The translations under genes and the position numbers were made by a program. From Glycomyces harbinensis (GTDB taxonomy: Bacteria > Actinomycetota > Actinomycetes > Mycobacteriales > Micromonosporaceae), in assembly GCF_900101745.1 (NCBI RefSeq), contig NZ_FNAD01000005.1:1-64000 (forward strand): DNA of 64,000 bases. The letters run 5' to 3'. The notes below the pieces were generated by a model. It did no database searches. It was not told where the DNA came from and was given only the letters and a program-made list of their open reading frames with translations. Shown one piece after another: positions 1 through 64,000 of this stretch (the first letter of the stretch is position 1; each line of letters opens with the position of its first letter).

Positions 1-5
1 TGCCT

Positions 6-339
6 GAATTCCCCACCCGTGCGGGGGTGGACCGGCTCGCGCCGACGCGGTCCTCGCCTCGGATGCGAATTCCCCGCCCATGCGGGGGTGGACCGGTCCA
101 GCCCGAGTCGCTGTGCGATTGTCGTTTGAATTCCCCGCCCATGCGGGGGTGGACCGATCGACTTTCTACCTGTTCAGCCGTGGACGGTGAATTCCCCGCC
201 CATGCGGGGGTGGACCGTCGCGGCCGCAGTTCTCGCCTGCCGCAAGTCCCAATTCCCCGCCCATGCGGGGGTGGACCGGACACGAACCTGATGGAGTTGA
301 CTGCGGCTGCGAATTCCCCGCCCATGCGGGGGCTTCTCG
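6..339 (+). CRISPR. CRISPR array, type I-E-like, trailing end (6 repeats, 5 spacers)
   Basis: Six 29-bp repeats start at 6, 67, 128, 189, 250 and 311, and every spacer is exactly 32 bp (35-66, 96-127, 157-188, 218-249, 279-310). The consensus begins GAATTCCCCGCCCATGCGGG and ends GGTGGACCG, with an internal CCCCGC/GCGGGG stem. The 61-bp unit and a repeat ending in ACCG are typical of type I-E. The first repeat has two changes in the stem loop. The fifth starts with C instead of G. The last keeps only about 22 bases before diverging, which marks the leader-distal end on the right, so the leader and any newer spacers lie left of base 1. No cas gene is present in the window. Confidence 0.95.
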
Positions 340-790
340 CAACCTCGGCGCACAACCGGAGCCTGTAGCAAGCTGGTGCCCCTCAGTGTAGGGACACATG
401 ACCCCGATCCGGTTTGTGAGCCGCCATCGCCGTGGAAGGGCCACTTCCACATTTCCATCCCGGCGCGAATCTCCCCATCGATCGCCATGGTGCGGTGGTG
501 ATTGATGGAACGGTTCATTGGATGCTCCCTTGGCTGGTGTTGCCGGGGACGGGCCCCGGAGTGCCGCCGTCCGTGCTGCGGGACGGGTCGACACCTGTAC
601 GGGTCCAGTGAATTCGTTCAAGGCGCTGCAGTGAAGTTCTGGTTGGGATCGGTAGAAAACCATGCCTGCCCTGGGATCGGACTTGCCCCGGAAGAGACGA
701 CCATCCAGGGGCCTCCTTTGAGAAGGCGCCCGGCTGGGTCGACCCGGCATCGCCCTGCGTCCTCGGCTGAGCCGTCGACGCTTTCAACAT
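340..790. other. intergenic stretch without a recognisable gene
   Basis: Between the CRISPR end and the promoter of the first HNH gene. Open frames here have no signal peptide, domain or good start. A segment near 635-655 resembles the later HNH promoter core (TTCTGGTTGGGATCGGT versus TTCTGGTTAGGGTCGGT), so part of it may be a duplicated promoter relic. Confidence 0.5.
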
Positions 791-794
791 ATTC

Positions 795-861
795 GTACAT
801 AGTGGATGGTTTCTGGTTAGGGTCGGTGCCGAATCGGCGGCCCGCGCGGGAGCGGGCCGCC
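795..861 (+). promoter_or_regulatory. conserved promoter and 5' UTR hairpin of the HNH nuclease gene
   Basis: GTACAT (795-800), 17 bp, TAGGGT (818-823) is followed by a hairpin with 9-bp arms (836-844 and 853-861) and then a GAGGAG ribosome site before the GTG at 888. The same arrangement, GTACAT-17-TAGGGT, the same GC hairpin and the same GAGGAG-N-GTG, precedes the second HNH pseudogene (minus strand, 14,066-14,159). Conservation between the copies supports a real promoter and leader. The hairpin's role is unknown. Confidence 0.6.
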
Positions 862-887
862 GCACCCGCACTACCGCGAGGAGCGCC

Positions 888-1145
888 GTGACCCGTACTC
901 ATCTGCCCCACCGTCTGATTCGCGCCTTCGGCGTCATCGCTACCGCAGCGCTCGCCGCCGGCCTGGCCGCGCCGGGCGCCGTCCACGCCGAGCCCACCAC
1001 CGGACCGACCCTCACCGAGGCGCTCGCCGCGCTACCGGTAGCGGCCGAACACCGGGACGGCTACGACCGGGACCTGTTCCACCACTGGATCGACCAGGAT
1101 AAGGACTCCTGCTCGACCCGGCAAGAGGTCCTGATCGCCGAGGCT
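888..1145 (+). pseudogene. 5' half of a secreted HNH endonuclease gene, interrupted
   Basis: The fragment starts at a GTG preceded by GAGGAG and encodes a signal peptide (about residues 1-34, ending VHA) and then the conserved front of the secreted HNH/DUF1524-like family: a GYDRDLFHHWID segment, a C-T-R motif and EVLIAEA. Family-like sequence stops abruptly at the alanine codon ending at 1145. The frame then runs into 14 unrelated residues and a stop at 1187. The missing continuation (VVAPTV, then GGRWYSYYD) lies in frame at 6198, on the far side of the recombinase element. I read this as one gene split by an insertion. The truncated product lacks all catalytic residues. Confidence 0.85.
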
Positions 1146-1257
1146 TCTCTGCACTTGTCAAGTCCCGCCTGCATTCCTTGTTGCTGAGAGCGCTGTGGCG
1201 AACTCTCACTGTTGCCTTCCACTCCGAGCAGGCCGGGCTGCTGTGGGCTAACGCTCC

Positions 1258-1286
1258 TTGCGAGCTGTCTGGTTGGCGGCCATGCT
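1258..1286 (+). promoter_or_regulatory. leaderless promoter of the epimerase gene
   Basis: TTGCGA (1258-1263) and CATGCT (1281-1286) are separated by 17 bp. The ATG follows six bases later, and no ribosome-binding site is needed. The spacing fits a leaderless actinobacterial promoter. Confidence 0.55.
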
Positions 1287-1292
1287 AAGTGG

Positions 1293-2372
1293 ATGAGCAC
1301 ACAACCGAAGCGGGTCCTCGTCCTCGGCGGGACCGCCTATCTCTCCCGGACCATCGCGAGGACGGCGGTCGAGCGTGGCCACCGCGTCACCGTCGCGGCG
1401 CGCGGCACCAGCGGTGAGCCGCCCGAAGGCGTCGAGTTCGTCAAGATCGACCGCAGCTCACCGGAGGGGGTGGAGGCGCTGCGGGGCAGGGAGTTCGACG
1501 CGGTCTTCGACGTCGCACGCATCCCCGCGCATGTCGGGCCGGTCCTGGACGTCCTCGCCGAGGGCGCCGGGTACTGGTCGTTCATCTCCTCGATCTCGGT
1601 GTACGCCAAGAACGACGTCGTCTCGGACGAGGTGCACGAGCCGACCGCGCCCGACTCGACGGACCCGTCGGGGAAGGTCTACGGCGTGAGCAAGGTCGCC
1701 TGCGAGAACCTCGTGCGCGAGCGCCTTGGCGATAGGGCGCTGGTTACCCGGCCCGGGCTGATTGTGGGCCCCGGGGACACGAGCGATCGGCTCGGCTACT
1801 GGCCGCTGCGTTTCAGCGAGGGTGGCGAGATCCTGGCACCGGGTGCGAAGGACCGGCCGGTGCAGTGGATCGACGTGCAGGACTACGCGAACTGGCTGCT
1901 CGACGCGGCGGACGCGAAGCTCACCGGGACGTTCGACGCGATCGGCGACCACGTCGGCATGGGCGCGTTCCTCGACGGGATTGCCGAAGCGCTCCTGGAG
2001 GAGGGAGTCATCGATGAGCTGCCGCGGTTGACGTGGGTGTCGCAGGAGCTCCTGCTCGAACAAAAGGTGGCCCCGTGGACGGGGCATGAATCGCTCGGTT
2101 TCTGGGTGGTCTCGCCCGATTACGACGGGCACGGCTGTCGGCCGGCGGGCCCGGCCGTCGCGGCGGGGCTGCGCCTGTCTTCGCTGCAGGAGACGGTGAA
2201 GCGGTGGTGGCGGGCGAACGCGGCGTCGCCGATGCTGCGGGCGGGCCTGAGCCGGGTGCGGGAGGGCGAGGTGCTGGCGGCCTGGCACGGGACCGAGCCG
2301 GATCCTGAGCTGGCGCGGTACGACCGCGAGCGGGCCTTCAGGGTGCCGCCGGCGACGGCGTCTCCCGCTTAA
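1293..2372 (+). CDS. NAD-dependent epimerase/dehydratase family protein
   Basis: The 359-residue protein starts MSTQPKRVLVLGG. It has the N-terminal Rossmann nucleotide-binding loop (GGTAYLS near residue 12) and the extended-SDR active-site motif YGVSK. This family acts on nucleotide sugars or other carbonyl and hydroxyl substrates with NAD(P). The substrate cannot be told from sequence. The start is chosen because the ATG sits six bases after a -10-like CATGCT. An upstream in-frame extension lacks coding character. It lies inside the recombinase element, convergent with the tnpB-like gene, so it may be cargo. The C-terminal third (after about residue 260) is Trp-rich and typical of actinobacterial reductase-like members. 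No defect is visible. Confidence 0.85.
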   Translation: MSTQPKRVLVLGGTAYLSRTIARTAVERGHRVTVAARGTSGEPPEGVEFVKIDRSSPEGVEALRGREFDAVFDVARIPAHVGPVLDVLAEGAGYWSFISSISVYAKNDVVSDEVHEPTAPDSTDPSGKVYGVSKVACENLVRERLGDRALVTRPGLIVGPGDTSDRLGYWPLRFSEGGEILAPGAKDRPVQWIDVQDYANWLLDAADAKLTGTFDAIGDHVGMGAFLDGIAEALLEEGVIDELPRLTWVSQELLLEQKVAPWTGHESLGFWVVSPDYDGHGCRPAGPAVAAGLRLSSLQETVKRWWRANAASPMLRAGLSRVREGEVLAAWHGTEPDPELARYDRERAFRVPPATASPA

Positions 2373-2462
2373 GAACGCGACGGGCGGCCCCGCCCGGAGG
2401 TGGGGCCGGTCGTGCAGCGCGGGGCGCTACGCACCTGGCCCGCCCAGCCAAGCAGCGCCCGG

Positions 2463-5006
2463 TTACCGGCCGTCCGCGCCCTTTCGGGACTGCCTGATGG
2501 TGGGCAGGCCGAGGTTGATGGCGCGGCGGGCCTGGTGGCGTTTGCTGCGCAGGAAGGTCAGGGTCAGGTCGATGCCCTCGATCTCGCCGCGCCAGTGCTC
2601 CTCAACTGCGCGACGGCGTCGGTCCAGGAGATCATCCTCAAGCTCATCGAGGCGGGGCAGCATTTTGGGGTCGATCGAGAGCATCGGACAGCGGACGCAA
2701 GCGTGCTCATGGGCGCAAGGCGTCCCGTACGGGCGGCCGCAAGAGCCCAACTCGACGCGGCGCTTGTCGAAGTGCTCTTGGAAGTCAGCCCATTCCTCCG
2801 TCGTTGGATCGCGGTACTCGTCCTGCGGGCGAAGTTCCCGGCGCCGGTCGAGGAATTGCTGGTAGTGGGTGACGACGTCCTCGTCGAATACGGCAACATA
2901 TCCGCGGGTAGTCTGTATGTTCATGTGCCCCAGCAGCTTCGCACCGATGTGGATGGGTAGTCCGCTGTTGACCACTTCGGTGGCGAACAGGCGTCGGAAG
3001 TCGTGCGGGGAGAACGTGATCCCCTCCAGCTTTGGTTGGGTCTTGGCCAGATCGGCGACTGCCTTGTTGATCGTCCGGTTGATCGTGGTCGCCGACAAGG
3101 CACGCCGACTGCCGACGTGACCGCCTTGGAACAGGTAGGGAAGTTCGGGGCTCCAAACCTTCTCGAGCAGGTCGTAGCGGGCGCACACCGGGACGGTGCC
3201 GTGCTGGTCAATGTGGCGGCGGATCACCTGGGCGATCACGTGGAACAACTCAGCTGACATGGGGACAACCCGCTCGCGGTCGGTCTTAGAAGGGCTGATG
3301 ACCAGCAGGGCCACAACTTCGCCGTTCGGCCGCCGATAGTTGCGGACGCTCAAGTGGGTCAGCTCGACGAGTTCTTCGCAGCGGACACCGGACAGCCGCA
3401 AGGTTTCGATGAGCGCCCATCGCCAGAACGCCAGGTTTTCCTGGTTGGTGATCGCGATGATCTCACCGGTCAGACAGTTCTGCACCCGGACCGGGGCGTG
3501 CCGGCTCTGGTACCAAGTGGCGTTCCGGGCGCTGATGAGTCGCTTCCACGTCCGGCCGTGCAGTTCGAACTCCTCGCCCCTGCCGCGAGCACTCGCGGCC
3601 TTCAGCAGCTCTCGGTGCCAATGCCACCGCTCGGTGACGTGATCGACCAGCAGCGGCAGGATCGGCTGGAGTTCTCTGGTACGCCCATCCATCCGCTCTT
3701 TGACCCGCTTACGCAAGACCTTGGCCCATCGCAGGTCCGCGTCACGGATCGGGCAGGGCACCGCCCAGTGGCCCCACCGTGCGGGCTCGGCGACCGCCCA
3801 CGACTGGAGGTCCAAGTAGAGCGCTCGAACGCTGAGGAGCTCGCGCTCAAGGTCCTTCCGGGGTGTGCCGTCGGGTCGAGTGGCCGCGCGTCGCTTCCAT
3901 TCGGTGACCGTCGCCTCGTCGAGCCGCAGGTCTTCCTGGTCGGGACTGATCGCCTCGATGGCCTGCCAGAAGTGCTTGGCCAACGATACGGTGAGCCCGT
4001 TGACGCTCGAGTAGTCCAAGCTGACCGCTCGCCGCTGGATGTAGTTGATGAGCAGCTCGCGGACCGCAGCGTTGCGGATCGGGTAGCGGTCGACCAGCTC
4101 GGGGATGCTGCGTTGCCCTTTGACCACGGCCGCTCGTAGTGTCTTCGGCGCCGAGGCCGGGAAGATGCCCATCTCGTAGAGCACCGGCCAGACTCCGATT
4201 GCGGCGTAGCAGCCATCTCGGCCCCGGCTGCCGCGGGACGCTCCGAGTTGACGGGAAGCAACCGAGTAGTGCAGGAGGGCTTCGGGAGTCATTTCGGCGA
4301 TGTCGATGCCAAAGACGGTCAAGGCGACGGCCAGGTCAGATCGAGCAAGATTTCGTCGGCTCGGAGGGATCGTCGGGTCTTGGAGCCGACGGAAGTACTC
4401 ATGCAGTTGCGGATCGTCGCTGACCTGTTCGAACGAGGCCGCATACTTGTTGAAACGGTAGGAGCGGAACGCCGCGAGCGACGGCTGCACCACCCGCATC
4501 GCGAACAGGCGTCCCAGCCCCGCGTTGAGCGAGTAGTAGGCGGCCGACTTGTCCTCGACCGCATCCAGCAGCGGTGTCGATCCGCTGTTACTGCCCGACG
4601 CCTGCCACCGCTCCTGCCACGTCTCACCGTCGAAAACGGCAAGCGCCTTGAGCGCCTGGTGGACGCCTTCAGCCATCCGAACATGCAGGCTCGTATTCCT
4701 GATACCAAAGGTGCGACAAGCGATGTCGACGATGACTTCAGCGTCAGTGCCTCCCAGTTCCCCCAGCGGCCGTGGGGGTTTGGCCGGTGGTGGGGGCGGC
4801 GCAGGTGTCACCGCGGTGGGTTCGAAGAACACAGTCGGAGCGGTCTGCTCCAGTGCATGACGGCGGACGCGACTGGTCGTGGAGCTTTGGAAGCTGGCGT
4901 TCTTGCCAGGAGGGCTACTGGGCACCGAACACCGCCTCGATATCGGCCGGGTCGTAGCTCGGATTCCACCGGGTTTCGGGGGCCGGACGCTGGTAGTGCT
5001 CGGCAA
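2463..5006 (-). CDS. large tyrosine recombinase, TnpB-like
   Basis: A protein of up to 847 residues in which the catalytic domain occupies the C-terminal third. Visible are the box I arginine in SGVRCEEL, the beta-hairpin lysine in ISPSKTD, the box II HDFRRL, and LLGHMN with the tyrosine in TTRGYV. The long N-terminal part probably binds the element ends. A Cys/His cluster (GTPCAHEHACVRC) near the C terminus could bind metal. The reading frame overlaps the TnpA-like gene by 92 bp. The first ~30 residues are Pro/Ser/Arg-rich and may not be translated, and a GTG at 4832 is an alternative start. Paired overlapping recombinases of unequal size match the Tn554 TnpA/TnpB plan. A truncated copy lies at 17,443-17,640. 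Confidence 0.85.
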   Translation of the reverse strand: MPSTTSVRPPKPGGIRATTRPISRRCSVPSSPPGKNASFQSSTTSRVRRHALEQTAPTVFFEPTAVTPAPPPPPAKPPRPLGELGGTDAEVIVDIACRTFGIRNTSLHVRMAEGVHQALKALAVFDGETWQERWQASGSNSGSTPLLDAVEDKSAAYYSLNAGLGRLFAMRVVQPSLAAFRSYRFNKYAASFEQVSDDPQLHEYFRRLQDPTIPPSRRNLARSDLAVALTVFGIDIAEMTPEALLHYSVASRQLGASRGSRGRDGCYAAIGVWPVLYEMGIFPASAPKTLRAAVVKGQRSIPELVDRYPIRNAAVRELLINYIQRRAVSLDYSSVNGLTVSLAKHFWQAIEAISPDQEDLRLDEATVTEWKRRAATRPDGTPRKDLERELLSVRALYLDLQSWAVAEPARWGHWAVPCPIRDADLRWAKVLRKRVKERMDGRTRELQPILPLLVDHVTERWHWHRELLKAASARGRGEEFELHGRTWKRLISARNATWYQSRHAPVRVQNCLTGEIIAITNQENLAFWRWALIETLRLSGVRCEELVELTHLSVRNYRRPNGEVVALLVISPSKTDRERVVPMSAELFHVIAQVIRRHIDQHGTVPVCARYDLLEKVWSPELPYLFQGGHVGSRRALSATTINRTINKAVADLAKTQPKLEGITFSPHDFRRLFATEVVNSGLPIHIGAKLLGHMNIQTTRGYVAVFDEDVVTHYQQFLDRRRELRPQDEYRDPTTEEWADFQEHFDKRRVELGSCGRPYGTPCAHEHACVRCPMLSIDPKMLPRLDELEDDLLDRRRRAVEEHWRGEIEGIDLTLTFLRSKRHQARRAINLGLPTIRQSRKGADGR

Positions 5007-6132
5007 GTTTATCGATCAGGTCGTCCAGGCCGACCGCGGTATAGAGGGCAGTAGTCGTGATGTGAGCGTGCCGCAGGATCGTCTGGACTTCGACCAGCGT
5101 CATATTCGGATCCCGCGCCATGCGCTGTGCGGCGGTATGGCGGAAGTCGTGGAGCGTCCAATTGGTGCCCAGAAGTTCCTGGGCGCGTTGCAGGATGCGG
5201 CGGGCCGCCCAATAGGTCAGCGGCCGGGGGGCGCCACGGCGAGTACGCCAGATCGGGCCGACGTCAGGGACACCAGCCTCGTCCAAGTAGCCGGCGAGCC
5301 AAGCCAGAGCTTCCGGTGCGACCGGGACCGGCTGACGATTCCTGCTTCCCTTGGAGATCACCCAGAGTTGCCCCTTCATCCAATCGACGTCCCCAGCCTC
5401 GATTCCCAGTAGCTCCGAGGCGCGCGCCCCGGAAGACACGTAGCAGGCCAGCAGCGCCCGGTCGCGGTTGCAGCGCATCTGAGCGAAAAGCTCGCTCCAG
5501 TGGTCGTCCGGGATCGCCCGCAGCCGCCGATCCTGCAGCTTCGGTCGCAGCCGCGCTCTGGCGAACTGCTGCCGCTGCTCGATCGGCGAGCGATGGGCCA
5601 ATGCCTTGCGGCGGGCTTTATTCTCGGGAACCGGGTTGACCAGTGGACCGCGGCCGAAGTGCAGATGGAAGTCGTAGAAGCCGTGAACCACGGACAGGTT
5701 GTGCGCAACCGTTGCCGACGCGTAGCCCGAGGCCAGCACCGCCTTACCAGTCTTCGGATTGACAGTGCCAGCAGGAAAGCCTTCCGAAGTGCTCCGGCGC
5801 CGCTGCGGGTTCCGGGCGTTCCGAAACCAGCCGACCAGGGCCGCCGCCTCCGCCTCGGTGGCCTCCTCCCAGCCAACATCGACCGTCCACAGCAGTCGAA
5901 ACCATCGCAGCAGGTCATATGCATAGCTGCGGCAGGTCAGCGGGCTGACATCGCCCAGAAGCCGATCCCTCAAGTAGTTCGAGACGGCCTCGACCTCACG
6001 GTCCACCCCGTCGAACACGACCCACGGCAGCGTCACCTCGTCACCGGCAACTACCGAGCCCAGACCCGAAAGAGCACAACGACCCTCGATCACATCCCGA
6101 AAGGCACGCGAGACCTCATGCGAAACATCCAC
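4915..6132 (-). CDS. tyrosine recombinase/integrase, TnpA-like
   Basis: A 405-residue recombinase with an N-terminal SAM-like DNA-binding domain (LTCRSYAYDLLRWFRLL near residue 80) and a complete catalytic domain: arginine in SGARASELL, lysine in ISKGSRNR, HDFRHTAAQRM, RHAHI and the tyrosine in TTTALYT. It cuts and rejoins DNA through a phosphotyrosine intermediate. Its 5' end lies only about 65 bp from the right junction of the element, as expected for a recombinase that acts on nearby att sequences. It is co-transcribed with, and overlaps, the TnpB-like gene. A fragment of a related protein (IPDQEWDALF) survives on the plus strand at 8540-8620. Confidence 0.9.
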   Translation of the reverse strand: MDVSHEVSRAFRDVIEGRCALSGLGSVVAGDEVTLPWVVFDGVDREVEAVSNYLRDRLLGDVSPLTCRSYAYDLLRWFRLLWTVDVGWEEATEAEAAALVGWFRNARNPQRRRSTSEGFPAGTVNPKTGKAVLASGYASATVAHNLSVVHGFYDFHLHFGRGPLVNPVPENKARRKALAHRSPIEQRQQFARARLRPKLQDRRLRAIPDDHWSELFAQMRCNRDRALLACYVSSGARASELLGIEAGDVDWMKGQLWVISKGSRNRQPVPVAPEALAWLAGYLDEAGVPDVGPIWRTRRGAPRPLTYWAARRILQRAQELLGTNWTLHDFRHTAAQRMARDPNMTLVEVQTILRHAHITTTALYTAVGLDDLIDKLAEHYQRPAPETRWNPSYDPADIEAVFGAQ

Positions 6133-6200
6133 GCACCGATCATCAACAACCAGGTCGCGAAATGCAAACTCAGGCGCCTGTTAGTGCAGTCAACGGTGCC
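6129..6200. repeat. element right end, shared with 17,641-17,712
   Basis: This 72-bp block matches 17,641-17,712 without gaps at roughly 85% identity. Both copies begin CCACGCACCGATC and both end at the alanine codon of an HNH gene. To the left the two loci diverge: here it runs into the TnpA-like start, there into a TnpB-like fragment. I interpret it as the recombinase-recognised end of the element. Confidence 0.7.
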
Positions 6201-6620
6201 GTGGTCGCGCCGACGGTTGATGAGGACTGCAAGGTCACCGGCGGCAGGTGGTACTCCTACTACGACGACACCTATGTCGACAGCGCCCGAGCGATCGACA
6301 TCGACCACATGGTCCCTCTGGCCGAGGCCTGGGATTCTGGCGCGCGCGACTGGGACAGTGCCAGGCGGGAGTCCTACGCCAACGACCTCGGCGCGGATGC
6401 CCCGCTGATCGCGGTCACCGCGAAGGCGAACCGGTCGAAGTCCGACCAGGACCCGGCCGAGTGGATGCCGCCGAACGCCAGTGCCGCATGCCGATACGCG
6501 TACGAGTGGGTCAGCGTGAAGACTCGCTGGGATCTCACGGTCGACCAGGACGAAGCTGATGCGCTGAGGGCGATCGTCGCCGATTGCCCCGACGCGATCG
6601 TCGACATCGAAACGCCCTAA
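6198..6620 (+). pseudogene. 3' half of the interrupted secreted HNH endonuclease gene
   Basis: This fragment continues the family sequence lost at 1145: VVAPTV, CKVTGGRWYSYYDD, the HNH core IDIDHMVPLAEAWDSGA, YANDL and KSDQDPAEWMPP. It ends at a TAA followed directly by a strong terminator. All catalytic-domain residues are present, but the signal peptide and first third are on the other side of the element. A short ORF from 6162 extends into element sequence and has no ribosome site, so translation is doubtful. Precise excision of 1146-6197 would restore an open reading frame of about 227 codons. Such nucleases are secreted and presumably degrade extracellular DNA. That role is inferred from the family. 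Confidence 0.85.
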
Positions 6621-6626
6621 CCGGTC

Positions 6627-6656
6627 CCCGGGCCGCGCCCGCAAGCGCGGCCCGGG
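6627..6656 (+). terminator. strong hairpin terminator after the HNH gene
   Basis: Perfect 11-bp arms (CCCGGGCCGCG and CGCGGCCCGGG) around an 8-nt loop, starting 6 bp after the HNH stop. There is no T-run, as is common in actinobacteria. Confidence 0.7.
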
Positions 6657-6741
6657 CGTCATCTGCGGCAGTGCAATGGGGACGCGTCGCCTCGATCAAA
6701 AACTGCATGCGCATAAAGGGCACCCGGTACCGTGGCTGTGA

Positions 6742-8238
6742 GTGATCTCAGCGAGACTGTTTCTCATGAAGGAGGAGCAGGGCGCAGCGTGGCCGCGCTG
6801 GCGCCGATGGATCGGTGCCGGGGCCGGGTTCGTCGCTGCCTGCGGTGTGCTCGTGTTCGCGGTGCTGCTACCCCCCGCATGGGGCGACCCCCTCGCCCGC
6901 ACCGAAGCGATCAAGACCGCATGGACCGTCACCGGAGGTATCGCCACGCTGGTGGGCAGCACCCTGTTCATTTTCAAGCTGCGCCTGGACCGCGAAGTCC
7001 ATGACCACCAGGTCGAGAAGGACGTCTTCGACCAGCTCGACAAAGCCATCGCGCAGCTCGACGGCGACACCTCCGCCTCCCAGACCACCGGGCTGCGCGC
7101 GCTCGACCGACTCGGCACCGCCCACCCCGAACTGCGCGAACAGGTCGCCGAAACCTGGTGCAACTTCCTGCGCAGCCCTCTCGCCGACCCGGATGGGCAC
7201 CACGACGCCCGTGCACTCGCGCAGCGCCTGCTCCTGGACCACCTGCGCGTCCCTTACGAGTCGGGGCCGCCCTCCGCACACGTGCGAGTACCCGAGGACG
7301 CTGACCACTACTGGGACCTGCGTCGCCTCGACCTCCGCACGGCCGTCCTGATCGATGCGGACTTCACCGACTGCCTCCTGCCGGCCTTCGACGCCCAAGC
7401 GGCGGTCTTCCACGGCCACACCCGGTTCACCAGGGCCCGGTTCCTCGGCTCGGCAACCTTCGCCCGCGCCGACGTCAAAGGACCGCTCGACTGCTCGGAC
7501 ACCTTCTTCGCCGCCGAATGCAACCTGGACCGCCTCACGGCCGCAGGCGCCGCCGACTTCACCCGCGCGAACTTCCGCGGCCCGCTCGAGTGCCAGTCCG
7601 CCGACTTCAGCGACGCTGCCAGTTTCACGTCCGCGCTCTTCGAGGCCCCGGTGCGCTTCTGGCAGAGCCGGTTCGCCGGCACCGCCGACTTCTCCGGTGC
7701 AACCTGGATCTTCGAGGCCGGATTCACCCTGGCCGTCTTCGAAGGCTTCGCCGGATTCGCGAAGACCCGGTTCCTGCGCCGGGCCGTGTTCGGACGAGCA
7801 ACGTTCGGCGGCCAGGCCTCCTTCGAAAGCGTCCAGTTCGGTCACAGAGCGACCTTTACCGGGGTGACATTCTGCGATGCTGCGCTCTTCGCCGACGGCT
7901 ACTTCGATCAGGACGTCGCCTTCGACGACGCCGCGTTCGGGTCCATCGCCCGATTCCGCGAAGCGCAGTTCCACGGGCAGGTCACCTGCTGCGGCGCACG
8001 CTTCGAAGCACTGCTGAGCTTCCAAGGCGCCCAGTTCAAAGACCGGGCCGACTTCTCCATGACCGTGCTGACCGGGGACGCGGTAGTCGACTGCACCGAC
8101 GCCACAGCCACCGTGGGCGAGTTCGCGCCATCGGACCGCATCTGGCCCCGCGGCTGGACCGCCCTCCGCCACCGGAGCGAGCTGCGCCTCGTCCCTATCC
8201 CGGACATGTCTATCGAGTTCCAGATCCCACCGAACTAG
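6742..8238 (+). CDS. membrane-anchored pentapeptide-repeat protein
   Basis: A 498-residue protein. Two hydrophobic segments (about residues 24-49 and 60-80) place it in the membrane. A charged helical linker follows (VHDHQVEKDVFDQL...). From about residue 190 to 440 runs a pentapeptide-repeat region with A(D/R/T)F-type units every five residues (for example ADFTD, ARFLG, ATFAR, ANFRG), which would form a right-handed beta helix. The GTG at 6742 sits eight bases after a TACCGT -10-like box, so a leaderless start is plausible. An ATG at 6766 is an alternative. It follows the HNH gene on the same strand. A C-terminal fragment of a second copy lies at 12,993-13,232, again beside an HNH gene. The function is unknown. 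Cytoplasmic exposure of the helix is likely but not shown. Confidence 0.85.
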   Translation: MISARLFLMKEEQGAAWPRWRRWIGAGAGFVAACGVLVFAVLLPPAWGDPLARTEAIKTAWTVTGGIATLVGSTLFIFKLRLDREVHDHQVEKDVFDQLDKAIAQLDGDTSASQTTGLRALDRLGTAHPELREQVAETWCNFLRSPLADPDGHHDARALAQRLLLDHLRVPYESGPPSAHVRVPEDADHYWDLRRLDLRTAVLIDADFTDCLLPAFDAQAAVFHGHTRFTRARFLGSATFARADVKGPLDCSDTFFAAECNLDRLTAAGAADFTRANFRGPLECQSADFSDAASFTSALFEAPVRFWQSRFAGTADFSGATWIFEAGFTLAVFEGFAGFAKTRFLRRAVFGRATFGGQASFESVQFGHRATFTGVTFCDAALFADGYFDQDVAFDDAAFGSIARFREAQFHGQVTCCGARFEALLSFQGAQFKDRADFSMTVLTGDAVVDCTDATATVGEFAPSDRIWPRGWTALRHRSELRLVPIPDMSIEFQIPPN

Positions 8239-8513
8239 ACCAGCCCTCCAGACAGCGCGAGCCGGATCCGACGCTGGACCAGGTCCACCGCCACCAGGCG
8301 AACCCGCACCTGCCGGCCTGCCTCGAACGCCTGCGACGCATCGGCCTCGGATTCGACCTGCAGAGCTTCGAGAGCGATCAGCCCTTCCACGCAGTCGCTG
8401 ATGCGCACGAACACGCCGAACGGGGTCACCCTCGTGACCGTCCCCGTGCGGGCTTGCCCGACGGCATCGGCATAGGACGGCCAATCGGCCGGATGGTGCG
8501 CCCAGGCCTCGAG
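8235..8513 (-). pseudogene. fragment of an S1 RNA-binding domain protein
   Basis: In this frame the sequence reads LEAWAHHPADWPSYADAVG and then a clear S1/OB-fold pattern: GTVTRVTPFGVFVRISD, VEGLIALEAL, a gap, AGRQVRVRLVAVD and RRIRLAL. There is no start codon, and a stop lies just upstream where recombinase-like sequence begins on the other strand. It overlaps the pentapeptide gene stop by 3 bp. I read it as the C-terminal remnant of a gene broken by recombination. Confidence 0.6.
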
Positions 8514-8539
8514 TTGTGTTACCCCCGATTTTCCGGACA

Positions 8540-8620
8540 GTGTTTACGCGGGCCATTCCCGACCAGGAATGGGACGCGCTGTTCGCGGGTCTGCACTGCG
8601 ACCGGGACCGGGCGCTGAGG
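8540..8620 (+). pseudogene. fragment of a TnpA-like tyrosine recombinase
   Basis: The frame reads FTRAIPDQEWDALFAGLH and then CDRDRALRA, matching LRAIPDDHWSELFAQMR and then CNRDRALLA of the intact recombinase at 4915-6132, just before its box I. Only about 27 codons remain. It abuts a truncated secreted-peptide gene on the other strand, so a deletion joined the two. Confidence 0.65.
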
Positions 8621-8664
8621 GCGCCGCCGATCAGTGCGAGTGCGGTCATCCGCTTGCGTCGCAT
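8614..8664 (-). pseudogene. relic of a small secreted-peptide gene
   Basis: The first 16 codons (MRRKRMTALALIGGAL) are nearly identical to the signal peptide of the intact gene at 9120-9266, with a GGAGG ribosome site at the same distance. Coding similarity then ends at the recombinase fragment. The upstream three-repeat SARP-like site (8736-8761) is still present. Confidence 0.7.
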
Positions 8665-8735
8665 GGGACCTCCAAGATGACGATGGTCTGGTGCCGCCGG
8701 TGATGACGGTCTGCGACGAGTGCGGACCGGGGGCT

Positions 8736-8761
8736 GCACGGATGCTGCAGGGCCCCGGCAC
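8736..8761 (-). promoter_or_regulatory. SARP-like direct-repeat site before the relic peptide gene
   Basis: Read on the minus strand: GTGC, CTGC and GTGC at 11-bp steps, with ATCC before the last. The middle repeat is degenerate, and the -10 position does not fit well, in keeping with a decaying gene. Confidence 0.5.
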
Positions 8762-9119
8762 GCCGTGGAGGACCTGTCTGCAGCCCGGCCGCATTCCCCC
8801 GGGGTGGGGACGTGCTGGCGAGGCGGCAACCGCGCCCGCTGGCGCCCTGCTCGCGGTTCGCGGCGTGACCGACGCCGACACCGTGCCCCCCTCTTTGGAA
8901 CCCTCCCCCGGTCGGCCGCGGCAGGGACGTGCAAGCCGGCCCGCGAGCGGCCCGTCCGGGCTGGTTGTTCCCCGGGCCCGGTGGCGGTGCCTGGCCTGCG
9001 GTGCTGTCCCGTCGACGGGGGACGCCGATGCCCCCGGCCCACAGGTTGCGTCCGTGGTCCGAGGGCATCCCGGTCCCGCCCGCCGGCAATGCAGTGCCCG
9101 AGGCAGGCCATTGCCTTGA
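8762..9119. other. stretch without a recognisable gene
   Basis: GC-rich sequence between the relic and the next small peptide gene. No ORF here has a family resemblance, a good start or a signal peptide. It probably holds further decayed material. Confidence 0.45.
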
Positions 9120-9266
9120 TCAGCCGCTGCCCCTGGGCCAGGGCTCTTCCCCGTTGGTGGTGTAGCCGGCGGGTGCGGCGGTGTGGGCGCTGGCGGGTGC
9201 GGCCGCGAGGGCGGCCAGCAGGGCGCCGCCGATCAGCGCGAGCGCAGTGATCCGCTTCAATCGCAT
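9120..9266 (-). CDS. small secreted peptide (48 aa precursor)
   Basis: The ATG at 9266 is preceded by GGAGG six bases upstream. The precursor has a lysine/arginine start (MRLKRITALAL), a hydrophobic core and an alanine-rich cleavage region (AAAPASA), leaving a mature peptide of only about 21 residues (HTAAPAGYTTNGEEPWPRG plus two). There is no cysteine. A relic of a paralogue lies at 8614-8664. Upstream is a well-formed SARP-like repeat site (9341-9366) with CACGCT at the fixed distance. I do not recognise the peptide. A signal or antimicrobial role is speculation. Confidence 0.6.
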   Translation of the reverse strand: MRLKRITALALIGGALLAALAAAPASAHTAAPAGYTTNGEEPWPRGSG

Positions 9267-9324
9267 GGAAACCTCCATTCCTGATGCTTGGAACTCATGT
9301 CGCCAGTGCTGGCGACCTACGGCG

Positions 9325-9366
9325 AGCGTGACGCCGGGCTGCACGAATCCTGCACGGATTCGGCAC
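9325..9366 (-). promoter_or_regulatory. SARP-like site and -10 for the peptide at 9120-9266
   Basis: On the minus strand, GTGC repeats begin at 9366, 9355 and 9344, exactly 11 bp apart, with AATCC and GATTC between them. Ten bases after the last GTGC comes CACGCT (9330-9325). The same geometry precedes five other secreted-protein genes here. Confidence 0.65.
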
Positions 9367-9750
9367 GGGCACCGAGACCGATGCGCATGAGGAAGCGGCA
9401 CCGCGCCGCCGCACTCACGGCTATGACGCGTTCGAGCACCAGATGCGCGAAGCAGGTGTCCGCCCGCGGGGCCACCGCAGCTATCCACAGGCCTGGAGGT
9501 TCTTCAGGGTCTCGGGCGTTTTCAGGGGTAGAACGGAGGGATGGACATCGACTTGCTCTCTCACCCTGGGAACAAGCGACTCACCCACAGTCGCTATTGC
9601 CGCACTGGTAGCTGACGTGTTGCCCGCCTCCGCAGGCGGGCCGTGCTCCTGCTCGCTCTGGCCGCACTCGTCACCGCACGCATGCCTTGGCGCCGAACGC
9701 CTCAGGCAGCCAGCACCGGCCGTGCTGAGGCCGAGGAGCGCTGATGTCGG
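9367..9750. other. intergenic stretch; contains a hairpin at 9622-9641
   Basis: No gene recognised. GCCCGCCT-CCGC-AGGCGGGC (9622-9641) forms an 8-bp stem with a tetraloop about 110 bp past the regulator stop and could terminate its transcript. Confidence 0.45.
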
Positions 9751-11904
9751 CTAGAACTCGGCCCACAGGTCGATCGGCCAGATCTGCAACCTGCCGTTGT
9801 ACCTGATCACCACGGCGTAGTCGTCGATGAACTCCAGTGAACCAGAGAGGCAGATCGAGTCGCCTGAGTGGAAGTCGTAGCTGATGAGGCCGCCGCAGTC
9901 CGCGTCGATCGCCGACTCGTCCATCACCCAGAGCGTCGAGCCGTGCGCCCACATCTGCTCACCATCGTGAGCAGACCAGAGTTTCTCGTGCGTTTCCATG
10001 CTCCATATGTCGATGCCGCCCGACCTCTCGTCACCGGTCACCACCAGGTCGCCATGGACGAGAAGGGCTGAGGAGGGTTCCGGGGCGCTCCATCGGATCT
10101 CGCCGCTCGGTATCCAGAGCAGGGCAGCTGTCTGCCCGATCGTGGCAGGGTAGTGGTAGCCCGAACCTTGCAGCGAGGGGAACGGCCGGCACTGTTCGAT
10201 GTTCTTCGGCGTCGTCACTGCTTGGCTCCATTGCCGCACGCCTGTATCGAGCCGGTAGGTCTCGATGGTCGCCTCGCAGCGGTCGTCGGCGATGACGGTG
10301 GTCTGCTTCCGGACCATGAGGTAGTCGCCGTTGACCTGGTAGTCCTCGACATCGGTGTAGTCGAAATCGCTCAGCACCGCACCGGAGCCGATATCGAATG
10401 CGACCAGTCTGGGCCTCGCGTCGCCCGCGGTGCCGAAATCCGCACGGACCAGCAGGTAATCGGTCGGGAGGTTCTGCCTCCAGGGATTGTCGTAGCGGTC
10501 CGAGGGCTTCGCCGGCAACACCTGGAAGTCGAGTTCGACCTGCCAGCGCACTGACCTTTTCGTTGGTCGAACGGACGTCATTGTGCAGGTCGCCGCTTCA
10601 CCGCTGTCCTTGCAGCCGACGGTGATGACCGTGTTGTCGACGATCCCCATCAGCCATTGGTTTTCGGCTCGCCAGAGCTCGACTCCCGTGTTGAGGTCGA
10701 TGCCCATGACCGTGCCGGTGCTCGGTGACCGGTCGCCGGGGTCGTTGAAGGAGAGAATGATCGTCTCGCCTGCGAGTGCTGCGTCCGGTATCGATTGGAA
10801 ATCGAGGCGCTTCGCCCAGATCTCCACATTCTGTGATTCAAGGCGGAGGCTGCCCTGGTCGAGAATGAGGGCGCTGGCGCCGAACAGTTTTATTGACGCC
10901 TCGCCCTCGAGCGTCGGGTAGCTCAAGTCCGAGTTGCCGGGGTCGCGGATCCAATCGATCGCAGTGGGCTCGCTTGGCTTCTCCATCGGTTCAAGGCGGC
11001 CGGTGCCGTCGCTTGCGGTCGCCCATGCGATGAGCAGCACCGCTATTGTCAGGGCCAGTCTGCGAGCCCTGTGGGGCCGAGCTGGTCTCGGCGGTTCGTC
11101 GTTGCCGGTCTCGGTCGGCGCGGTCAGGCTGGCAGCCGTGAGAGGTTCGACCTCCTCCGGCGGCGGCGTGGCTTTTTTCAGGTCGAGGCTCGGGTCTTCG
11201 CGGAGGATGGCGACGTATAGGTCTCGCAGCTGGCGGTCCGGTTCGATGCCGAGTTCTTCGCCCAATCGGGCGCCGAGATCGTTGTAGGCCTGGAGTGCCC
11301 TCGCGCTGTTGCCTGACCGGTAGAACGCGAGCATCAACTGGCCGGCCAGGCGGCGCCGGTACGGGTGCTCGGCGGCGAGCGCCCCGACCTCACCCAGGAT
11401 CTCCTGGTGCAGGCCCAGGGCGATTGCCGTCTCGTAGTAGTCCTCGCAGGCGGCCAGGCGCTGCTCCTCCATACGCACGAGGGCCGGGCCGATCAGCGCG
11501 CAGTCGAGTCCGGCCAGGACCGGTCCCCGCCACCGCTGGAGCGCCTGGTGCAGGAGGCGGTGCGCCACCGCATCTGCGCCGGCGGCCTCGGCCTTGGCGA
11601 CCTCGGCGCGGAAGTCGTGCCAGTCGGTCGCTTCCGTAGTAAGCCGGTAGCCGTCTCCGGAGCGCTCGATCGGGTCGTCCTCGGCCAGGCTCCGCCGCAG
11701 GGCCGCGACGATGTTGCGTACTTGGCGCCGGGCCGTGGCCGGAGGCTCACCCTCCCAGAGTGCCTCGATGAGCCGCTGCACCGACACCGTGCGGCCTGCG
11801 TCGAGCAGCAGGATCGCCAGTGCTTTGCGCTGGTGCGCGCCGCGGATGGGCACCTCGCTGCCCTCGTGTCGTACTTCGAGGGCACCCAGGATGTGAAACT
11901 CCAC
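9751..11904 (-). CDS. SARP-family regulator with transmembrane segment and PQQ-like propeller
   Basis: The 717-residue protein starts at the GTG at 11,904, where GAAGGG lies six bases upstream and VEFHILGALEVRHEG is the usual SARP opening. Residues 1-90 are an OmpR-type winged helix. About 95-240 is the bacterial transcriptional activator (BTAD) helical repeat, ending in the typical LGEELGIEPDRQLRDLY. A hydrophobic segment, RRLALTIAVLLIAWATA, near 280-300 follows basic residues, so the DNA-binding part should be cytoplasmic. The remaining ~410 residues have the TGxxxWxx signatures of PQQ-like beta-propeller blades (TGVELWRAEN, TGVRQWSQA, HEKLWSAHD) and should lie outside. This suggests a one-piece sensor-activator. 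Six nearby secreted-protein genes carry SARP-like direct repeats and are its likely targets. Confidence 0.88.
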   Translation of the reverse strand: MEFHILGALEVRHEGSEVPIRGAHQRKALAILLLDAGRTVSVQRLIEALWEGEPPATARRQVRNIVAALRRSLAEDDPIERSGDGYRLTTEATDWHDFRAEVAKAEAAGADAVAHRLLHQALQRWRGPVLAGLDCALIGPALVRMEEQRLAACEDYYETAIALGLHQEILGEVGALAAEHPYRRRLAGQLMLAFYRSGNSARALQAYNDLGARLGEELGIEPDRQLRDLYVAILREDPSLDLKKATPPPEEVEPLTAASLTAPTETGNDEPPRPARPHRARRLALTIAVLLIAWATASDGTGRLEPMEKPSEPTAIDWIRDPGNSDLSYPTLEGEASIKLFGASALILDQGSLRLESQNVEIWAKRLDFQSIPDAALAGETIILSFNDPGDRSPSTGTVMGIDLNTGVELWRAENQWLMGIVDNTVITVGCKDSGEAATCTMTSVRPTKRSVRWQVELDFQVLPAKPSDRYDNPWRQNLPTDYLLVRADFGTAGDARPRLVAFDIGSGAVLSDFDYTDVEDYQVNGDYLMVRKQTTVIADDRCEATIETYRLDTGVRQWSQAVTTPKNIEQCRPFPSLQGSGYHYPATIGQTAALLWIPSGEIRWSAPEPSSALLVHGDLVVTGDERSGGIDIWSMETHEKLWSAHDGEQMWAHGSTLWVMDESAIDADCGGLISYDFHSGDSICLSGSLEFIDDYAVVIRYNGRLQIWPIDLWAEF

Positions 11905-12180
11905 AGTGATCCCTTCGAAGGATTGGGGCGCAACGGTTTCTGATGCCAGGGTATCGAAGGTCGCGCGCATGGAGGTCCCGCGCGTTCGGGACCCGACCGA
12001 TGATCGGGGTTTTTCGCAAGGTGGCGGCCAGGGCGGGTTCGATGCAGCGAAGGAGCCTCGGCGTCACATCCGCACCGAAGGGGAGCACTCCGTGCGCTGC
12101 AAGGTCGGCGGTGAGGCTCCACCGGCCAGTGGGCAACCAAGGAGGGCCGCTGACTGCACTAGCTCGGAAGAAGGAGCGCC
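11905..12180. other. intergenic region between the SARP gene and the first plus-strand target
   Basis: It holds the SARP gene's 5' region, but I could not place a convincing promoter for it. No ORF is supported. Confidence 0.4.
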
Positions 12181-12222
12181 GTGCATGATCCGTGCACCAT
12201 CCGTGCAAGCGCACGAGAGGCT
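12181..12222 (+). promoter_or_regulatory. SARP-like site and -10 for the gene at 12,367
   Basis: GTGC at 12,181, 12,192 and 12,203 (11-bp steps), with ATCC between, then ten bases and GAGGCT (12,217-12,222). This is the only copy on the plus strand, and the following gene is on the plus strand, so orientation tracks the gene. Confidence 0.6.
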
Positions 12223-12366
12223 TTGGCGCAGCGAGGCTCACGCGCTGAGCGGGCAAGGTCGCGACATCGAGGCGGCCCCACTCCAGTGCGAACCCGCTGC
12301 AAGCCAGACAGCCAGACTGGTGAAGTGCGCCCCTGGCTGGACACCGATCGTCATCTCGGAGGATGC

Positions 12367-12828
12367 ATGAGACCAACCGCAATATCCAGAATTCTGCGCC
12401 GCGCGCTCGCACTCGCTGCGGTGCTGACCCTCGCCGCCGGTTTCACCGGCCTGATGAGCTCGCCCGCCCAAGCCGCCGCATGGCTGTGCCACTCCGGGTT
12501 CAGGGACGACAACGGCGACGCGAACAGCCGCGACATCGATGCCGTCTGCTACACCGCGGGAAGCACCGACGACAACGAGGTCTACGCCGACTTCCGCGCA
12601 CTGGGCGAGCACTTCATCGTCTGCGACCACTTCCCCAACGGGCACGCCACATTCGCCCAACTGACCGTCGAGGGCAACGGCACCGCAACGTTCTACACCG
12701 CCGGAGGCGGCGATCCCTGCGACGACTTCAACCTGAGCTACAGCGAGGGCCTGTCGGTAAGCCTCAAGGTCTGCACCTCCGACACCGCCGGAGCGACCTG
12801 CACCCGCGCCACCGGCGGCATCACCTGA
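12367..12828 (+). CDS. secreted cysteine-containing small protein
   Basis: A 153-residue precursor. The ATG at 12,367 follows GGAGGA. A signal peptide with arginine start and an AQA cleavage region ends near residue 37. The mature part has six cysteines (in LCHSGF, AVCYTAG, FIVCDHF, GDPCDDF, KVCTS, ATCTR), suggesting disulfides outside the cell. The centre, VCDHFPNGHATFAQLTVEG, resembles VCDTEPDGHHASAAV in the protein at 14,337-14,810 and VYDTLADG at 15,452-15,916, so these are diverged members of one secreted beta-rich family. Its promoter carries the SARP-like repeats. A longer upstream frame exists but lacks a ribosome site. The function is unknown. Confidence 0.8.
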   Translation: MRPTAISRILRRALALAAVLTLAAGFTGLMSSPAQAAAWLCHSGFRDDNGDANSRDIDAVCYTAGSTDDNEVYADFRALGEHFIVCDHFPNGHATFAQLTVEGNGTATFYTAGGGDPCDDFNLSYSEGLSVSLKVCTSDTAGATCTRATGGIT

Positions 12829-12992
12829 TCAGCGCCGCCCGCTGGAGTAACCCTTATGCAGCGGGCTGCTCCAGCACCGCAGCCACGGTGCTTCCTGCTC
12901 GGATCGCAGCACATCCAGATCCCGGACTGTCATGCCTCGGCAAACCCTGCTGCCCCGCAGCACTATCTCGTCCCACTATTCGCATGCGCAGA

Positions 12993-13232
12993 CGGTTCGA
13001 AGCCCTGCTGAGCTTCCAGGGCGCCCAGTTCAAGGACCGGGCCGACTTCTCCATGACCCTGCTGACCAGGAACGCGGTAGTGGACTGCACCGACGCGACG
13101 GCCACCATCGACGAGTTCACCCCTTCGCAACGCATCTGGCCCCGGGGCTGGACCGCGCTCGACCACCGGAACGAACTGCGCCTGGTCCCCATCCCCGACC
13201 CGTCGCTGGAGTTCCACGACCCACCGGAATAG
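12993..13232 (+). pseudogene. C-terminal fragment of a pentapeptide-repeat protein
   Basis: The 79 codons from RRFEALLSFQGAQFKDRADF to the stop match the last 80 residues of the intact protein at 6742-8238 closely (for example RIWPRGWTAL and ELRLVPIPD). Nothing upstream encodes the membrane segments or most repeats, and there is no start signal. It faces an HNH pseudogene, echoing the HNH/pentapeptide neighbourhood near 6.6 kb. Confidence 0.85.
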
Positions 13233-13524
13233 ACGGTGCCCCCACCGGCGGGTGCCGCATCGCAGGCGACGACAGCGAAAGCGCGCGAGAATCTGGGGCG
13301 CCGTTCGAAGGACGGTGAGACGTGGGAGTTCGCGTGAGCAACCGTCCGGGCCCGAGCGGGCCCGTTCCGATAGGTCAAGGCCAGCACCCGACCGGCCAGC
13401 GACCACGGGCCCGAATGCGGACAGAACAGCGGCAATGGCAGCGGTCCCCCGTGTCCCGGGTACGTGCCTCATCGAGGCACCGCACCGCGGGCTCGGGCCG
13501 CTCTGTCCGCTCCCGGCGCACCGG
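13233..13524. other. intergenic; hairpin at 13,464-13,480
   Basis: No gene supported. GTGCCTC-ATC-GAGGCAC (13,464-13,480) is a short perfect hairpin near the 3' end of the minus-strand HNH pseudogene and may have been its terminator. Confidence 0.4.
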
Positions 13525-14066
13525 TCAGGGGGCAGCGGCGGTGACGACCGCGTCAGGGCAGGCGGCCACGATCGCTTCCAGCGCATCAGCTTCGACCTGG
13601 TCGACCGACAGGCCCCACCGCGTTTTCATGCTGACCCACTCGTAGACATACCGGCACGCCGCGCTCGCGGAGGGCGGCATCCATTCGGCGGGGTCCTGAT
13701 CGGCTTTCGACCGGTTGGATCGGGCGGTGACCGCGATCAGCGCGACCCCCTCGCCCAGGTCGTTCGCATACGCCTCCCGCCGGCCGGGGTCCCAGCCGCG
13801 GGCCCCCGAGTCCCACGCCTCGGCCAGAGGCACCATGTGGTCGATGTCCAACCCGCGAGGACCCTCGACGTTCACCTCGTCGTAGTAGGAGAACCAGCGC
13901 CCGCCGGTGATCTTGCAGTCGCGAGCGCTTCAGCGAGGGTCGGGCCGTCGGTGGGGGTGGGCGCGGCGTGGGCGATGCCCGGAGCAGCAAGGCCCACGGC
14001 GAGCACGGCCACGGCGATGAAACCGAGGGTTCGAGTGCGTAGCTTGGGCAGGCGGTGGTCGATCAC
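13525..14066 (-). pseudogene. secreted HNH endonuclease gene with internal deletion and frameshift
   Basis: The GTG at 14,066 has the same GAGGAG-N-GTG start as the copy at 888, then a signal peptide and GPTLAEALA. At about 13,920 the reading frame changes: codons for roughly 50 residues (the DLFxHWID to APTV part) are missing and the HNH part continues in another frame from CKITGGRWFSYYDE through IDIDHMVPLAEAWDSGA to the stop. One junction explains both the loss and the frameshift. The missing segment includes the codon where the recombinase element sits in the other copies, so imprecise loss of such an element is a possible cause, though unproven. No functional product is expected. Confidence 0.85.
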
Positions 14067-14130
14067 GGCACTCCTCGATGTGGTGCGGCAACGGCGGGCC
14101 GCTCCCGCGCGGGCCGCCGGTTCGGCACCG

Positions 14131-14159
14131 ACCCTAGCCGGATCAGCTCCACTATGTAC
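14131..14159 (-). promoter_or_regulatory. conserved HNH-gene promoter, second copy
   Basis: On the minus strand GTACAT, 17 bp, TAGGGT, then a GC hairpin and the GTG start. It matches the promoter at 795-823. Confidence 0.6.
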
Positions 14160-14336
14160 ACCATTCCGAGCTAGGAACCCCTCGCTCGCCCCAGGCCCGG
14201 CCGCGCGCGAGTCAGTCCCGAATCCGTTGAGATTGCACGGAACAACACGGGCGCAGGCGGTGCCGTGGGCCAGCACCGCACTCGCCCAACTCAACGCCTG
14301 ATGCCGGGCCCGGCCGAACCCAGCACCAGGGTTGGA

Positions 14337-14810
14337 TCACTCCATGACGACATCTTCTTTCTTAAAGCCGGGGCAGCCGCCATTGAGCGCCCCGTCGCGG
14401 GCGCTGACCCACCCGCTGTAGGTCGGGTAGATATATTGAATAGCGTTGCCTTCCACGATCATCGCGGCGTAGCAGATGTGGCTGTCCTCGGGCATGTTGA
14501 AGTCCCTGGTCCTGCACGTGAGGTAGCCGCCGTAGGCGCCGACCTCGAACCAGTGGTCGTCGGCCGAGCCGCGCACGGCGGCTGAGGCGTGGTGACCGTC
14601 CGGTTCGGTGTCGCAGACCTTCAACAACTCATCCTCGGGCTCAAAGCAGACCCATGCGCCCTCGATCCTCCATTCAGTGGCCGTCAAGCCGACGCAGTTG
14701 CCGTACTCGGCCTGCGCAGGGGCGGCGACCAGACCGGAGAGGCCGATGCCGGCCATGACCGCCAGCAGCAGCGCCGCGAGGCGGGTTCGGGTCGCTTTCC
14801 TCGATGTCAT
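14337..14810 (-). CDS. secreted cysteine-containing small protein
   Basis: A 157-residue precursor. The ATG at 14,810 follows AAGGAGG. The signal peptide (MTSRKATRTRLAALLLAV... to APAQA) is about 34 residues. The mature part has six cysteines and the motif VCDTEPDGHHASAAV, shared in pattern with the protein at 12,367-12,828. A C-terminal GGCPGFKKEDVVME tail is polar. The promoter has three 11-bp-spaced GTGC repeats and CACGCT at the standard distance. It is monocistronic. It is probably folded with disulfides and acts outside the cell, but the role is unknown. Confidence 0.8.
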   Translation of the reverse strand: MTSRKATRTRLAALLLAVMAGIGLSGLVAAPAQAEYGNCVGLTATEWRIEGAWVCFEPEDELLKVCDTEPDGHHASAAVRGSADDHWFEVGAYGGYLTCRTRDFNMPEDSHICYAAMIVEGNAIQYIYPTYSGWVSARDGALNGGCPGFKKEDVVME

Positions 14811-14838
14811 ACGTCCTCCTTGGAGTTGATCTGGAAGG

Positions 14839-14880
14839 AGCGTGCGCCGCTGTTGCACGGAAACTGCACGGCCGCTGCAC
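14839..14880 (-). promoter_or_regulatory. SARP-like site and -10 for the gene at 14,337-14,810
   Basis: Minus strand: GTGC at 14,880, 14,869 and 14,858, with GCGGCC and TTTCC between, then ten bases and CACGCT (14,844-14,839). Confidence 0.65.
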
Positions 14881-15161
14881 GAGCAGCTACATTGATAGGC
14901 CCGGCATCCGGGATGCCTTGTCCATGAAGGTTGGTTTCGAGCCCAAGCTCAGACGTCTCTTGCGGCCGTCTGGCAGGGGCGGGGAGGTGTTCTTGGTGGC
15001 CATCCGCCTGGCGCCGCCGCTCAAGCGGGATGCGGGGCCGGGCATTGGCATAGATCGCCCGATCCGGCAGTCTCGAACGGTCGGGCGGGGTACTGCCTCG
15101 GCTGAGATTCATGGACGTGGATGCGCCCTGCGCAGGCGCCGCGCGATCAGGACGTGCAGGG
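14881..15161. other. intergenic stretch, nothing recognised
   Basis: Open frames exist on both strands but have mixed third-position composition and no domain, signal peptide or ribosome site. Confidence 0.4.
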
Positions 15162-15320
15162 TCACGCGACGATGAGCTGCAGCGCCAACGGCGGCATGAA
15201 GAAGATGCCGGTGATGGCCATGATCGCGAGCCCGCACGGAATCATGGCGACATACGGAATGAAGATCCAGCTGTCGGAGTGGCGCGCGAACCGCTGGTCG
15301 CCACTCTTGGGCATCACCAC
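15162..15320 (-). CDS. putative small membrane protein
   Basis: About 52 codons from a GTG (or 50 from the ATG at 15,314). GC at third codon positions is very high, as in real genes here. The product has a polar start (MPKSGDQRFARHSDS) and a long hydrophobic stretch from WIFIPYVAMIP to the end, enough for one or two membrane passes. GAGGAG lies 14 bases before the GTG, rather far. I do not recognise it, and it may be a fragment of a larger membrane protein. Confidence 0.35.
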   Translation of the reverse strand: MVMPKSGDQRFARHSDSWIFIPYVAMIPCGLAIMAITGIFFMPPLALQLIVA

Positions 15321-15382
15321 AATGTTGTACGTGGCGCTCCTCGCAATCGGTGAGTATGGCGGGGTCGGCACACGTGACACCG

Positions 15383-15432
15383 GGAGTCTCCAGCTAGTTT
15401 GCCGTGTTGCTGCAGAACTAGCTGGAGACTCC
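15383..15432 (-). terminator. 17-bp perfect hairpin after the secreted-protein gene
   Basis: Arms 15,383-15,399 and 15,416-15,432 (GGAGTCTCCAGCTAGTT and its complement) with a 16-nt loop, 20 bp past the stop at 15,452. No T-run. It could also serve as a protein-binding inverted repeat. Confidence 0.6.
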
Positions 15433-15451
15433 ATCAATTCCCAATCACCGT

Positions 15452-15916
15452 TTAGGCGACACCCTGGCGCCCGATTCTGGTCCCGTTGGAGGCATACATG
15501 TCGACGAGGATGTACCGTCCTTCGGGGAAGTCGAGGTTGTAGGGGCTCGCGCCGTTGGCGGCGTATGTTGTTCCATTCACCGTGACGTTAATGACGATGC
15601 CGTCGGCGAGCGTGTCGTAGACGTACAGGAATTCGCCCTGGGGATGGAACTCGACCTTGCCCGCCAGGCGGGAGTATTCGTTGAACATCCAGAGCTTCAC
15701 GGCGTATCCGCCTGCGTCGTGCTCGAAGTACGTCCCATCCCAACTGTCGGGGAGGGAGCAAGGGCAGGAGTCGGTGTCATAGACGGCGCCCTCGGCGGTG
15801 TAGGAGGCCACGGTTACGTCGCCGGGGTCGGCTGCGGCGGTCGAGCCAGCGAGTGAACCGGTGAGCGCGAATGCCGCGACGATCGCCGCGAGCATGGCAC
15901 AGATCCGTGTACGCAT
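15452..15916 (-). CDS. secreted small protein
   Basis: A 154-residue precursor. The ATG at 15,916 follows GAAGGG. The signal peptide (MRTRICAMLAAIVAAFAL...) ends near STAAA. The mature part begins ADPGDVTVASYTAEG, has two cysteines in SCPCS, and contains FLYVYDTLADGIVINVTVNG, whose hydrophobic-x-D-xxADG pattern parallels the VCDxxPDGH motif of its neighbours. It looks like an all-beta extracellular domain. Three SARP-like repeats lie about 70 bp upstream. The gene is followed by a 17-bp hairpin. The function is unknown. Confidence 0.75.
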   Translation of the reverse strand: MRTRICAMLAAIVAAFALTGSLAGSTAAADPGDVTVASYTAEGAVYDTDSCPCSLPDSWDGTYFEHDAGGYAVKLWMFNEYSRLAGKVEFHPQGEFLYVYDTLADGIVINVTVNGTTYAANGASPYNLDFPEGRYILVDMYASNGTRIGRQGVA

Positions 15917-15969
15917 CGAATTGCCCTTCAGGAGGTAGTGGGACGTGCGGTCGCAGCATCCATCGCACC

Positions 15970-16011
15970 ACCGTGAACCGAAGCCGCACGAATTCTGCAC
16001 GGAAACTGCAT
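15970..16011 (-). promoter_or_regulatory. SARP-like site and -10 for the gene at 15,452-15,916
   Basis: Minus strand: ATGC, GTGC and GTGC at 11-bp steps (16,011, 16,000 and 15,989), with TTTCC and AATTC between, then ten bases and CACGGT (15,975-15,970). Confidence 0.6.
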
Positions 16012-16146
16012 CGCACTCGCCGGAGTCGACAAATGTGCGTGACCGTGCGGCGGTCCGGCTCGACTGGAGCCATCCCCCGACGCCTCCGCCGCAGGGGACG
16101 GATGCAGTAGTCGGGTGGGGCTTACACCTTTGGTGTTGACACCGTT

Positions 16147-17037
16147 CTATGCGGCGAGGGCGAGGCTAGCCTGCTGCTGTTCGTAGTCGATCGGTGAGAT
16201 CTGGCCCAGAGACGAGTGTCTCCGGACGGTGTTGTAGTTGGTGATCCAGGCTTCGACCTGGAAGCGGGCCTCCAACGCGTTCGCAAAGGTCCGGCGTCCT
16301 TGCAGGACTTCGCGTTTGAGCGTGGCGTTGAACGCCTCCGCGAGGGCGTTGTCGGCGGAGGAGCCGACCCGCGCCCGGGACTGGAGCACACCGAGTTCCT
16401 TGCAGCACTTGGCGAACTGAGCGGATACGTATTGCGAGCCGCGGTCGGTATGCATCAGGGATCCAGCAAGGCCGCCGCGGATGAAGTGCGCGCGGCGCAG
16501 CGCCTGCTCGACCAGGCCGGTCCGCATGTGATCAGCGATCGCCCACCCGGTCAAACGGCGGCTGAACAGGTCGATGACCGTGGCCAGGTAGAGAAACGAG
16601 CCGTCCGCGATCGGCAGGTAAGTGATGTCGCCGACGTAGCGCGTGTTCGGCTCCGGCGAGGTGAAGTCGCGGCCGAGCCGGTCGGGTACGGCGGCCGCGT
16701 CGGCGTCCTCGGGCGGCGGGGCCGGGCGTCGACGCATGAGCCGGACGCCCTCGATCCCGGCGACGCGCATCAAGCGGGCCACGCGTTTGCGGTTGACCTG
16801 CTCGCCGGCCTCGCGCAGGTCGACGGTGATTCGGGGCGACCCGTAAGTGCCCTTGCTGGCCAGATGGGCGGCCTTGATCCGCGCGGTCGCCGCCTTGTCC
16901 GAGGCGGCCTTCGCCGCCCGAGCCGGGGCGCGGTCCCTCCACTGGTAGTAGCCCTGCCGGGAGACCCCGAGCGTCTCGCACAGCCGCTTCACGGTGAACT
17001 CGTGGCGGTACTCGTCAACGAACTGGAAGCGGCTCAC
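16147..17037 (-). CDS. IS3-family transposase OrfB (DDE domain)
   Basis: About 296 residues from the GTG at 17,037. The same frame runs back past 17,064 for fusion to OrfA by -1 frameshift. An HTH_21 region (RLCETLGVSRQGYYQW) is followed by the rve integrase core with all three acidic residues: D in YVGDITYLP, D in LMHTDRGSQY and E in NALAEAFNATLKRE. The C-terminal WITNYNTVRRHSSLG is typical. It catalyses cut and transfer of the element ends as the OrfAB fusion. There is no internal stop or other sign of decay. Confidence 0.9.
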   Translation of the reverse strand: MSRFQFVDEYRHEFTVKRLCETLGVSRQGYYQWRDRAPARAAKAASDKAATARIKAAHLASKGTYGSPRITVDLREAGEQVNRKRVARLMRVAGIEGVRLMRRRPAPPPEDADAAAVPDRLGRDFTSPEPNTRYVGDITYLPIADGSFLYLATVIDLFSRRLTGWAIADHMRTGLVEQALRRAHFIRGGLAGSLMHTDRGSQYVSAQFAKCCKELGVLQSRARVGSSADNALAEAFNATLKREVLQGRRTFANALEARFQVEAWITNYNTVRRHSSLGQISPIDYEQQQASLALAA

Positions 17038-17372
17038 CAGTTCGTCTCGCCCGCGAAAAACTTCGCGGCCTTGCGCAGGATGTCGCGTTCCTGGCGCAGC
17101 CGCTCGTTCTCGGCACGGAGCTTGCGGTTCTCTTCGGCGATCACGGCGTCGTACCCTACGAGGCCTTCGTTCTCGCTGGTCGGCGCCTGGTAGCGGGGTG
17201 ATTCGCCTTGCTTCTTGCGGTGCTGTTTCACCCAATTGCGCAGCGTCTCGGACGAGACGCCCAGATTCTTCGCGACCGCCGTGTAGGTGGTCGCGGGGTC
17301 ATCGAGGTACATCCGGACCGCTTCGGCCTTGAACTCCTCGGGAAAACAGCGCTGAAACTTCGAGGTAGACAC
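17034..17372 (-). CDS. IS3-family transposase OrfA
   Basis: The 112-residue protein starts at the GTG at 17,372, with AAGGAG upstream. It has an HTH of the transposase-8 type (EEFKAEAVRMYLDDPATTYT, then VAKNLGVSSETLRNWVKQH) and a leucine-zipper-like tail (AEENRKLRAENERLRQERD) that mediates oligomerisation in this family. The stop overlaps orfB. A run of five T's (GTTTTTC on the coding strand, 17,061-17,055) near the end is the likely -1 frameshift site producing OrfAB. Confidence 0.9.
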   Translation of the reverse strand: MSTSKFQRCFPEEFKAEAVRMYLDDPATTYTAVAKNLGVSSETLRNWVKQHRKKQGESPRYQAPTSENEGLVGYDAVIAEENRKLRAENERLRQERDILRKAAKFFAGETNW

Positions 17373-17442
17373 TCTCACTCCTTGCACCCCGAACCCTACC
17401 GGCCCAGAGCATCAGGGTGTCAACACCAAGGAATCAAGCCCC

Positions 17443-17640
17443 GAACAACTCAGCCGACATAGGGACCACCCGCTCGAGGTCGGTCTTGGACGGACTGATG
17501 ACCAGCAGGGCCACCACTTCGCCGTTCGGCCGCCGATAGTTGCGGACGCTTAAGTGAGTCGTCAGCTTGACGAGCTCTTCACAGCGGACGCCCGACAGCC
17601 GAAGTGTCTCGATGAGGGCCCACCGCCTGAAGGCCAGGTT
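17443..17640 (-). pseudogene. internal fragment of a TnpB-like tyrosine recombinase
   Basis: Matches 3243-3440 of the intact gene, from LAFRRWALIETLRLSGVRCE through ISPSKTD to VPMSAELF, with one extra codon after ELVKL. It is cut on the left by the IS3 element. On the right it is joined directly to the element end at 17,641, so the N-terminal two thirds and the whole TnpA-like gene are gone. Confidence 0.85.
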
Positions 17641-17712
17641 CCACGCACCGATCCTCAACAACCAGGCCGCGAAATGCAACCTCAGGCCCCTCTGGGTGCA
17701 GTCAACAGAGCC
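17641..17712. repeat. second copy of the recombinase-element right end
   Basis: Gap-free match to 6129-6200 (about 85%). It ends at the alanine codon (17,710-17,712) of another HNH gene, the same codon as at 6198. Confidence 0.7.
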
Positions 17713-18102
17713 GTCACCGCACCTGCGGTCGTTGCCGAGCGGTGCACCGTCACCGGTGGCCGCTGGTACTCCTACTTCGACTACATCTACGTCGATGGTC
17801 CCCGCGGGCTGGACATCGACCACCTTGTCCCTTTGGCCGAGGCCTGGGATTCCGGTGCCCGGGAATGGGACCCGAAGCGCCGGGAGGCGTACGCGAACGA
17901 CCTCGGCGACAGCACCTCCTTGATCGCGGTCACCACCCGCTCGAACTGCTCCAAGTCCGAGCAGGACCCCGCCGAATGGATGCCGCCCTCTGGGAGCGCC
18001 GCATGCAGGTACACCTGTGAGTGGACCAGCGTGAAAACCCGCTGGGGCCTGGCGGTCGACCAGGCCGAGCTCGAGGTACTGGACGCGATCGTGGCAGACT
18101 GA
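17710..18102 (+). pseudogene. 3' part of a third secreted HNH endonuclease gene
   Basis: It encodes AVTAPAV, CTVTGGRWYSYFDY, IDHLVPLAEAWDSGA, YANDLGD and PAEWMPPSGSAACRYTC to the stop, that is, everything downstream of the element insertion codon. The signal peptide and first third are missing. Its start is replaced by element-end sequence and a recombinase fragment. A GC hairpin (near 18,142-18,169) follows, as after the other copy. This is an independent target gene for the same element family, because the HNH coding sequences differ at many positions. Confidence 0.85.
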
Positions 18103-18339
18103 CCGACTGCGACGGTCACCATCGCGCCGGCCTGACGAGAGGACGGGCCCGCGCAAGCGGGGCCCGTCACTGAATCCAGGTGAACAAGACGCTCGATTCG
18201 ATGCCTGTCCCAACGTCAGATATCACCGGTCGCACTCGGTGAGGGCGGCGGTCCTTTAGTGGTCCGGGCATTCCCGCGTCGGCATCAAGAGTCAGTTGGC
18301 GAGTCCGGCCTTCGCGGTCGGTGGCGCGGGTGCGAGGTA

Positions 18340-18389
18340 AAGCCTCCTCCCGGCAGCGGCTGCAAGATCACAGCGCCGGGAGGAGGCTT
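18340..18389. terminator. bidirectional hairpin between convergent genes
   Basis: Perfect 15-bp arms (AAGCCTCCTCCCGGC, 18,340-18,354, and its complement, 18,375-18,389) around a 20-nt loop, between the plus-strand HNH remnant and the minus-strand peptide gene. Confidence 0.7.
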
Positions 18390-18404
18390 CACCTTGGGTC
18401 GGGC

Positions 18405-18557
18405 CTACGGGAAGGGGCACTTCTCGGGCGGGCAGTCCTCGGCGGGGCGGTAGTCGTCCGCGACCACTGCCGCCGAGGCCGCGGCGGCCCCGGTGCCGGA
18501 GAGGACGAGGCCGAGGAGCACCGCGGCCATCAGCTTGCGCATCTTGTCGATCTTCAC
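18405..18557 (-). CDS. small secreted peptide (50 aa precursor)
   Basis: The GTG at 18,557 has GGAGA seven bases upstream. The ATG at 18,542 is possible but lacks one. The signal peptide (MRKLMAAVLLGLVLSG... to ASA) leaves a mature peptide of about 21 residues, VVADDYRPAEDCPPEKCPFP, acidic and proline-rich with two cysteines that could form one disulfide. The SARP-like site is at 18,625-18,650. I do not recognise it. Size and composition suit a secreted effector or signal, but that is a guess. Confidence 0.6.
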   Translation of the reverse strand: MKIDKMRKLMAAVLLGLVLSGTGAAAASAAVVADDYRPAEDCPPEKCPFP

Positions 18558-18608
18558 TTCAGGTCTCCGTTCTAGGGATTCGCTGGGCGGTGGGCCCGGC
18601 TTTCTGTC

Positions 18609-18650
18609 ATGTTCCGGCCTACCGGCACGGATGCTGCACGGATTCGGCAT
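18609..18650 (-). promoter_or_regulatory. SARP-like site and -10 for the peptide at 18,405
   Basis: Minus strand: ATGC, GTGC and GTGC at 11-bp steps (18,650, 18,639 and 18,628), with AATCC and CATCC between. Ten bases on is GAACAT (18,614-18,609). Confidence 0.6.
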
Positions 18651-18658
18651 GCGACTGG

Positions 18659-19069
18659 CTAACACTCACCGCCCCAGAACGATTCGGTCTTGACATTGGT
18701 GGCCGTGCCGAAGGTGAAGGTGGCCGGGCCAGTGTTGGTGGAGCCGTCGTAGTAGTGGAGGCACGCCTTGCCGTTGGTGCCGTAGCGGAGGTGGACGTGG
18801 TCCGAGCCGGTCTGCTGGTTTCCGTTGTTGAAGACGGACTTGACCCCGTTGACCGCGGGGATGTCGCCAGCGGTGGTGTAGAAGGGGTTGCTCGAGGTGA
18901 CGGCGCCTTTGTAGAAGCAGACGTGCCCGGAAGGGCATCCGTACGTGGCCGGTCCGGCTTGCGCCGGAGCGGCGGCCAAGCCCGACACACCGATCGCTGA
19001 GACGAGTGCCAGCAACAGAGCCGCGATGCGGGTCCGGCGCCGGTCTCGGACGGGATGGTTCGAATTCAT
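18659..19069 (-). CDS. secreted peptidase-inhibitor-like protein (I36 type)
   Basis: A 136-residue precursor. The ATG at 19,069 follows AAGGAGG. The signal peptide (MNSNHPVRDRRRTRIAALLL... to PAQA) is about 38 residues. The mature part, starting GPATYGCPSGHVCFYKG and containing VKSVFNNGNQ and ACLHYY, has the C-x-SG-x-x-C-x-Y start and SxxNNG segment of the I36 inhibitor-like family of streptomycete secreted proteins. Four cysteines could form two disulfides. The best-formed SARP-like site lies about 25-65 bp upstream. Protease inhibition is a family-level inference. The stop of a small upstream ORF overlaps this start (ATGA). Confidence 0.75.
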   Translation of the reverse strand: MNSNHPVRDRRRTRIAALLLALVSAIGVSGLAAAPAQAGPATYGCPSGHVCFYKGAVTSSNPFYTTAGDIPAVNGVKSVFNNGNQQTGSDHVHLRYGTNGKACLHYYDGSTNTGPATFTFGTATNVKTESFWGGEC

Positions 19070-19272
19070 GCATCCTCCTTGGATTCTGGAGCGAGCATGC
19101 GGTGCCCCGGCACGGATGCTGCACGGATTCGGCACGAACCCCGTAGCCCAGAGGGGGCCTCATCGCCGGGGGGCTCGGTTTGGGCTGCGGCGACGAGGAG
19201 ATCGGCGAGCGCTTGGAGGTTGAGTCGCGCTCGTCGTTCTCCGAAGACGCGGATGTGTTGCTCGTTGGTCAT
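19066..19272 (-). CDS. hypothetical small protein, possibly overlapping the next promoter
   Basis: A 68-codon ORF starting MTNEQHIRVFGERRARLNLQ with coding-like third positions in its first ~45 codons. The rest runs through the SARP-like site of the next gene, and its TGA overlaps that gene's ATG. Either the true gene is a truncated remnant of a longer protein, or the two are translationally coupled. No family recognised. Confidence 0.35.
   Translation of the reverse strand: MTNEQHIRVFGERRARLNLQALADLLVAAAQTEPPGDEAPSGLRGSCRIRAASVPGHRMLAPESKEDA
19094..19135 (-). promoter_or_regulatory. SARP-like site and -10 for the gene at 18,659-19,069
   Basis: Minus strand: three GTGC repeats at exactly 11 bp (19,135, 19,124 and 19,113), with AATCC and CATCC between, then ten bases and CATGCT (19,099-19,094). 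Confidence 0.7.
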
Positions 19273-19283
19273 GAGGCGATCTT

Positions 19284-19328
19284 GGCACTTGAGGCACTTG
19301 AGGCACTTGAGGCACTTGAGGCACTTGG
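19284..19328. repeat. five tandem copies of a 9-bp unit
   Basis: GGCACTTGA repeated from 19,284, the last copy ending GG. It lies between the two-HTH protein gene and the next ORF. Iteron-like spacing suggests a protein-binding array, but simple slippage is equally possible. Confidence 0.7.
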
Positions 19329-19369
19329 GGCGCTTTCAGCGCTGGAGGCGGGGTTGCGCCGTCTCAGGT

Positions 19370-19870
19370 TCAGGCGAACGTGTCGCCTGGCTCGCTGCTT
19401 TGGGTCAGCCGGAGGAGTCGTTTGATGGTGCTGATGGCGACGCCGTATTGGCTGGCGAGTTCGGCCTGCGTGATGCCGCCTGTTGTGTAGGTGCGGATGA
19501 CGGCGGCCTGCTGGTCGGGGGATAGTCGGTTGGCTGCTGCTTGGGGCCGGTTCGAGGTCCCTTGGACGAGGCGTTTGATGCTGCGGATGCTGATGCCGTA
19601 TTTGGTGGCGAGCTCTTTCTGGCGGGCGTCGGCGTTGAAGGCGGCGATGAGGCCTTCTCGTTCGGCGGGAGAGAGGCGTTTCTCGAGCGCCCGTGGGAGT
19701 GTTGGCGGGTAGGCGGTCGGGGGCTGGGTTTCGGGGGAGCCGGGAGTTGAGGGGCCGGTTTCGGGGCCGCGGGTGGGCGATGGGCCCGACAGGCGTTCCA
19801 ATAGGCCGTCTAGCTGGGGGTTTGGGTTCGAATAAGCGAGCGTTAGGCCGGCAACTATATATACAGGCAT
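19370..19870 (-). CDS. protein with two resolvase-type HTH motifs
   Basis: A 166-residue ORF. After a Pro-rich N-terminal half come two similar HTH units: LSPAEREGLIAAF with KELATKYGISIRSIKRLV, and LSPDQQAAVIRTY with AELASQYGVAISTIKRLL. Such HTHs occur in DNA invertases/resolvases and small element-borne regulators. There is no catalytic domain. The DNA before the first HTH is unusually AT-rich (TATATATA near 19,857), so the start is uncertain. A palindrome touching the ATG suggests autoregulation, and tandem 9-mers follow the gene. It is probably a remnant or regulator from a mobile element. Confidence 0.6.
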   Translation of the reverse strand: MPVYIVAGLTLAYSNPNPQLDGLLERLSGPSPTRGPETGPSTPGSPETQPPTAYPPTLPRALEKRLSPAEREGLIAAFNADARQKELATKYGISIRSIKRLVQGTSNRPQAAANRLSPDQQAAVIRTYTTGGITQAELASQYGVAISTIKRLLRLTQSSEPGDTFA

Positions 19871-19887
19871 GAATATGACTCATATTC
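19871..19887. promoter_or_regulatory. palindrome abutting the HTH gene start
   Basis: GAATATGA-C-TCATATTC, a perfect 8-bp inverted repeat directly against the ATG of the HTH gene, in the most AT-rich spot of the region. A likely operator, by inference only. Confidence 0.5.
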
Positions 19888-20186
19888 GTTGTGCGGCAAG
19901 GAAACTCATGCGAGATGGACTCATCTTGCGCAGGTTCCCTTGTGGTACTCGCGGCGAGATCGCCTGGTGCTCAGACGGATCCGCCCTGGGGCATGAAGGT
20001 CCTAGTCGATGTTTCGGGAGCGTTGGTGGGCGCGAGTTGCGAACAGGATGACCGGAATTGGCTAGCGTCGGGCGGGTCGTATTGTTCCCGGTGGTCTTGC
20101 GCCCGTTGAGGGTTCGGTCGAGATCTGTCTGCTCTGTGTTCCCGCCCTACCACGTCGGGCTGCATCCTGAGGTGGGCTCGGGCTTG
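19888..20186. other. intergenic stretch, nothing recognised
   Basis: About 300 bp of lower GC with no supported ORF. Confidence 0.4.
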
Positions 20187-20815
20187 CTACGGTGTGCTCT
20201 CTTCTTGCCAGCAAGCTGGGCAGGTGGTGTCAGCGGCGCCGGATAGGAAGCTCTCGAATAGGGTGCGTTGGGATTCGATCTCGTCTCGGCGCACATACAC
20301 CTGGATGAGGAGGTGTTCGCCGACCTGGAACGGGTCTTTCTCGTCGGCCACGGCGGGTCGACGATGTCGAATTCCACGGTGCCCTCGGCCTCAGCGGGCT
20401 TGAGGGGGTCTTGCACGGTGAAGACGAGGATGTTACGTCCGTTGGTATCGGCCGCGCGTACTTAGGCGACCTCGCCTTCAGCGATGAACTGGGAGCAGGA
20501 GATCGTTTCGGCGTGGGAGAGTCCCTGGCCGCCTTCCTCAGCGCTGGGATCTTCGTTTCGGAACGTGTCTTGGCAGACGGTAAGCGCGACGACTGCGATG
20601 ACTGCGGAGGCGAAAAGGGCCATGCCAACAACGGGTCCTGAAAGTCGCCGAGGCCGTCTGGGGAAGCGGGTCGGAGGGTCTTCGCGCCCGGCACCCTCTG
20701 TGCGGTAACAGGCGGCGAGCTCGGAGACCCAGCCTTTCGAGACGCCGCAGGCGAGCGCGACCTCGGCTCGGGGCCAGCCTTCGAGGATGGCCGCAGTGAT
20801 GGTCAGTCGCGACAT
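20187..20815 (-). pseudogene. HTH-transmembrane protein gene broken by stop and frameshift
   Basis: It begins MSRLTITAAILEGWPRAEVA with an HTH (VALACGVSKGWVSELAACYR) close to the N terminus of IS481-type transposases, then basic residues and a membrane segment (GPVVGMALFASAVIAVVALTV) and an outside domain. A TAA at 20,464-20,462 interrupts the frame, which continues as VRAADTNGRNILVFTVQD and EFDIVDP. A frameshift near 20,350 leads to DEKDPFQVGEHLLIQVYV and TTCPACWQEESTP before a stop at 20,187. High third-position GC persists across the breaks, so this was one gene. An HTH fused to a membrane anchor is unusual. Its role is unknown. Confidence 0.55.
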
Positions 20816-20945
20816 GCCCGCGATCAGACACCGAAACGTTTCCTATGACTTGAGAGATGCGTTTCCTATGTCCTGAACGAGGGCACCGGAGCGCCCGGAG
20901 AAGGTCTCGCGATCGGTGACCATTACGGGGACGAGGAAGGTGGCG

Positions 20946-21695
20946 TCAGGGGGATGTCGGCTCAGCGCGCTGGAGCAGACCGTGCATCCTCATCCAGCTC
21001 ACGAAGGAGTCGAACCAGTCGGTGCTGGTCGTCTCCTTCGGATACATACCGAACCCGTGCCCGCCCTGCTCGTAGAAGTGGAGCTCCACGGGCCGTCCGG
21101 CAGCGCGCCAGCTCTCGACAAGGGGGAACCCGCTCGGGTCCATCAGCCCATCGTCTGCGGCAAGCGCGATGAACAGCGGCGGCGCGTCCTCGGGTACCTC
21201 GAACGCCGCGAGCGGACCGTAGACATCGCCGATGAATGCCGGGGTCGCATCCTCACCGACAAGGGCGGTGGCGACGGTGAGCATGGCACCGGCGGAGAAG
21301 CCGACCATGCCGACGCGCTCGGGATCGATCGTCCACTCGGTCGCTCGGCTGCGCACGAGCGCGAACGCTGCGCGGGCGTCGGCGATCTGAAGGTCCAGGG
21401 CGCGGAGCGCGGTGGCTGGGTCATGCCGGTCCGATGGGCGCGGTCCGGCCAGCATCGTCCTGATCGCCGCGGCGAAGTCGTCAAGACCCTCCGGGGTCGG
21501 CTTGAGCCGGTACTTCAGCACAAAGGCGGCGACGCCGCGGTTCGCGAGCGCGCGCGCAACGTCCCAGCCCTCGTTCTCCATGGACAGGGACATGAATCCA
21601 CCGCCCGGAGCCACGATCACGGCGGTACCCGTGGCCTTGGCCGGATCCGGCAGGAAAGGGGTGAGCGTGGCGGTGCTGACATTGCGAGCGAACAT
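20946..21695 (-). CDS. alpha/beta hydrolase (esterase-like), possibly 5'-truncated
   Basis: 249 residues from the first ATG. The alpha/beta fold runs from VIVAPGGGFMSLSMENEGWD through the nucleophile motif GFSAG and the acid in AADDGL to the histidine in GGHGFGMYP, the triad order of acetylxylan-esterase/BD-FAE-like hydrolases. In-frame coding continues upstream of the ATG (PEAWHSEYGS, typical of these proteins), then to a TAG at about 21,810 without an ATG or GTG start or ribosome site. The 5' end is therefore either truncated or uses a rare start. It may be catalytically competent. The substrate is probably an acylated sugar, inferred from the family. Confidence 0.7.
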   Translation of the reverse strand: MFARNVSTATLTPFLPDPAKATGTAVIVAPGGGFMSLSMENEGWDVARALANRGVAAFVLKYRLKPTPEGLDDFAAAIRTMLAGPRPSDRHDPATALRALDLQIADARAAFALVRSRATEWTIDPERVGMVGFSAGAMLTVATALVGEDATPAFIGDVYGPLAAFEVPEDAPPLFIALAADDGLMDPSGFPLVESWRAAGRPVELHFYEQGGHGFGMYPKETTSTDWFDSFVSWMRMHGLLQRAEPTSP

Positions 21696-22127
21696 GCTGC
21701 CGTACTCGCTGTGCCATGCCTCTGGTGCCGAAGCCTCCTGCAGCTGCCCGGTCCCGAGCTCGATCGCGGTCTGCCCTGCGCCGCCGAACAGAGATGCGGC
21801 GAATGCAACCCACTACCGAGACCGCAGCCGCAGTCGATCATCCGAACGTCAGCTCCGCGACACCGTGGAAGCCACCGGGGCACCGTGGCTGGCGGCAATG
21901 GCTGAACCAGGAGCTGAGTTATTGCCCCGCAACGAAACACACTCAAGATGAGAAAAGCTCACTGACTTTGAGGGAAGGCCATTGCGGCCGAACATCTTCC
22001 TCGACATGAAAAGAGCTCTCGAACATCGTGACTAAGACCACAATGATCACGACTGTTCTCCCTGAGTATCCCAGGGCATCCTGGAACGTCTAGACCAGCG
22101 AGAGACTAGCGAGAGCAAATAAGGAAA
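21696..22127. other. intergenic: probable decayed 5' end of the hydrolase, then nothing recognised
   Basis: Up to about 21,807 the hydrolase frame shows coding character. From there to the tRNA terminator no gene is supported, and GC is lower than average. Confidence 0.4.
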
Positions 22128-22164
22128 GCTCCCAGGCCAGGGAGCAAGTCCTTGACCTGGGAGT
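22128..22164 (-). terminator. terminator after tRNA-Pro
   Basis: CTCCCAGG / CCTGGGAG arms (22,129-22,136 and 22,156-22,163), followed on the minus strand by the T-rich CTTTCCTTATTTGC. Confidence 0.75.
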
Positions 22165-22166
22165 TC

Positions 22167-22243
22167 TGGTCGGGTTGACAGGATTTGAACCTGCGACCCC
22201 CTCGTCCCGAACGAGGTGCGCTACCAAGCTGCGCCACAACCCG
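22167..22243 (-). tRNA. tRNA-Pro (CGG)
   Basis: 77 nt including an encoded CCA. The acceptor CGGGTTG pairs with CAACCCG. The anticodon loop TTCGGGA gives anticodon CGG. The T arm contains GGTTCAAATCC. A terminator follows. It marks the boundary between the accessory region and conserved chromosome, a common integration landmark, though no element end is seen at its 3' end. Confidence 0.95.
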
Positions 22244-22370
22244 ATGTTCTCTTTTCCGGTGCGCACGCTGGGCATCCGCACCGGGTTGAAATGCTACCCG
22301 AGGCTCCCGGCACCCGTCGAACGGGGTCGGGGACGGTCGGGGCCCGGTCACATCCGGGCCCCGCCCCCGG

Positions 22371-23267
22371 CTAGAAGACCTTCGGCACGAACGTCAGCAG
22401 GCTCGCCTCCGGGGCGCACGCGAACCGCACCGGCGCGTACGGGCTCGTGCCCAGTCCGGCCGACACGTGCAGCCACATGTCCTCCCACGGGTGCAGCCCC
22501 TTGACCCGCTCGCGGTCGATCCCGCAGTTGGTCACGAGCGCGCCGTAGCCCGGCACGCAGACCTGCCCGCCGTGGGTGTGCCCGGCCGCCACGAAGTCGT
22601 AGCCGTCGCGAGCGAACTCGTCGAGCACGCGCGGCTCCGGCGAGTGCGTGAGCCCGATCGACAGGTCGGCGCTCTTGGGCACCGGCCCGGCCACCAGCTC
22701 GTAATCGTCGAGGTCGAAGTGCGGGTCGTCGACGCCCGCGAAGTGGACGTTGAGCCCGGCCACGACCTTGTCGGCCGCGTGGTTGTTCAGGTCGAGCCAG
22801 TCGCCGTCGGTGAGGACCTTCCGCAGCTCCTCGGTCGGCAGCGCCTCCCCGTACCGGTGCTCGTGGTTGGGGTTGAAGTACTGGAGCGGGTTCTTGAACA
22901 CCGGCGCGTAGTAGTCGTTCGAGCCGAACACGAACGCCCCCGGGGCGTTCAGGAGCGGCCGGAGCGTCTTGGCGACCAGGTCCACCGCGTCCGGGTGGGC
23001 CAGGTTGTCGCCGGTGAGCAGCACCAGGTCCGGGTCGAGCGCGGACAGGGACGCGACCCAGTGGGCCTTGCGCACCTGCCCGGGCGTCATGTGCAGGTCG
23101 GAGATGTGCAGGACCCGGATAGGCTCGGCGCCTTCGGGAAGCGCCGGCACCGCGAAGTGCCGGAGCGTGTACTGGACGCGCTCGTATAGAGAGGCGTAGG
23201 CGAGCGCCAGCGCGCCCGCGCCGACCCCGATCCCGGCTGCTGCGGCAAGTCCACGGCTGATCTTCAT
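22371..23267 (-). CDS. membrane-anchored metallophosphoesterase
   Basis: 298 residues from the ATG at 23,267, seven bases after TACCGT (leaderless). An N-terminal hydrophobic segment (GLAAAAGIGVGAGALALAYA) anchors it. The calcineurin-like fold shows the metal ligands: HISDLHM, LLTGDN, GSNDYY in place of GNHD, THSPEP and AAGHTHGGQ. Related YkuE-type enzymes hydrolyse phosphodiesters at the membrane. The GSND variant is common in actinobacteria. It is divergent from the YqeY gene, with overlapping promoters. Confidence 0.9.
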   Translation of the reverse strand: MKISRGLAAAAGIGVGAGALALAYASLYERVQYTLRHFAVPALPEGAEPIRVLHISDLHMTPGQVRKAHWVASLSALDPDLVLLTGDNLAHPDAVDLVAKTLRPLLNAPGAFVFGSNDYYAPVFKNPLQYFNPNHEHRYGEALPTEELRKVLTDGDWLDLNNHAADKVVAGLNVHFAGVDDPHFDLDDYELVAGPVPKSADLSIGLTHSPEPRVLDEFARDGYDFVAAGHTHGGQVCVPGYGALVTNCGIDRERVKGLHPWEDMWLHVSAGLGTSPYAPVRFACAPEASLLTFVPKVF

Positions 23268-23274
23268 ACCCCCA

Positions 23275-23284
23275 ACGGTAGATT
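23275..23284. promoter_or_regulatory. overlapping divergent -10 boxes
   Basis: Minus-strand TACCGT (23,280-23,275) lies 7 nt before the phosphoesterase ATG. Plus-strand TAGATT (23,279-23,284) lies 8 nt before the YqeY ATG. The boxes overlap by two bases, so the promoters should exclude each other. Confidence 0.55.
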
Positions 23285-23292
23285 GTCGAGAT

Positions 23293-23748
23293 ATGAACGA
23301 GCTGAAGACCCAGTTGGAAACCGATATGCGAGCCGCCCTCAAGGCCCAGGACAAGGTGACGCTGGGCACGCTGCGCATGGTCCTCACCGCGGTCAAGAAC
23401 GAAGAGGTCGCGGGGAGTACCCCGCGTGAACTCGACGACGCCGACGTGGTGAAAGTCCTGGTCAAGCAGGCGAAACAGCGCCGTGAGGCGGCCGAGGCGT
23501 TCCGCGCCGGCGGGCGCGAGGAGTCGGCCGACACCGAGCTCGCCGAGGAGGCCGTGATCAAGCGGTACCTGCCGAGCGAACTCACTGAGGCCGAAGTCAC
23601 CCAGTTGGTGCGCGACGCCATCGCCGAGGGCGGATTCGCCGGACCCCGCGACATGGGCAAGGTCATGAAGGCCATCGGGCCCAAGACCGCGGGCCGCGCC
23701 GACGGCAAGCTCGTGGCCGGCATCGTCAAGGCCGAACTGGCCGATTAG
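23293..23748 (+). CDS. GatB/YqeY domain-containing protein
   Basis: 151 residues, the standard length for YqeY. Helical throughout: MNELKTQLETDMRAALKAQD at the start, LRMVLTAVKNEEV, and the C-terminal YqeY signature MGKVMKAIGPKTAGRADGK. This domain is related to the tRNA-binding tail of GatB and is thought to act in tRNA-dependent amidation or quality control. The exact role is unsettled. The ATG lies 8 nt after a -10-like TAGATT. Confidence 0.92.
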   Translation: MNELKTQLETDMRAALKAQDKVTLGTLRMVLTAVKNEEVAGSTPRELDDADVVKVLVKQAKQRREAAEAFRAGGREESADTELAEEAVIKRYLPSELTEAEVTQLVRDAIAEGGFAGPRDMGKVMKAIGPKTAGRADGKLVAGIVKAELAD

Positions 23749-24031
23749 GCGCCTCGCGCGCGTCACCGTCCCAAACCCCCACCCACCCAGGGGACCGAAG
23801 TCTGCGGCGATCATGGCAGCCGGGTCCGACAGGAAACGCCCCTCGGGCACCGCCGCCGCACGGGGTTCACCCGAAGGCGTGAAACCCGGGGACGGCGGCG
23901 CGTGCGGCCCGGGTCGCGCCGCGGGGCGCCCGCCCGCGCGGGCGCACGGGTCGTGTCGCTGTTCACGGCTATTGTTGAAGGTCGGGCCCGCTCCGTCCGA
24001 CGACGCTGATACGCAGAACCTTGAGGAACCC
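23749..24031. other. intergenic region before prfC
   Basis: About 280 bp of very GC-rich sequence with no gene. The prfC ribosome site (TTGAGGAA) is at its end. A possible -10 (TATTGT) lies near 23,970. Confidence 0.4.
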
Positions 24032-25693
24032 ATGTCCAGCCACATCGCGGCCGAGGCCGCGCGCCGCCGCACCTTCGCGGTGATCTCCCACCCCGACGCC
24101 GGAAAGTCGACGATCACCGAGGCCCTGGCGCTGTACGGCCGCGCCATCTCCTCGGCCGGCGCCGTCCACGGCAAGGGCGACCGCAAGGGCGTGGTCTCCG
24201 ACTGGATGTCCATGGAGCAGGACCGCGGCATCTCCATCACCTCCGCGGCGCTCCAGTTCGAATACCGCGACTGCGTCGTGAACCTCCTCGACACCCCCGG
24301 CCACGCCGACTTCTCCGAGGACACCTACCGCGTCCTCACCGCCGTCGACGCCGCCGTCATGCTCCTGGACGCCGCCAAGGGCCTGGAGCCGCAGACCCTC
24401 AAGCTCTTCGAGGTGTGCCGGGCCCGGCGCATCCCCGTCATCACCTTCGTCAACAAGTGGGACCGCCCCGCCAAGGACGCCCTGGAGCTCATCGAGGAGA
24501 TCGAGACCCGCATCGGCATCAAGCCGACCCCGGTGACCTGGCCCGTCGGCGTCGGCGGCGAGTTCCGCGGCGTCATCGAGCGCGTCGGGTTCGTCGAGGG
24601 GGGCGAGGCGGACGGGAAGCGCGGCGAAGCGACCGGCGGACGCCGCCTCGCGGGCCCGCAGGTCCCCGGCATGGTCCGCTACGAGCGCTCCCCCGGCGGC
24701 CAGCAGCTGGCCGTCTCGGAGTTCCTCGACGAGGACGCCGCGCTGGCCGCGTTCGGCCCCGACTACGAGCGCGCCCGCGAGGAGTCCGAGCTGCTGTCGG
24801 CGGTCGAGGCCGACTTCGACCCGAAGACCTTCGAGGCCGGGCACACCACCCCGACCCTGTTCGGGGCCGCGCTCGTGCACTTCGGCGTGGGCCAGCTCCT
24901 GGACCTCCTCGTGGACATCGCGCCCTCGCCGTTCGCGCGCGAGGACGCCGCCGGGGCGCCGCGCGAACTGGAGACCGGCTTCTCGGGGTTCGTCTTCAAG
25001 TCCCAGGCGAACATGAACGCCTCCCATCGCGACCAGCTCGCGTTCATCCGCGTCTGCTCGGGCAAGTTCGAGCGCGGCATGCAGGTCACGCAGGCCCAGG
25101 GCGGGCGCACCATGTCCACCAAGTACGCGCAGACGCTCTTCGGGGCCTCGCGCGACACCGTCGAGGAGGCCTGGCCGGGCGACATCGTCGGCCTGGTCAA
25201 CGCCACCGGCCTGTCCGTGGGCGACACGATCTACGCGGGCAGGTCCGTGGAGTACCCGCCGCTGCCGGCGTTCGCCCCCGAGCACTTCGGGGCCCTCCAG
25301 ATGCACGACACGTCCAAGGCGAAGCGGTTCCGCCGCGGCATCGCACAGCTCGACGCCGAGGGCGTCGTGCAGGTCCTCTACTCCGAGCGCCGCGGCGAGG
25401 CCACGCCCGTGCTCGCCGCCGTCGGCCCCCTCCAGTTCGAGGTCACCGTCGCGCGCCTGGCCGCCGAGTTCGACGTCCCGGCCACCATCGACAACCTGCC
25501 CTACCAGCTCGCCCGCGTCACCGACGCCGAAGGCGCGGCCCGCCTGCGCACCTCCCCGGGCGTCGAGGTGTTCACCCGCCCGCGCGACGGCGCGCACCTG
25601 GTGGCCCTGCCGAACAAGTACCGGATCCAGACGCTCCTCAACGACCACCCGGGCCTGTCGCTCGAGCCGCTCCTGGCCGGGGGCCAGGGCTGA
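24032..25693 (+). CDS. prfC: peptide chain release factor 3
   Basis: 553 residues from the ATG at 24,032 (GAGGAA seven bases upstream). A longer upstream frame is not coding-like. This GTPase recycles RF1/RF2 from the ribosome after peptide release. Visible: P-loop SHPDAGKST (residues 19-27), EQDRGISIT switch [20 protein letters not shown] in the NKxD position, then the RF3 C-terminal part (GPLQFEV and LARVTDAEG). In TEF-like proteins the P-loop usually ends TT; here ST. The stop overlaps the ksgA start by one base, so they are coupled. Confidence 0.95.
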
Positions 25694-26562
25694 TGGCGCG
25701 CCTGCTGACCTCGAGCGCCATCCGGTCCCTGTCACGGGGCCTGGCGATCTCGCCGACGAAGAAGTGGGGCCAGAACTTCGTCGTCGACGCCAACACGGTG
25801 CGCCGCATCGTCAAGGTCGCGAACCTCGACGCCGACGACGTCGTCATGGAGGTCGGCCCGGGCCTGGGCTCGCTCACCTTGGCGCTCATCGAGGTCGCCC
25901 GACACGTGATCGCCGTCGAGATCGACCCGAAACTCGCCCTCGCCCTGCCCACCACGGTCGCGCACCGCGCCCCCGAGGAGCACCGGCGGCTCACCGTCGT
26001 CGAGGCCGACGCCGCCCGCATCAAGCCCGAGCAGATGCCCGAGGCCCCCACGGCGCTCGTGGCGAACCTGCCCTACAACGTGGCCGTGCCCGTCGTCCTC
26101 CACGCCCTGGAGACCTTCCCGAGCCTGCGCAAGGGCCTCGTGATGGTCCAGGCCGAGGTCGGGGACCGGCTCACCGCCGGGCCGGGTTCCAAGATCTACG
26201 GCGTCCCCAGCGTCAAGATGGCCTGGTACGCCAAGTCGAGGCGCGCCGGGTCCGTGTCCGCGAAGGTGTTCTGGCCCGAGCCCAACGTCGCCAGCGGCCT
26301 GGTCGCCTTCGAGCGCATCGAGAGTCCGAAGGCGAACCGCGTCGAGGTCTTCGGCGCCGTCGACGCCGCGTTCGGCCAGCGGCGCAAGATGCTGCGCCAG
26401 TCGCTCAAGTCGTGGGCGGGCGAATCCGCGGACGCCGTGCTCGAACGCGCCGGGATCGAACCCACAAGGCGGGGTGAATCGTTGGACATAGCGGAGTTCG
26501 TCGCCCTCGCCGACGCCAAGGAGGCGCTGGGCGATGCCGCACCGCCACCGCAGGAGGCCTGA
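25693..26562 (+). CDS. rsmA: 16S rRNA dimethyladenosine transferase
   Basis: 289 residues. RsmA/KsgA dimethylates two adenines in the 3' hairpin of 16S rRNA using S-adenosylmethionine. The conserved [10 protein letters not shown] start, SAM loop [10 protein letters not shown], acidic VEIDPKL and catalytic NLPYNVAVP are all present, with the [13 protein letters not shown] segment near the C-terminal domain. The ATG overlaps the prfC stop (TGATG). The stop abuts the ispE ATG, giving a prfC-ksgA-ispE operon. The ksgA-ispE order is standard in actinobacteria. Confidence 0.96.
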
Positions 26563-27495
26563 ATGACCGGACAGACCGCACCAGCCCAGCCCGGGGCCGC
26601 GATCAGCGTCGACGTGCCCGCCAAGATCAACCCGCACCTGGGCGTCGGGGACCCCCGCGCCGACGGGTACCACGCGCTGTCCACCGTGTACCAGGCGATC
26701 AGCCTGCACGACACCGTCACCGCCGAGCGCCTGGGAGAGCCGGGCATCAAGCTCACCATCTCCGGCGAGGGCGCCGGAACGCTCCCCCACGACGAAACGA
26801 ACCTCGCCCACAAGGCCGCGAAGCTCGTCGCCCTGTACGCCGGGATCGAGCCCGACGTGCGCCTGCACCTGAACAAGCGCATCCCCGTCGCCGGGGGCCT
26901 CGCGGGCGGCTCGGCGGACGCGGCCGGGGCGCTCATCGCGTGCGCGCGGCTGTGGGAGGTCGAGATCGGCGACGCCGAACTGCACCGGCTCGCGGCCGGG
27001 CTCGGCTCCGACGTCCCGTTCTGCCTCAAGGGCGGCACCGCGATCGGCACCGGGCGCGGCGAGGAGCTGACCCCCGTCGCGGCCAAGGGCGGCTGGCACT
27101 GGGTCGTGGCCACCACGGACACGCAGATCGCCACGCCCGAGTGCTACAAGGAGGTCGACCGGCTCCGCGAGGACGGCATCGGCCGCTACTCGTCGGACGT
27201 GAACGCGATCGTGCAGGCCTTCGAGCGCGGCGCGAGCGCCGACGAACTCGCCCGGCTCCTGGTCAACGACATGGAGGCCGCCGCGGTGAGCCTGCGCCCG
27301 CAGCTGGCCTCGCTCATGCACGGCGGCCTCGAAGAGAGCGCCCTCGCCGCGCACGTCTCCGGTTCGGGGCCGACGGTCCTGTTCCTGGCCACGGACGTCA
27401 AGCACGCCGTGGCCCTGGCCCGGCGCATCCGCATGCGGGGCGGCGCCCGGAGCGTCCACCTGGCGCACGGCCCGGTCGCCGGACCCGCCGCGTAG
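26563..27495 (+). CDS. ispE: 4-diphosphocytidyl-2-C-methyl-D-erythritol kinase
   Basis: 310 residues. IspE phosphorylates CDP-methylerythritol in the MEP isoprenoid pathway. A GHMP-kinase fold: catalytic Lys in AKINPHLGVG (Lys21), ATP loop PVAGGLAGGSADAAGAL (about 108-124) and the C-terminal GSGPTVLFL. The start follows the ksgA stop immediately, with GGAGG inside ksgA. Length and motifs are complete. Confidence 0.96.
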   Translation: MTGQTAPAQPGAAISVDVPAKINPHLGVGDPRADGYHALSTVYQAISLHDTVTAERLGEPGIKLTISGEGAGTLPHDETNLAHKAAKLVALYAGIEPDVRLHLNKRIPVAGGLAGGSADAAGALIACARLWEVEIGDAELHRLAAGLGSDVPFCLKGGTAIGTGRGEELTPVAAKGGWHWVVATTDTQIATPECYKEVDRLREDGIGRYSSDVNAIVQAFERGASADELARLLVNDMEAAAVSLRPQLASLMHGGLEESALAAHVSGSGPTVLFLATDVKHAVALARRIRMRGGARSVHLAHGPVAGPAA

Positions 27496-27563
27496 CCGCC
27501 CGGTTCCTCAGCCGCGCAGCCGTTCAGCGGCTCGACGGCGAAGGCTCGTAGACGCATCGTGTC

Positions 27564-27599
27564 GCAAGTGGACAGAACTTCCCGGTTCTGTCTACTTGC
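27564..27599 (+). terminator. hairpin terminator after ispE
   Basis: 14-bp arms (27,564-27,577 and 27,586-27,599) with one G-T pair and an 8-nt loop, about 70 bp after the ispE stop. Confidence 0.65.
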
Positions 27600-27680
27600 T
27601 ACTCGAGCTTCCCGCTGCGTAGACAAATCGGCACATAAGTGCAGGTCGAGCCGTAGCGCCGTGATCACCGGACCGTGCAC

Positions 27681-27698
27681 GTGGCACGGATCTGCCAC
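27681..27698. promoter_or_regulatory. inverted repeat upstream of the first YbaB module
   Basis: GTGGCA-CGGATC-TGCCAC, 52 bp before the YbaB ATG. Possible operator; no further support. Confidence 0.35.
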
Positions 27699-27749
27699 AC
27701 TGGAGTGACCATGCTCACCCCCCCCTGTGGCGATCCCCGAGGAGTCCAC

Positions 27750-28175
27750 ATGAGCGACACGCCCCTGCCCTCCACCGCGCCGAGCCCGGACGCCGAGCGC
27801 CCCGACGCGCGCACCGACCTGCGCGGCTACCTCGCCGACTTCGGGGCCCGGATGACCCGGCTCCAGGAGCGGGCCGCGGACTCCCAGGACCGCCTCGCCG
27901 CCGTCAGCGCCACCGGCGCCAGCTCCGGCGGCGAGGTCACCGTCACCGTCGGCGCCGGCGGCGCCCTCACCGACATCGCCTTCACCTCCGAAGTGCGTCG
28001 CACCAGCCCCGAATCCCTGTCCGACATGGTCAAAGAGGCCTACGGCAAGGCCGTCACCGCCGCCTCGGCGCAGTCCACCGCGGCCGTCACCGGCCTCCTC
28101 GGCGAGGGCACGCCCGCACTCGCCGACTTCGAAGCGTCGCTGCGGCGGCGCACCGGGGGCGGTGAGGAGCAGTGA
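27750..28175 (+). CDS. YbaB/EbfC family protein (module 1)
   Basis: 141 residues from the ATG at 27,750 (GAGGAG upstream). After a disordered start and a coiled segment (RMTRLQERAADSQDRLAAV) comes the YbaB beta-helix core: GGEVTVTVGAGGALTDIAF and LSDMVKEAYGKAVTAAS. YbaB proteins form dimers that bind DNA. In actinobacteria, divergent members sit beside ESX-like secreted proteins and their role is not settled. It overlaps the next gene by 4 bp (GTGA). The parallel gene at 30,398 has the same core. Confidence 0.85.
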   Translation: MSDTPLPSTAPSPDAERPDARTDLRGYLADFGARMTRLQERAADSQDRLAAVSATGASSGGEVTVTVGAGGALTDIAFTSEVRRTSPESLSDMVKEAYGKAVTAASAQSTAAVTGLLGEGTPALADFEASLRRRTGGGEEQ

Positions 28176-28504
28176 GCGGCGGCTGGGACGTCTTCCTCGA
28201 GCCGATCGCGGAGCTCATCGCCGCCACCCGCGGCGACGTCGCCCACCCGCTCAAGGAGATCGCGCAGCGCGCCGCCTCCGCCGAACTGGGCGACCAGAAC
28301 GCGTTCAGCGAACTCCTGTCCGGGCAGGTCCCCGAGGCCGTCGAGCGGTTCGACACCGCCGCCGAGGGCGCGCTGCGGGCCGCCGCCGACTTCGCGGACG
28401 CCCTCGCCGAGGCCGTCGGGGCCTCCAGCCGGGCCTACGAGGACGCCGACCGCCGCGGCGCCGAGGAGCTGCTGCGGCTCACCGGGGAGCTGAGGTCGTC
28501 ATGA
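28172..28504 (+). CDS. small ESX-like helical protein (module 1)
   Basis: 110 residues from the GTG overlapping the YbaB stop. All-helical, with a C-terminal SSRAYEDADRRGAEELLRLT segment. The Y-x-D-x-D tail is common in small type VII partner proteins, and a similar AYHDNDGAVAAEFNRFT ends the module 2 protein. There is no central WXG motif. It is likely a partner or immunity-like protein of the large WXG-type protein that follows with a 4-bp overlap (ATGA). This is an inference from context. Confidence 0.65.
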   Translation: MSGGWDVFLEPIAELIAATRGDVAHPLKEIAQRAASAELGDQNAFSELLSGQVPEAVERFDTAAEGALRAAADFADALAEAVGASSRAYEDADRRGAEELLRLTGELRSS

Positions 28505-30210
28505 GCTGGATCTCCGACATCGCCGGCGACGTCATCGGCGCCGCCGGGGACCTCGCCGAGGACGCGCTCGACGTCGCCGGCGACGCGGCCTCCGCGCTGG
28601 CCGACGGGATCGTCGCCACCGCCGAGGGCGCCTACGAGGTCGCCGAGAGCGTCTTCGACGGCGTCCAGTCCGTAGGCGACTTCATCGGCGAGTACCAGGA
28701 CCTGCTGGGCATGGCCGTCAACCCCCTGGGGTACCTGTCCGGCGCGGTCGCCGGGTACATCGCCGGGAACATCGATTGGATCGAGGAGCCGATCGACCTG
28801 CTCCAAGGCGACACCGACCCGATCAAGACGTTCGTGGAGGAGTGGAAGGCCCTGTCCGACGAGCTCGCCGGGGTGGCCGCGATCCTCGCGGCCGGCTCGA
28901 AGAGCTCGGCGGACGTGTGGAAGGGCGACGCGGGCGAGCGGTACCGGAAGGTCGCCGGCGCGTTCGCGAAGCTCCTCACCAGGTCGGCCTCGTTGGCGCG
29001 CACCGCGGCCGACCGGATCAACACCATCGGCAACCTCGTCTCGGAGGCGCGCGGCGAGGTCGTCGAGATGGTCTTCGACTGCCTTGAGCGGTGCGTCCAG
29101 ATCATGTGGATGGCGCTGGCCGCCAGCGTGTTCAGCCTGGGCGGGTCGATCGCGGCGGGCATCGCCATGATCGTGCAGGAGGCCGCGGGCTGCATCCGGG
29201 AGGTCGAGCAGCGCCTGGAGCGCCTCGACACCGACGTGAGCGCGGCCCTCGAAGGCCTCGCCGAGGTCGAGGCCGCGTTCGGGCAGATCCAGCAGACCCT
29301 GGCGCAGTCGGCCCAGAACGTCCGCAACCCGCGGGCGACGGCGCCGACGCCGGTGTCGGGCAGGCGGCCCCGCGGGAGCAGGCTCCCCGCAGCGCCGAAG
29401 CGGCGCACCCCGGACTCGGACCCCTACCGGCCCGGCGCGGACGGCGCCGGACCGGGATCGGTCGGCGACCACGCGGGCGGCGGCCCCGCCGGGGGCGGGC
29501 CCTCCGGCGGAGGCGGCCCGTCGGGCGGCGGCGGACCCTCGGGAGGCGGCGGAGGCGGCGGCCCCGAGGAGCCGACCGAGGAGGAGCCCGCCGAGGACAA
29601 GCCGAAGAAAGACGACCCCCAGACCGGCGTGACCGACCTGCCGGACGGCTCGAAGGTCCTGCACCCCTACCTGGTCGCGTCGATCCCCGACGCGCTGTGG
29701 GCGGCCATGGCCCAGAACATCCCGCGCGAGATGTGGGAGGCGATGGCCGCCGACCCCGACGCGATCCCGCCCGAACTCGCCAAGTACGCACCCGACGACC
29801 TCAGGAAGCAGTTCCCCAGCAACGACCCCGAATGGGAAGCGCCCGTGGGCGAGGACGGCCGACCCAAACCCATCGGGGCGACCCTGCCGCCCGACCTCGT
29901 CCAGCACCTGACGCCCGAGATCCGCCAGATCATCGACGGCTTCGACATGAAGGCGGGCGAAGAGGCCTGGGAGCAGGAGCACCTCACCGAGGAGCAGCGG
30001 CTGCGCGACGACCTCGCCGAGGCGACCACGCCCGAGGAGAAGGTCGCGATCCTGGAACGGCTCGACCAGATCCACGAGGACGAGGAGTCCCAGTGGCGCG
30101 CGACCGAATCGCGCGAGCGGGCCGAACGCGCCGCCGAGGACTTCAGCGAGACGGCGGGAAGGCTCGCCGAGGAGGTCCGGCAGACCTTCGGCCCGGCCAC
30201 GCCCCTGTAG
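28501..30210 (+). CDS. large WXG-domain protein (module 1), possible type VII substrate
   Basis: 569 residues. The first ~290 are alpha-helical with hydrophobic segments and a WKG turn (SADVWKGDAGERYRKVAGAF), the WXG hairpin typical of type VII secretion substrates. Then comes a Pro/Gly-rich linker (GGGGPSGGGG runs near residues 315-345) and a ~200-residue C-terminal part (from TGVTDLPDGSKVLHPYLV) rich in charged helices, including WEQEHLTEEQRLRDDLAEA. I recognise no toxin domain, but a WXG head, a flexible linker and a variable tail are the layout of polymorphic effectors. No secretion machinery lies in the window. A 14-bp hairpin follows. Confidence 0.75.
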   Translation: MSWISDIAGDVIGAAGDLAEDALDVAGDAASALADGIVATAEGAYEVAESVFDGVQSVGDFIGEYQDLLGMAVNPLGYLSGAVAGYIAGNIDWIEEPIDLLQGDTDPIKTFVEEWKALSDELAGVAAILAAGSKSSADVWKGDAGERYRKVAGAFAKLLTRSASLARTAADRINTIGNLVSEARGEVVEMVFDCLERCVQIMWMALAASVFSLGGSIAAGIAMIVQEAAGCIREVEQRLERLDTDVSAALEGLAEVEAAFGQIQQTLAQSAQNVRNPRATAPTPVSGRRPRGSRLPAAPKRRTPDSDPYRPGADGAGPGSVGDHAGGGPAGGGPSGGGGPSGGGGPSGGGGGGGPEEPTEEEPAEDKPKKDDPQTGVTDLPDGSKVLHPYLVASIPDALWAAMAQNIPREMWEAMAADPDAIPPELAKYAPDDLRKQFPSNDPEWEAPVGEDGRPKPIGATLPPDLVQHLTPEIRQIIDGFDMKAGEEAWEQEHLTEEQRLRDDLAEATTPEEKVAILERLDQIHEDEESQWRATESRERAERAAEDFSETAGRLAEEVRQTFGPATPL

Positions 30211-30222
30211 CGCCCCACTGGG

Positions 30223-30254
30223 CCCGTTGCGGCGCAGCAGTGCGCCGCAACGGG
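30223..30254 (+). terminator. strong hairpin between the two modules
   Basis: Perfect 14-bp arms (CCCGTTGCGGCGCA and its complement) with loop GCAG, 12 bp after the module 1 stop. Confidence 0.8.
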
Positions 30255-30266
30255 TCCGAACACGCG

Positions 30267-30329
30267 CGGAAGGTGACGCCGCACCATCTTGGACACTTCG
30301 GCGCCTTCTGGGAGGGGCGCAAAATGCAC
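30267..30329 (-). pseudogene. short coaX-like relic
   Basis: The minus strand reads LPEGAEVSKMVRRHLP, matching PQQGAEVSKMAQRYYP of the coaX gene at 32,257-33,018, including a 22-bp identical run. Too long to be chance, too short to function. Confidence 0.5.
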
Positions 30330-30397
30330 CGACTTTTAACCATGGGTGGATACGTTCACGCCGTCGCATGCCCGTTTCCAGAAAGGCGCGTGGAACC

Positions 30398-30757
30398 ATG
30401 CCCTCCGTGTTCGAAGATCCAGAAGGATTCATGCGGGATTTCGAGAGCCGCATCACCACCATGGTCGAGAAGGCGTCCTCCCTGGACGAGGCGCTGGGGG
30501 CGGCCACCGCCACCGCCAGATCCGCGGACGGCGAGGTGCGCGTCACCGTCGGCCTCGGCGGCGCCCTCCAGGAGATCCACCTCAGCAGCAAGTCGCAGAC
30601 CCTGACCCCCAGGACCCTCGCCGCCATGATCAAGGAGACCTACGACCAGGCGGCGCTCCAAGCCGGCAACAACTCCACCCGGGCGCTCGCCGACGTGTTC
30701 GGCGAGGACAGCGAGATCGTCCAGCAGGTCAAAGCGAACCGTCCGCCCGAGGAGTAG
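30398..30757 (+). CDS. YbaB/EbfC family protein (module 2)
   Basis: 119 residues, starting MPSVFEDPEGFMRDFESR. Same fold plan as the module 1 protein: coiled start, DGEVRVTVGLGGALQEIHL, then LAAMIKETYDQAALQAG. The ATG at 30,398 has only a weak, distant GAAAGG. A start at 30,368 is possible. Four bases separate it from the next gene. The role is as uncertain as in module 1, but the repeated order supports a functional unit. Confidence 0.8.
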   Translation: MPSVFEDPEGFMRDFESRITTMVEKASSLDEALGAATATARSADGEVRVTVGLGGALQEIHLSSKSQTLTPRTLAAMIKETYDQAALQAGNNSTRALADVFGEDSEIVQQVKANRPPEE

Positions 30758-30761
30758 CCGC

Positions 30762-31094
30762 GTGCAGAACAACAACGACATCCCCTCCGCGGACGCGTTC
30801 GAGGCCCACGCCGAAGGCATCAAGACCAAGGTGACCGACCGCGTCTCGCAGGCCTTCGACGCCGCACAGCAGAAGGGCTTCGGCGACCTCCTCGACTTCG
30901 GCATCGTCAACCTGCCCTTCGCGGGCGGCGCCGCCGACCTGGCGAACAAGGCCACCGCGGCCATCGGCAGCGCCCGCGAGGGCACCGAAGAGCTCGCCGC
31001 CCAGATCAAGGAGACCGGCGCGGCCTACCACGACAACGACGGCGCGGTCGCGGCCGAGTTCAACAGGTTCACCAGCGAGACGGAGCAGCAATGA
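30762..31094 (+). CDS. small ESX-like helical protein (module 2)
   Basis: 110 residues from the GTG at 30,762 (GAGGAG upstream). The same length as the module 1 protein, with the similar C-terminal ETGAAYHDNDGAVAAEF. Helical, no cysteine, no signal peptide. It overlaps the next gene by 4 bp (ATGA). Likely a partner of the following WXG protein; not recognised beyond that. Confidence 0.65.
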   Translation: MQNNNDIPSADAFEAHAEGIKTKVTDRVSQAFDAAQQKGFGDLLDFGIVNLPFAGGAADLANKATAAIGSAREGTEELAAQIKETGAAYHDNDGAVAAEFNRFTSETEQQ

Positions 31095-32227
31095 ACGACC
31101 TCATCGTCGACCCCAACAAGGCCGTCCCCGGCGCCGACAACTTCGCCGGCGCGAAGGCCCTGCACAGCGCGCAGCTCCTCGCGAACTCCGAGACCGACCT
31201 GGAGAAGGGCCTCAACGGCACGGTCATGGCGCTCGACGTTCTCGGCATGGTCCTCAACCCGCTCATGGGGTTCATGAAGGCCGGCGTCGGATTCCTCATC
31301 GAACACGTCGGACCGCTCCGCGACTTCCTCGAACTCCTGGCCGGCGACCCCACCTCCATCAACGCCACCAAGGACACCTGGAAGAACATCGAGGCCGCCC
31401 TGGACCAGGCCGCCACCGACCTGATCGGCGACGCGGGCGCGGTGGCCGACTGGACCGGCGACGCCGCCGACGCCTACCGGGACCGGATCACCGACTTCGA
31501 GGCCGCGATCCGGGCCGGAAGCTCCGCCTCGGGAAGCCTCGCGAAGTACATGGAGGTCATGGGCATCTGGACCGCGGTCACCCGCGCGCTGGTCCTGGAG
31601 CTCATCTGCGAGTTCGTGTCCCGCGCCATCATGTACGCGCTCGCGGCGCTGGCGGCCTCGTGGTTCACCTTCGGCGGGTCGTTCGCGGCCATGGTCTCGG
31701 GGGTCATCGCCGACGCCCTGATCCTCATCGCCAAGATCTCGACGCACTTCGCCAAGCTCGGCAACGCCATGTCGAAGCTCGCGGGCCGGTTCCCCAAGCT
31801 CGCCGGCTCGCTCGACGACGCGGGCAAGGCGGTGTCGAACTTCGGCATGAAGGGGTACGTCAAGAGCGGCAAGGGGAACATCGCCTACAACAACAAGATG
31901 CTCGACCAGCAGGAAGCGGCGATCAACGCGGGCAAGAACGTCAAGGGGATCGGCGGCCGGATGCCGCACACGCAGGGCGCCAACCAGAAGACCATCTACG
32001 ACACGCTGCGCAGCCCGTTCGGCTCCGGCAACATCCCCGGCACCGGCGCTCTCAAGCCGATCTACAAGGACAAGGTCATCCCGGAGTCGTCCTTCACCGG
32101 TGGCGGCAGAAGCGTCTCCGAGATCATCGGCGGCTACCCGATGACCGGTATCAAGGGCGGCATGAAGGGCACCCCCGCCGCGGTGCAGGACCCCCAGCCG
32201 CCGCAGGACAACCCGCCGCAGCAGTGA
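31091..32227 (+). CDS. large WXG-domain protein (module 2), possible type VII substrate
   Basis: 378 residues. The order of elements matches module 1: LLAGDPTSINATKDTW, then the WXG turn VADWTGDAADAYRDRI, then a hydrophobic helical hairpin (ALAALAASWFTFGGSFAAMVSG). The C-terminal ~130 residues are Gly/Lys/Pro-rich and apparently disordered, ending QPPQDNPPQQ. Without a recognisable toxin domain it may be a structural or orphan substrate. It converges on coaX with a 29-bp gap. Confidence 0.75.
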   Translation: MNDLIVDPNKAVPGADNFAGAKALHSAQLLANSETDLEKGLNGTVMALDVLGMVLNPLMGFMKAGVGFLIEHVGPLRDFLELLAGDPTSINATKDTWKNIEAALDQAATDLIGDAGAVADWTGDAADAYRDRITDFEAAIRAGSSASGSLAKYMEVMGIWTAVTRALVLELICEFVSRAIMYALAALAASWFTFGGSFAAMVSGVIADALILIAKISTHFAKLGNAMSKLAGRFPKLAGSLDDAGKAVSNFGMKGYVKSGKGNIAYNNKMLDQQEAAINAGKNVKGIGGRMPHTQGANQKTIYDTLRSPFGSGNIPGTGALKPIYKDKVIPESSFTGGGRSVSEIIGGYPMTGIKGGMKGTPAAVQDPQPPQDNPPQQ

Positions 32228-32256
32228 CGGGGGCCGGATCCCCTGCCGCGCCTGGA

Positions 32257-33018
32257 TCAGACGTTGCGGTCCCAGATGATCCTGAGGCCGTGCAGGGTGA
32301 GGTCCGGTTCGTAGTGGGTCACGGTCTCGCACTGCTCGATCACGACCGGTGCGAGGCCGCCGGTGGCGACCACCGCGGTCGGCTCGGCGCCCAGTTCGAC
32401 GCCGATGCGCCGGACCAGGCCGTCGACCTGCGCGGCCGTGCCGTAGACCATGCCCGACTGGAGGCATTCGACGGTGTTCTTGCCGATCACGCTGCGCGGC
32501 TTGACGAGCGGGATCTTCAGCAGGTTCGCGGCCCGCGAGGCCAGGGCGTCGATGGAGATCTCGATGCCCGGCGCGAAGGCCCCGCCGAGGAAGTCGCCCG
32601 TCCCGGAGATCACGTCGATGTTCGTCGAGGTGCCGAAGTCCACGGTGATGCACGGCCCGCCGTAGAGCGCGAAGGCCGCCACGGTGTTCGCGATCCGGTC
32701 GGGCCCGGCCTCGCGCGGGTTGTCGATGCTCAGGCGCACACCGGTCTTGATGCCCGGCGCGATCTGCACCAGGTGCGCGTGCGGGTAGTACCGCTGCGCC
32801 ATCTTGGACACTTCGGCGCCCTGCTGGGGCACGGTTGAGGACAGGGCGATCCCGCTCAGGTCGACCCCGTCGCCGTCGAGCAGGGCCCGGAACGTCAGGC
32901 CCAGTTCGTCGGCGGTCGCGTGCGGGTCGGTGCGGATGCGCCACGAGTGCTTCAGGGCCTCGCCCTCGAACACGGCCAGCACCGTGTTGGTGTTCCCGAT
33001 GTCCACGCACAGCAGCAC
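32257..33018 (-). CDS. coaX: type III pantothenate kinase
   Basis: 253 residues from the GTG at 33,018 (GAGGAG inside nadC). CoaX phosphorylates pantothenate, the first step of coenzyme A synthesis, and needs a monovalent cation. Visible: phosphate loop DIGNTN (residues 6-11), AGPDRIANTVAAFALYGG, the second aspartate loop TVDFGTSTNIDVI, GAFAPGIEIS and VATGGLAPVV. Complete length. Two bases separate it from nadC, so the NAD and CoA genes share an operon. Confidence 0.96.
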   Translation of the reverse strand: MLLCVDIGNTNTVLAVFEGEALKHSWRIRTDPHATADELGLTFRALLDGDGVDLSGIALSSTVPQQGAEVSKMAQRYYPHAHLVQIAPGIKTGVRLSIDNPREAGPDRIANTVAAFALYGGPCITVDFGTSTNIDVISGTGDFLGGAFAPGIEISIDALASRAANLLKIPLVKPRSVIGKNTVECLQSGMVYGTAAQVDGLVRRIGVELGAEPTAVVATGGLAPVVIEQCETVTHYEPDLTLHGLRIIWDRNV

Positions 33019-33020
33019 GA

Positions 33021-33920
33021 CTACTCCTCGAAGTCCAGTCCGATGTCGAGAATGGGCGAGGAGTGCGTCAGCGCGCCGACCGAGAGGTAGTCGACGCCGG
33101 TGGCCGCGTAGTCCACCGCGGTGTCGAGGGTGATCGTGCCGGTCGCCTCCAGTTCGGCCCGGTCGCCGACGGCCTCCACGACCTCGCCGAGCTCCTTGGG
33201 GCTCATGTTGTCGCACAGGAGGAACAGGGCCCCGGCGGCGACCGCTTCGAGCGCCTCCTCGAAGGTCTCGACCTCGACCTGGATGTCGATCTCGGGTTCG
33301 GCGGCGCGGACGGCGGCGTAGGCCTCGCTGATGGACCCGGCCGCCTCCTTGTGGTTGTCCTTGATCATCGCCACGTCGTACAGGCCCATGCGCTTGTTGT
33401 CGCCGCCGCCGCAGCGCACCGCGTACTTCTCGAACGCGCGCAGGCCCGGCGTGGTCTTGCGCGTGTCCAGGACGGTGGTGTGCCAGTCGGCGAGGACGTC
33501 GGCGAAGCGGCGGGTGTGGGTGGCGACCCCGCACATGCGGCACAGCAGGTTCAGGGCGGTGCGCTCGGCGGCCAGGAGGGAGCGGGTGGGGCCGGTGACG
33601 CGGGCGAGTACCTGCCCGGCGCGGATGCGCGCGCCCTCCTTCGCGAGGTACGTGAAGTCGACGTCGCCGGGCATCGCGTGGAAGACCGCGTGCGCCACCG
33701 GGAGTCCGGCCAGGAGGCCGTCGGCGCGGGCGGTGACGGCCACGGTGGACGTGTGCTCGGGGCCGAAGATCGACTCGGAGGTGACGTCGCGGCGCTCGTG
33801 CGAGAGGTCCTCGTCGAGGTAGTCCTGGACGGCGACGTACACGTCCTCGGGGTCGAGGCGGCAGGCGAGCAGCCGCTCGTCCAGTCCGGCCCCGCCGGGA
33901 TGTTCGGCGAATCGGCTCAT
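33021..33920 (-). CDS. nadC: nicotinate-nucleotide pyrophosphorylase (carboxylating)
   Basis: 299 residues. NadC converts quinolinate and PRPP to nicotinate mononucleotide. Conserved: LDEDLSHERRDVTSE, RTALNLLCRMCGVAT, DTRKTTPGLRAFEKYAV, CGGGDNKRMGL, the lysines in MIKDNHKEAAGS, and the C-terminal VDYLSVGALTHSSP. Its ATG overlaps the nadB stop by 4 bp. Confidence 0.97.
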   Translation of the reverse strand: MSRFAEHPGGAGLDERLLACRLDPEDVYVAVQDYLDEDLSHERRDVTSESIFGPEHTSTVAVTARADGLLAGLPVAHAVFHAMPGDVDFTYLAKEGARIRAGQVLARVTGPTRSLLAAERTALNLLCRMCGVATHTRRFADVLADWHTTVLDTRKTTPGLRAFEKYAVRCGGGDNKRMGLYDVAMIKDNHKEAAGSISEAYAAVRAAEPEIDIQVEVETFEEALEAVAAGALFLLCDNMSPKELGEVVEAVGDRAELEATGTITLDTAVDYAATGVDYLSVGALTHSSPILDIGLDFEE

Positions 33921-35710
33921 GCTGTGGGCTCCCAAGTGGTCTCGAGCTCCCCGTCGGAGCTGATGGAAAGTCGCAGGTGCCCGAGCCAGGCGTCGCTCGC
34001 GTCGGGGTGGTCCTCGCGCCAGTGGCTGCCTCGGGTCTCGCGCCGCCGGTGGGCGGCGGCGGTGACGGCGGCCGCGACGGTGAGCAGGTTCGTGGCCTCC
34101 CATGTGGCCGGTCGCGGACGTCCGGACACATTGTCCCCCAAAGCCGTCAGCGACGCAGCGGTGGCCTCCAGTGACGCAGCGGAGCGCAGGACGCCGGCGC
34201 CGGCGGTCATGGCCTCCTGGAGGGGGGCGCGGGAGGTCGTGGAGCAGACGTCGCCTTCGCCTTCGGGCGCTTCGGGAACGCCCGGGCCGGGCTTGCGCTC
34301 GGCGAGGTCGTCGGCGATCCGCTGGGCGAACACGAGCGCTTCGACCAGGGAGTTCGAGGCGAGGCGGTTGGCACCGTGCAGGCCCGTGCAGGCGGCCTCC
34401 CCGGCGGCGTAGAGGCCCGGGACGTCGGTGCGCCCGAACAGGTCGGTGCGCACGCCGCCGGAGGAGTAGTGGGCGGCGGGGGCGACGGGGATCAGGTCGG
34501 CCACCGGGTCGACGCCGATCGCCCGGCACGACGCGGTGACCGTCGGGAAGCGCTCTTCGAGCATCCGGCGGCCCAGATGGCGGGCGTCGAGCCACATGTG
34601 CGGCTTGCCCTCCGCGATCATCCTGGCGGTGATGGCCTTGGCGACGACGTCCCGCGGGGCGAGCTCGGCGAGGTCGTGGACGCCGGTCATGAACCGGTCG
34701 CCGGAGAAGTCGAGGAGGTGCGCGCCCTCGCCGCGGATCGCCTCGGTGATGAGCGGCTGCCGGTCCCCGCCTGCGGCGGCGGTCACACCGGCGGCCGCGC
34801 CGGATTGTCGTACCTCCCGGATACCGTCGGAGTCCAGTTCGGAGCCCCCGGCCTCGGAGCCGCCGCCGGGGCCGGGGGTCCCGGGCGCGCCGAAGCGCAG
34901 GGCGCCTGCGGCGCCGACGTACAGCGACGTCGGGTGGAACTGGACGAATTCGAGATCGGTCACGGTCGCACCGGCCCGCAGGGCCAGCGCCACGCCGTCG
35001 CCGATGGACACCGAGGGGTTGGTGGTCGACTGGAAGATCTGGCCGAGACCGCCCGTGGCGAGCACGACCGCGCGGGCCTCGACGCCGCCGACGCCGTACT
35101 CGACGCCTTCGCCGAGCACGTGCAGGCTCACCCCGGCCGCATGGCCGCGTGAGTCGGTGAGCAGGTCGAGGACCATGGCGTTCTCGATGATGCGGATCCA
35201 CGGGTCGCGCAGGACCGCCGCGTGCAGGGCCCGCTGGATCTCGGCGCCGGTGGCGTCGCCGCCGGCGTGCACGATGCGCCGGGCCCGGTGGCCGCCTTCG
35301 CGGGTGAGCTGCAGCGAGCCGTCGGGGTCGCGGTCGAACTCGGTGCCGAGGTGGATGAGGTCGCTGACGCGCGCGGGGCCCTCGGTGACGGTGACGTCGA
35401 CCGCGGCCGGGTCGCACAGGCCGACCCCGGCGACCAGGGTGTCGCGGGCGTGGGCCTCGGGGGTGTCGTGGGGGTCGAGGACGGCGGCGACGCCGCCCTG
35501 GGCCCAGCGGGTGGAGCCGTCGTCGATGTGGACCTTCGTGACGACGGTGACGTGGAATCCGGCCCGGCGCAGGTTGAGGGCGCAGGTGAGGCCGGCGACA
35601 CCGGAGCCGATGACGCACACGTCGGTGGTCTCGGTCCAGGACGGCGCCTCGGCCCGCAGCCGCCGCGGCAGTCGCGGCAGGTGCGGCAGTGGCTCGAATG
35701 CGGGTGGCAA
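33917..35710 (-). CDS. nadB: L-aspartate oxidase
   Basis: 597 residues from a TTG with GAAGGG upstream. FAD enzyme oxidising aspartate to iminoaspartate for NAD synthesis. FAD loop VIGSGVAGLTCAL (33-45), STRWAQGGVAAVL, TGGLGQIF, EFVQFHPTSL, the active-site ITEAIRGEGA, ARHLG, APAAHYSSGGVRTD and GLHGANRLASNSLVE. A Gly/Ala/Pro-rich insertion of about 40 residues (about 274-316), just before RQPLITEA, is longer than usual. nadA is not in the window; it would normally lie upstream. Confidence 0.96.
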   Translation of the reverse strand: MPPAFEPLPHLPRLPRRLRAEAPSWTETTDVCVIGSGVAGLTCALNLRRAGFHVTVVTKVHIDDGSTRWAQGGVAAVLDPHDTPEAHARDTLVAGVGLCDPAAVDVTVTEGPARVSDLIHLGTEFDRDPDGSLQLTREGGHRARRIVHAGGDATGAEIQRALHAAVLRDPWIRIIENAMVLDLLTDSRGHAAGVSLHVLGEGVEYGVGGVEARAVVLATGGLGQIFQSTTNPSVSIGDGVALALRAGATVTDLEFVQFHPTSLYVGAAGALRFGAPGTPGPGGGSEAGGSELDSDGIREVRQSGAAAGVTAAAGGDRQPLITEAIRGEGAHLLDFSGDRFMTGVHDLAELAPRDVVAKAITARMIAEGKPHMWLDARHLGRRMLEERFPTVTASCRAIGVDPVADLIPVAPAAHYSSGGVRTDLFGRTDVPGLYAAGEAACTGLHGANRLASNSLVEALVFAQRIADDLAERKPGPGVPEAPEGEGDVCSTTSRAPLQEAMTAGAGVLRSAASLEATAASLTALGDNVSGRPRPATWEATNLLTVAAAVTAAAHRRRETRGSHWREDHPDASDAWLGHLRLSISSDGELETTWEPTA

Positions 35711-35910
35711 GTGCCCGTGGCCCTTCTAGCCCGCGGGCCCCGGTCGCCCGGGGTCCCGCTCGGTGGGTGCGCCGCAGCGGCGCGGTGCGGTCGGGTCAAC
35801 TGTGCCCGCCGGCGGCGCGCCGCCGCCAGTGCCGGTCCGGTGGCGCACCCGGGCCCGGACGGCACCGACGGCGGCGGCGTCCGGGCCCGGGTACGCGGAG
35901 GTCACGGTGT

Positions 35911-37392
35911 TCAGCCCCGGTTCGAGGCGCGCTGGACGAACGCGGCGAGGTCGGCGGACTGCTGGACGCGCGACTCGGGGTGCACGTACATCATGTGCCC
36001 GGCCGGGTAGGTCTTCGTCTCGATGCCCTCGCGGGCCTCGAGCGGGATCTCGAGGTGGTCGAGGGTGTACTCGATGGCCTCGACCGGGACGCCGCCGTCG
36101 TAGCGGCCCATGGCGATGTGGACGCGCATGTGCGGGTTCAGGCGCATGGCGTTGCCCAGCTTGCCGATGACGTCGACGGCCTCGCCTTCGAACTCCTTGT
36201 ACGACCACGGGTGGACCGCGCGCGAGAGCCGCTCGTAGACATGGTCGTTCTCGTACTCGAGTTCGCTGCGCAGGTAGTGCTGGAGCGCGGCCGTGTAGGG
36301 CCCGTCGGTGCCGACCAGGAACGGGTCGTACGGCATCTGCTCGTACGTGTAGTGGTCGGCCGGGCCGGTGAAGCGGGTGTCGAGGCGGCCGGTGATCAGG
36401 CGCTTGTGCCGCAGGAGCTCCGCGTAGAAGCGGGTGTGCTCCAGGCGCAGGTTGGCACGGTCGACGTAGTCCTCGGAGACGCCCGTGAGCGCGGCGACCT
36501 TGGCGACGGCGGCGGCGCGCACCTCGGGGTCGAGGTTCTGGCCCTTGGCGAGGACGGAGCGGAACTCGTCGCCGTAGGCGCGGGCCTCGGCGACGAGGTC
36601 GTCGAGCTCGCGGTCGGGGTGGAGCCCGTGGTAGTGCGCGGTGGCCGCGTACAGCGGCAGGAACAGCGGGTCGGGCAGCTCCGAGCGCGTGGTGTGGTAG
36701 AGCGTCTCCATGTTGAACGCCGGGGCGATGAACATGACGCCGTTGAGCGCCAGGCCGAACCGAGTGAGGAGGTACTCGGCGATGCCGGCGCCGCGGGTGC
36801 CGCCGTAGGACTCGCCGATGAGGAACTTCGGCGAGAGCCAGCGGTTGTTGCGGGTCGTCCACAGCCGGATGATCTCGCTGACGGACTCGATGTCCTTGGT
36901 GAAGCCGTGGTAGTCGCGGGGGTTGCCGCCCTCGACGGCGCGCGACCAGCCGGTGGAGATCGGGTCGATGAAGACCAGGTCGGAGTGGCGCAGGAGGGTC
37001 TCCTCGTTGTCGAGGAGGCCGTACGGCGGCGGGGTGAGGTTCCCGGCGTCGCCGGAGTCGACGCGGCGCGGGCCGAGCAGGCCCATGTGCAGCCAGATCG
37101 AGGACGATCCGGGTCCGCCGTTGAAGGCGAAGGTGACCGGCCGCTCGGTGACGTCGGCGTCGTCGAGGGTGTAGTAGGTGATGGAGACCTCGGCCTTGGG
37201 TTTGCGGCCGTTGAACTTCTCGTCCTCGGTGACCTCCTCGTGGAACACGATGCGCCCGGTGGTGGCGGTGTAGGAGAGGTCCCCGACGGTGTGGCGGGTG
37301 GTCTTCAGGTCGTCGGCGGGCTCGGGCTTGTCGGCCTTCTTGCCCTCGTCGGTGCCTTTGTCCGCGGTCTCGTTCTTGGGTTCTTCGCTCAT
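35911..37392 (-). CDS. S10 family serine carboxypeptidase-like protein
   Basis: 493 residues. Oxyanion/substrate motif NGGPGSSS (91-98), nucleophile GESYGG with Ser195, acid in GRYDGGVP and histidine in AGHMMYV, so the carboxypeptidase triad is complete. The N terminus is highly charged (MSEEPKNETADKGTDEGKK) with no signal peptide, so the protein seems cytoplasmic, unlike most S10 enzymes. The ATG is 11 bp after the panD stop on the same strand, suggesting cotranscription. The substrate is unknown. Confidence 0.9.
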   Translation of the reverse strand: MSEEPKNETADKGTDEGKKADKPEPADDLKTTRHTVGDLSYTATTGRIVFHEEVTEDEKFNGRKPKAEVSITYYTLDDADVTERPVTFAFNGGPGSSSIWLHMGLLGPRRVDSGDAGNLTPPPYGLLDNEETLLRHSDLVFIDPISTGWSRAVEGGNPRDYHGFTKDIESVSEIIRLWTTRNNRWLSPKFLIGESYGGTRGAGIAEYLLTRFGLALNGVMFIAPAFNMETLYHTTRSELPDPLFLPLYAATAHYHGLHPDRELDDLVAEARAYGDEFRSVLAKGQNLDPEVRAAAVAKVAALTGVSEDYVDRANLRLEHTRFYAELLRHKRLITGRLDTRFTGPADHYTYEQMPYDPFLVGTDGPYTAALQHYLRSELEYENDHVYERLSRAVHPWSYKEFEGEAVDVIGKLGNAMRLNPHMRVHIAMGRYDGGVPVEAIEYTLDHLEIPLEAREGIETKTYPAGHMMYVHPESRVQQSADLAAFVQRASNRG

Positions 37393-37403
37393 GAGTCTGT
37401 AAC

Positions 37404-37826
37404 TTACCGCTCGGCTAGTGGCGATGCCACCGCGTTGCCCGCGGTGCCCGGCGCGGGGTGGGCCTTGTCGGCGTTGACCTCGATGATCTCGTTGCGCTCG
37501 TTCACATGGACGACCGTGGGGACGAACGCCCGCGCCTCGGCGTCCTCCATCTGCGCGTATGAGATGAGGATCACCAGATCGCCGGGGGCGACGAGGCGGG
37601 CGGCGGCGCCGTTGATGCCGATGACGCCCGATCCGCGCTCACCCGCGATCGTGTAGGTCTCCAGGCGGGCGCCGTTGGTGATGTCCACGATCGCGACCTG
37701 CTCGCCGTCGAGGATGTCGGCGGCGTCGAGCAGGTCCGCGTCCACGGTCACCGAGCCGACGTAGTGGAGGTCGGCCTGCGTGACATGGGCGCGGTGGATC
37801 TTGGACTTGAACATGGTCCGGATCAT
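37404..37826 (-). CDS. panD: aspartate 1-decarboxylase
   Basis: 140 residues. PanD makes beta-alanine for pantothenate. The proenzyme self-cleaves at Gly24-Ser25, seen here in [10 protein letters not shown], to form the pyruvoyl group. Also [24 protein letters not shown] and VILISYAQM. The ATG overlaps the panC stop. The C-terminal ~25 residues ([18 protein letters not shown]) exceed the usual core. Confidence 0.97.
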
Positions 37827-38665
37827 CGGGCGTCTCCAATTGCGGTGTCTCCCACGACAACGGGGGCGTTGTCGATCAAACGGGTGGTGCCGGCCCTCGC
37901 GGCGATGAGGAGCCTCGCGGGACCGGCGGCGGGGGCCTCGCCGAGGTCGGGGGCGCGGACGGCGACGTAGTCGACGTCCAGGGCCGGCTCGGCCCCGAGG
38001 ATCCGCCGGGCGGCCGCGAGCGGGTCGGGCGAGGCCTGGGCGGCGCCGATCGCGGCCGGGATGGCCAGGGCGGCGGCGCGCTCGGCCTCCGAGAGGAACA
38101 CGTTGCGGCTGGAGCGGGCCAGGCCGTCCGACTCGCGCACCGTCGGCACGCCCTCGACCGCGATGCCCAGGTCGAGGTCGGCGACCATGCGCCGGACCAT
38201 CGCCAGCTGCTGGAAGTCCTTCTCCCCGAAGCACGCCGCGTCCGGCCGCGTCAGATGGAAGAGCTTCGCGACCACGGTGAGCACCCCGGTGAAGAACCCC
38301 GGGCGGGACGCGCCCTCCAGGACCTCCCCCAAGGGCCCGGCGTGGACCGAGGTGAGGCCCTCGCGCCCGTCGGGGTACATCTCGTTCACGCTCGGCGCGA
38401 ACACCACGTCGGCGCCCTCGGCCTCGCACATCGCGAGGTCGGCGTCCAGGCTCCGCGGGTACGTGTCGAGGTCCTCGTTCGGACGGAACTGGAGCGGGTT
38501 GACGAACACCGTCACGACCACCGCGTCGGCGATCTCCTTCGCGCGGCGCAGCAGCGCGCGGTGGCCGTCGTGGAGGGCGCCCATGGTGGGCACCACCGCG
38601 ACGCGGCCCGGCAGGCCCGCGCGGGCCTTCGCCAGATCCGCCTTCGTGTGGACGAGGATCGTCAT
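37823..38665 (-). CDS. panC: pantothenate synthetase
   Basis: 280 residues. PanC joins pantoate and beta-alanine with ATP. Nucleotidyltransferase HxGH motif as HDGH (32-35) in [13 protein letters not shown], then [29 protein letters not shown] and the KMSKS-like RSSRNVFL. It overlaps both neighbours (DUF2520 gene and panD) by 4 bp, so the three are tightly coupled. Confidence 0.97.
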
Positions 38666-39561
38666 CGGTCTTCCTCCGTGGAGCGTGCGAGGACCTCGAG
38701 CAGACCCTCGGCGTCGGAACTCTTGAGCCGGCCCGATTCCAGCGCCCGCTCGGCGGTGCGCCGGGCCAGCACCCGGTACGTCTCGGCGATGCCGGTGCCC
38801 GCCAGCGCCTCCAGATGGCGGGCCACGGTGCCGGCGTCGCCGCGCGAGACCGGCCCGGTCAAGGCGGCGTCGCCGTGGCGCAGGGCGTTGTCGAGCGACG
38901 CCGACACCAGCGGCGACATCAGCCGCTCGGGATTGGCGACGCCGATCGCGCGCAGCTGGTCGGCCGCGTCGTTCACCAGCGTCGTCACATGGTTGGCGGC
39001 GTAGACGAGTGCGGCGTGGTAGCGGGCCCGGTCGGCCTCGTCCACATGCTCGGGCTCCCCGCCCATCTCCAGGGCGAGGGCCTCGCCGACGAACCGGGCC
39101 TCGGCCTCGCCGGTGACCGCCCACGAGATCCCCTCGAGGCGCTGCAGGTCCTCGTCGCGGCCCGTGAACGTCATCGCGGGCGCCAGGGCGACCGTCAGCG
39201 CACCCGCGTCGCGCGCCGGGCGCAGCACCTCCGCGCCGAGCGCGCCGGAAGTGTGGACCCACAGCTGCCCGGGCCGCACCGGCAGCGATGCGGCGAGCGC
39301 GGCAATGGCGTCGTCGGGAACGGCGATGAGCAGCAGGTCCGCGGCGGCCGCGACATCGGGCGGCGCCAGGATCTCGGCCCCGGGAAGATGGCGGGCGGCG
39401 CGCTCGCGCGAGGCGTCGGAGACGGCCGAGGCGGCCACGACCCGGTGGCCGGCGCGGGTGAGCGCGGCCCCGACGACGGAGCCGACCCTGCCCGCGGAGA
39501 CCACGCCGACGGCGAGACGGGAGGCGGGCCGCTGCGACGCGCCGCTGCGCTGCTGATCCAT
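38662..39561 (-). CDS. Rossmann-like/DUF2520 domain protein, pantothenate operon
   Basis: 299 residues. Nucleotide-binding [16 protein letters not shown] (19-34), [22 protein letters not shown] and a helical C-terminal DUF2520 domain ([15 protein letters not shown]). The fold resembles ketopantoate and 6-phosphogluconate dehydrogenases, and its fixed position before panC in many actinobacteria suggests a role in pantoate supply. A reductase activity is not proven. It is the first gene of the operon. Confidence 0.9.
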
Positions 39562-39688
39562 GGTGCTGATCCAGTCCTTCTCGAGGTACCGGTCGTTGCT
39601 TACGCGTTAATTGTGCGTCGCAGGATCGTGTCCGCCAGCCCGGGAGGCTCCGAGTGGCAATTCTCACTCGCGGTCTAGTGTCGGTCAC

Positions 39689-40615
39689 ATGACCGGGTTC
39701 GAGCCGTGGCGACCGGCGGTGGAGCGGGCCCTGTACGGGCCCGGCGGCTTCTACCGCCGCGAACTGCCGAGCCACCACTTCACCACCAGCGCGCGGGCCC
39801 CCGCCTTCGCCGACGCCGTCGCACGCCTCGCCGACGAGGTCGACGAACGGCTCGGCCGCCCCGAGGACTTCACGATCGTCGACGTGGGCGCGGGCGGCGG
39901 CGACCTCCTCGCCGGACTCGCGGGCCTGCTCGACGAACGCGTGCGCCTGGTCGCGGTCGAACTGCGCCCCCGGCCCCGCGGCCTGCCCGAGCGGATCGCA
40001 TGGCGCCACGACCTCCCCGAACGGGTCGAAGGCCTCCTGATCGCCTGCGAACTGCTCGACAACGTCCCGTGCGACATCGCCGTGGTCGACGACGAGGGCC
40101 GCCTCCGCTACGAGGAGGTCGACCGCCGGGGCCGGACCCGCCCGGGCGCCGACGTCGGCGACGAGGACGCGAAATGGCTCGCCGAATGGTGGCCGATCCG
40201 CCACCCGGGCGAACGCGCCGAGATCGGCGCCCCCCGCGACGCCGTCTGGCGCGACCTGGCCGGGCGCGTGGCGCGCGGCACGGTCCTGGCGGTGGACTAC
40301 GGGCACCTGAGGGAGGCGCGGCCCGCGGGGGGGACCATGACGGCGTTCCGCGACGGACGCGAGGTCCCGGCCGTCCCCGACGGCTCCTGCGACCTCACCG
40401 CGAACGTCGCGGTGGACGCGGTCGGCGCCGATCATCTGGAGTTGCAGGGGGAGGCCCTGCGGGCCCTGGGCGCGAGCGCGGAGCGGCCGCCGCTGGCGCT
40501 CGCCTACCGGGCCCCGACCGAGTACGCGATGGCGCTGGCGAGGGCCAGCGCCACCGCGAGGCTCCTGGACCCGGCGGGCCTGGGCGCGCACTGGTGGATG
40601 CGCACGGACCGCTGA
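39689..40615 (+). CDS. SAM-dependent methyltransferase, MidA/NDUFAF7 family
   Basis: 308 residues from the ATG at 39,689, seven bases after TAGTGT (leaderless). N-terminal [22 protein letters not shown] loop [24 protein letters not shown] and VDYGHLR are characteristic. The mitochondrial relative NDUFAF7 methylates an arginine of complex I. The bacterial substrate is unknown. It converges directly with the next gene (stop codons adjacent, no spacer). Confidence 0.85.
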
Positions 40616-41479
40616 CTAGTACAGCTCCGCGGAATCGGCGACATAGGGCGCCTTCATGACCCAGTTCCGGAGCAGGTCGAGGTCGCTGCAGTTGAGGACT
40701 CGTTCCCGGTCGGCGTCGCTGACGGGGACTTCCCTGTCGTCGAGGAACGCCAGGATCGCTTCCGTCAGGGCTTCCGCACGAGCTTCGGCATGCGCTTCGC
40801 GGCGGGTCTCGGAGACGTATCCGTAGTTCATGGTCTTCATTATGTTCCTCCAAGTGTCCTGTGTACAACCTTCGCCGAGGCCGCCCTCGGTGAACTCGAA
40901 CCAGTAGCTCGCGGTCGCCGGTTCGAGCCGGTCAAGTGCGTCCGCGAGGGGCCTGAGGGCCTTCTCGACATCGGGGTTGAGCCGGTGCGAAAGGAGCGCG
41001 AGGACGGTGAAGACCACGTCCTCGGCCGCCTGCTCGGGCTCGGTGATGAACGGCATGTTGTCGGGCCCGCACACGTACGGGAAGACCCGCATCGACGGGC
41101 GATCGGGCGGGCCGAGGGTGAGCGGCCCGCGGGCCCAACGGGCCGTACCCGCTTTCGGGGCCAGGACCATCAGGGCCGCCGGGATCTCGTACTTGTTCTC
41201 GAGGAAGCTGAGGTAGTAGGCCCAGCTTCGGACCTTTGACTCTTTCTTGTCGGTCTGCGGCTCGATGACGAGCAGCACATTGCCCGCGGCGGTCTTCGCC
41301 TTCAGCACGGTGTCGGCGCGGCGTTCGATGGCCTCGGTCGTCGTCAGATCGGTGTCGATGACGCTGACCTCCTCGATCTCGGGGAAGTCGGCGGCGAGCA
41401 CGCGTCGCAGTGTGCGCGTGAACAGTCCGGGGTCGTCTCTGAAGATGCGGTGCATCGCTTCATGGGGGATCTTCGCCAT
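40616..41479 (-). CDS. Rpn-like PD-(D/E)XK nuclease family protein
   Basis: 287 residues. The N-terminal part fits the Rpn/YhgA transposase-like nucleases: HEAMHRIFRDDPGLFTRTL, Asp56 in RRADTVL, then the E-x-Q motif (Glu73, Gln75) in VLLVIEPQTDK with Lys78. The rest is helical, ending DLDLLRNWVMKAPY. Such proteins promote RecA-independent recombination in E. coli. In actinobacteria they occur as scattered accessory genes of unknown role. An internal run of short charged repeats (REAHAEARAEALTEAI) precedes the C terminus. Confidence 0.75.
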   Translation of the reverse strand: MAKIPHEAMHRIFRDDPGLFTRTLRRVLAADFPEIEEVSVIDTDLTTTEAIERRADTVLKAKTAAGNVLLVIEPQTDKKESKVRSWAYYLSFLENKYEIPAALMVLAPKAGTARWARGPLTLGPPDRPSMRVFPYVCGPDNMPFITEPEQAAEDVVFTVLALLSHRLNPDVEKALRPLADALDRLEPATASYWFEFTEGGLGEGCTQDTWRNIMKTMNYGYVSETRREAHAEARAEALTEAILAFLDDREVPVSDADRERVLNCSDLDLLRNWVMKAPYVADSAELY

Positions 41480-41541
41480 GCCCTGAAGGTACGAGCGGCT
41501 ACTCCCGTTGCACGGGAGGCGGAACGCGGGTCGTGTGTCGG

Positions 41542-42477
41542 CTATGCGGCAGTCGCGGCGTGGTCCTTGGCGTTGCGGAACTCGGTGGGGCTCAGGCCCT
41601 TCCGGCGTTTGAAGGCGTTGCTGAAGCCGAACTGGTCGGCGTAGCCCACGATGCGGGCCACTTGGGCCACAGTGCGTTCGGGGTCGGCCAGGAGTTCCTC
41701 GGCGAGGTCCATGCGCCATTCGGTGAGGTACGTCAGGGGCGGTTCGCCCATGATCTCGTTGAAGCGCTTGGCGAGCAGGGCCCGGGAGACCCCGGCCTCG
41801 CCCGCGAGGTCGGCGACGGTCCAAGGGGTGGCGGGCCGGGTGTGGATGGCCTCCAGCGCCGGCCCGGCGACCGGGTCGGCGAAACCGCGGTACCAGGCCG
41901 GGGCCTGCCCGCCCTGCTGGTCGAACCAGGTCCGGAGCGTGCACACCAGGCCCCAGTCGCAGAGCCGGTCGATGTAGGCCTGCGTGCCGGGCTTGCGGCC
42001 GGCGATGTCGCGGATGCAGGCCTCGAGCATGCCGCACAGCTCGTCGGCGTCCTCGACGACCAGCGCCGTGGGCAGGGCGCGCATGAGCCGTTCGTGGCGC
42101 CGCCCCGAGGCCCGGTAGGCGCTGACGAACAGGGAGGTCGTCTCCCCTTCCCCCGCAGCGGAATCCGGGGCGTCCATGGCGCACTCCTCGGGGTCGAAGC
42201 AGGTGAGCCAGTAGTCGAGGTGCGGCCGCTCCACGGAGGCGGCCCGGTCGGCCATGCGGAACGGCTCGTTCGAGCGGACCAGCGCGGTCTGCCCGGCCCG
42301 GACGGGGATCTCGCGGCCGTCGGCGAGCAGGAGGACGCCGCCGCCGCGCAGGACGGTGACCATCGTGAGCGGGGACCGGTCGTCGAAGCCGACCACCCAG
42401 GGGGCGCTCAGCACGACGTCGCTGAGGACCGCGCCTTCCGACCGGATGCCGTTGAGGAGTTCACTGAGCGGGTCCAT
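41542..42477 (-). CDS. AraC family regulator with cupin domain
   Basis: 311 residues from the ATG at 42,477, six bases after TACGAT (leaderless). An N-terminal cupin_6-type ligand domain (LRGGGVLLLADGREIPVRAG) is followed by two HTHs: VADLAGEAGVSRALLAKRF and VAQVARIVGYADQFGFSNAF, then KRRKGLSPTEFR. It is divergent from the NAD(P)H oxidoreductase gene with ~110 bp between, the usual layout for a regulator and its target. Activation by a small aromatic or quinone-type ligand is a guess. Confidence 0.9.
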   Translation of the reverse strand: MDPLSELLNGIRSEGAVLSDVVLSAPWVVGFDDRSPLTMVTVLRGGGVLLLADGREIPVRAGQTALVRSNEPFRMADRAASVERPHLDYWLTCFDPEECAMDAPDSAAGEGETTSLFVSAYRASGRRHERLMRALPTALVVEDADELCGMLEACIRDIAGRKPGTQAYIDRLCDWGLVCTLRTWFDQQGGQAPAWYRGFADPVAGPALEAIHTRPATPWTVADLAGEAGVSRALLAKRFNEIMGEPPLTYLTEWRMDLAEELLADPERTVAQVARIVGYADQFGFSNAFKRRKGLSPTEFRNAKDHAATAA

Positions 42478-42585
42478 GCCCCAATCGTAGACGCTCACGC
42501 ATGAAGTCGAGCGCTGTGGCCATCGTTCGTCCACGGCTTCGCGGCTGTACTGGTCGTAACGCACCGCCACCGACCGGAGGACACC

Positions 42586-43236
42586 ATGGCCCCCACCGCA
42601 CTCGTCGTCGTCTCGCACCACCGCGCCGACTCGCTCACCGTCCACATCGGCGACGTGGTCGCCGCGCGCCTCAAGGAGGCCGGGTACGGGATCGACCTGC
42701 TCGACCTGCGGGCCGAGGGCTTCGACCCGCGCATGACCGAGGCCGACCAGCCCGACTGGAACGACCGCGACAAGGCCTACTCGCCCGAGGTCCGGGCGCA
42801 CATGGAGCGCGTCCTGGCCGCCGACGTGATCGTCCCGGTCTTCCCGGTGTACTGGAACGGCGCCCCGGCGCTCCTGAAGGGATGGATCGACCGGGTCTGG
42901 AACTACGGCTTCGCCTACGGGCGCAGCAGACCGCGCCTGGCCGGGAAGCGGATGCTGTGGCTGGGCCTGGCCGGGACCTCCGAGGGGGACGACTACACCG
43001 CGTGGATGAACGAGACGCTCGACCGCGTACTGCGCGAGGGCATCTCGATCTACAACGGCATCACCGAATCGGCGGTGAGGGTCCTCTACGACGCGGAGGC
43101 CGAACAGCAGCACGTCGACGCGCACGGCGACTTCGTCAAGGGCGAGGTCCTCACCGGTGCGGCCCGCGAGGCGCACTACGCGGCGATGGACCGCCTGGCG
43201 GCCGGGCACGTGGCGGGGTTCCTCGGCCTGGACTGA
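42586..43236 (+). CDS. NAD(P)H oxidoreductase, flavodoxin-like fold
   Basis: 216 residues, ribosome site GGAGG. Flavodoxin-like: LVVVSHHRADSLTVHI phosphate-binding start, DLLDLRAEGFDPRM, ADVIVPVFPVYWNGAPALLK with KGWIDRVWNYGFAYG, the pattern of NQO1/KefF-type quinone reductases. Probably reduces quinones or xenobiotics with FMN/FAD. Controlled, by position, by the divergent AraC regulator. Confidence 0.88.
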   Translation: MAPTALVVVSHHRADSLTVHIGDVVAARLKEAGYGIDLLDLRAEGFDPRMTEADQPDWNDRDKAYSPEVRAHMERVLAADVIVPVFPVYWNGAPALLKGWIDRVWNYGFAYGRSRPRLAGKRMLWLGLAGTSEGDDYTAWMNETLDRVLREGISIYNGITESAVRVLYDAEAEQQHVDAHGDFVKGEVLTGAAREAHYAAMDRLAAGHVAGFLGLD

Positions 43237-43281
43237 CGTCCGCGGGGCGGGCCCGGCCGGGCCCGCCCCGGCGCCGCGCCC

Positions 43282-43437
43282 TCACAGGCGCGCCAGGAGC
43301 CAGCCGAGGCCGGCCAGGAGCGCGATGAGGCCGAAGAACACGTAGATGGCCAGTTCGACCCAGTCGCTCGCCGACAGGCGCCTCCAGAAGCCCTTGCGGG
43401 GCCGCTCCGATCCGTTCGGGTCAGGGGTGTCGTTCAT
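43282..43437 (-). CDS. small single-pass membrane protein
   Basis: 51 residues from the ATG at 43,437, exactly six bases after TACGCT (leaderless). A polar N terminus with KGFWRRLSASDW, then one membrane helix (VELAIYVFFGLIALLAGLGWLL). Not recognised. Divergent from the ABC-F gene. Confidence 0.6.
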   Translation of the reverse strand: MNDTPDPNGSERPRKGFWRRLSASDWVELAIYVFFGLIALLAGLGWLLARL

Positions 43438-43522
43438 ATGTCCAGCGTAAACAGTGGCCGCGAGCACCACCAGGGCGCAAATGGCTTTGACGCGGCACTG
43501 TTGCGCCGCGAACAATCGGGGC

Positions 43523-45166
43523 ATGGGATTCGTGGATCTGTCCGGCGTGCGCTACGTCCTCGGCGACGGGAGGGCGCTGTTCGACGACGTGTCCTTCCGC
43601 GTCGGCGAGGGCGCGAAGGTCGCGCTCATCGGCGCCAACGGCGCGGGGAAGACCACGCTGCTCAACATCGTCACCGGGGCCCTCGCGCCCGCGGCCGGCA
43701 CCGTCGCGCACGCCGGGGGCCTGGGCGTCATGCGCCAGCTCGTCGGGATGCGGGAGGGGCTGCGGCCGCTGCGGGACCTCGCGGTGGGCCTGGCGCCGCC
43801 GAACGTCCGCGCGGTCGCCGCCCGACTGGCCGGGGCCGAGGCCCGCATGGCCGAGAAGGACGGCGAGCGGGCGCAGCTCGCGTACGCGCAGGCGCTCGCC
43901 GACTGGGGCGAGGCGGGCGGCTACGAGTTCGACGTCCTGTGCGACACCGTCGCGGTCCAGATCCTGGGCCTGCCATGGGAGTCCGTGAAGGACCGTCCGC
44001 TACGGACGCTGTCGGGCGGCGAGCAGAAGCGGTTCGCGCTCCAGCTGCTCCTGCAGGGGCGCGACGAGGTCCTCGTCCTGGACGAGCCCGACAACTTCCT
44101 CGACGTGCCGGCCAAACGCGAACTGGAGCAGGCGATCCGGGACTCGGACAAGTCGATCCTGTTCGTGTCCCACGACCGCGAGGTCCTCGCGAACGCGGCC
44201 GGGTCGATCGTCACGCTCGAGGCGGGCTCCACGTGGACCCACGGCGGCGGTTTCGCGACCTGGCACGGCGCCCGCGTCGCCCGCCACGAGCGCTTCGAGG
44301 AGCTGCGCCGCCGGTGGGACGAGGAGCACCACAAGCTGCGCGAGCTCATGCTCATGTACAAGAACAAGGCCGCGTTCAACTCCGACATGGCCTCGCGCTA
44401 CCGGGCCGCGCAGACGCGCCTGCGCAAGTTCGAGGAGGCCGGGCCGCCGCCTTCGCCGCCGCGCGAGCAGCGGCTGCGCGTCAAGCTCGAGGGCGGGCGC
44501 ACCGGCAAGCGGGCGGTGGTCTGCGAGCAGCTCGAGATGGAGGACCTGACGTTCCCGTTCGACCTGGAGGTCTGGTACGGCGACCGGGTGGCCGTGCTGG
44601 GCGCCAACGGGACCGGCAAGAGCCACTTCCTGCGGCTGCTCGCCCGCGGCGGCACCGACCCCGAGGGGGATCTCGGCGATCCCTCCCTGGAGCCGGTGCG
44701 CCACAACGGGACCGCGCGCCTGGGCGCGCGGGTCCGGCCCGGCCACTTCTCCCAGACCCACGAGCATCCGGAGTACGACGGGCGGACGCTGCGGGAGATC
44801 CTGTGGGACGGCGACCGCGACCGGCCCTCGCTCGACCGCTCCAAGGCCATGAGCGCCTTGAACCGCTACGAGCTCACCGATCAGTCCGAACAGGACTTCA
44901 AGACGCTCTCGGGCGGCCAGCAGGCGCGGTTCATGGTGCTCATGCTGGAGCTGTCGGGCGCGACCTGCCTGCTGTTGGACGAACCGACCGACAACCTCGA
45001 CCTCGCCAGCGCCGAGGCGCTCGAGCAGGGCCTGAACGCCTTCGAGGGCACCGTGATCGCGGTGACCCACGACCGCTGGTTCACGCGCGGCTTCGACCGC
45101 TTCGTGGTCTTCCGGAACGACGGCGAGGTCGTGGAGTCGGACGAGCCGGTGTGGGACGTGCGCTGA
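43523..45166 (+). CDS. ABC-F family ATPase
   Basis: 547 residues with two ATPase domains and no membrane segments. Walker A GANGAGKTT and GANGTGKSH, signature LSGGEQKRF and LSGGQQARF, Walker B VLVLDEPDNFLDV and LLLDEPTDNLDL, and switch histidines SHDRE and THDRW. ABC-F proteins act on the ribosome in translation or antibiotic protection. The subtype is not clear. The interdomain linker (about residues 240-310) is moderate in length and includes MLMYKNKAAFNSDM. The promoter TTGACG-18-AACAAT ends six bases before the ATG. Confidence 0.92.
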   Translation: MGFVDLSGVRYVLGDGRALFDDVSFRVGEGAKVALIGANGAGKTTLLNIVTGALAPAAGTVAHAGGLGVMRQLVGMREGLRPLRDLAVGLAPPNVRAVAARLAGAEARMAEKDGERAQLAYAQALADWGEAGGYEFDVLCDTVAVQILGLPWESVKDRPLRTLSGGEQKRFALQLLLQGRDEVLVLDEPDNFLDVPAKRELEQAIRDSDKSILFVSHDREVLANAAGSIVTLEAGSTWTHGGGFATWHGARVARHERFEELRRRWDEEHHKLRELMLMYKNKAAFNSDMASRYRAAQTRLRKFEEAGPPPSPPREQRLRVKLEGGRTGKRAVVCEQLEMEDLTFPFDLEVWYGDRVAVLGANGTGKSHFLRLLARGGTDPEGDLGDPSLEPVRHNGTARLGARVRPGHFSQTHEHPEYDGRTLREILWDGDRDRPSLDRSKAMSALNRYELTDQSEQDFKTLSGGQQARFMVLMLELSGATCLLLDEPTDNLDLASAEALEQGLNAFEGTVIAVTHDRWFTRGFDRFVVFRNDGEVVESDEPVWDVR

Positions 45167-45178
45167 CCGGGGGCCGTT

Positions 45179-45367
45179 TCAGCGCAGCGTGATCGCGCCG
45201 GCCGGGCACAGGGCGGCGGCGTCGGCGATCGCGGTGTCGCAGTCCTCGGCCTCGTCGGCGAGGAGCACGACCCGGCCGTCCTCGTCGTCCTGCTCGAAGT
45301 AGTCGGCGGCGGTCAGGACGCACATGCCGGCGCCGACGCAGCGTTCGCGGTCCACTCGGATGCGCAT
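45179..45367 (-). CDS. ferredoxin, [3Fe-4S] type
   Basis: 62 residues. Cysteines C10 and C16 in ERCVGAGMCVL and C54 in LCPAGAI are the three ligands of a [3Fe-4S] cluster. A further C43 is not in ligand position. Such small ferredoxins pass electrons to bacterial P450s. It lies 11 bp downstream of the P450 gene on the same strand and is surely its partner. A reductase is not nearby. Confidence 0.93.
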   Translation of the reverse strand: MRIRVDRERCVGAGMCVLTAADYFEQDDEDGRVVLLADEAEDCDTAIADAAALCPAGAITLR

Positions 45368-45378
45368 GGTCTGCTCCT

Positions 45379-46599
45379 TCACCAGGTCACGGGGAGTTCG
45401 GCGACGCCGTAGAAGCTCTGGCCGGTGACGAGCGGGACCTCGTGGGCGGGCACGGCCAGCCGCAGGCCGGGGAGGCGCCCGATGAGCCCGGCGAAGGCGA
45501 TGCGCATCTCCATGCGCGCCAGCTGCTGTCCGAGGCACTGGTGGACGCCGTGGCCGAACGTGAGGTGGCCCTTGGCGTCGGCGGTGACGTCGAGCCGGTC
45601 GGGTTCGATGAAGTGCGCCTCGTCGCGGTTGGCCGTCTGCACCGACACGGTGACGTACTCGCGCGCTTTGATCTGGTGCCCTTCGAATTCGAAGTCGGTC
45701 TTGACCTGCCGGATCAGTCCGGTGTGGATGATGGTGAGGTAGCGCAGGAGCTCCTCGACGGCGCCGGCCATGAGGTCGGGGCGCCCGCGCAGGAGGTCCC
45801 ACTGGTCGCGGTTCTCCAGCAGGGCCATGGTGCCCAGGGCGAGCATCTTCGCGGTGGTCTCGTGCCCGGCGATGAGCAGCAGGGCGGCCATGCCGGCGAC
45901 CTCCGCCTCGGACAGGTCGGGGTCGGCGGCGAGGTCGGAGAGCAGGTCGTCGGTGGGGGCGGCCCGCTTGGCGGCGGCCAGTTCGCCGAGGAAGGCGAAG
46001 AGGGCGTTCATGGCGGCCTCTTTGGCTCCGGCGCCGGCATCAATGGTGAACAGGGCGCGGGAGTCGGCTTCGAAGCGGTCGCGCCGCTCGTAGGGGACGC
46101 CGAGCAGTTCGCAGATCATCATGGAGGGCACGGGGACGGCGAACTGCGCGACGAGGTCGGCGGGCCGGGGCCCGGCGGCGAGGGCGTCGAGGCGGTCCTG
46201 GACGTGCCGTTCGATGCGCGGTTCGAGTGCTTTCATGCGCTTGACGGTGAAGACGCCGGTGAGCTTGCGGCGCAGGCGGGTGTGGTCGGGCGGGTCCATC
46301 TCGATGAACATGCCGGGGGTGGCGGGGAAGTCGCCTTCGAAGTCGGCGTAGGCCTCGATGCCGGGCATGGGGATCGGCACCTGGACGGGGCTGCCGAGGC
46401 GGGCGCTGAAGCGGGGGTCGGCGAGGACCTTGCGGGCCAGGCGGTGGCTGGTGACGAGCCAGCCCAGGTCGCCGTTGGGGTGGTAGCGCAGGCGCCGCAT
46501 CTCGGCCCCGCGGTGCAGGGCCATGACGGCGGCGGGCGGGTCGAAGGGGGTCTCGCGGTCGAGCGGGATGCCGTACGGGACGGTTTCGGAAGCGGACAT
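45379..46599 (-). CDS. cytochrome P450
   Basis: 406 residues. I-helix AGHETT (244-249) with the oxygen-activating Thr, ExxR as Glu283-Arg286, and heme loop FGHGVHQCLG with Cys355. Class I, soluble, close in pattern to CYP105-type enzymes (EMDPPDHTRLRRKLTGVFT). Monooxygenation of an unknown small molecule. Co-transcribed with the ferredoxin. The upstream 23-bp palindrome suggests ligand-controlled repression, perhaps by a TetR-type protein not found in the window. Confidence 0.95.
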   Translation of the reverse strand: MSASETVPYGIPLDRETPFDPPAAVMALHRGAEMRRLRYHPNGDLGWLVTSHRLARKVLADPRFSARLGSPVQVPIPMPGIEAYADFEGDFPATPGMFIEMDPPDHTRLRRKLTGVFTVKRMKALEPRIERHVQDRLDALAAGPRPADLVAQFAVPVPSMMICELLGVPYERRDRFEADSRALFTIDAGAGAKEAAMNALFAFLGELAAAKRAAPTDDLLSDLAADPDLSEAEVAGMAALLLIAGHETTAKMLALGTMALLENRDQWDLLRGRPDLMAGAVEELLRYLTIIHTGLIRQVKTDFEFEGHQIKAREYVTVSVQTANRDEAHFIEPDRLDVTADAKGHLTFGHGVHQCLGQQLARMEMRIAFAGLIGRLPGLRLAVPAHEVPLVTGQSFYGVAELPVTW

Positions 46600-46648
46600 C
46601 GGGTCTCCTCTGGCGGGTGTTCGCGCGCGGCGCGGCCGGCGGATATCT

Positions 46649-46671
46649 ACGTATATAGAGACTATACGTAT
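46649..46671. promoter_or_regulatory. palindromic operator candidate upstream of the P450
   Basis: TACGTATA-7-TATACGTA, perfect 8-bp arms in an AT-rich island 50 bp before the P450 ATG, within otherwise very GC-rich DNA. A weaker outer pair (CTACG...CGTAG) extends it. Its size suits a TetR-family dimer. Confidence 0.6.
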
Positions 46672-46739
46672 ATGCGTAGGCGCGCAATCCTCCCTCGCGA
46701 GAACTTGGGAGAACGGCGTCTGAGCTGCGGCGGAACCGG

Positions 46740-47567
46740 TCAGATGAGTTCGAGGAGCTCCTCGATGTACTGGGCGACCCCGTCGTCGTTGTTGCCGGCG
46801 GGGGCGATCTCGCTGGCGGCGGCCTGGACCCACGGGTGCCCGTTGGGCATCGCGACCGAGTGGCCGGCGGCCTTGATCATGGACAGGTCGTTGGTGGCGT
46901 CGCCGAAGACGAGCACGTCGCTCCAGTCGATGCCGAACTTGTCGAGCACGATCTGGATGCCGGCGGCCTTGGTGACGCCGACCGGGCAGACCTCGAGCAT
47001 GCCCACGCCGGACTCGGTGACGGTGACCATGCCCGGGTCGACCACGTCCTGCGCGGCGACCAGGAGCTCGGGGCCGGTGTGGTGGTCGGACACGAAGTAG
47101 CCCTTGACCATCGGGCCGGTGAAGGCCTCTTCGCGGGGCGCGGTCTCCAGCACCACTGCGGGCCAGGGCCAGTCGGGCATGGGGTCGCCGGTGAGGTTGC
47201 GTTCGGGGTCGGCCGGTTCGGCGATGGCCCGCAGCGGGCCGACCTCGGCCTCGACCAGGCGCAGGGCCTTGTGGAGGATCGCGCCGTCGACGGAGCGGTC
47301 GGCGAGCTGGACCACCGAGTCGTCGTAGCGGCATTCGTACACGAACGCGCCCTGGGCGAGGACCAGGAAGTCCGCCGAGGGGACGTCGTTGCGGCACAGG
47401 TCGAGCAGCCGCGGCCCGCGGCCGGTCGCGCCGACGAGCATGACGCCCGCGGCGGCCAGGCGCTTGAGCGCGGCCATGGTGCGCGGCGAGACGGACTCGT
47501 CGGATCGCACGACGGTGCCGTCGAGGTCCGTGGCGACGAGCCGGGGTGCCCGGGCCAGTTGGATCAT
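46740..47567 (-). CDS. HAD family hydrolase, Cof type (first of two)
   Basis: 275 residues. HAD motif I ATDLDGTVVRSD, motif II GATGRGP, motif III Lys in VTKAAGI and motif IV FGDATNDLSMI, with the type IIB cap between II and III. Cof-type phosphatases act on sugar phosphates and other small phosphates. The substrate is unknown. A paralogue follows upstream at 47,623. Confidence 0.92.
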   Translation of the reverse strand: MIQLARAPRLVATDLDGTVVRSDESVSPRTMAALKRLAAAGVMLVGATGRGPRLLDLCRNDVPSADFLVLAQGAFVYECRYDDSVVQLADRSVDGAILHKALRLVEAEVGPLRAIAEPADPERNLTGDPMPDWPWPAVVLETAPREEAFTGPMVKGYFVSDHHTGPELLVAAQDVVDPGMVTVTESGVGMLEVCPVGVTKAAGIQIVLDKFGIDWSDVLVFGDATNDLSMIKAAGHSVAMPNGHPWVQAAASEIAPAGNNDDGVAQYIEELLELI

Positions 47568-47622
47568 GCGTCCTCCTTGGTAGTCGCGCTGCGATCGGCA
47601 ACCGCGAACCGGTTGCGTCGCT

Positions 47623-48477
47623 TCAGAACTCGAACCAGCGTGACAGGACCTTCGCCACGCCGTCCTCCCACACGGCGGGGGCCGTCTCGTCGGCGGCGGC
47701 CCGCACTTCGGGTTCCGCCTGTCCCATCGCGACGGCGTATCCGGCCCACGCGAACATGGTGAGGTCGTTGTGGGCGTCGCCGAAGACGACGGTGTCGGCC
47801 GATGATACGCCGTAGTACTCGGCGATGCGGGCGATGCCGGTGGCCTTGCTGACCCCGGGCGGGCCGACGTCGACCCAACCGTTGTAGCCGACTTCGACGT
47901 GGTAGTCGGCGGGGTCGAGCCCGGCGCCGTCGGCCAGGCGCATCGCGTTGGGGCAGCGCATGCCGCCGCCGTAGCGGTTGTCGGAGTCGACGCGGGCGAC
48001 CAGGCGCGGGGCCGGGCGGGCCGCGAGCGCCTCGAGGGTCACCTCGCCGGCCCACTGGGCGGGGAAGTCGCGGCGGAAGCCCGCGGTGTGCCACCAGCCG
48101 TCCAGGTCCCATTCGACCGCGAACTCGACCTTCGGGTCGCTGGCGCGGAAGGCCTCGACGGCGACGCGGGCGTCGACGGTGGCCTGGTGGGAGATCTCGC
48201 CCAGGCCCAGGTCGTACTCGCCGGCGCCGTGGGAGGCGGAGACGAACCCGTCGACCAGGCCCAGGTCGGCGGCGGTGCGCACGGCGCCCCAGATGGCGCG
48301 GCCGGTGACGACCGCGACGGGGACGCCGGCCTCGCGCACGGCGCGGATCGCGTCGACCACCGCGGCGCTGGGCCTGGTCAGCTGCTGGTCGTGGTAGTCC
48401 ACGACCGTGCCGTCGAGATCGACGGCGACGAGCTTCGGGGGCGTCTGCCTGAGGGCGGCCGGGGCGATGTCTGACAC
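47623..48477 (-). CDS. HAD family hydrolase, Cof type (second of two)
   Basis: 284 residues from the GTG at 48,477, six bases after TACGGT (leaderless). VDLDGTVVDYHD, VVTGRAIWG, VSKATGI and FGDAHNDLTMF give all four HAD motifs. Similar order and length to the downstream gene, so the two arose by duplication, but the cap regions differ (this one has EWDLDGWWHTAGF), suggesting different substrates. The 55-bp gap suggests one transcript. Confidence 0.92.
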   Translation of the reverse strand: MSDIAPAALRQTPPKLVAVDLDGTVVDYHDQQLTRPSAAVVDAIRAVREAGVPVAVVTGRAIWGAVRTAADLGLVDGFVSASHGAGEYDLGLGEISHQATVDARVAVEAFRASDPKVEFAVEWDLDGWWHTAGFRRDFPAQWAGEVTLEALAARPAPRLVARVDSDNRYGGGMRCPNAMRLADGAGLDPADYHVEVGYNGWVDVGPPGVSKATGIARIAEYYGVSSADTVVFGDAHNDLTMFAWAGYAVAMGQAEPEVRAAADETAPAVWEDGVAKVLSRWFEF

Positions 48478-48607
48478 ATGTCAACCGTAACCCCGCCGGG
48501 GTGAACGGCAGGGTACCGAGCGGTTGAACTCACGCCGCTGCGCTGGTGACAACCCGCAATCACACCAAACCCACCCATCGCGTCGGCTTCCGGCATACGG
48601 TTCGTCT

Positions 48608-48973
48608 ATGGGCGAGATCACGATCGAACGCGTCTACGACTACCGCCGGGACCCGCAGCGGGACGGGACGGTGTTCCTGGTCGACCGGCTGTGGCCGCGA
48701 GGGGTCTCCAAGGAGGACCTCGAGGGGGTCACCTGGGCGCAGGACGCCGCGCCGTCGCCGAACCTGCGGATCTGGTTCGGCCACATGGCCGACCGCTTCG
48801 AGGAGTTCACCGGCCGATACCGCAGCGAACTCGACGGCCACCCCGAGCGCGCCCAGCCGCTCCTCGAAGCGGCCGAGGCGGGCCCGGTCACCCTCCTCTA
48901 CGCCGCCAAAGACCCCGAGGTCAACCACGCCCTGGTCCTGAAAGCGTGGCTCGAAGAGCAGCAGACCGCCTAG
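48608..48973 (+). CDS. DUF488 family protein
   Basis: 121 residues from the ATG at 48,608, six bases after TACGGT. DUF488 signatures: RVYDYRRDPQRDGTVFLVDR, LWPRGVSKEDL, APSPNLRIWFGHM, FTGRYRSEL and VTLLYAAKDPEVNHA. A role in nucleic-acid or thiol chemistry has been suggested, but none is established. A dispersed repeat begins 13 bp after its stop. Confidence 0.9.
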   Translation: MGEITIERVYDYRRDPQRDGTVFLVDRLWPRGVSKEDLEGVTWAQDAAPSPNLRIWFGHMADRFEEFTGRYRSELDGHPERAQPLLEAAEAGPVTLLYAAKDPEVNHALVLKAWLEEQQTA

Positions 48974-48985
48974 AGGGCCCGAAAC

Positions 48986-49169
48986 TGTCGGACCCCCGTG
49001 GCAGGGTTCTTGAACCGGGGGCCCAACGGACCGCCTCCGTTGGCTCTGCCCCTGCCCGAAAACCAGGCCGAAAGGTGAGCGCCACTTGCTTTGCGCTGTC
49101 GGCGATTGCGGCCCGCAGTCTGGCCGAGAATGTCGGACCCCTGTGTCACGGTCGTTGAACCGGGGGCCC
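48986..49169 (+). repeat. 184-bp inverted repeat, left copy
   Basis: Matches the reverse complement of 51,004-51,187 at 176 of 184 positions with no gaps. It contains two copies of a shorter dispersed repeat (TGTCGGACCCC...CACGG..TTGAACCGGGGGCCC, at 48,986 and 49,131) separated by about 60 bp of sequence also shared by both arms. It flanks serS and the zincin gene with its partner. Confidence 0.9.
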
Positions 49170-49211
49170 ATCGGACCGCCACCGCCTGCTCTGACCCTGC
49201 CCGAAAACCGG
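49131..49211 (+). repeat. dispersed repeat unit
   Basis: About 80 bp, from TGTCGGACCCCTGTGTCACG to CTGCCCGAAAACCGGG. The same unit occurs at 48,986, twice inverted near 51,004-51,187, and at 54,449 and 54,674. Its central TTGAACCGGGGGCCC is invariant. Confidence 0.8.
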
Positions 49212-49212
49212 G

Positions 49213-49246
49213 AGCGGCCCGCCGACTTCGCAGTCGGCGGGCCGCT
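49213..49246 (-). terminator. serS terminator
   Basis: Perfect 15-bp arms (AGCGGCCCGCCGACT and complement) with a 4-nt loop, 25 bp after the serS stop. Confidence 0.8.
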
Positions 49247-49270
49247 TCGCGTCTTCGGCAGGTCGGGCGC

Positions 49271-50533
49271 TTACGCCTTCTTCGGTTCGATGACGTCCTT
49301 GCCCAGGAAGGGCTGGAGCGCCTTCGGGACCGCCACCGACCCGTCGGGCTGCTGGTGGTTCTCCAGGATCGCCACCAGCCAGCGCGTGGTGGCGAGGGTC
49401 CCGTTCAGGGTCGCGGCCACCGCGTTCTTGCCCTGCTCGTCGCGGTACTTCACGTTCAGGCGGCGGGCCTGGAAGGTGGTGCAGTTCGAGGTCGAGGTCA
49501 GCTCCCGGTACCGGCCCTGGGTCGGCACCCACGCCTCGCAGTCGAACTTGCGCGACGCCGACGTCCCGAGGTCGCCCGCGGCGACGTCGATGACCCGGTA
49601 GGGCAGCTCCATCTTCTGCAGCATCTGCTCCTCATAGGACAGGAGCTTCTCGTGCTCGGCCGCGGCGTCCTCGGGGCGGCAGAACGCGAACATCTCGACC
49701 TTGTCGAACTGGTGGACGCGGATGATCCCCCGCGTGTCCTTCCCGTACGACCCCGCCTCGCGCCGGAAGCACGAGGACCAGGCCGCGTAGCGGCGCGGCT
49801 GCATCAGCTCGCCCAGGTTCTCCCCCGAGTGGTACGCCGCCAGCGGCACCTCCGAGGTGCCGACCAGGTACATCTCGTCGCGTTCGAGGTAGTAGATCTC
49901 GTCGGCGTGCTCGCCGAGGAAACCCGTGCCCTCCATGGCTTCCGGGCGCACCAGCACCGGCGGGATCATCGGCGTGAAGCCGGTCTCGACGGCCTGCTGG
50001 ATGGCGAGGTTGAGCATGGCGAGCTGGAGCAGCGCGCCGTCGCCGGTCAGGTAGTAGAAGCGCGCGCCGGAGGTCTTCGCGCCGCGCTCGGTGTCGAGCA
50101 GGCCCAGCGCGGTCCCGATCTCGAGGTGGTCGCGGGGGTCGGCGATGTCGCGCTTCTCGCCGACCTCGCGCAGCACGATGTAGTCGTCCTCGCCGCCGGC
50201 CGGGGCGCCGTCGGCCACCAGGTTCGGCAGCGACTTCGCGGCGGCGTCGAACGCCGAAGCGGTCGCGGTGACCCGCAGCTCGGCGGCCTTGACCTCCTCC
50301 GAGAGGGTCTTGGTGCGCTCCAGTAGCGCCTGCTTCTCCTCGGGGCCGGCCCCGGCGATCCGCTTGCCCAGGCCCTTCTGCTCGGCGCGGAGGGTCTCGA
50401 AGGACTGGAGGGCGCTGCGGTGCTCGGCGTCGGCGGACAGCAGGGAGTCGACGGCGTCGGCGGACGCGCCCCTCTTGCGCTGGCTGTCGCGGTAGGCGTC
50501 CGGGTCGTCTCGCAGTGCTCGCAGATCAATCAC
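49271..50533 (-). CDS. serS: serine--tRNA ligase
   Basis: 420 residues from the GTG at 50,533, chosen because the -10 TAATCT ends seven bases upstream and the protein then begins [18 protein letters not shown] as usual. The ATG two codons earlier is only one base from the -10. An N-terminal coiled-coil arm ([12 protein letters not shown]) binds tRNA-Ser. Class II motifs: motif 1 near [17 protein letters not shown], motif 2 [20 protein letters not shown], motif 3 [16 protein letters not shown]. Essential gene, placed between 184-bp inverted repeats. Confidence 0.97.
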
Positions 50534-50587
50534 GCCCATCAGATTACCGGCCGGGTCTGTGCGCCTTCGAGCGCATATTGTGGGCGT

Positions 50588-50941
50588 GTGGCGGTAGATA
50601 TGGACGAGACGGACTTCGAAGCGGCGGTGGCCGACGCGTTGGACGCGGTACCGGTCGAGTTGATGGCGATGCTCGACAATGTGGCGATTCTGGTCGAGGA
50701 CGAACCCGAAGGGACCGAGAAGGAACTGCTCGGTCTCTACCAGGGGACGGCGCTGACCGACCGCGGCTGGGAGTACGGCGGAGTCCTGCCGGACACGATC
50801 ACGATCTACCGCGGCCCGACGCTGCGCATGTGCTCGAGCCCCGAAGAGGTGATCGAGGAGGTCGCGGTGACAGTGGTGCACGAGATCGCCCACCATTTCG
50901 GCATCGAGGAGGCCCGCCTCCACGAACTCGGCTGGGGCTGA
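50588..50941 (+). CDS. minimal zincin-like metallopeptidase
   Basis: 117 residues from the GTG at 50,588, six bases after TATTGT. The zinc motif [20 protein letters not shown] at the C terminus (HExxHxxGxxxxxxxxxG) and DTITIYRGP identify the small actinobacterial metalloprotease family (PF06262). Divergent from serS with overlapping upstream regions. Physiological substrate unknown. Confidence 0.92.
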
Positions 50942-51003
50942 GCCGGGCCGTATCAGGGGCAGCGCGGAGCGGGCTTTTCGGCCGGGTCTCCCGCCGTATT
51001 CGC

Positions 51004-51187
51004 GGGCCCCCGGTTCAACGACCGTGACACAGGGGTCCGACATTCTCGACCGGGCTGCGGGCCGGAATCGCCGACAGCGCAAAGCAAGTGGCGCTCACCT
51101 TTCGGCCTGGTTTTCGGGCAGGGGTCGAGCCAACGGAGGCGGTCCGTTGGGCCCCCGGTTCAAAAACCCTGCCATGGGGGTCCGACA
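51004..51187 (-). repeat. 184-bp inverted repeat, right copy
   Basis: Reverse-complement partner of 48,986-49,169 (eight mismatches). Together they enclose 1.83 kb with serS and the zincin gene. Confidence 0.9.
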
Positions 51188-51286
51188 TTCCGGTGGCCGC
51201 ACTCTCGGGGGAAAATCCCCGTCAAGCTCGTAAATACTAGGATTTTCAGGCTTCCATGCTCGCATTCGCGAGGTTACGATGTGTGA

Positions 51287-51676
51287 GTGACGACCTTTCG
51301 GATCGGGGAGGCCGCCGAGTTGCTCGGCGTCTCGGCCGACACCCTGCGGCGCTGGATCGACGGCGGGCGCCTCGACGCCGATCGCGACGAGCACGGCCAC
51401 CGCACCATCACCGGCGCCGACCTCGCCGCGTTCGCGCGCGAGCGCGCGGCCGCCCCCGACGCCGGGGCCGGGTCCTCCTCGGCCCGCAACCGCCTGCGCG
51501 GCATCGTCACCGCGATCGTCAAAGACCAGGTCATGGCCCAAGTCGACCTCCAGGTCGGCCCGTTCAGGGTCGTCTCCCTCATGAGCCGCGAAGCCGTGGA
51601 CGAACTCGGCCTCGAAGTCGGCTCGCTGGCGACCGCCGTCGTCAAGTCCACCAACGTCGTCGTCGAACGCCCCTGA
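51287..51676 (+). CDS. HTH and molybdate-binding (Mop/TOBE) protein
   Basis: 129 residues from the GTG at 51,287, six bases after TACGAT. A MerR/excisionase-like HTH (FRIGEAAELLGVSADTLRRW) is followed by one TOBE/Mop domain (RNRLRGIVTAIVKDQVMAQV, SREAVDELGL, SLATAVVKSTNVVVER). Mop domains bind molybdate. Placed just before modA, it is the likely molybdate sensor of this operon or a storage protein. Confidence 0.88.
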   Translation: MTTFRIGEAAELLGVSADTLRRWIDGGRLDADRDEHGHRTITGADLAAFARERAAAPDAGAGSSSARNRLRGIVTAIVKDQVMAQVDLQVGPFRVVSLMSREAVDELGLEVGSLATAVVKSTNVVVERP

Positions 51677-51701
51677 CCGGCCCTCCCCGTTCGGAGTCAC
51701 C

Positions 51702-52460
51702 ATGCGCGCCAAGCCCGTCCTCGCGACCGCCGCAGCCGCGCTCGCGCTCGCCACCTTCACCGCCTGCGGCGGCGACACCGCGACCGACGACGGGGCCGCC
51801 ACCCTCACCGTCTTCGCCGCCGCCTCCCTCACCGAATCCTTCACCGAGATCGGCGACCGGTTCGAGTCCGAACACGACGGCGTCACCGTCGAGTTCAACT
51901 TCGCCGGATCCTCCGACCTCGCCGCCCAGATCACCGAAGGCGCCCCCGCCGACGTCTTCGCCTCCGCCGACCAGAAGAACATGGACAAGGCCGTCGAAGC
52001 GGGCGCCGCCGACGACCCGCAGACGTTCGCGCTCAACCAGCTCGTCATCGCCGTCCCCGAAGGCGACCCCGACGGCGTCACCGGCCTCGCCGACCTGGCC
52101 AGCCTCACCTTCGCCGCCTGCGCGCCCGAAGTCCCCTGCGGCGCCGCCGCGCAGACCGCCATCGACGCCTCCGGCACCGACCTCACCCCGGTCACCTACG
52201 AAGCCGACGTCAAGGCCACCCTCCAGAAACTCACCCTCGGCGAAGTCGACGCCGCCCTCGTCTACCGCACCGACGCCATCGCCGCCGACGGGGACGTCGA
52301 CGCCGTCGAGTTCCCCGAATCGGCCGAAGCCGTCAACGCCTACCCGATCGCAGCCCTCACCGACGCCCCGAACGCCGACCTCGCCGCCGACTTCACCGCC
52401 TTCGTCCTCGCCGACGACGCCCAGGCGATCCTCGGCGCCGCCGGATTCCAGCAGCCGTAG
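51702..52460 (+). CDS. modA: molybdate ABC transporter substrate-binding protein
   Basis: 252 residues. Lipoprotein signal with lipobox FTAC (ALALATFTACGG). ModA pattern: LTVFAAASLTESFTEIGDRF, NFAGSSDLAAQITEGAPADV, FASADQKNMDKAVEAG, and a conserved Tyr in ALVYRTDA. Binds molybdate or tungstate outside the membrane and hands it to ModB. 25 bp after the Mop gene. Confidence 0.95.
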   Translation: MRAKPVLATAAAALALATFTACGGDTATDDGAATLTVFAAASLTESFTEIGDRFESEHDGVTVEFNFAGSSDLAAQITEGAPADVFASADQKNMDKAVEAGAADDPQTFALNQLVIAVPEGDPDGVTGLADLASLTFAACAPEVPCGAAAQTAIDASGTDLTPVTYEADVKATLQKLTLGEVDAALVYRTDAIAADGDVDAVEFPESAEAVNAYPIAALTDAPNADLAADFTAFVLADDAQAILGAAGFQQP

Positions 52461-52463
52461 CCC

Positions 52464-53306
52464 ATGAGGAACGCCATGCCCGCCAAGCAGACCCGGCAGC
52501 GCCCACCACGGCGCACCCGGCGGCGCCGCCGCATCCCCGCCGCACTCCTGGTCCCCGCCGTCGCGGGCCTGGCGTTCCTCATCCTGCCGCTCGCCGGCCT
52601 CCTCGCCCGCGCCCCCTGGACCGAACTCCCCTCCCGGCTCGCCGAACCCGACATCCTCGCGGCCCTGCGGCTGTCACTGATCACCGCGACCGCCGCGACC
52701 GCCCTGTCCCTGCTCTTCGGCGTCCCCATCGCCTGGCTCCTCGCGCGCGGCGACTTCCCCGGCCGGGGCCTCCTGCGCGCCCTGGTCACCGTCCCGCTCG
52801 TCCTGCCGCCCGTCGTCGGCGGCGTCGCGCTGCTGCTCGTGTTCGGCCGCAACGGCATCATCGGCGCATGGCTGTACGAGCGGTTCGACATCACGATCCC
52901 CTTCACCACGACCGCGGTCATCCTGGCGATGACGTTCGTGTCCATGCCGTTCCTAATCGTCTCCGTCGAAGGCGCGCTCCGCGGCGCCGACGCCCGATTC
53001 GAAGAGGCCGCCGCGACCCTCGGCGCCGGGCGATGGACCGTGTTCACGCACGTGACGCTCCCGATGATCGCACCGGGCGTCCTCGCCGGGGCGGTCCTGT
53101 GCTGGGCGCGGGCCCTCGGCGAATTCGGGGCCACGATCACCTTCGCCGGCAACTTCCCCGGCCGCACCCAGACGATGCCCCTCGCCGTCTACCTCGCGCT
53201 GCAATCCGACCTCGAAGCCGCGATCGTGCTCAGCCTGATCCTCCTGGCGGTGTCGGTCGCGGTGCTCGCGAGCCTGCGCGACCGCTGGACGGGGGCCGTC
53301 GCATGA
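52464..53306 (+). CDS. modB: molybdate ABC transporter permease
   Basis: 280 residues. A strongly basic N terminus, six predicted membrane segments and the EAA loop EEAAATLGAGRWTVFTHVTL that docks the ATPase. Also the ModB-type GVPIAWLLARGDFPGR and ARALGEFGATI. Starts 3 bp after modA and overlaps modC by 4 bp. Confidence 0.95.
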   Translation: MRNAMPAKQTRQRPPRRTRRRRRIPAALLVPAVAGLAFLILPLAGLLARAPWTELPSRLAEPDILAALRLSLITATAATALSLLFGVPIAWLLARGDFPGRGLLRALVTVPLVLPPVVGGVALLLVFGRNGIIGAWLYERFDITIPFTTTAVILAMTFVSMPFLIVSVEGALRGADARFEEAAATLGAGRWTVFTHVTLPMIAPGVLAGAVLCWARALGEFGATITFAGNFPGRTQTMPLAVYLALQSDLEAAIVLSLILLAVSVAVLASLRDRWTGAVA

Positions 53307-54412
53307 ACGAACCGGAACCGGCAGGCGATCGCAGCACCGCGACCGAGGGCCTGGACGCGCACCTCGTGGTCGACCGCGGCGACTTCCGCCTCGACCTGCG
53401 CCTGCACGTCGCACCCGGAGAGACCGTGGCCCTACTGGGGCCCAACGGGGCCGGGAAGACCACGGCGCTGCGGGCGCTGGCCGGGCTCCAGATCCTCACC
53501 GACGGGCACATCGCCCTCAACGGCGAAAACCTCGACCAGCCCGGCACGCGAGGAGCCCAGCGGCCCCGCTGGGTGCCGCCGGAGCACCGCCGGATCGGCG
53601 TGGTCTTCCAGGACTACCTGCTGTTCCCGCACCTGAACGCGATCGACAACGTCGCGTTCGGACCCCGGCGCCGGGGCACGGGCCGGGCCGAGGCGCGAGC
53701 GCTCGCCGCGGGCTGGCTCGACCGGGTCGGATTGGGGGAGTTCGGGAAACGCCGTCCCGGACAGCTGTCGGGGGGTCAGGCGCAGCGGGTGGCGCTGGCG
53801 CGGGCACTGGCGACCGATCCGGCGCTGCTGCTGCTCGACGAACCGCTCGCGGCACTGGACGCTCGGACCCGGTTGGACACGCGAGTCGAGCTCCACCGGC
53901 ATCTGGCGGTGCACGCGGGGGCGGCGGTGCTGGTGACGCACGATCCGGTGGACGCGCTGATGCTCGCCGACCGGCTCGTGGTCGTCGAGGAGGGGCGGGC
54001 GGTCCAGGAGGGCGACGCCGAAGCGGTCACGGCCCGGCCGCGCACGGACTACATCGCCCGCCTGGTCGGGTTGAACCTGTACCGCGGCACGGCGTCCGGA
54101 ACGACCGTGCGGTTGGCGTCGGGGGCGGCGCTGACGACCGGCGAGGCCCTGGAAGGCGAGGCCTTCGCGGCGTTCTCCCCGAGCGCGGTGGCCCTGTTCC
54201 GTGAGGAACCCGACGGGAGTCCGCGGAACACCTGGCGGGCGACGGTGTCGGGCGTGCACCGCCACGGCGACCACCTGCGGGTCCAGTTGGACGGTCCGCT
54301 GCGGACCGCAGCCGACGTGACCCCGGCGGCCGCCGCCCACCTGGGCCTCGAACCGGGCCAGACGGTCTGGGCAGCGGTGAAAGCCACCGAAATCCGCGCC
54401 TACCCCGCCTGA
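53303..54412 (+). CDS. modC: molybdate ABC transporter ATP-binding protein
   Basis: 369 residues from the ATG overlapping the modB stop. Walker A GPNGAGKTT, Q-loop VFQDYLLFPHL, signature LSGGQAQRV, Walker B LLLLDEPLAALD and VTHDP. A C-terminal TOBE domain (from about residue 300, WRATVSGVHRHGDHLRVQLD) may bind molybdate and inhibit transport, as in other ModC proteins. Confidence 0.95.
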   Translation: MNEPEPAGDRSTATEGLDAHLVVDRGDFRLDLRLHVAPGETVALLGPNGAGKTTALRALAGLQILTDGHIALNGENLDQPGTRGAQRPRWVPPEHRRIGVVFQDYLLFPHLNAIDNVAFGPRRRGTGRAEARALAAGWLDRVGLGEFGKRRPGQLSGGQAQRVALARALATDPALLLLDEPLAALDARTRLDTRVELHRHLAVHAGAAVLVTHDPVDALMLADRLVVVEEGRAVQEGDAEAVTARPRTDYIARLVGLNLYRGTASGTTVRLASGAALTTGEALEGEAFAAFSPSAVALFREEPDGSPRNTWRATVSGVHRHGDHLRVQLDGPLRTAADVTPAAAAHLGLEPGQTVWAAVKATEIRAYPA

Positions 54413-54448
54413 CCCCGAAGGCGAGACCCAGTCACACCCGCATCGTTC

Positions 54449-54527
54449 TGTCACACCCTTGTGGCACGGTTATTGAACCGGGGGCCCATCGGGCCGCCTC
54501 CGTTGGCTCTCCCCCTGCCCGAAAACC
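54449..54527 (+). repeat. dispersed repeat unit
   Basis: Same ~80-bp family as at 48,986 and 49,131 (TTGAACCGGGGGCCC and CCGTTGGCTC followed by CCCTGCCCGAAAACC). It lies 37 bp after the modC stop and could act as a transcription-unit boundary. Confidence 0.8.
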
Positions 54528-54538
54528 GAGCACTCGCC

Positions 54539-54617
54539 GCCGAGCCGCCGAGCCGCCGAGCCGCCGAGCCGCCGAGCCGCCGAGCCGCCGAGCCGCCGAG
54601 CCGCCGAGCCGCCGAGC
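54539..54617. repeat. 8-bp tandem repeat, about 10 copies
   Basis: GCCGAGCC repeated 9.9 times without error, between two dispersed repeat units. Intergenic. The period is not a multiple of three. A probable hypervariable locus. Confidence 0.95.
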
Positions 54618-54673
54618 GAAAATCTCTCACCTGTTCGCGCCCGTCTACAGGCGACCGCAGGTTCGAGCGAAAA

Positions 54674-54754
54674 TGTCGGACCCCCGTGTCACGGTATTTG
54701 AACCGGGGGCCCGTTGGACCGCCTCCGTTGGCTCTCCCCCTGCCCGCCGAAAGG
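54674..54754 (+). repeat. dispersed repeat unit
   Basis: TGTCGGACCCCCGTGTCACG through TTGAACCGGGGGCCC to CCCTGCCCG. Same family as the copies near serS; ends just before the MFS gene stop. Confidence 0.8.
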
Positions 54755-54810
54755 CGCCGCGGCCGGAGCCGGGGCGCCCTGTCGTCGCATCCAGTCAGCA
54801 CCGCACCGGA

Positions 54811-56106
54811 TCAACGCCACCTCGCGGTAGGCGTTAACACCGCCGCGCCCACGAGGTCGCGCCCGGTCGTCGGCACGGCCCCGGCCCTGTCGGCATCGTC
54901 CTCGCGGCCGGCCCGGCGGATGACCGGCAGACACGCGATCACGATCGCGATCGACACCACGCCGACGGCCATGAAGGCCAGCCGCACGTCCATCATCGTC
55001 GACACGACCCCGCCGAGCAGGAACCCGATCAGCTGCGCCGCGTTGACCCGGCCGTTGACCGCCGCGTTCGCCCGGCCCCGGAAGGCCTCGGGCACCCGGC
55101 GGGCGATCGCGATGCCGAGCGCCGAGTTCTCCCCGGCGTTGAACATGCCGCCGATGAAGTTGAGCGGCACCAGCAGCAGCACCGAGAACAGCGGCAGCCC
55201 CTGGCCGAAGCACGCCAGCCCGACCCCGGCGAGGCACGCCATGAGCATCCACGCCAACTGCACGTCCCGTTCCATCCGGCGCACGATCGCGGCCGCGATC
55301 CAGGCGCCGGCGACCATGCCGAGGATCCAGCAGGCCTTGATGAGGCCGTACAGGCTCTCGCTCGCCCCATAGGACTCCCGCACCAGGAAGACGCTGAGGA
55401 CGTTCACCGCGCACATCGCGGCGATCACCGCGCTGAGGCCGAAGACCATCGCGGTCAGCAGCCGGTCGCCGCCCAGGCGCCACGCCACGCGGCCCGCGCC
55501 GGCGTGAGCGGTGAGGTCGCGGCGCACGCCGCCGCGGCGGGTGCGGATGTCGCAGCACAGCAGCACCCGCGTCACCGCGCAAGCGGCCGCCATCCCCAGC
55601 GCGGCCCCGATCCCGTTGGCGCCGATGAGGAACCCGGCGGCGGCAGGACCGGTCGCCAGGCCGACGAGCGTGCCCGTCTGGACCATCGCGATCGCGCGCG
55701 GCAGGTCCTCGCTCCTGGCCATCACCGGCACGAGCGCGCTCACGACCGGCTGGGTGATCGCCGTGCCCGACGCGTTCAGGATGACCAGCGCGAACAGCAC
55801 GTACAGGTTGTCGGTGAACGCCATCGCGACGATCGCGGCCGTCTGGAGCAGCCCCGAGGCGGCCATGAGGGTGCGGCTGTCGAAGCGGTCGGCCATGCGC
55901 CCGGTGAGCGGCGCGAGGACGACCAGGGGGAGGGTCGCGCAGATGATCAGCGCGGCGACGGCGAAGCCGCCGTACCCCTCGCTCTGGAGGCGGAGGGTGA
56001 GGGCGAAGTCGGCCGTGAACATGGCCGTTCCGGCAAGGAACGCGCAGGTCGCGGCGGTGTAGACGTCGGACCAGCGGGTCCCGTCGACGAAGGATGTGAA
56101 AGACAT
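54811..56106 (-). CDS. MFS transporter
   Basis: 431 residues from the ATG at 56,106, six bases after TATCTT. The GTG at 56,127 lies upstream of that -10 and is less likely. About 12 membrane segments; loop 2-3 motif GRMADRFDSRTLM is the MFS signature A. Related to small-molecule efflux permeases of the MFS_3 type. It follows an ArsR-type regulator on the same strand with a palindromic operator between, so it is likely that regulator's target. Substrate unknown. Confidence 0.9.
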   Translation of the reverse strand: MSFTSFVDGTRWSDVYTAATCAFLAGTAMFTADFALTLRLQSEGYGGFAVAALIICATLPLVVLAPLTGRMADRFDSRTLMAASGLLQTAAIVAMAFTDNLYVLFALVILNASGTAITQPVVSALVPVMARSEDLPRAIAMVQTGTLVGLATGPAAAGFLIGANGIGAALGMAAACAVTRVLLCCDIRTRRGGVRRDLTAHAGAGRVAWRLGGDRLLTAMVFGLSAVIAAMCAVNVLSVFLVRESYGASESLYGLIKACWILGMVAGAWIAAAIVRRMERDVQLAWMLMACLAGVGLACFGQGLPLFSVLLLVPLNFIGGMFNAGENSALGIAIARRVPEAFRGRANAAVNGRVNAAQLIGFLLGGVVSTMMDVRLAFMAVGVVSIAIVIACLPVIRRAGREDDADRAGAVPTTGRDLVGAAVLTPTARWR

Positions 56107-56148
56107 ATTTCGAAGATACGCCTTCACAGTCAGATGCGAAAGAGGTTT

Positions 56149-56163
56149 TTCAGATTTTCTGAA
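56149..56163. promoter_or_regulatory. operator candidate between ArsR and MFS genes
   Basis: TTCAGA-TTT-TCTGAA palindrome. TTTTTCAGA is repeated 24 bp away (56,146 and 56,170). It sits about 30 bp upstream of the MFS -10. Confidence 0.5.
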
Positions 56164-56172
56164 GGAAGTTTT

Positions 56173-57009
56173 TCAGACTTCGCGGTCCGGGTCCGCCGCC
56201 TTCTCATCCGGACTCGCGGCCCGCTGGTCCAGGTGCGGGAAGAGACGGAACAGGTAGTTGAAGACCTCGGCGCCGTCGTCGACGTCGACGCCCTTCTCGG
56301 CCCGCTCCCGCGTGATCTCCCCGTACTCGTTCTCGAGCTCGTGGAACCGCCGAATGAACTCCCTCGCCTCCTCCATCGTCAACCGCAGCCGCCCCTGCGA
56401 GGTCACCGACGCGTCGCGGTACTTCGGATCCATCTCGAGCCGCAGGTCCAGCCAGCGCTGGAAATTGCGCTCCTGCTGGTCCGTGAACGTCTGCCCCATG
56501 GCCCGCTCGATGATCAGGTCCCCCTCCGAGGCGTTCTCCTCGGCCGAGATCGAGAAGCTGTGCAGCTTCAGGCGCCACACCCGCTCGCGGGCGTCACCGC
56601 GGCTCGGGGCCTCCTCGATGAACCCGGCCTTGGCCAGGGTGCGGAGGTGGTAGCTCATCGCGCTCGGCGTCATGCCCGCGACGTCGGCGATCTCGGTCGC
56701 GGTCGCCCCGTCGAAGCCCTGGACGCGCCGGGTGCCGAGGAAGTCGAACACCGCCATGCGCGCCGGGTGCGCCAGCGCCTTCATCCGCTCGGGGTCGGAG
56801 ATCTTCTCCTGCTCCGGGAACCGCTTCCCGCGCGCCGGCGGCGTCGGCGGCGCGGGCGGCATCGGCACCGCAGGCGGCGCCAGCGCTTCGGGCGGCACCG
56901 GCCCCGCCAGCGGCGTCGGCCGCTCGGGAGGCGCCGGCGGGACGGGCGCCGACGGGGCGGACGGCCTCGTCGACCCCTCGTCCGGATGCGAAGCAGATGT
57001 TTCAGACAT
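56173..57009 (-). CDS. ArsR-type winged-helix regulator
   Basis: 278 residues. The first ~65 residues are Pro/Ala-rich and disordered (repeated PPAPP). Residues 70-150 form an ArsR winged helix: RMKALAHPARMAVFDFLG, ATEIADVAGMTPSAMSYHLR (recognition helix), LAKAGFIEEAPSRGDARER. The C-terminal ~120 residues are charged helices. No obvious metal-binding cysteines, so it is probably not a metal sensor. It precedes the MFS gene by 66 bp and likely regulates it and itself. Confidence 0.88.
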   Translation of the reverse strand: MSETSASHPDEGSTRPSAPSAPVPPAPPERPTPLAGPVPPEALAPPAVPMPPAPPTPPARGKRFPEQEKISDPERMKALAHPARMAVFDFLGTRRVQGFDGATATEIADVAGMTPSAMSYHLRTLAKAGFIEEAPSRGDARERVWRLKLHSFSISAEENASEGDLIIERAMGQTFTDQQERNFQRWLDLRLEMDPKYRDASVTSQGRLRLTMEEAREFIRRFHELENEYGEITRERAEKGVDVDDGAEVFNYLFRLFPHLDQRAASPDEKAADPDREV

Positions 57010-57058
57010 GGCTCAAGCTAACCACGCCGTCGGCCGTCGCCGTACGGCCGTTCCGGGA

Positions 57059-57718
57059 TCAGCTCCCCGAATAGGTCGCGGCGCTGGCGGCGGTGGCCGC
57101 GGTGACGGCCGCCATGACCGCCGCCTGCGCGGCCTTGACCGCCGCGACGGTCGCCTCGCTCGCCCATGAGCCTTCGCTGATCGCCTTGAGCGCCTTGCGG
57201 GTCTCGGACTTCTTGCGTTCGGGGAAGACCACGCGCTCCATGTTCAGCGCGTACACCAGCGACGCGAGCGCGGCGGTCCGCACGTCCCCGGCCCGCCTGA
57301 GGTCGACCGCCGAGTTGAGCCGGAGCCGGACGGCGGCCTCGGAGCCCCGGTCGCGGGGCAGGTGGCGGCTGTACGGGAAGAGCCCGAGCGCCTTCTCGCG
57401 CTCCTCGCGCAGCAGCCCCCGCGCGGTCATGTCGGCGAGGACCCTGCGCTTGAGGCCCTTCGCGAGGCGTTCGACGGTGGACTTCGGCTTGCGCGGCTTG
57501 TCGGCCGCCAGAGCGGCGAGCGCCTCGTCGAGCACCCGTTCGCCGACCGGCGCCCGGTCGCTCACGCGCACCCTCCCGTCGGCCACCTCGACGCGTTCGG
57601 CCAGCGCCAGTTCGAGCACGACCGCCCCGGCCATCCCGAATTCCAGGTAACCGGCGCGGCTGCGTCCGGTCCTGTCGTCGTAGGCGAGCAGGACGAGTTC
57701 ATCGACAAGCGTGACCAT
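57059..57718 (-). CDS. GOLPH3/VPS74 family (GPP34) protein
   Basis: 219 residues from the ATG at 57,718 (GGAGG upstream, and TAGTCT seven bases before). GPP34 pattern: LVDELVLLAYDDRTGRSR, AGAVVLELALAERVEV, RGLLREEREKALGLFP and LASLVYALNMERVVF. The eukaryotic GOLPH3 binds PI4P. The bacterial role is unknown, though the family is frequent in actinobacteria. The last ~30 residues are an Ala-rich tail. Confidence 0.88.
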   Translation of the reverse strand: MVTLVDELVLLAYDDRTGRSRAGYLEFGMAGAVVLELALAERVEVADGRVRVSDRAPVGERVLDEALAALAADKPRKPKSTVERLAKGLKRRVLADMTARGLLREEREKALGLFPYSRHLPRDRGSEAAVRLRLNSAVDLRRAGDVRTAALASLVYALNMERVVFPERKKSETRKALKAISEGSWASEATVAAVKAAQAAVMAAVTAATAASAATYSGS

Positions 57719-57817
57719 GTCCTCCAGACTAGGCCGCGCCCGCACGCCGTGGGGTCTGCGCGTGGTCCGAATCGACACGGCCGGCGCGAGGCCGGGGCGC
57801 CGCCGGGGCGGGCGGTG

Positions 57818-58738
57818 TCAGTTCGGGGCGCCGCCTTCGCGGAGCGCGGCGAGCCACGCGGTCGCGTCGGCGAAGTCGCCGTCGGACAGGCCCTCCGGCG
57901 GCGCCACGGGCCGGTCCGAGTGGTCCCTGGGGTAGGAGCCGAGGTAGCGCACGTCGGCGCAGATGCGGCGCAGGCCCGTGAGCGCCTCGCCCATCCGCGC
58001 GTCGGCCAGGTGTCCGGTGCAGTCGAGGAAGAACGCGTACCGGCCCAGGCCCTCGCCGGTCGGGCGCGACTCGATGCGGGTGAGGTTGATGCCGCGGATC
58101 GCGAACTCGGTGAGCACGGCCAGGAGCGCGCCGACCCGGTCGTGGTCGATGTAGACGGCCAGGGAGGTGATGTCGTTCCCGCTCGGCTCGGGCGGGGCGG
58201 TGGGGCGCACGACGTGCACGAAGCGGGTCTCGGCGCTGGAGGAGTCGCCGATGTCGAAGGCCTGCACGGGGAGTCCGGCGGCTTCGGCGGTGAACGGCGC
58301 GCACACGCAGGCGTCGAACTCGCCGTCGACGACGCGCTGGGCGGCCTGGGCGGTCGAGAGGGCCTGGTGGACGACGGCGTCGGGCAGTTCGCGGCGCAGG
58401 TAGCCGCTGACCTGCGCGAGGGCGTGGGGGTGTGAGGCGACGGTGGCGATCCGGCCGGGGGCCTTGGCCGAGGCGAGCACGAACGTCACGGGCAGTACGA
58501 CTTCGCCGACGATCACGAGCGGGTCGCCGCTGACGAGTTCGTCGACGGTGACGGTGACCGTGCCCTCCTGGGAGTTCTCGAGGGGGACGAAGCCCGCGTC
58601 GACCTCGCCTCGCCGCACGGCCTCGAGGACGTCGACCTGTGAGGCCATCGGAGTGGTGGTGGCGCCCTTGGCGGCGGGCAGTCGGCGGAGCGCGGCCTCG
58701 GTGAAGGTCCCGCGCGGTCCCAGATAGGCGAACTCCAT
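57818..58738 (-). CDS. pheA: prephenate dehydratase
   Basis: 306 residues from the ATG at 58,738, six bases after TAGCGT. Converts prephenate to phenylpyruvate. FAYLGPRGTFTEAAL, VPLENSQEGTVTVTVDEL (catalytic Thr region), the TRFVHV segment before the ACT domain, and the ACT regulatory part with GALLAVLTEFAIRGINLTRIESRP, which binds phenylalanine. No chorismate mutase domain, as is usual in actinobacteria. Confidence 0.97.
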   Translation of the reverse strand: MEFAYLGPRGTFTEAALRRLPAAKGATTTPMASQVDVLEAVRRGEVDAGFVPLENSQEGTVTVTVDELVSGDPLVIVGEVVLPVTFVLASAKAPGRIATVASHPHALAQVSGYLRRELPDAVVHQALSTAQAAQRVVDGEFDACVCAPFTAEAAGLPVQAFDIGDSSSAETRFVHVVRPTAPPEPSGNDITSLAVYIDHDRVGALLAVLTEFAIRGINLTRIESRPTGEGLGRYAFFLDCTGHLADARMGEALTGLRRICADVRYLGSYPRDHSDRPVAPPEGLSDGDFADATAWLAALREGGAPN

Positions 58739-58954
58739 GGGCCAACGCTAGCAAGCGCGGCCGGGCCGGGGCCGCGAGCTGGGCTTCGACGCCGCGGCGG
58801 ACCGCCGCTCCTGAGACCGCCGTCTCATCGGCGACCCGCCGCAGCCCGGATCGCCGCTGTCGCGTATGCTTGTCGAGCCCGAGCGGAATTCCGCGGTGGT
58901 AAGCCAATGAAATCGAATTGCGGCACTTGATGCCTCATGCCAGGATCATTGAGC

Positions 58955-59027
58955 GCCCCCATCGTCTAGGGGCCTAGGACGCCGCCCTTTCAAGGCGGTA
59001 ACACGGGTTCGAATCCCGTTGGGGGTA
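58955..59027 (+). tRNA. tRNA-Glu (TTC)
   Basis: 73 nt, no encoded CCA. Acceptor GCCCCCA pairs with TGGGGGT. Anticodon loop CTTTCAA gives TTC. T arm GGTTCGAATCC. A TATGCT -10-like box lies at 58,865-58,870. Confidence 0.96.
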
Positions 59028-59119
59028 CAGGCCAGACGCGGCGCCGGTCACACGGCGGGCGGATGGTATAAATGAATAGGTCTAACGACCTGAGAAGGGC
59101 TCGAAAGAGTTCCGGACAA

Positions 59120-59194
59120 GGTCCCGTAGAGCAGCTAGGAGTGCTCGCCACCCTGTCAAGGTGGAGGTCGCGGGTTCAAATCCCGTCGGGACCG
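59120..59194 (+). tRNA. tRNA-Asp (GTC)
   Basis: 75 nt, no encoded CCA. Acceptor GGTCCCG pairs with CGGGACC. Anticodon loop CTGTCAA gives GTC. T arm GGTTCAAATCC. 92 bp after tRNA-Glu and followed by a terminator. Confidence 0.96.
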
Positions 59195-59201
59195 CAGTGA
59201 A

Positions 59202-59225
59202 AACCCCCAGGTGATCCTGGGGGTT
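59202..59225 (+). terminator. terminator after tRNA-Asp
   Basis: AACCCCCAGG-TGAT-CCTGGGGGTT with CTTTC following: 10-bp perfect stem and T-rich tail. Confidence 0.9.
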
Positions 59226-59311
59226 CTTTCGTGTCCCGGGCATCTTCGGCAGCCGTCTTCGGCGTCCATATTGCTCGGGCGGCGGCCGCGCCCGGCGACG
59301 CCCCGGCCCGG

Positions 59312-59641
59312 TCAGGGCCGGATCCGCGGCGGCGCCGGTTCGTCGGGGAGCGGCTCCCCGGAGTCCGGGTCCTGCGGTTCGGACGGCTCGTCCGGGATCG
59401 GGTCGCCCGGGCCGGGTCCTCCCGGCTCGTCGGCGACGTCCGGTTCCTCGGCGGCCAGCTCCTCGTCCAGGGACGGGCCGCGGCGCTCCTCCTCCGGCGT
59501 CATGCCGAAGGCGGCGGCCTCCCGGTACCCCTCGGCGTTGAGGATGTCGTCCTCGAGCGACTCCTCGTTCTCCTCCTCGTCGTCGATGAAACCGAAGGTC
59601 TCCTGCTCACCCGCCGCGTACGGCGTGTTCTGGTCGGACAT
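59312..59641 (-). CDS. acidic, largely disordered protein (DUF5709-like)
   Basis: 109 residues from the ATG at 59,641 (GGGAGG upstream). Extremely acidic: FGFIDDEEENEESLEDDIL, EGYREAAAFGMTPEEERRG and then a Pro/Glu/Asp tail. The ESLEDDIL and YREAAxxGxTxxEER segments fit the actinobacterial DUF5709 pattern. Function unknown. Confidence 0.75.
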   Translation of the reverse strand: MSDQNTPYAAGEQETFGFIDDEEENEESLEDDILNAEGYREAAAFGMTPEEERRGPSLDEELAAEEPDVADEPGGPGPGDPIPDEPSEPQDPDSGEPLPDEPAPPRIRP

Positions 59642-60049
59642 CGCAACCTCCCTGCTCGGTCCTCTCGGGCCATGATCGCGGCATACCCGCCGCGGCGCGG
59701 GGTATTCGCGCGTTCGGGGGCCTCGGGCGGCCAGGAGGTGAGGGGGACGGCCGGTTCCCGGCCCCGGGACGGGTCCAGAGCGCACCGGGCGGCCGACGCC
59801 GCCCACGGGGGCAGAGTCGGGCCCGCGCAACCTGGAGGACATCTTCGAGCGCGTCCGCCGCGGCCCCGGTGCACCGCGCCGGGCCCGTCTTCGCGCGATC
59901 GCGGGGCGCCGCCGCCGCCGGGGAGGGGCCGACCTGCTCCGCGAGCGTATCGGCGGCGCCGCCGGGCGGGGCCCGACCGCGCCCCGACGGACGTGATCCA
60001 TTTTGGTCACGGCCTGTGATCTCATGATCGCGAGTGAATTTCAAGGCAC
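59642..60049. other. intergenic region upstream of ppk
   Basis: Very GC-rich to about 59,990, then a less GC-rich promoter region. No gene supported. Confidence 0.45.
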
Positions 60050-60081
60050 GTTCACCGCAGGTTCACTTTCTTCGTTAACCT
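60050..60081 (+). promoter_or_regulatory. PHO-box-like repeats and -10 of ppk
   Basis: GTTCACC at 60,050 and GTTCACT at 60,061 are 11 bp apart, and GTTAACC follows at 60,074. This is the 11-bp direct-repeat pattern bound by PhoP in streptomycetes. TAACCT (60,076-60,081) lies 8 nt before the ppk ATG. Confidence 0.65.
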
Positions 60082-60089
60082 TGTGATGT

Positions 60090-62138
60090 ATGACGAATAA
60101 CGACCCTGTTCCCCTCGTAGAGGCCGGTTTGCCGCCCGACCGGTTCCTCGACCGGGAAGAGAGCTGGCTGCGGTTCAACGGCCGGGTCCTGCGCCTGGCG
60201 CAGTCTCCCGAACTGCCGCTGCTCGAACGGGTCAGATTCCTCTCGATCTTCTCCAACAACCTCGACGAGTTCTTCATGGTCCGCGTCGCCGGGCTCATGC
60301 GCCGCCTCGCCACCGGCCTGCCCGTGCGCACCTCCTCGGGCCGCTCGCCCCACGCGCTCCTCAACCGCATCGCCCGCCTCACCCACCAGCTGAGCCTCGA
60401 ACAGGCCGAGTACTTCCGCGACGAGATCGCCCCCCTCCTCGCCAAGGAGGACATCGCGATCGTCCGCTGGGCCCACCTCGAGGACGCCGAGCAGGCCCGG
60501 ATGCACGAGCTGTTCCGCACCCGCATCTACCCCGTGCTCACCCCGCTCGTCGTCGACCCCGCCCACCCCTTCCCCTACATCTCCGGGCGGTCCCTCAACC
60601 TCGCCGTCCAGGTCCGAGACCCCCGCAACGGCGTCAGCCGCTTCGCCCGCGTCAAGGTCCCGCCGCTCCTGCCCCGCTTCATGGCCGTCGCGCCCGGGCG
60701 CTTCACCCCACTCGAGGACGTCATCGCCGCGCACCTCGCGCAGCTGTTCCCAGGCATGGAGGTCCTCGGCCACCACACGTTCCGCGTCACCCGCAACCAG
60801 GACCTCGAGATCGACGAGGACATCACCGAGAACCTCCTCCAGACCCTCGAACGCGAACTGCTGCGCCGGCGCTTCGGGCCGGTCGTGCGCCTCGAGGTCG
60901 AGGACACCATCGACCCGCGCGTGCTCGACCGCCTCACCGCCGAGCTCGGCGTGGACGAGGAGGCCGTCTACCAGGTCCCCGGCCCGCTCGACCTCGCCGG
61001 GCTCGACGCGCTCGCCGACCTCGAGCGCGCCGACCTGAAGTACCCGCGCTTCCGGCCCTCCGAGGCGGTCCTGCCGCCCGACGCGGACCTGTTCGCGGTC
61101 ATGCGCGACCAGGACGTCCTCGTCCACCACCCCTACGACTCGTTCACCGCCTCGGTGGAGCGGCTCATCGAGGAGGCCGCCGCCGACCCGCAGGTCCTGG
61201 CGATCAAGCAGACCCTGTACCGCACCAGCGGCAAGTCCCCCATCGTCGACGCGCTCATCAGCGCCGCCGACGCCGGGAAGCAGGTCGTCGTGGTCGTGGA
61301 GATCAAGGCGCGCTTCGACGAGCAGGCCAACATCGACTGGGCCCAGAAGCTGGAGCAGGCCGGGTGCCACGTCATGTACGGGATAGTCGGCCTCAAGACG
61401 CACTGCAAACTCGCGCTCGTGGTGCGGCAGGAGTCCGACGGGACCCTGCTGCGCTACAGCCACGTCGGCACCGGCAACTACCACCCCACGACCGCGCGCC
61501 TCTACGAGGACTTCGGGCTGCTCACCACCGACCCGAAGGTCGGCGAGGACGTCAACGCGGTCTTCAACCACCTCACCGGGTACTCCCGGGACGAGGACTA
61601 CCACCGGCTGCTGGTCGCCCCGCACTCCCTGCGCAAGGGCCTCATCGAGCGGATCGACCGCGAGATCGAGAACCACCGCATGGGCCTGCCCGCGCGGCTG
61701 CGGTTCAAATGCAACTCGCTCACCGACGAGGGCATCATCGACGCGCTCTACCGGGCCTCCCGGGCCGGCGTCGAGGTCGACCTGTTCCTGCGCGGCATCT
61801 GCGCGCTGCGCCCGGGCGTGCCCGGCCTGTCCGAGAACATCCGAGTACGCAGCGTCCTGGGCCGCTTCCTCGAACACTCCCGGGTGTACGTGTTCGAGAA
61901 CGGCGGCGACCCGGAAGTATGGTTGGGCAGCGCGGACCTCATGCACCGCAACCTCGACCGCAGGGTCGAGGTGCTCGTGCGGGTCGAAGGGGACGCCCAC
62001 CGCGCGCAGCTGACCTCGCTGCTGGACCGCGGGATGGACACCGACATCCGGACCTGGAGGCTGGGCCCGCTGGGCCTGTGGACCCGGGAACGGGGCGGGG
62101 GCGACCTCCAGGAACAACTCATGCAGGAGCACCGTTGA
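60090..62138 (+). CDS. ppk: polyphosphate kinase 1
   Basis: 682 residues. Reversibly makes polyphosphate from ATP. N-terminal [30 protein letters not shown], and the catalytic core with [26 protein letters not shown], the autophosphorylated histidine in GLKTHCK (His438), a second His in HVGTGNYHP (His458) and FNHLTGYS. Full length. The stop overlaps the mutT1 start by one base, the ppk-mutT1 order also found in mycobacteria. Likely induced by phosphate limitation through the upstream repeats. Confidence 0.97.
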
Positions 62139-63016
62139 TGCAACCCGAGATCTTCGCCGCCGGCGCCGTGCTGTGGCGCCCGGGCGAGGACGGGCCGGAG
62201 CTGGCCCTCATCCACCGGCCGAAGTACGGCGACTGGACCTTCCCGAAGGGGAAGCTCAAGCGCGGCGAGCACCTGCTCGCCGCCGCGCAGCGGGAGGTCT
62301 TCGAGGAGACCGGGATCCGGCCGGTGCTCGGACGCCCGCTCGCGCCCTCCTTCTACGACAAGGAGGGCCGGCTCAAGCGCGTCGACTACTGGTGCGCCAC
62401 GCCCGCCGCCGAGGAGGCCGTGGGCGAGGCGGTGGACCCCCGGGAGGTCGACGACCTCGAATGGGTCCCCCTGGCCGACGTGTCCGACCGGCTCACGTAC
62501 GAACGGGACCAGCCGGTCCTGGAGGACTTCTCCCGCGAGGCCGCCCGCGACACGGTCCCGCTCATCTTCATCCGGCACGCGCTCGCACTGTCCAAAGCGG
62601 ACTGGTTCGACCAGGACGAGCTGCGGACCCTCAACCAGCGCGGGCGCGAACGGGCCCAGCAGCTCGAGGTGCTCCTCTCGGCCTTCCCGACCGGGCAGGC
62701 GTTCAGCTCCACGAGCGCCCGCTGCCTGGAGACCCTGCTGCCGTACTGCGCGGCCGAGGGCATCGCCTTGACCGGCCTGCCCGAGTTCACCCCCGGCACC
62801 GCCAAGCCCGGTGACGCGACGGCCCGGCTGGACGAGGTCATCGCCTCCGGGAAGCCCGCGGTCATCTGCGGGCACGGGGAGAGCATCGACGAGCTGGTGG
62901 CCTACGCGAGCGGGAGGCTCGGCACCCCGGTCCCCGTGGGCCCCTTGGAGAAGGGCTCGTTCGTGGTCTTCCATACGTTCGAGGGCCGCCTGGTCGCCAC
63001 CGAAGTGCACGACTGA
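62138..63016 (+). CDS. mutT1: MutT1-type NUDIX hydrolase with histidine phosphatase domain
   Basis: 292 residues. The NUDIX domain (1-130) has the full box from Gly38 to Ile60 ending REVFEETGI. A phosphoglycerate-mutase-like domain (140-292) carries the catalytic RHA (146-148), SSTSARCLET and the second His in CGHGES. In mycobacteria MutT1 clears 8-oxo-dGTP and related di- and polyphosphates. Coupled to ppk by a TGATG overlap, linking nucleotide or polyphosphate turnover to polyphosphate synthesis. The gene is followed by a long palindrome. Confidence 0.93.
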   Translation: MQPEIFAAGAVLWRPGEDGPELALIHRPKYGDWTFPKGKLKRGEHLLAAAQREVFEETGIRPVLGRPLAPSFYDKEGRLKRVDYWCATPAAEEAVGEAVDPREVDDLEWVPLADVSDRLTYERDQPVLEDFSREAARDTVPLIFIRHALALSKADWFDQDELRTLNQRGRERAQQLEVLLSAFPTGQAFSSTSARCLETLLPYCAAEGIALTGLPEFTPGTAKPGDATARLDEVIASGKPAVICGHGESIDELVAYASGRLGTPVPVGPLEKGSFVVFHTFEGRLVATEVHD

Positions 63017-63115
63017 GGCCCTCCCGGGGTCGGTACTGCCCGGGCCGTGGCCCGGTGGGATCTGTTTCGTTGCGCGTGTTCGATGCGGTCGGTCTGGCGC
63101 GCCTGTTGTTCTGGC

Positions 63116-63155
63116 CGGTGGGGTGTCGGGCTCGGCCGAGCCCGACACCCCACCG
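63116..63155 (+). terminator. 40-bp perfect palindrome after mutT1
   Basis: Every base from 63,116 to 63,155 pairs: a left arm of 20 (CGGTGGGGTGTCGGGCTCGG) and its exact complement without spacer. As RNA it forms a very stable hairpin, so it probably ends the ppk-mutT1 transcript and the convergent gene. No T-run. Confidence 0.65.
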
Positions 63156-63340
63156 CCGCTCCGCGGAGGAGCCGGCACCGGGCGGGGACCGCGCGCGGGT
63201 GGATTCCCGCGCGCGGCCGCGGTATGGCGACGTTCGCGAATACCCTCTTGTCGCCGCCATCCCGCCGGTGCCGAATGGCTGCTTTTTTGCTATCTATGCA
63301 ACACGAAGCGCCACCGAACGGCAACAGAAAGTTCGCCGCC

Positions 63341-63394
63341 TGTGGATAACTTCGTCGTCCTCAGCGTCTCAGCTGCTCAGTCGCCTGTGGATAA
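63341..63394. promoter_or_regulatory. two consensus DnaA boxes
   Basis: TGTGGATAA at 63,341-63,349 and 63,386-63,394, both perfect matches to TTATCCACA on the minus strand, in the same extended context (CGCCTGTGGATAACT/C). Just past the stop of the GH3-like gene. Confidence 0.5.
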
Positions 63395-63397
63395 CTC

Positions 63398-64000
63398 CTA
63401 CCGGGTCAGGCGGATCGATTCGACGTAGACGCCCCCGGCCCGGAAGCGCAGGAACAGGTGCTGCGTGCCCGCCGCGCCCTCGAGGGGAGCGGCGACGTCG
63501 GTGAAGGCCTGGCGGTCGCCGGTCTTCGGGACCTCGACCTCCGCCAGGAGCGGGCCGTCCGGGCCCGCGGCGCGGACCTCGATCACCGGGTCGGCCAGGT
63601 CGGCCCATGCCGCTCCCGTTGTGGCCGTGCGCAGTTCGATGCCCGTGGCACCGTCGAGGGCTACGTTGGTGAAGCCCACGTAGTCGCCCGCCCGGCGGGA
63701 CGCCGTCGAGTGGTAGCCGCCCTCGCGCTTGAGCGTGTGCAGCTTCGAGACCTCCCAATAGGTCACGCCTTGCGCGATCGTGGCCTTCTCCCAGACGTTG
63801 GCCGCCTCCGAGAGGTCGAGCGGGGCGATCGTCTCGCCCTCGATGCGGATCTCGGCCCCGGGCCCCGAGCCGTTGCCCGCGACGACCGCGTACGTGCCGG
63901 TCTCCACGACCCGCCTGCCGTTCACCACGTCCCACACGAACAGGTCCTGCGGGTCGACCGTGATCGCGACGCGCCGCGTCTCGCCCGGGGCGACGTCCTT
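63398..64000 (-). CDS. C-terminal part of a GH3-type glycosidase (runs off the window)
   Basis: 200 codons visible, continuing past base 64,000. First the end of a fibronectin-III-like domain typical of GH3 beta-glucosidases (DVAPGETRRVAITVDPQDLF, VETGTYAVVAGNGSG), then a ~130-residue CBM6-like carbohydrate-binding domain (REGGYHSTASRRAGDYVGFT, ending FRAGGVYVESIRLTR). The catalytic domain lies outside. Probably degrades plant or fungal glucans. The identification rests on the accessory domains only. Confidence 0.7.
   Translation of the reverse strand, partial: KDVAPGETRRVAITVDPQDLFVWDVVNGRRVVETGTYAVVAGNGSGPGAEIRIEGETIAPLDLSEAANVWEKATIAQGVTYWEVSKLHTLKREGGYHSTASRRAGDYVGFTNVALDGATGIELRTATTGAAWADLADPVIEVRAAGPDGPLLAEVEVPKTGDRQAFTDVAAPLEGAAGTQHLFLRFRAGGVYVESIRLTR

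What the first reader, a model, noticed from the sequence alone, without database searches (positions are those of the whole stretch)
8736..19135. A local SARP regulon: six secreted-protein genes and one relic share an 11-bp-phased triple repeat
Upstream of the genes at 9120, 12,367, 14,337, 15,452, 18,405 and 18,659, and the relic at 8614, lie three GTGC-type repeats (consensus GTGCNGNATCC) at exactly 11-bp steps. In the six intact cases a NANNNT hexamer (CACGCT twice, CATGCT, CACGGT, GAGGCT, GAACAT) follows ten bases after the last GTGC. Sites are on the strand of the gene they precede. Established: SARP/BTAD activators bind direct heptamer repeats with 11-bp phasing a fixed distance before the -10. 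The only SARP in the window (9751-11,904) sits among them. All targets encode signal peptides. I infer one regulon of extracellular small proteins, not a classical antibiotic cluster.
Basis: partly seen in the sequence, partly recalled or inferred. Interest (0 to 1): 0.87.

Follow-up and report, generated by a model that had tools for sequence, protein, structure and literature searches.

The report
SARP operators switching on secreted proteins
A soil actinobacterium carries a set of near-identical control switches, of the type normally used to turn on antibiotic genes, in front of genes for small secreted proteins, and the likely activator beside them looks anchored in the membrane with an outside-facing sensor domain.

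Summary
Six intact sites (plus one decayed) of RTGC-N7-GTGC-N7-RTGC-N10-NANNNT lie in the window; 100 shuffles give none. The genome has nine: six here, three elsewhere. Eight of nine targets look Sec-secreted, against 17 of 120 other genes. A stricter pattern hits 6 of 22 genus genomes and 0 of 178 others. A site lies within 3 kb of all nine SARPs in the window SARP's DNA-binding group, but of 3 of 59 others. Framed as CGTGCNG heptamers, the sites fit the published SARP rule. Amendments: the regulon is not purely local, and a second SARP of that group (NB-ARC/TPR type, contig C26) also adjoins a site. The window SARP and one orthologue lack NB-ARC/TPR; the window protein has a probable transmembrane helix and a BamB/PQQ-like propeller instead. 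Known operator grammar; new sequence, target class and sensor architecture. Binding is not shown.

The parts
9751..11904 (-). SARP (717 aa from the GTG at 11904): OmpR-type wHTH + BTAD (1-240), basic linker, probable short TM helix (283-297), C-terminal BamB/PQQ-like beta-propeller with six Cys
   Evidence: Pfam BTAD 1e-32, Trans_reg_C 6e-7, PQQ_2 3e-5 but below its cut-off; hydropathy 2.34 over 15 residues but 1.56 over 19; propeller model pLDDT 80, pTM 0.78, Foldseek tetrathionate hydrolase/BamB E about 1e-12
9325..9366 (-). SARP-type operator and -10 (CACGCT) of gene 9120
12181..12222 (+). SARP-type operator and -10 (GAGGCT) of gene 12367; divergent from the SARP, 211 bp from the end of its longest reading frame (11970)
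14839..14880 (-). SARP-type operator and -10 (CACGCT) of gene 14337
15970..16011 (-). SARP-type operator and -10 (CACGGT) of gene 15452; first repeat ATGC
18609..18650 (-). SARP-type operator and -10 (GAACAT) of gene 18405; first repeat ATGC
19094..19135 (-). SARP-type operator and -10 (CATGCT) of gene 18659
8736..8761 (-). decayed operator (middle repeat CTGC, no NANNNT at 10 nt) before the relic at 8614
8614..8664 (-). relic: start of a reading frame resembling the signal peptide of gene 9120
   Evidence: read by eye
9120..9266 (-). 48-aa secreted peptide
   Evidence: ORF and signal-peptide-like start; no Pfam/NCBIfam hit
12367..12828 (+). 153-aa secreted protein, paralogue on contig C15 also behind a site
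14337..14810 (-). 157-aa secreted protein, 40% identical to the C26 target over 134 query residues
15452..15916 (-). 154-aa secreted protein, related to the C26 target and to a G065 target
18405..18542 (-). 45-aa secreted peptide
18659..19069 (-). 136-aa secreted protein, weakly like peptidase inhibitor family I36
   Evidence: Pfam PF03995 E 9e-4, 19.6 bits, below cut-off 21.1

Best explanation
The sites are SARP operators: three direct heptamers (CGTGCNG when so framed) one helical turn apart, the last ending 8 bp before a weak -10 and standing in for the -35. A SARP of the window SARP's DNA-binding group binds them side by side on one DNA face and recruits RNA polymerase (mechanism inferred from the published AfsR complex), switching on a scattered regulon of small exported proteins. 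In this genome two SARPs of that group are candidates: the C26 protein (cytoplasmic NB-ARC/TPR type) and the window protein, which probably sits in the membrane with its DNA-binding half inside and a propeller outside, so that an extracytoplasmic signal could be read directly. Shown here: the motif, its register, its targets, its link to the SARP group, the propeller fold by prediction. Inferred: binding, activation, topology, signal, and sharing of operators by both SARPs.
For: Register: NANNNT at exactly 10 nt in 9 of 9 own sites and 19 of 27 sites from other genomes chosen by the repeat alone; next best of 40 gaps 4 of 27. Specificity: 0 hits in 178 genomes outside the genus, control 0. Group link: 9 of 9 SARPs of the window's group have a site within 3 kb versus 3 of 59 others; 12 SARPs at gap 10, at most 1 at any other gap from 6 to 16; label changes 4 versus 11.2 shuffled, 0 of 500. 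Conserved arrangement: the only full-length orthologue found in 22 genus genomes (G073, 49%) also has a site 138 bp away, divergent, before a gene with a signal-peptide-like start; the C26-type SARP in G062 has a downstream site and a target 67% identical to the C26 target. Targets secreted 8 of 9 vs 17 of 120. AfsR base contacts T88 and R92 align to N64 and A68, while R94 and K95 align to R70 and R71, fitting a changed sequence on an unchanged scaffold. A basic stretch precedes the TM segment; the orthologue keeps a TM-like segment and the six propeller Cys; propeller relatives in G066, G071, G079 and G065 are proteins with an N-terminal hydrophobic segment and no SARP domain in the frames I read.
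Against: No binding or expression data. 8 of 27 foreign sites lack NANNNT at the gap: one is a shifted reading of a good site, three are near-identical sequences in three genomes, perhaps coding. G065 and G074 hold good sites but none of the SARPs I examined there (5 and 4) falls in the group; these were part of the 11 and 8 SARP hits of those genomes. Three motif-linked SARPs (L227, L231, L239) lie outside the group. The group's own branch (94/93) is just under the tool's mark of 95/80. With the stricter three-way labels of an earlier tree, the strongly linked SARPs alone were not clearly clustered (7 changes versus 8.4, 59 of 500 shuffles as low). The TM helix is short and below the usual 19-residue threshold, and Pfam finds no PQQ_2 in the orthologue. 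The C20 target fails the signal-peptide test. Not all targets elsewhere are Sec proteins: some look like membrane proteins, one is EspC-like and one precedes a YcaO gene.
Confidence: 0.8

Rival explanations
1. The sites are SARP operators, but the working regulator is the C26 NB-ARC/TPR SARP (or another SARP) and not the window SARP.
For: The C26 SARP is the closest paralogue, 57% identical over 253 residues, and a site lies 19 bp past its reading frame, before a secreted target; a like order is kept in G062.
Against: G073 has the window-type SARP as the only group member of the two SARPs examined there and still has three sites, one 138 bp from it; six sites surround the window SARP.
Confidence: 0.25
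2. The repeats are bound by an OmpR-family response regulator (PhoP/PhoB-like), which also uses 11-bp direct repeats in front of a -10 (recalled).
For: Geometry alone would fit; the AfsR box of afsS is also recognised by PhoP in Streptomyces (PMC10972967, passages).
Against: Sites track one SARP group (9 of 9 vs 3 of 59) and often lie in the region next to the SARP start. I did not search for response regulators.
Confidence: 0.07
3. Local clustering is mostly duplication: one promoter was copied around and the sites need not be functional.
For: The stretch has large repeats, a relic copy, and one pair of genes sharing promoter-leader DNA.
Against: Fixed positions are kept while the intervening bases differ, also across species; most leader pairs score within the null range; sites occur on other contigs.
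Confidence: 0.05

Closest known systems
SARP operators of Streptomyces (AfsR/afsS, DnrI, ActII-ORF4)
   Same: Direct repeats at 11-bp steps, 3' repeat 8 bp from the -10, sometimes three repeats (PMC10936776 and PMC10972967, passages seen)
   Different: Sequence CGTGCNG; own-genome targets are secreted proteins, not antibiotic genes; AfsR base-contact residues T88/R92 replaced
Large SARPs of AfsR type (wHTH-BTAD-NB-ARC-TPR)
   Same: N-terminal domains align to AfsR 8hvr/8k60 at E about 3e-31; the C26 SARP has BTAD, NB-ARC and TPR, as have four of five scanned relatives; the fifth, L225, has BTAD and TPR with NB-ARC below cut-off
   Different: Window SARP has no NB-ARC/TPR match but a probable TM helix and a propeller
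EmbR (wHTH-BTAD-FHA)
   Same: Best solved-structure match of the N-terminal half, 2fez, E 2e-33
   Different: EmbR ends in an FHA domain (PMC10936776 passage)
CadC/ToxR-type membrane transcription factors (recalled)
   Same: Cytoplasmic OmpR-type DNA-binding domain, single TM helix, outside sensor domain, by prediction
   Different: DNA-binding half is a SARP with BTAD; sensor is a BamB/PQQ-like propeller; topology untested
Peptidase inhibitor family I36 (PF03995)
   Same: Gene 18659 matches weakly
   Different: Below the curated cut-off; function untested

Membership tests
SARP regulators | N-terminal OmpR-type winged helix followed by BTAD | tested here: met
   PF00486 29.8 bits (cut-off 26.2) and PF03704 114 bits (cut-off 22.1); AfsR and EmbR structures align
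SARP regulators | Binds direct repeats at 11-bp steps with the 3' repeat 8 bp from the -10 | tested here: inconclusive
   The DNA pattern is met if the heptamer is framed CGTGCNG; the framing is mine and the G of the third heptamer is weak (14 of 28); protein binding is not testable here
SARP regulators | Activates an antibiotic or other secondary-metabolite cluster | tested here: not met
   Own-genome targets are small proteins, 8 of 9 secreted-looking. One site in another genome precedes a YcaO gene. This is usual rather than strictly defining
AfsR-type large SARP | NB-ARC (STAND) and TPR domains after BTAD | tested here: not met
   Window SARP has no such match; the C26 SARP has
CadC/ToxR-like membrane regulator (works like) | Single TM helix between DNA-binding and outside domain | tested here: inconclusive
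   15-residue hydrophobic stretch after a basic segment, with a like segment in the G073 orthologue; short
CadC/ToxR-like membrane regulator (works like) | Sensor domain outside the cytoplasm | tested here: inconclusive
   Six Cys in the propeller, three invariant in seven propellers; four SARP-free relatives look N-terminally anchored by my reading
BamB/PQQ-type propeller | Multi-bladed propeller with BamB-like repeats | tested here: met
   AlphaFold pLDDT 80.2; Foldseek tetrathionate hydrolase and BamB, prob 1.00, but TM about 0.4; Pfam PQQ_2 below cut-off and absent in the orthologue

The most novel reading that the evidence does not exclude
A membrane-tethered SARP reads an extracytoplasmic signal through a propeller and shares one operator code with a cytoplasmic NB-ARC/TPR SARP, so that two sensors, one outside and one inside, feed the same regulon of exported small proteins; genes join the regulon by acquiring a promoter-plus-signal-peptide cassette (seen in one pair, 14337/18659, where leader DNA is homologous but mature proteins are not).
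Probability: 0.35. Interest if true: 0.78.

Novelty: new variant of a known kind. Interest (0 to 1): 0.6.

Why it matters
SARPs are studied as antibiotic switches. Here the same switch grammar, with a new repeat sequence, stands before exported small proteins in many genomes of one genus, giving a search matrix precise enough to list regulons from sequence (0 hits in 178 genomes outside the genus). The link between a DNA-binding group and one operator sequence, with changed base-contact positions, makes the SARP recognition code testable. A SARP with an outside sensor would add a direct signal input not named among the SARP size classes in the passages I read.

Tried and rejected
A scan of genome contigs (one genome for each of 84,980 species) for the repeat gave 104 stretches, many of them 11-bp tandem arrays; 12 loci have NANNNT at the gap, and of these only L157 (Glycomyces terrestris) also shows a SARP in the stretch; L117 and L162 are the other Glycomyces hits. 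I therefore dropped the idea of a general actinobacterial motif. One search (60 family genomes besides own, two of them of the genus) gave 4 hits outside own, two overlapping; none has NANNNT at the gap (L164 read by hand on the other strand).

A full-length structure of the window SARP with three sequences failed (pLDDT 39); the propeller alone with seven sequences worked. No NCBIfam family passed its cut-off among the ten proteins scanned. A search of the genus with the mature 18659 protein found only itself at E <= 0.001, with candidates capped, although pairwise scoring links it to a G062 target (z 17.7). In one search the start of the second G062 target was set wrongly by me, so its mature-protein scores are void and its leader scores are off; they are not used. 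Hits in G063 (2) and G079 (5) are identical copies of one sequence each and were not taken as operators; no check of their surroundings was made. The label counts two sites (L241, L248) that fall inside the SARP frame as drawn from its first start codon, and misses L222, whose last repeat is GTAC but which has a site 87 bp away.

Paper searches on SARP with Glycomyces, secreted proteins, I36, type VII secretion, LysM, propeller or CadC/ToxR listed nothing that by title or abstract start treats this system (listings only; PMC10936776, PMC10972967 and PMC12692060: passages).

Full report
Check of the observation. The window is contig C17, bases 1-64,000, of a 6.17-Mb genome. The three-repeat pattern is present at all seven stated places. 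Six sites match RTGC-N7-GTGC-N7-RTGC-N10-NANNNT without a mismatch; 100 dinucleotide shuffles of the window give none. The seventh, before the relic, has an altered middle repeat and no hexamer at that gap.

The whole genome. GTGCNGNNTYC twice plus GTGC with up to one mismatch gives eight sites: five in the window and one each on C15, C20 and C26; the 12181 site is at two mismatches. With the RTGC pattern the genome has 10 hits against 2 for the reversed control; nine are the sites discussed, the tenth (C20:302877) does not fit the longer consensus. The C15 target is a paralogue of gene 12367 and the C26 target is related to gene 14337. Eight of nine targets pass a crude signal-peptide test of mine, against 17 of 120 genes called crudely from the window and 16 other stretches of this genome, none of them a window target (Fisher p 6e-6). 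The exception is the doubtful 49-aa frame at C20.

Other genomes. In the 21 other genus genomes, up to two mismatches give 27 sites. These were picked without regard to the -10, yet 19 of 27 have NANNNT at a gap of exactly 10; the next best of 40 gaps has 4. The expectation per gap is about 0.6 from the window's base composition. The RTGC pattern with the hexamer gives 53 hits in the 22 genomes against 2 for the control, but seven of the 53 are identical copies of two sequences. A stricter pattern that includes the flanking C and the inner G gives 15 sites in 6 of 22 genus genomes and none in 178 other genomes of the family, with no control hit.

Operator grammar. Over the 28 sites that have the hexamer (9 own, 19 others), C precedes GTGC in 25, 28 and 27 cases for the three repeats, and G follows at the second position in 23, 24 and 14. 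Framed as CGTGCNG, this is a heptamer with 4-nt spacers; the third heptamer ends 8 bp before the hexamer. The published rule is direct repeats 11 or 22 bp apart with the 3' repeat 8 bp from the -10 (PMC10936776, passages), and three-repeat sites are known for DnrI and ActII-ORF4 among others (PMC10972967, passages). The framing is my choice and was made knowing the rule; the sites themselves were not picked by it.

Which regulator. I took 68 SARP genes: 20 from this genome and 48 from stretches fetched because of a motif or because of similarity to SARP or to a target. Twelve have a site within 3 kb at gap 10; at gaps 6-9 and 11-16 the count is 0 or, once (gap 7), 1. In a tree of the DNA-binding halves, the nine rows of the window SARP's group (support 94/93) all have a site; of the 59 others three do. 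The label needs 4 changes against a shuffled mean of 11.2, and no shuffle of 500 was as low. An earlier tree of 49 rows, with sites graded strong, weak or none, gave 5 changes against 10.1 for the SARPs without a site (0 of 500 as low), but 7 against 8.4 for the nine strongly linked ones taken alone (59 of 500). Part of the sample was chosen by motif, so the fraction of SARPs with sites is not a genus-wide rate, but clustering on the tree does not depend on that choice. AfsR's base-contact residues T88 and R92 align with N64 and A68 of the window SARP, while R94 and K95 align with arginines.

Two candidate regulators. In this genome the group has two members: the window SARP and one on C26 (57% identical over the first 253 residues), which has NB-ARC and TPR regions. 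The C26 gene has a site and a secreted target just downstream, and G062 keeps this order. G073 has a 49% full-length orthologue of the window SARP, with a site 138 bp away before a gene with a signal-peptide-like start. Targets that look I36-like to me sit behind sites in G062, which has the C26-type SARP, and in G073, which has the window type. I infer that both read the same operators.

Sensor part. Of five scanned relatives, four pass the NB-ARC cut-off and all five have TPR. The window SARP has instead, after a basic stretch, a hydrophobic segment at 283-297 and then a domain with weak PQQ_2 similarity; Pfam shows no PQQ_2 in the orthologue. In 300 family genomes this C-terminal part has relatives in eight others, six of them in the genus; four genus relatives that I read (G066, G071, G079, G065) are proteins with an N-terminal hydrophobic segment and no SARP domain in the frames I read. 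Aligned with the orthologue, these four and one further relative, the propeller was predicted with pLDDT 80 and pTM 0.78, and Foldseek's best matches are tetrathionate hydrolase and BamB, at modest TM-scores near 0.4. All six cysteines after the linker lie in this part and the orthologue keeps them. The simplest reading is DNA-binding half inside and propeller outside, but the helix is short.

Targets. Genes 12367, 14337 and 15452 and the C15, C26, G062 and G065 targets can be aligned around a shared FxPxGExLxVxDTxADG-like stretch; pairwise scores join 14337, 15452 and C26, while 12367 scores only with C15. A G049 protein 41% identical to the C26 target also has a site, 28 nt before its start codon. 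Other targets include I36-like proteins, very short peptides, apparent membrane proteins beside SARPs, an EspC-like type VII secretion protein (PF10824, 42.3 bits) and a YcaO protein behind a possible precursor peptide. The common thread, as I read it, is export. One pair, 14337 and 18659, shares promoter-to-signal-peptide DNA (leader score 54 against maxima of 36 and 30 among 50 other leaders), while the mature proteins are unrelated by score (z -0.4).

Results against. Eight of 27 foreign sites lack the hexamer; G065 and G074 have sites without a group SARP among those examined; three site-linked SARPs lie outside the group; no experiment supports binding. Verdict: very probably a genuine SARP-type regulon of exported proteins, canonical in grammar, unusual in sequence, targets and in one of its two likely sensors.

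Noticed in passing
window 14337-14880 and 18659-19135: Promoter, 5' leader and signal-peptide DNA are homologous, ending near the predicted cleavage site, while the mature proteins are unrelated by score: a possible promoter-plus-signal-peptide cassette exchange.
   Followed up: partly
window 6162-6620, 13525-13875, 17554-18102: Three diverged copies of a GmrSD_C/HNH-type nuclease domain (PF07510), one inverted, scattered through the same stretch.
   Followed up: partly
window 16147-17387: IS3-type transposase pair on the - strand between the targets (rve, HTH_Tnp_1).
   Followed up: no
window 6742-8238 and 12992-13234: A pentapeptide-repeat protein and a second, 85% identical copy of its last 243 bp next to gene 12367.
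   Followed up: no
window 19281-19325: A run of the 9-base unit gaggcactt, which probably explains the exact hits at step 9 in the spacing control.
   Followed up: no
L237:5995-7610: In G077 a site precedes a 40-odd-residue Cys-rich peptide frame and a YcaO gene: a possible RiPP cluster under the same operator type.
   Followed up: partly
L227:7842-8273, L233:6008-6375, L236:8059-8480: Sites precede an EspC-like type VII secretion protein (L227, PF10824) and two small proteins without a Pfam hit that resemble each other by eye.
   Followed up: partly
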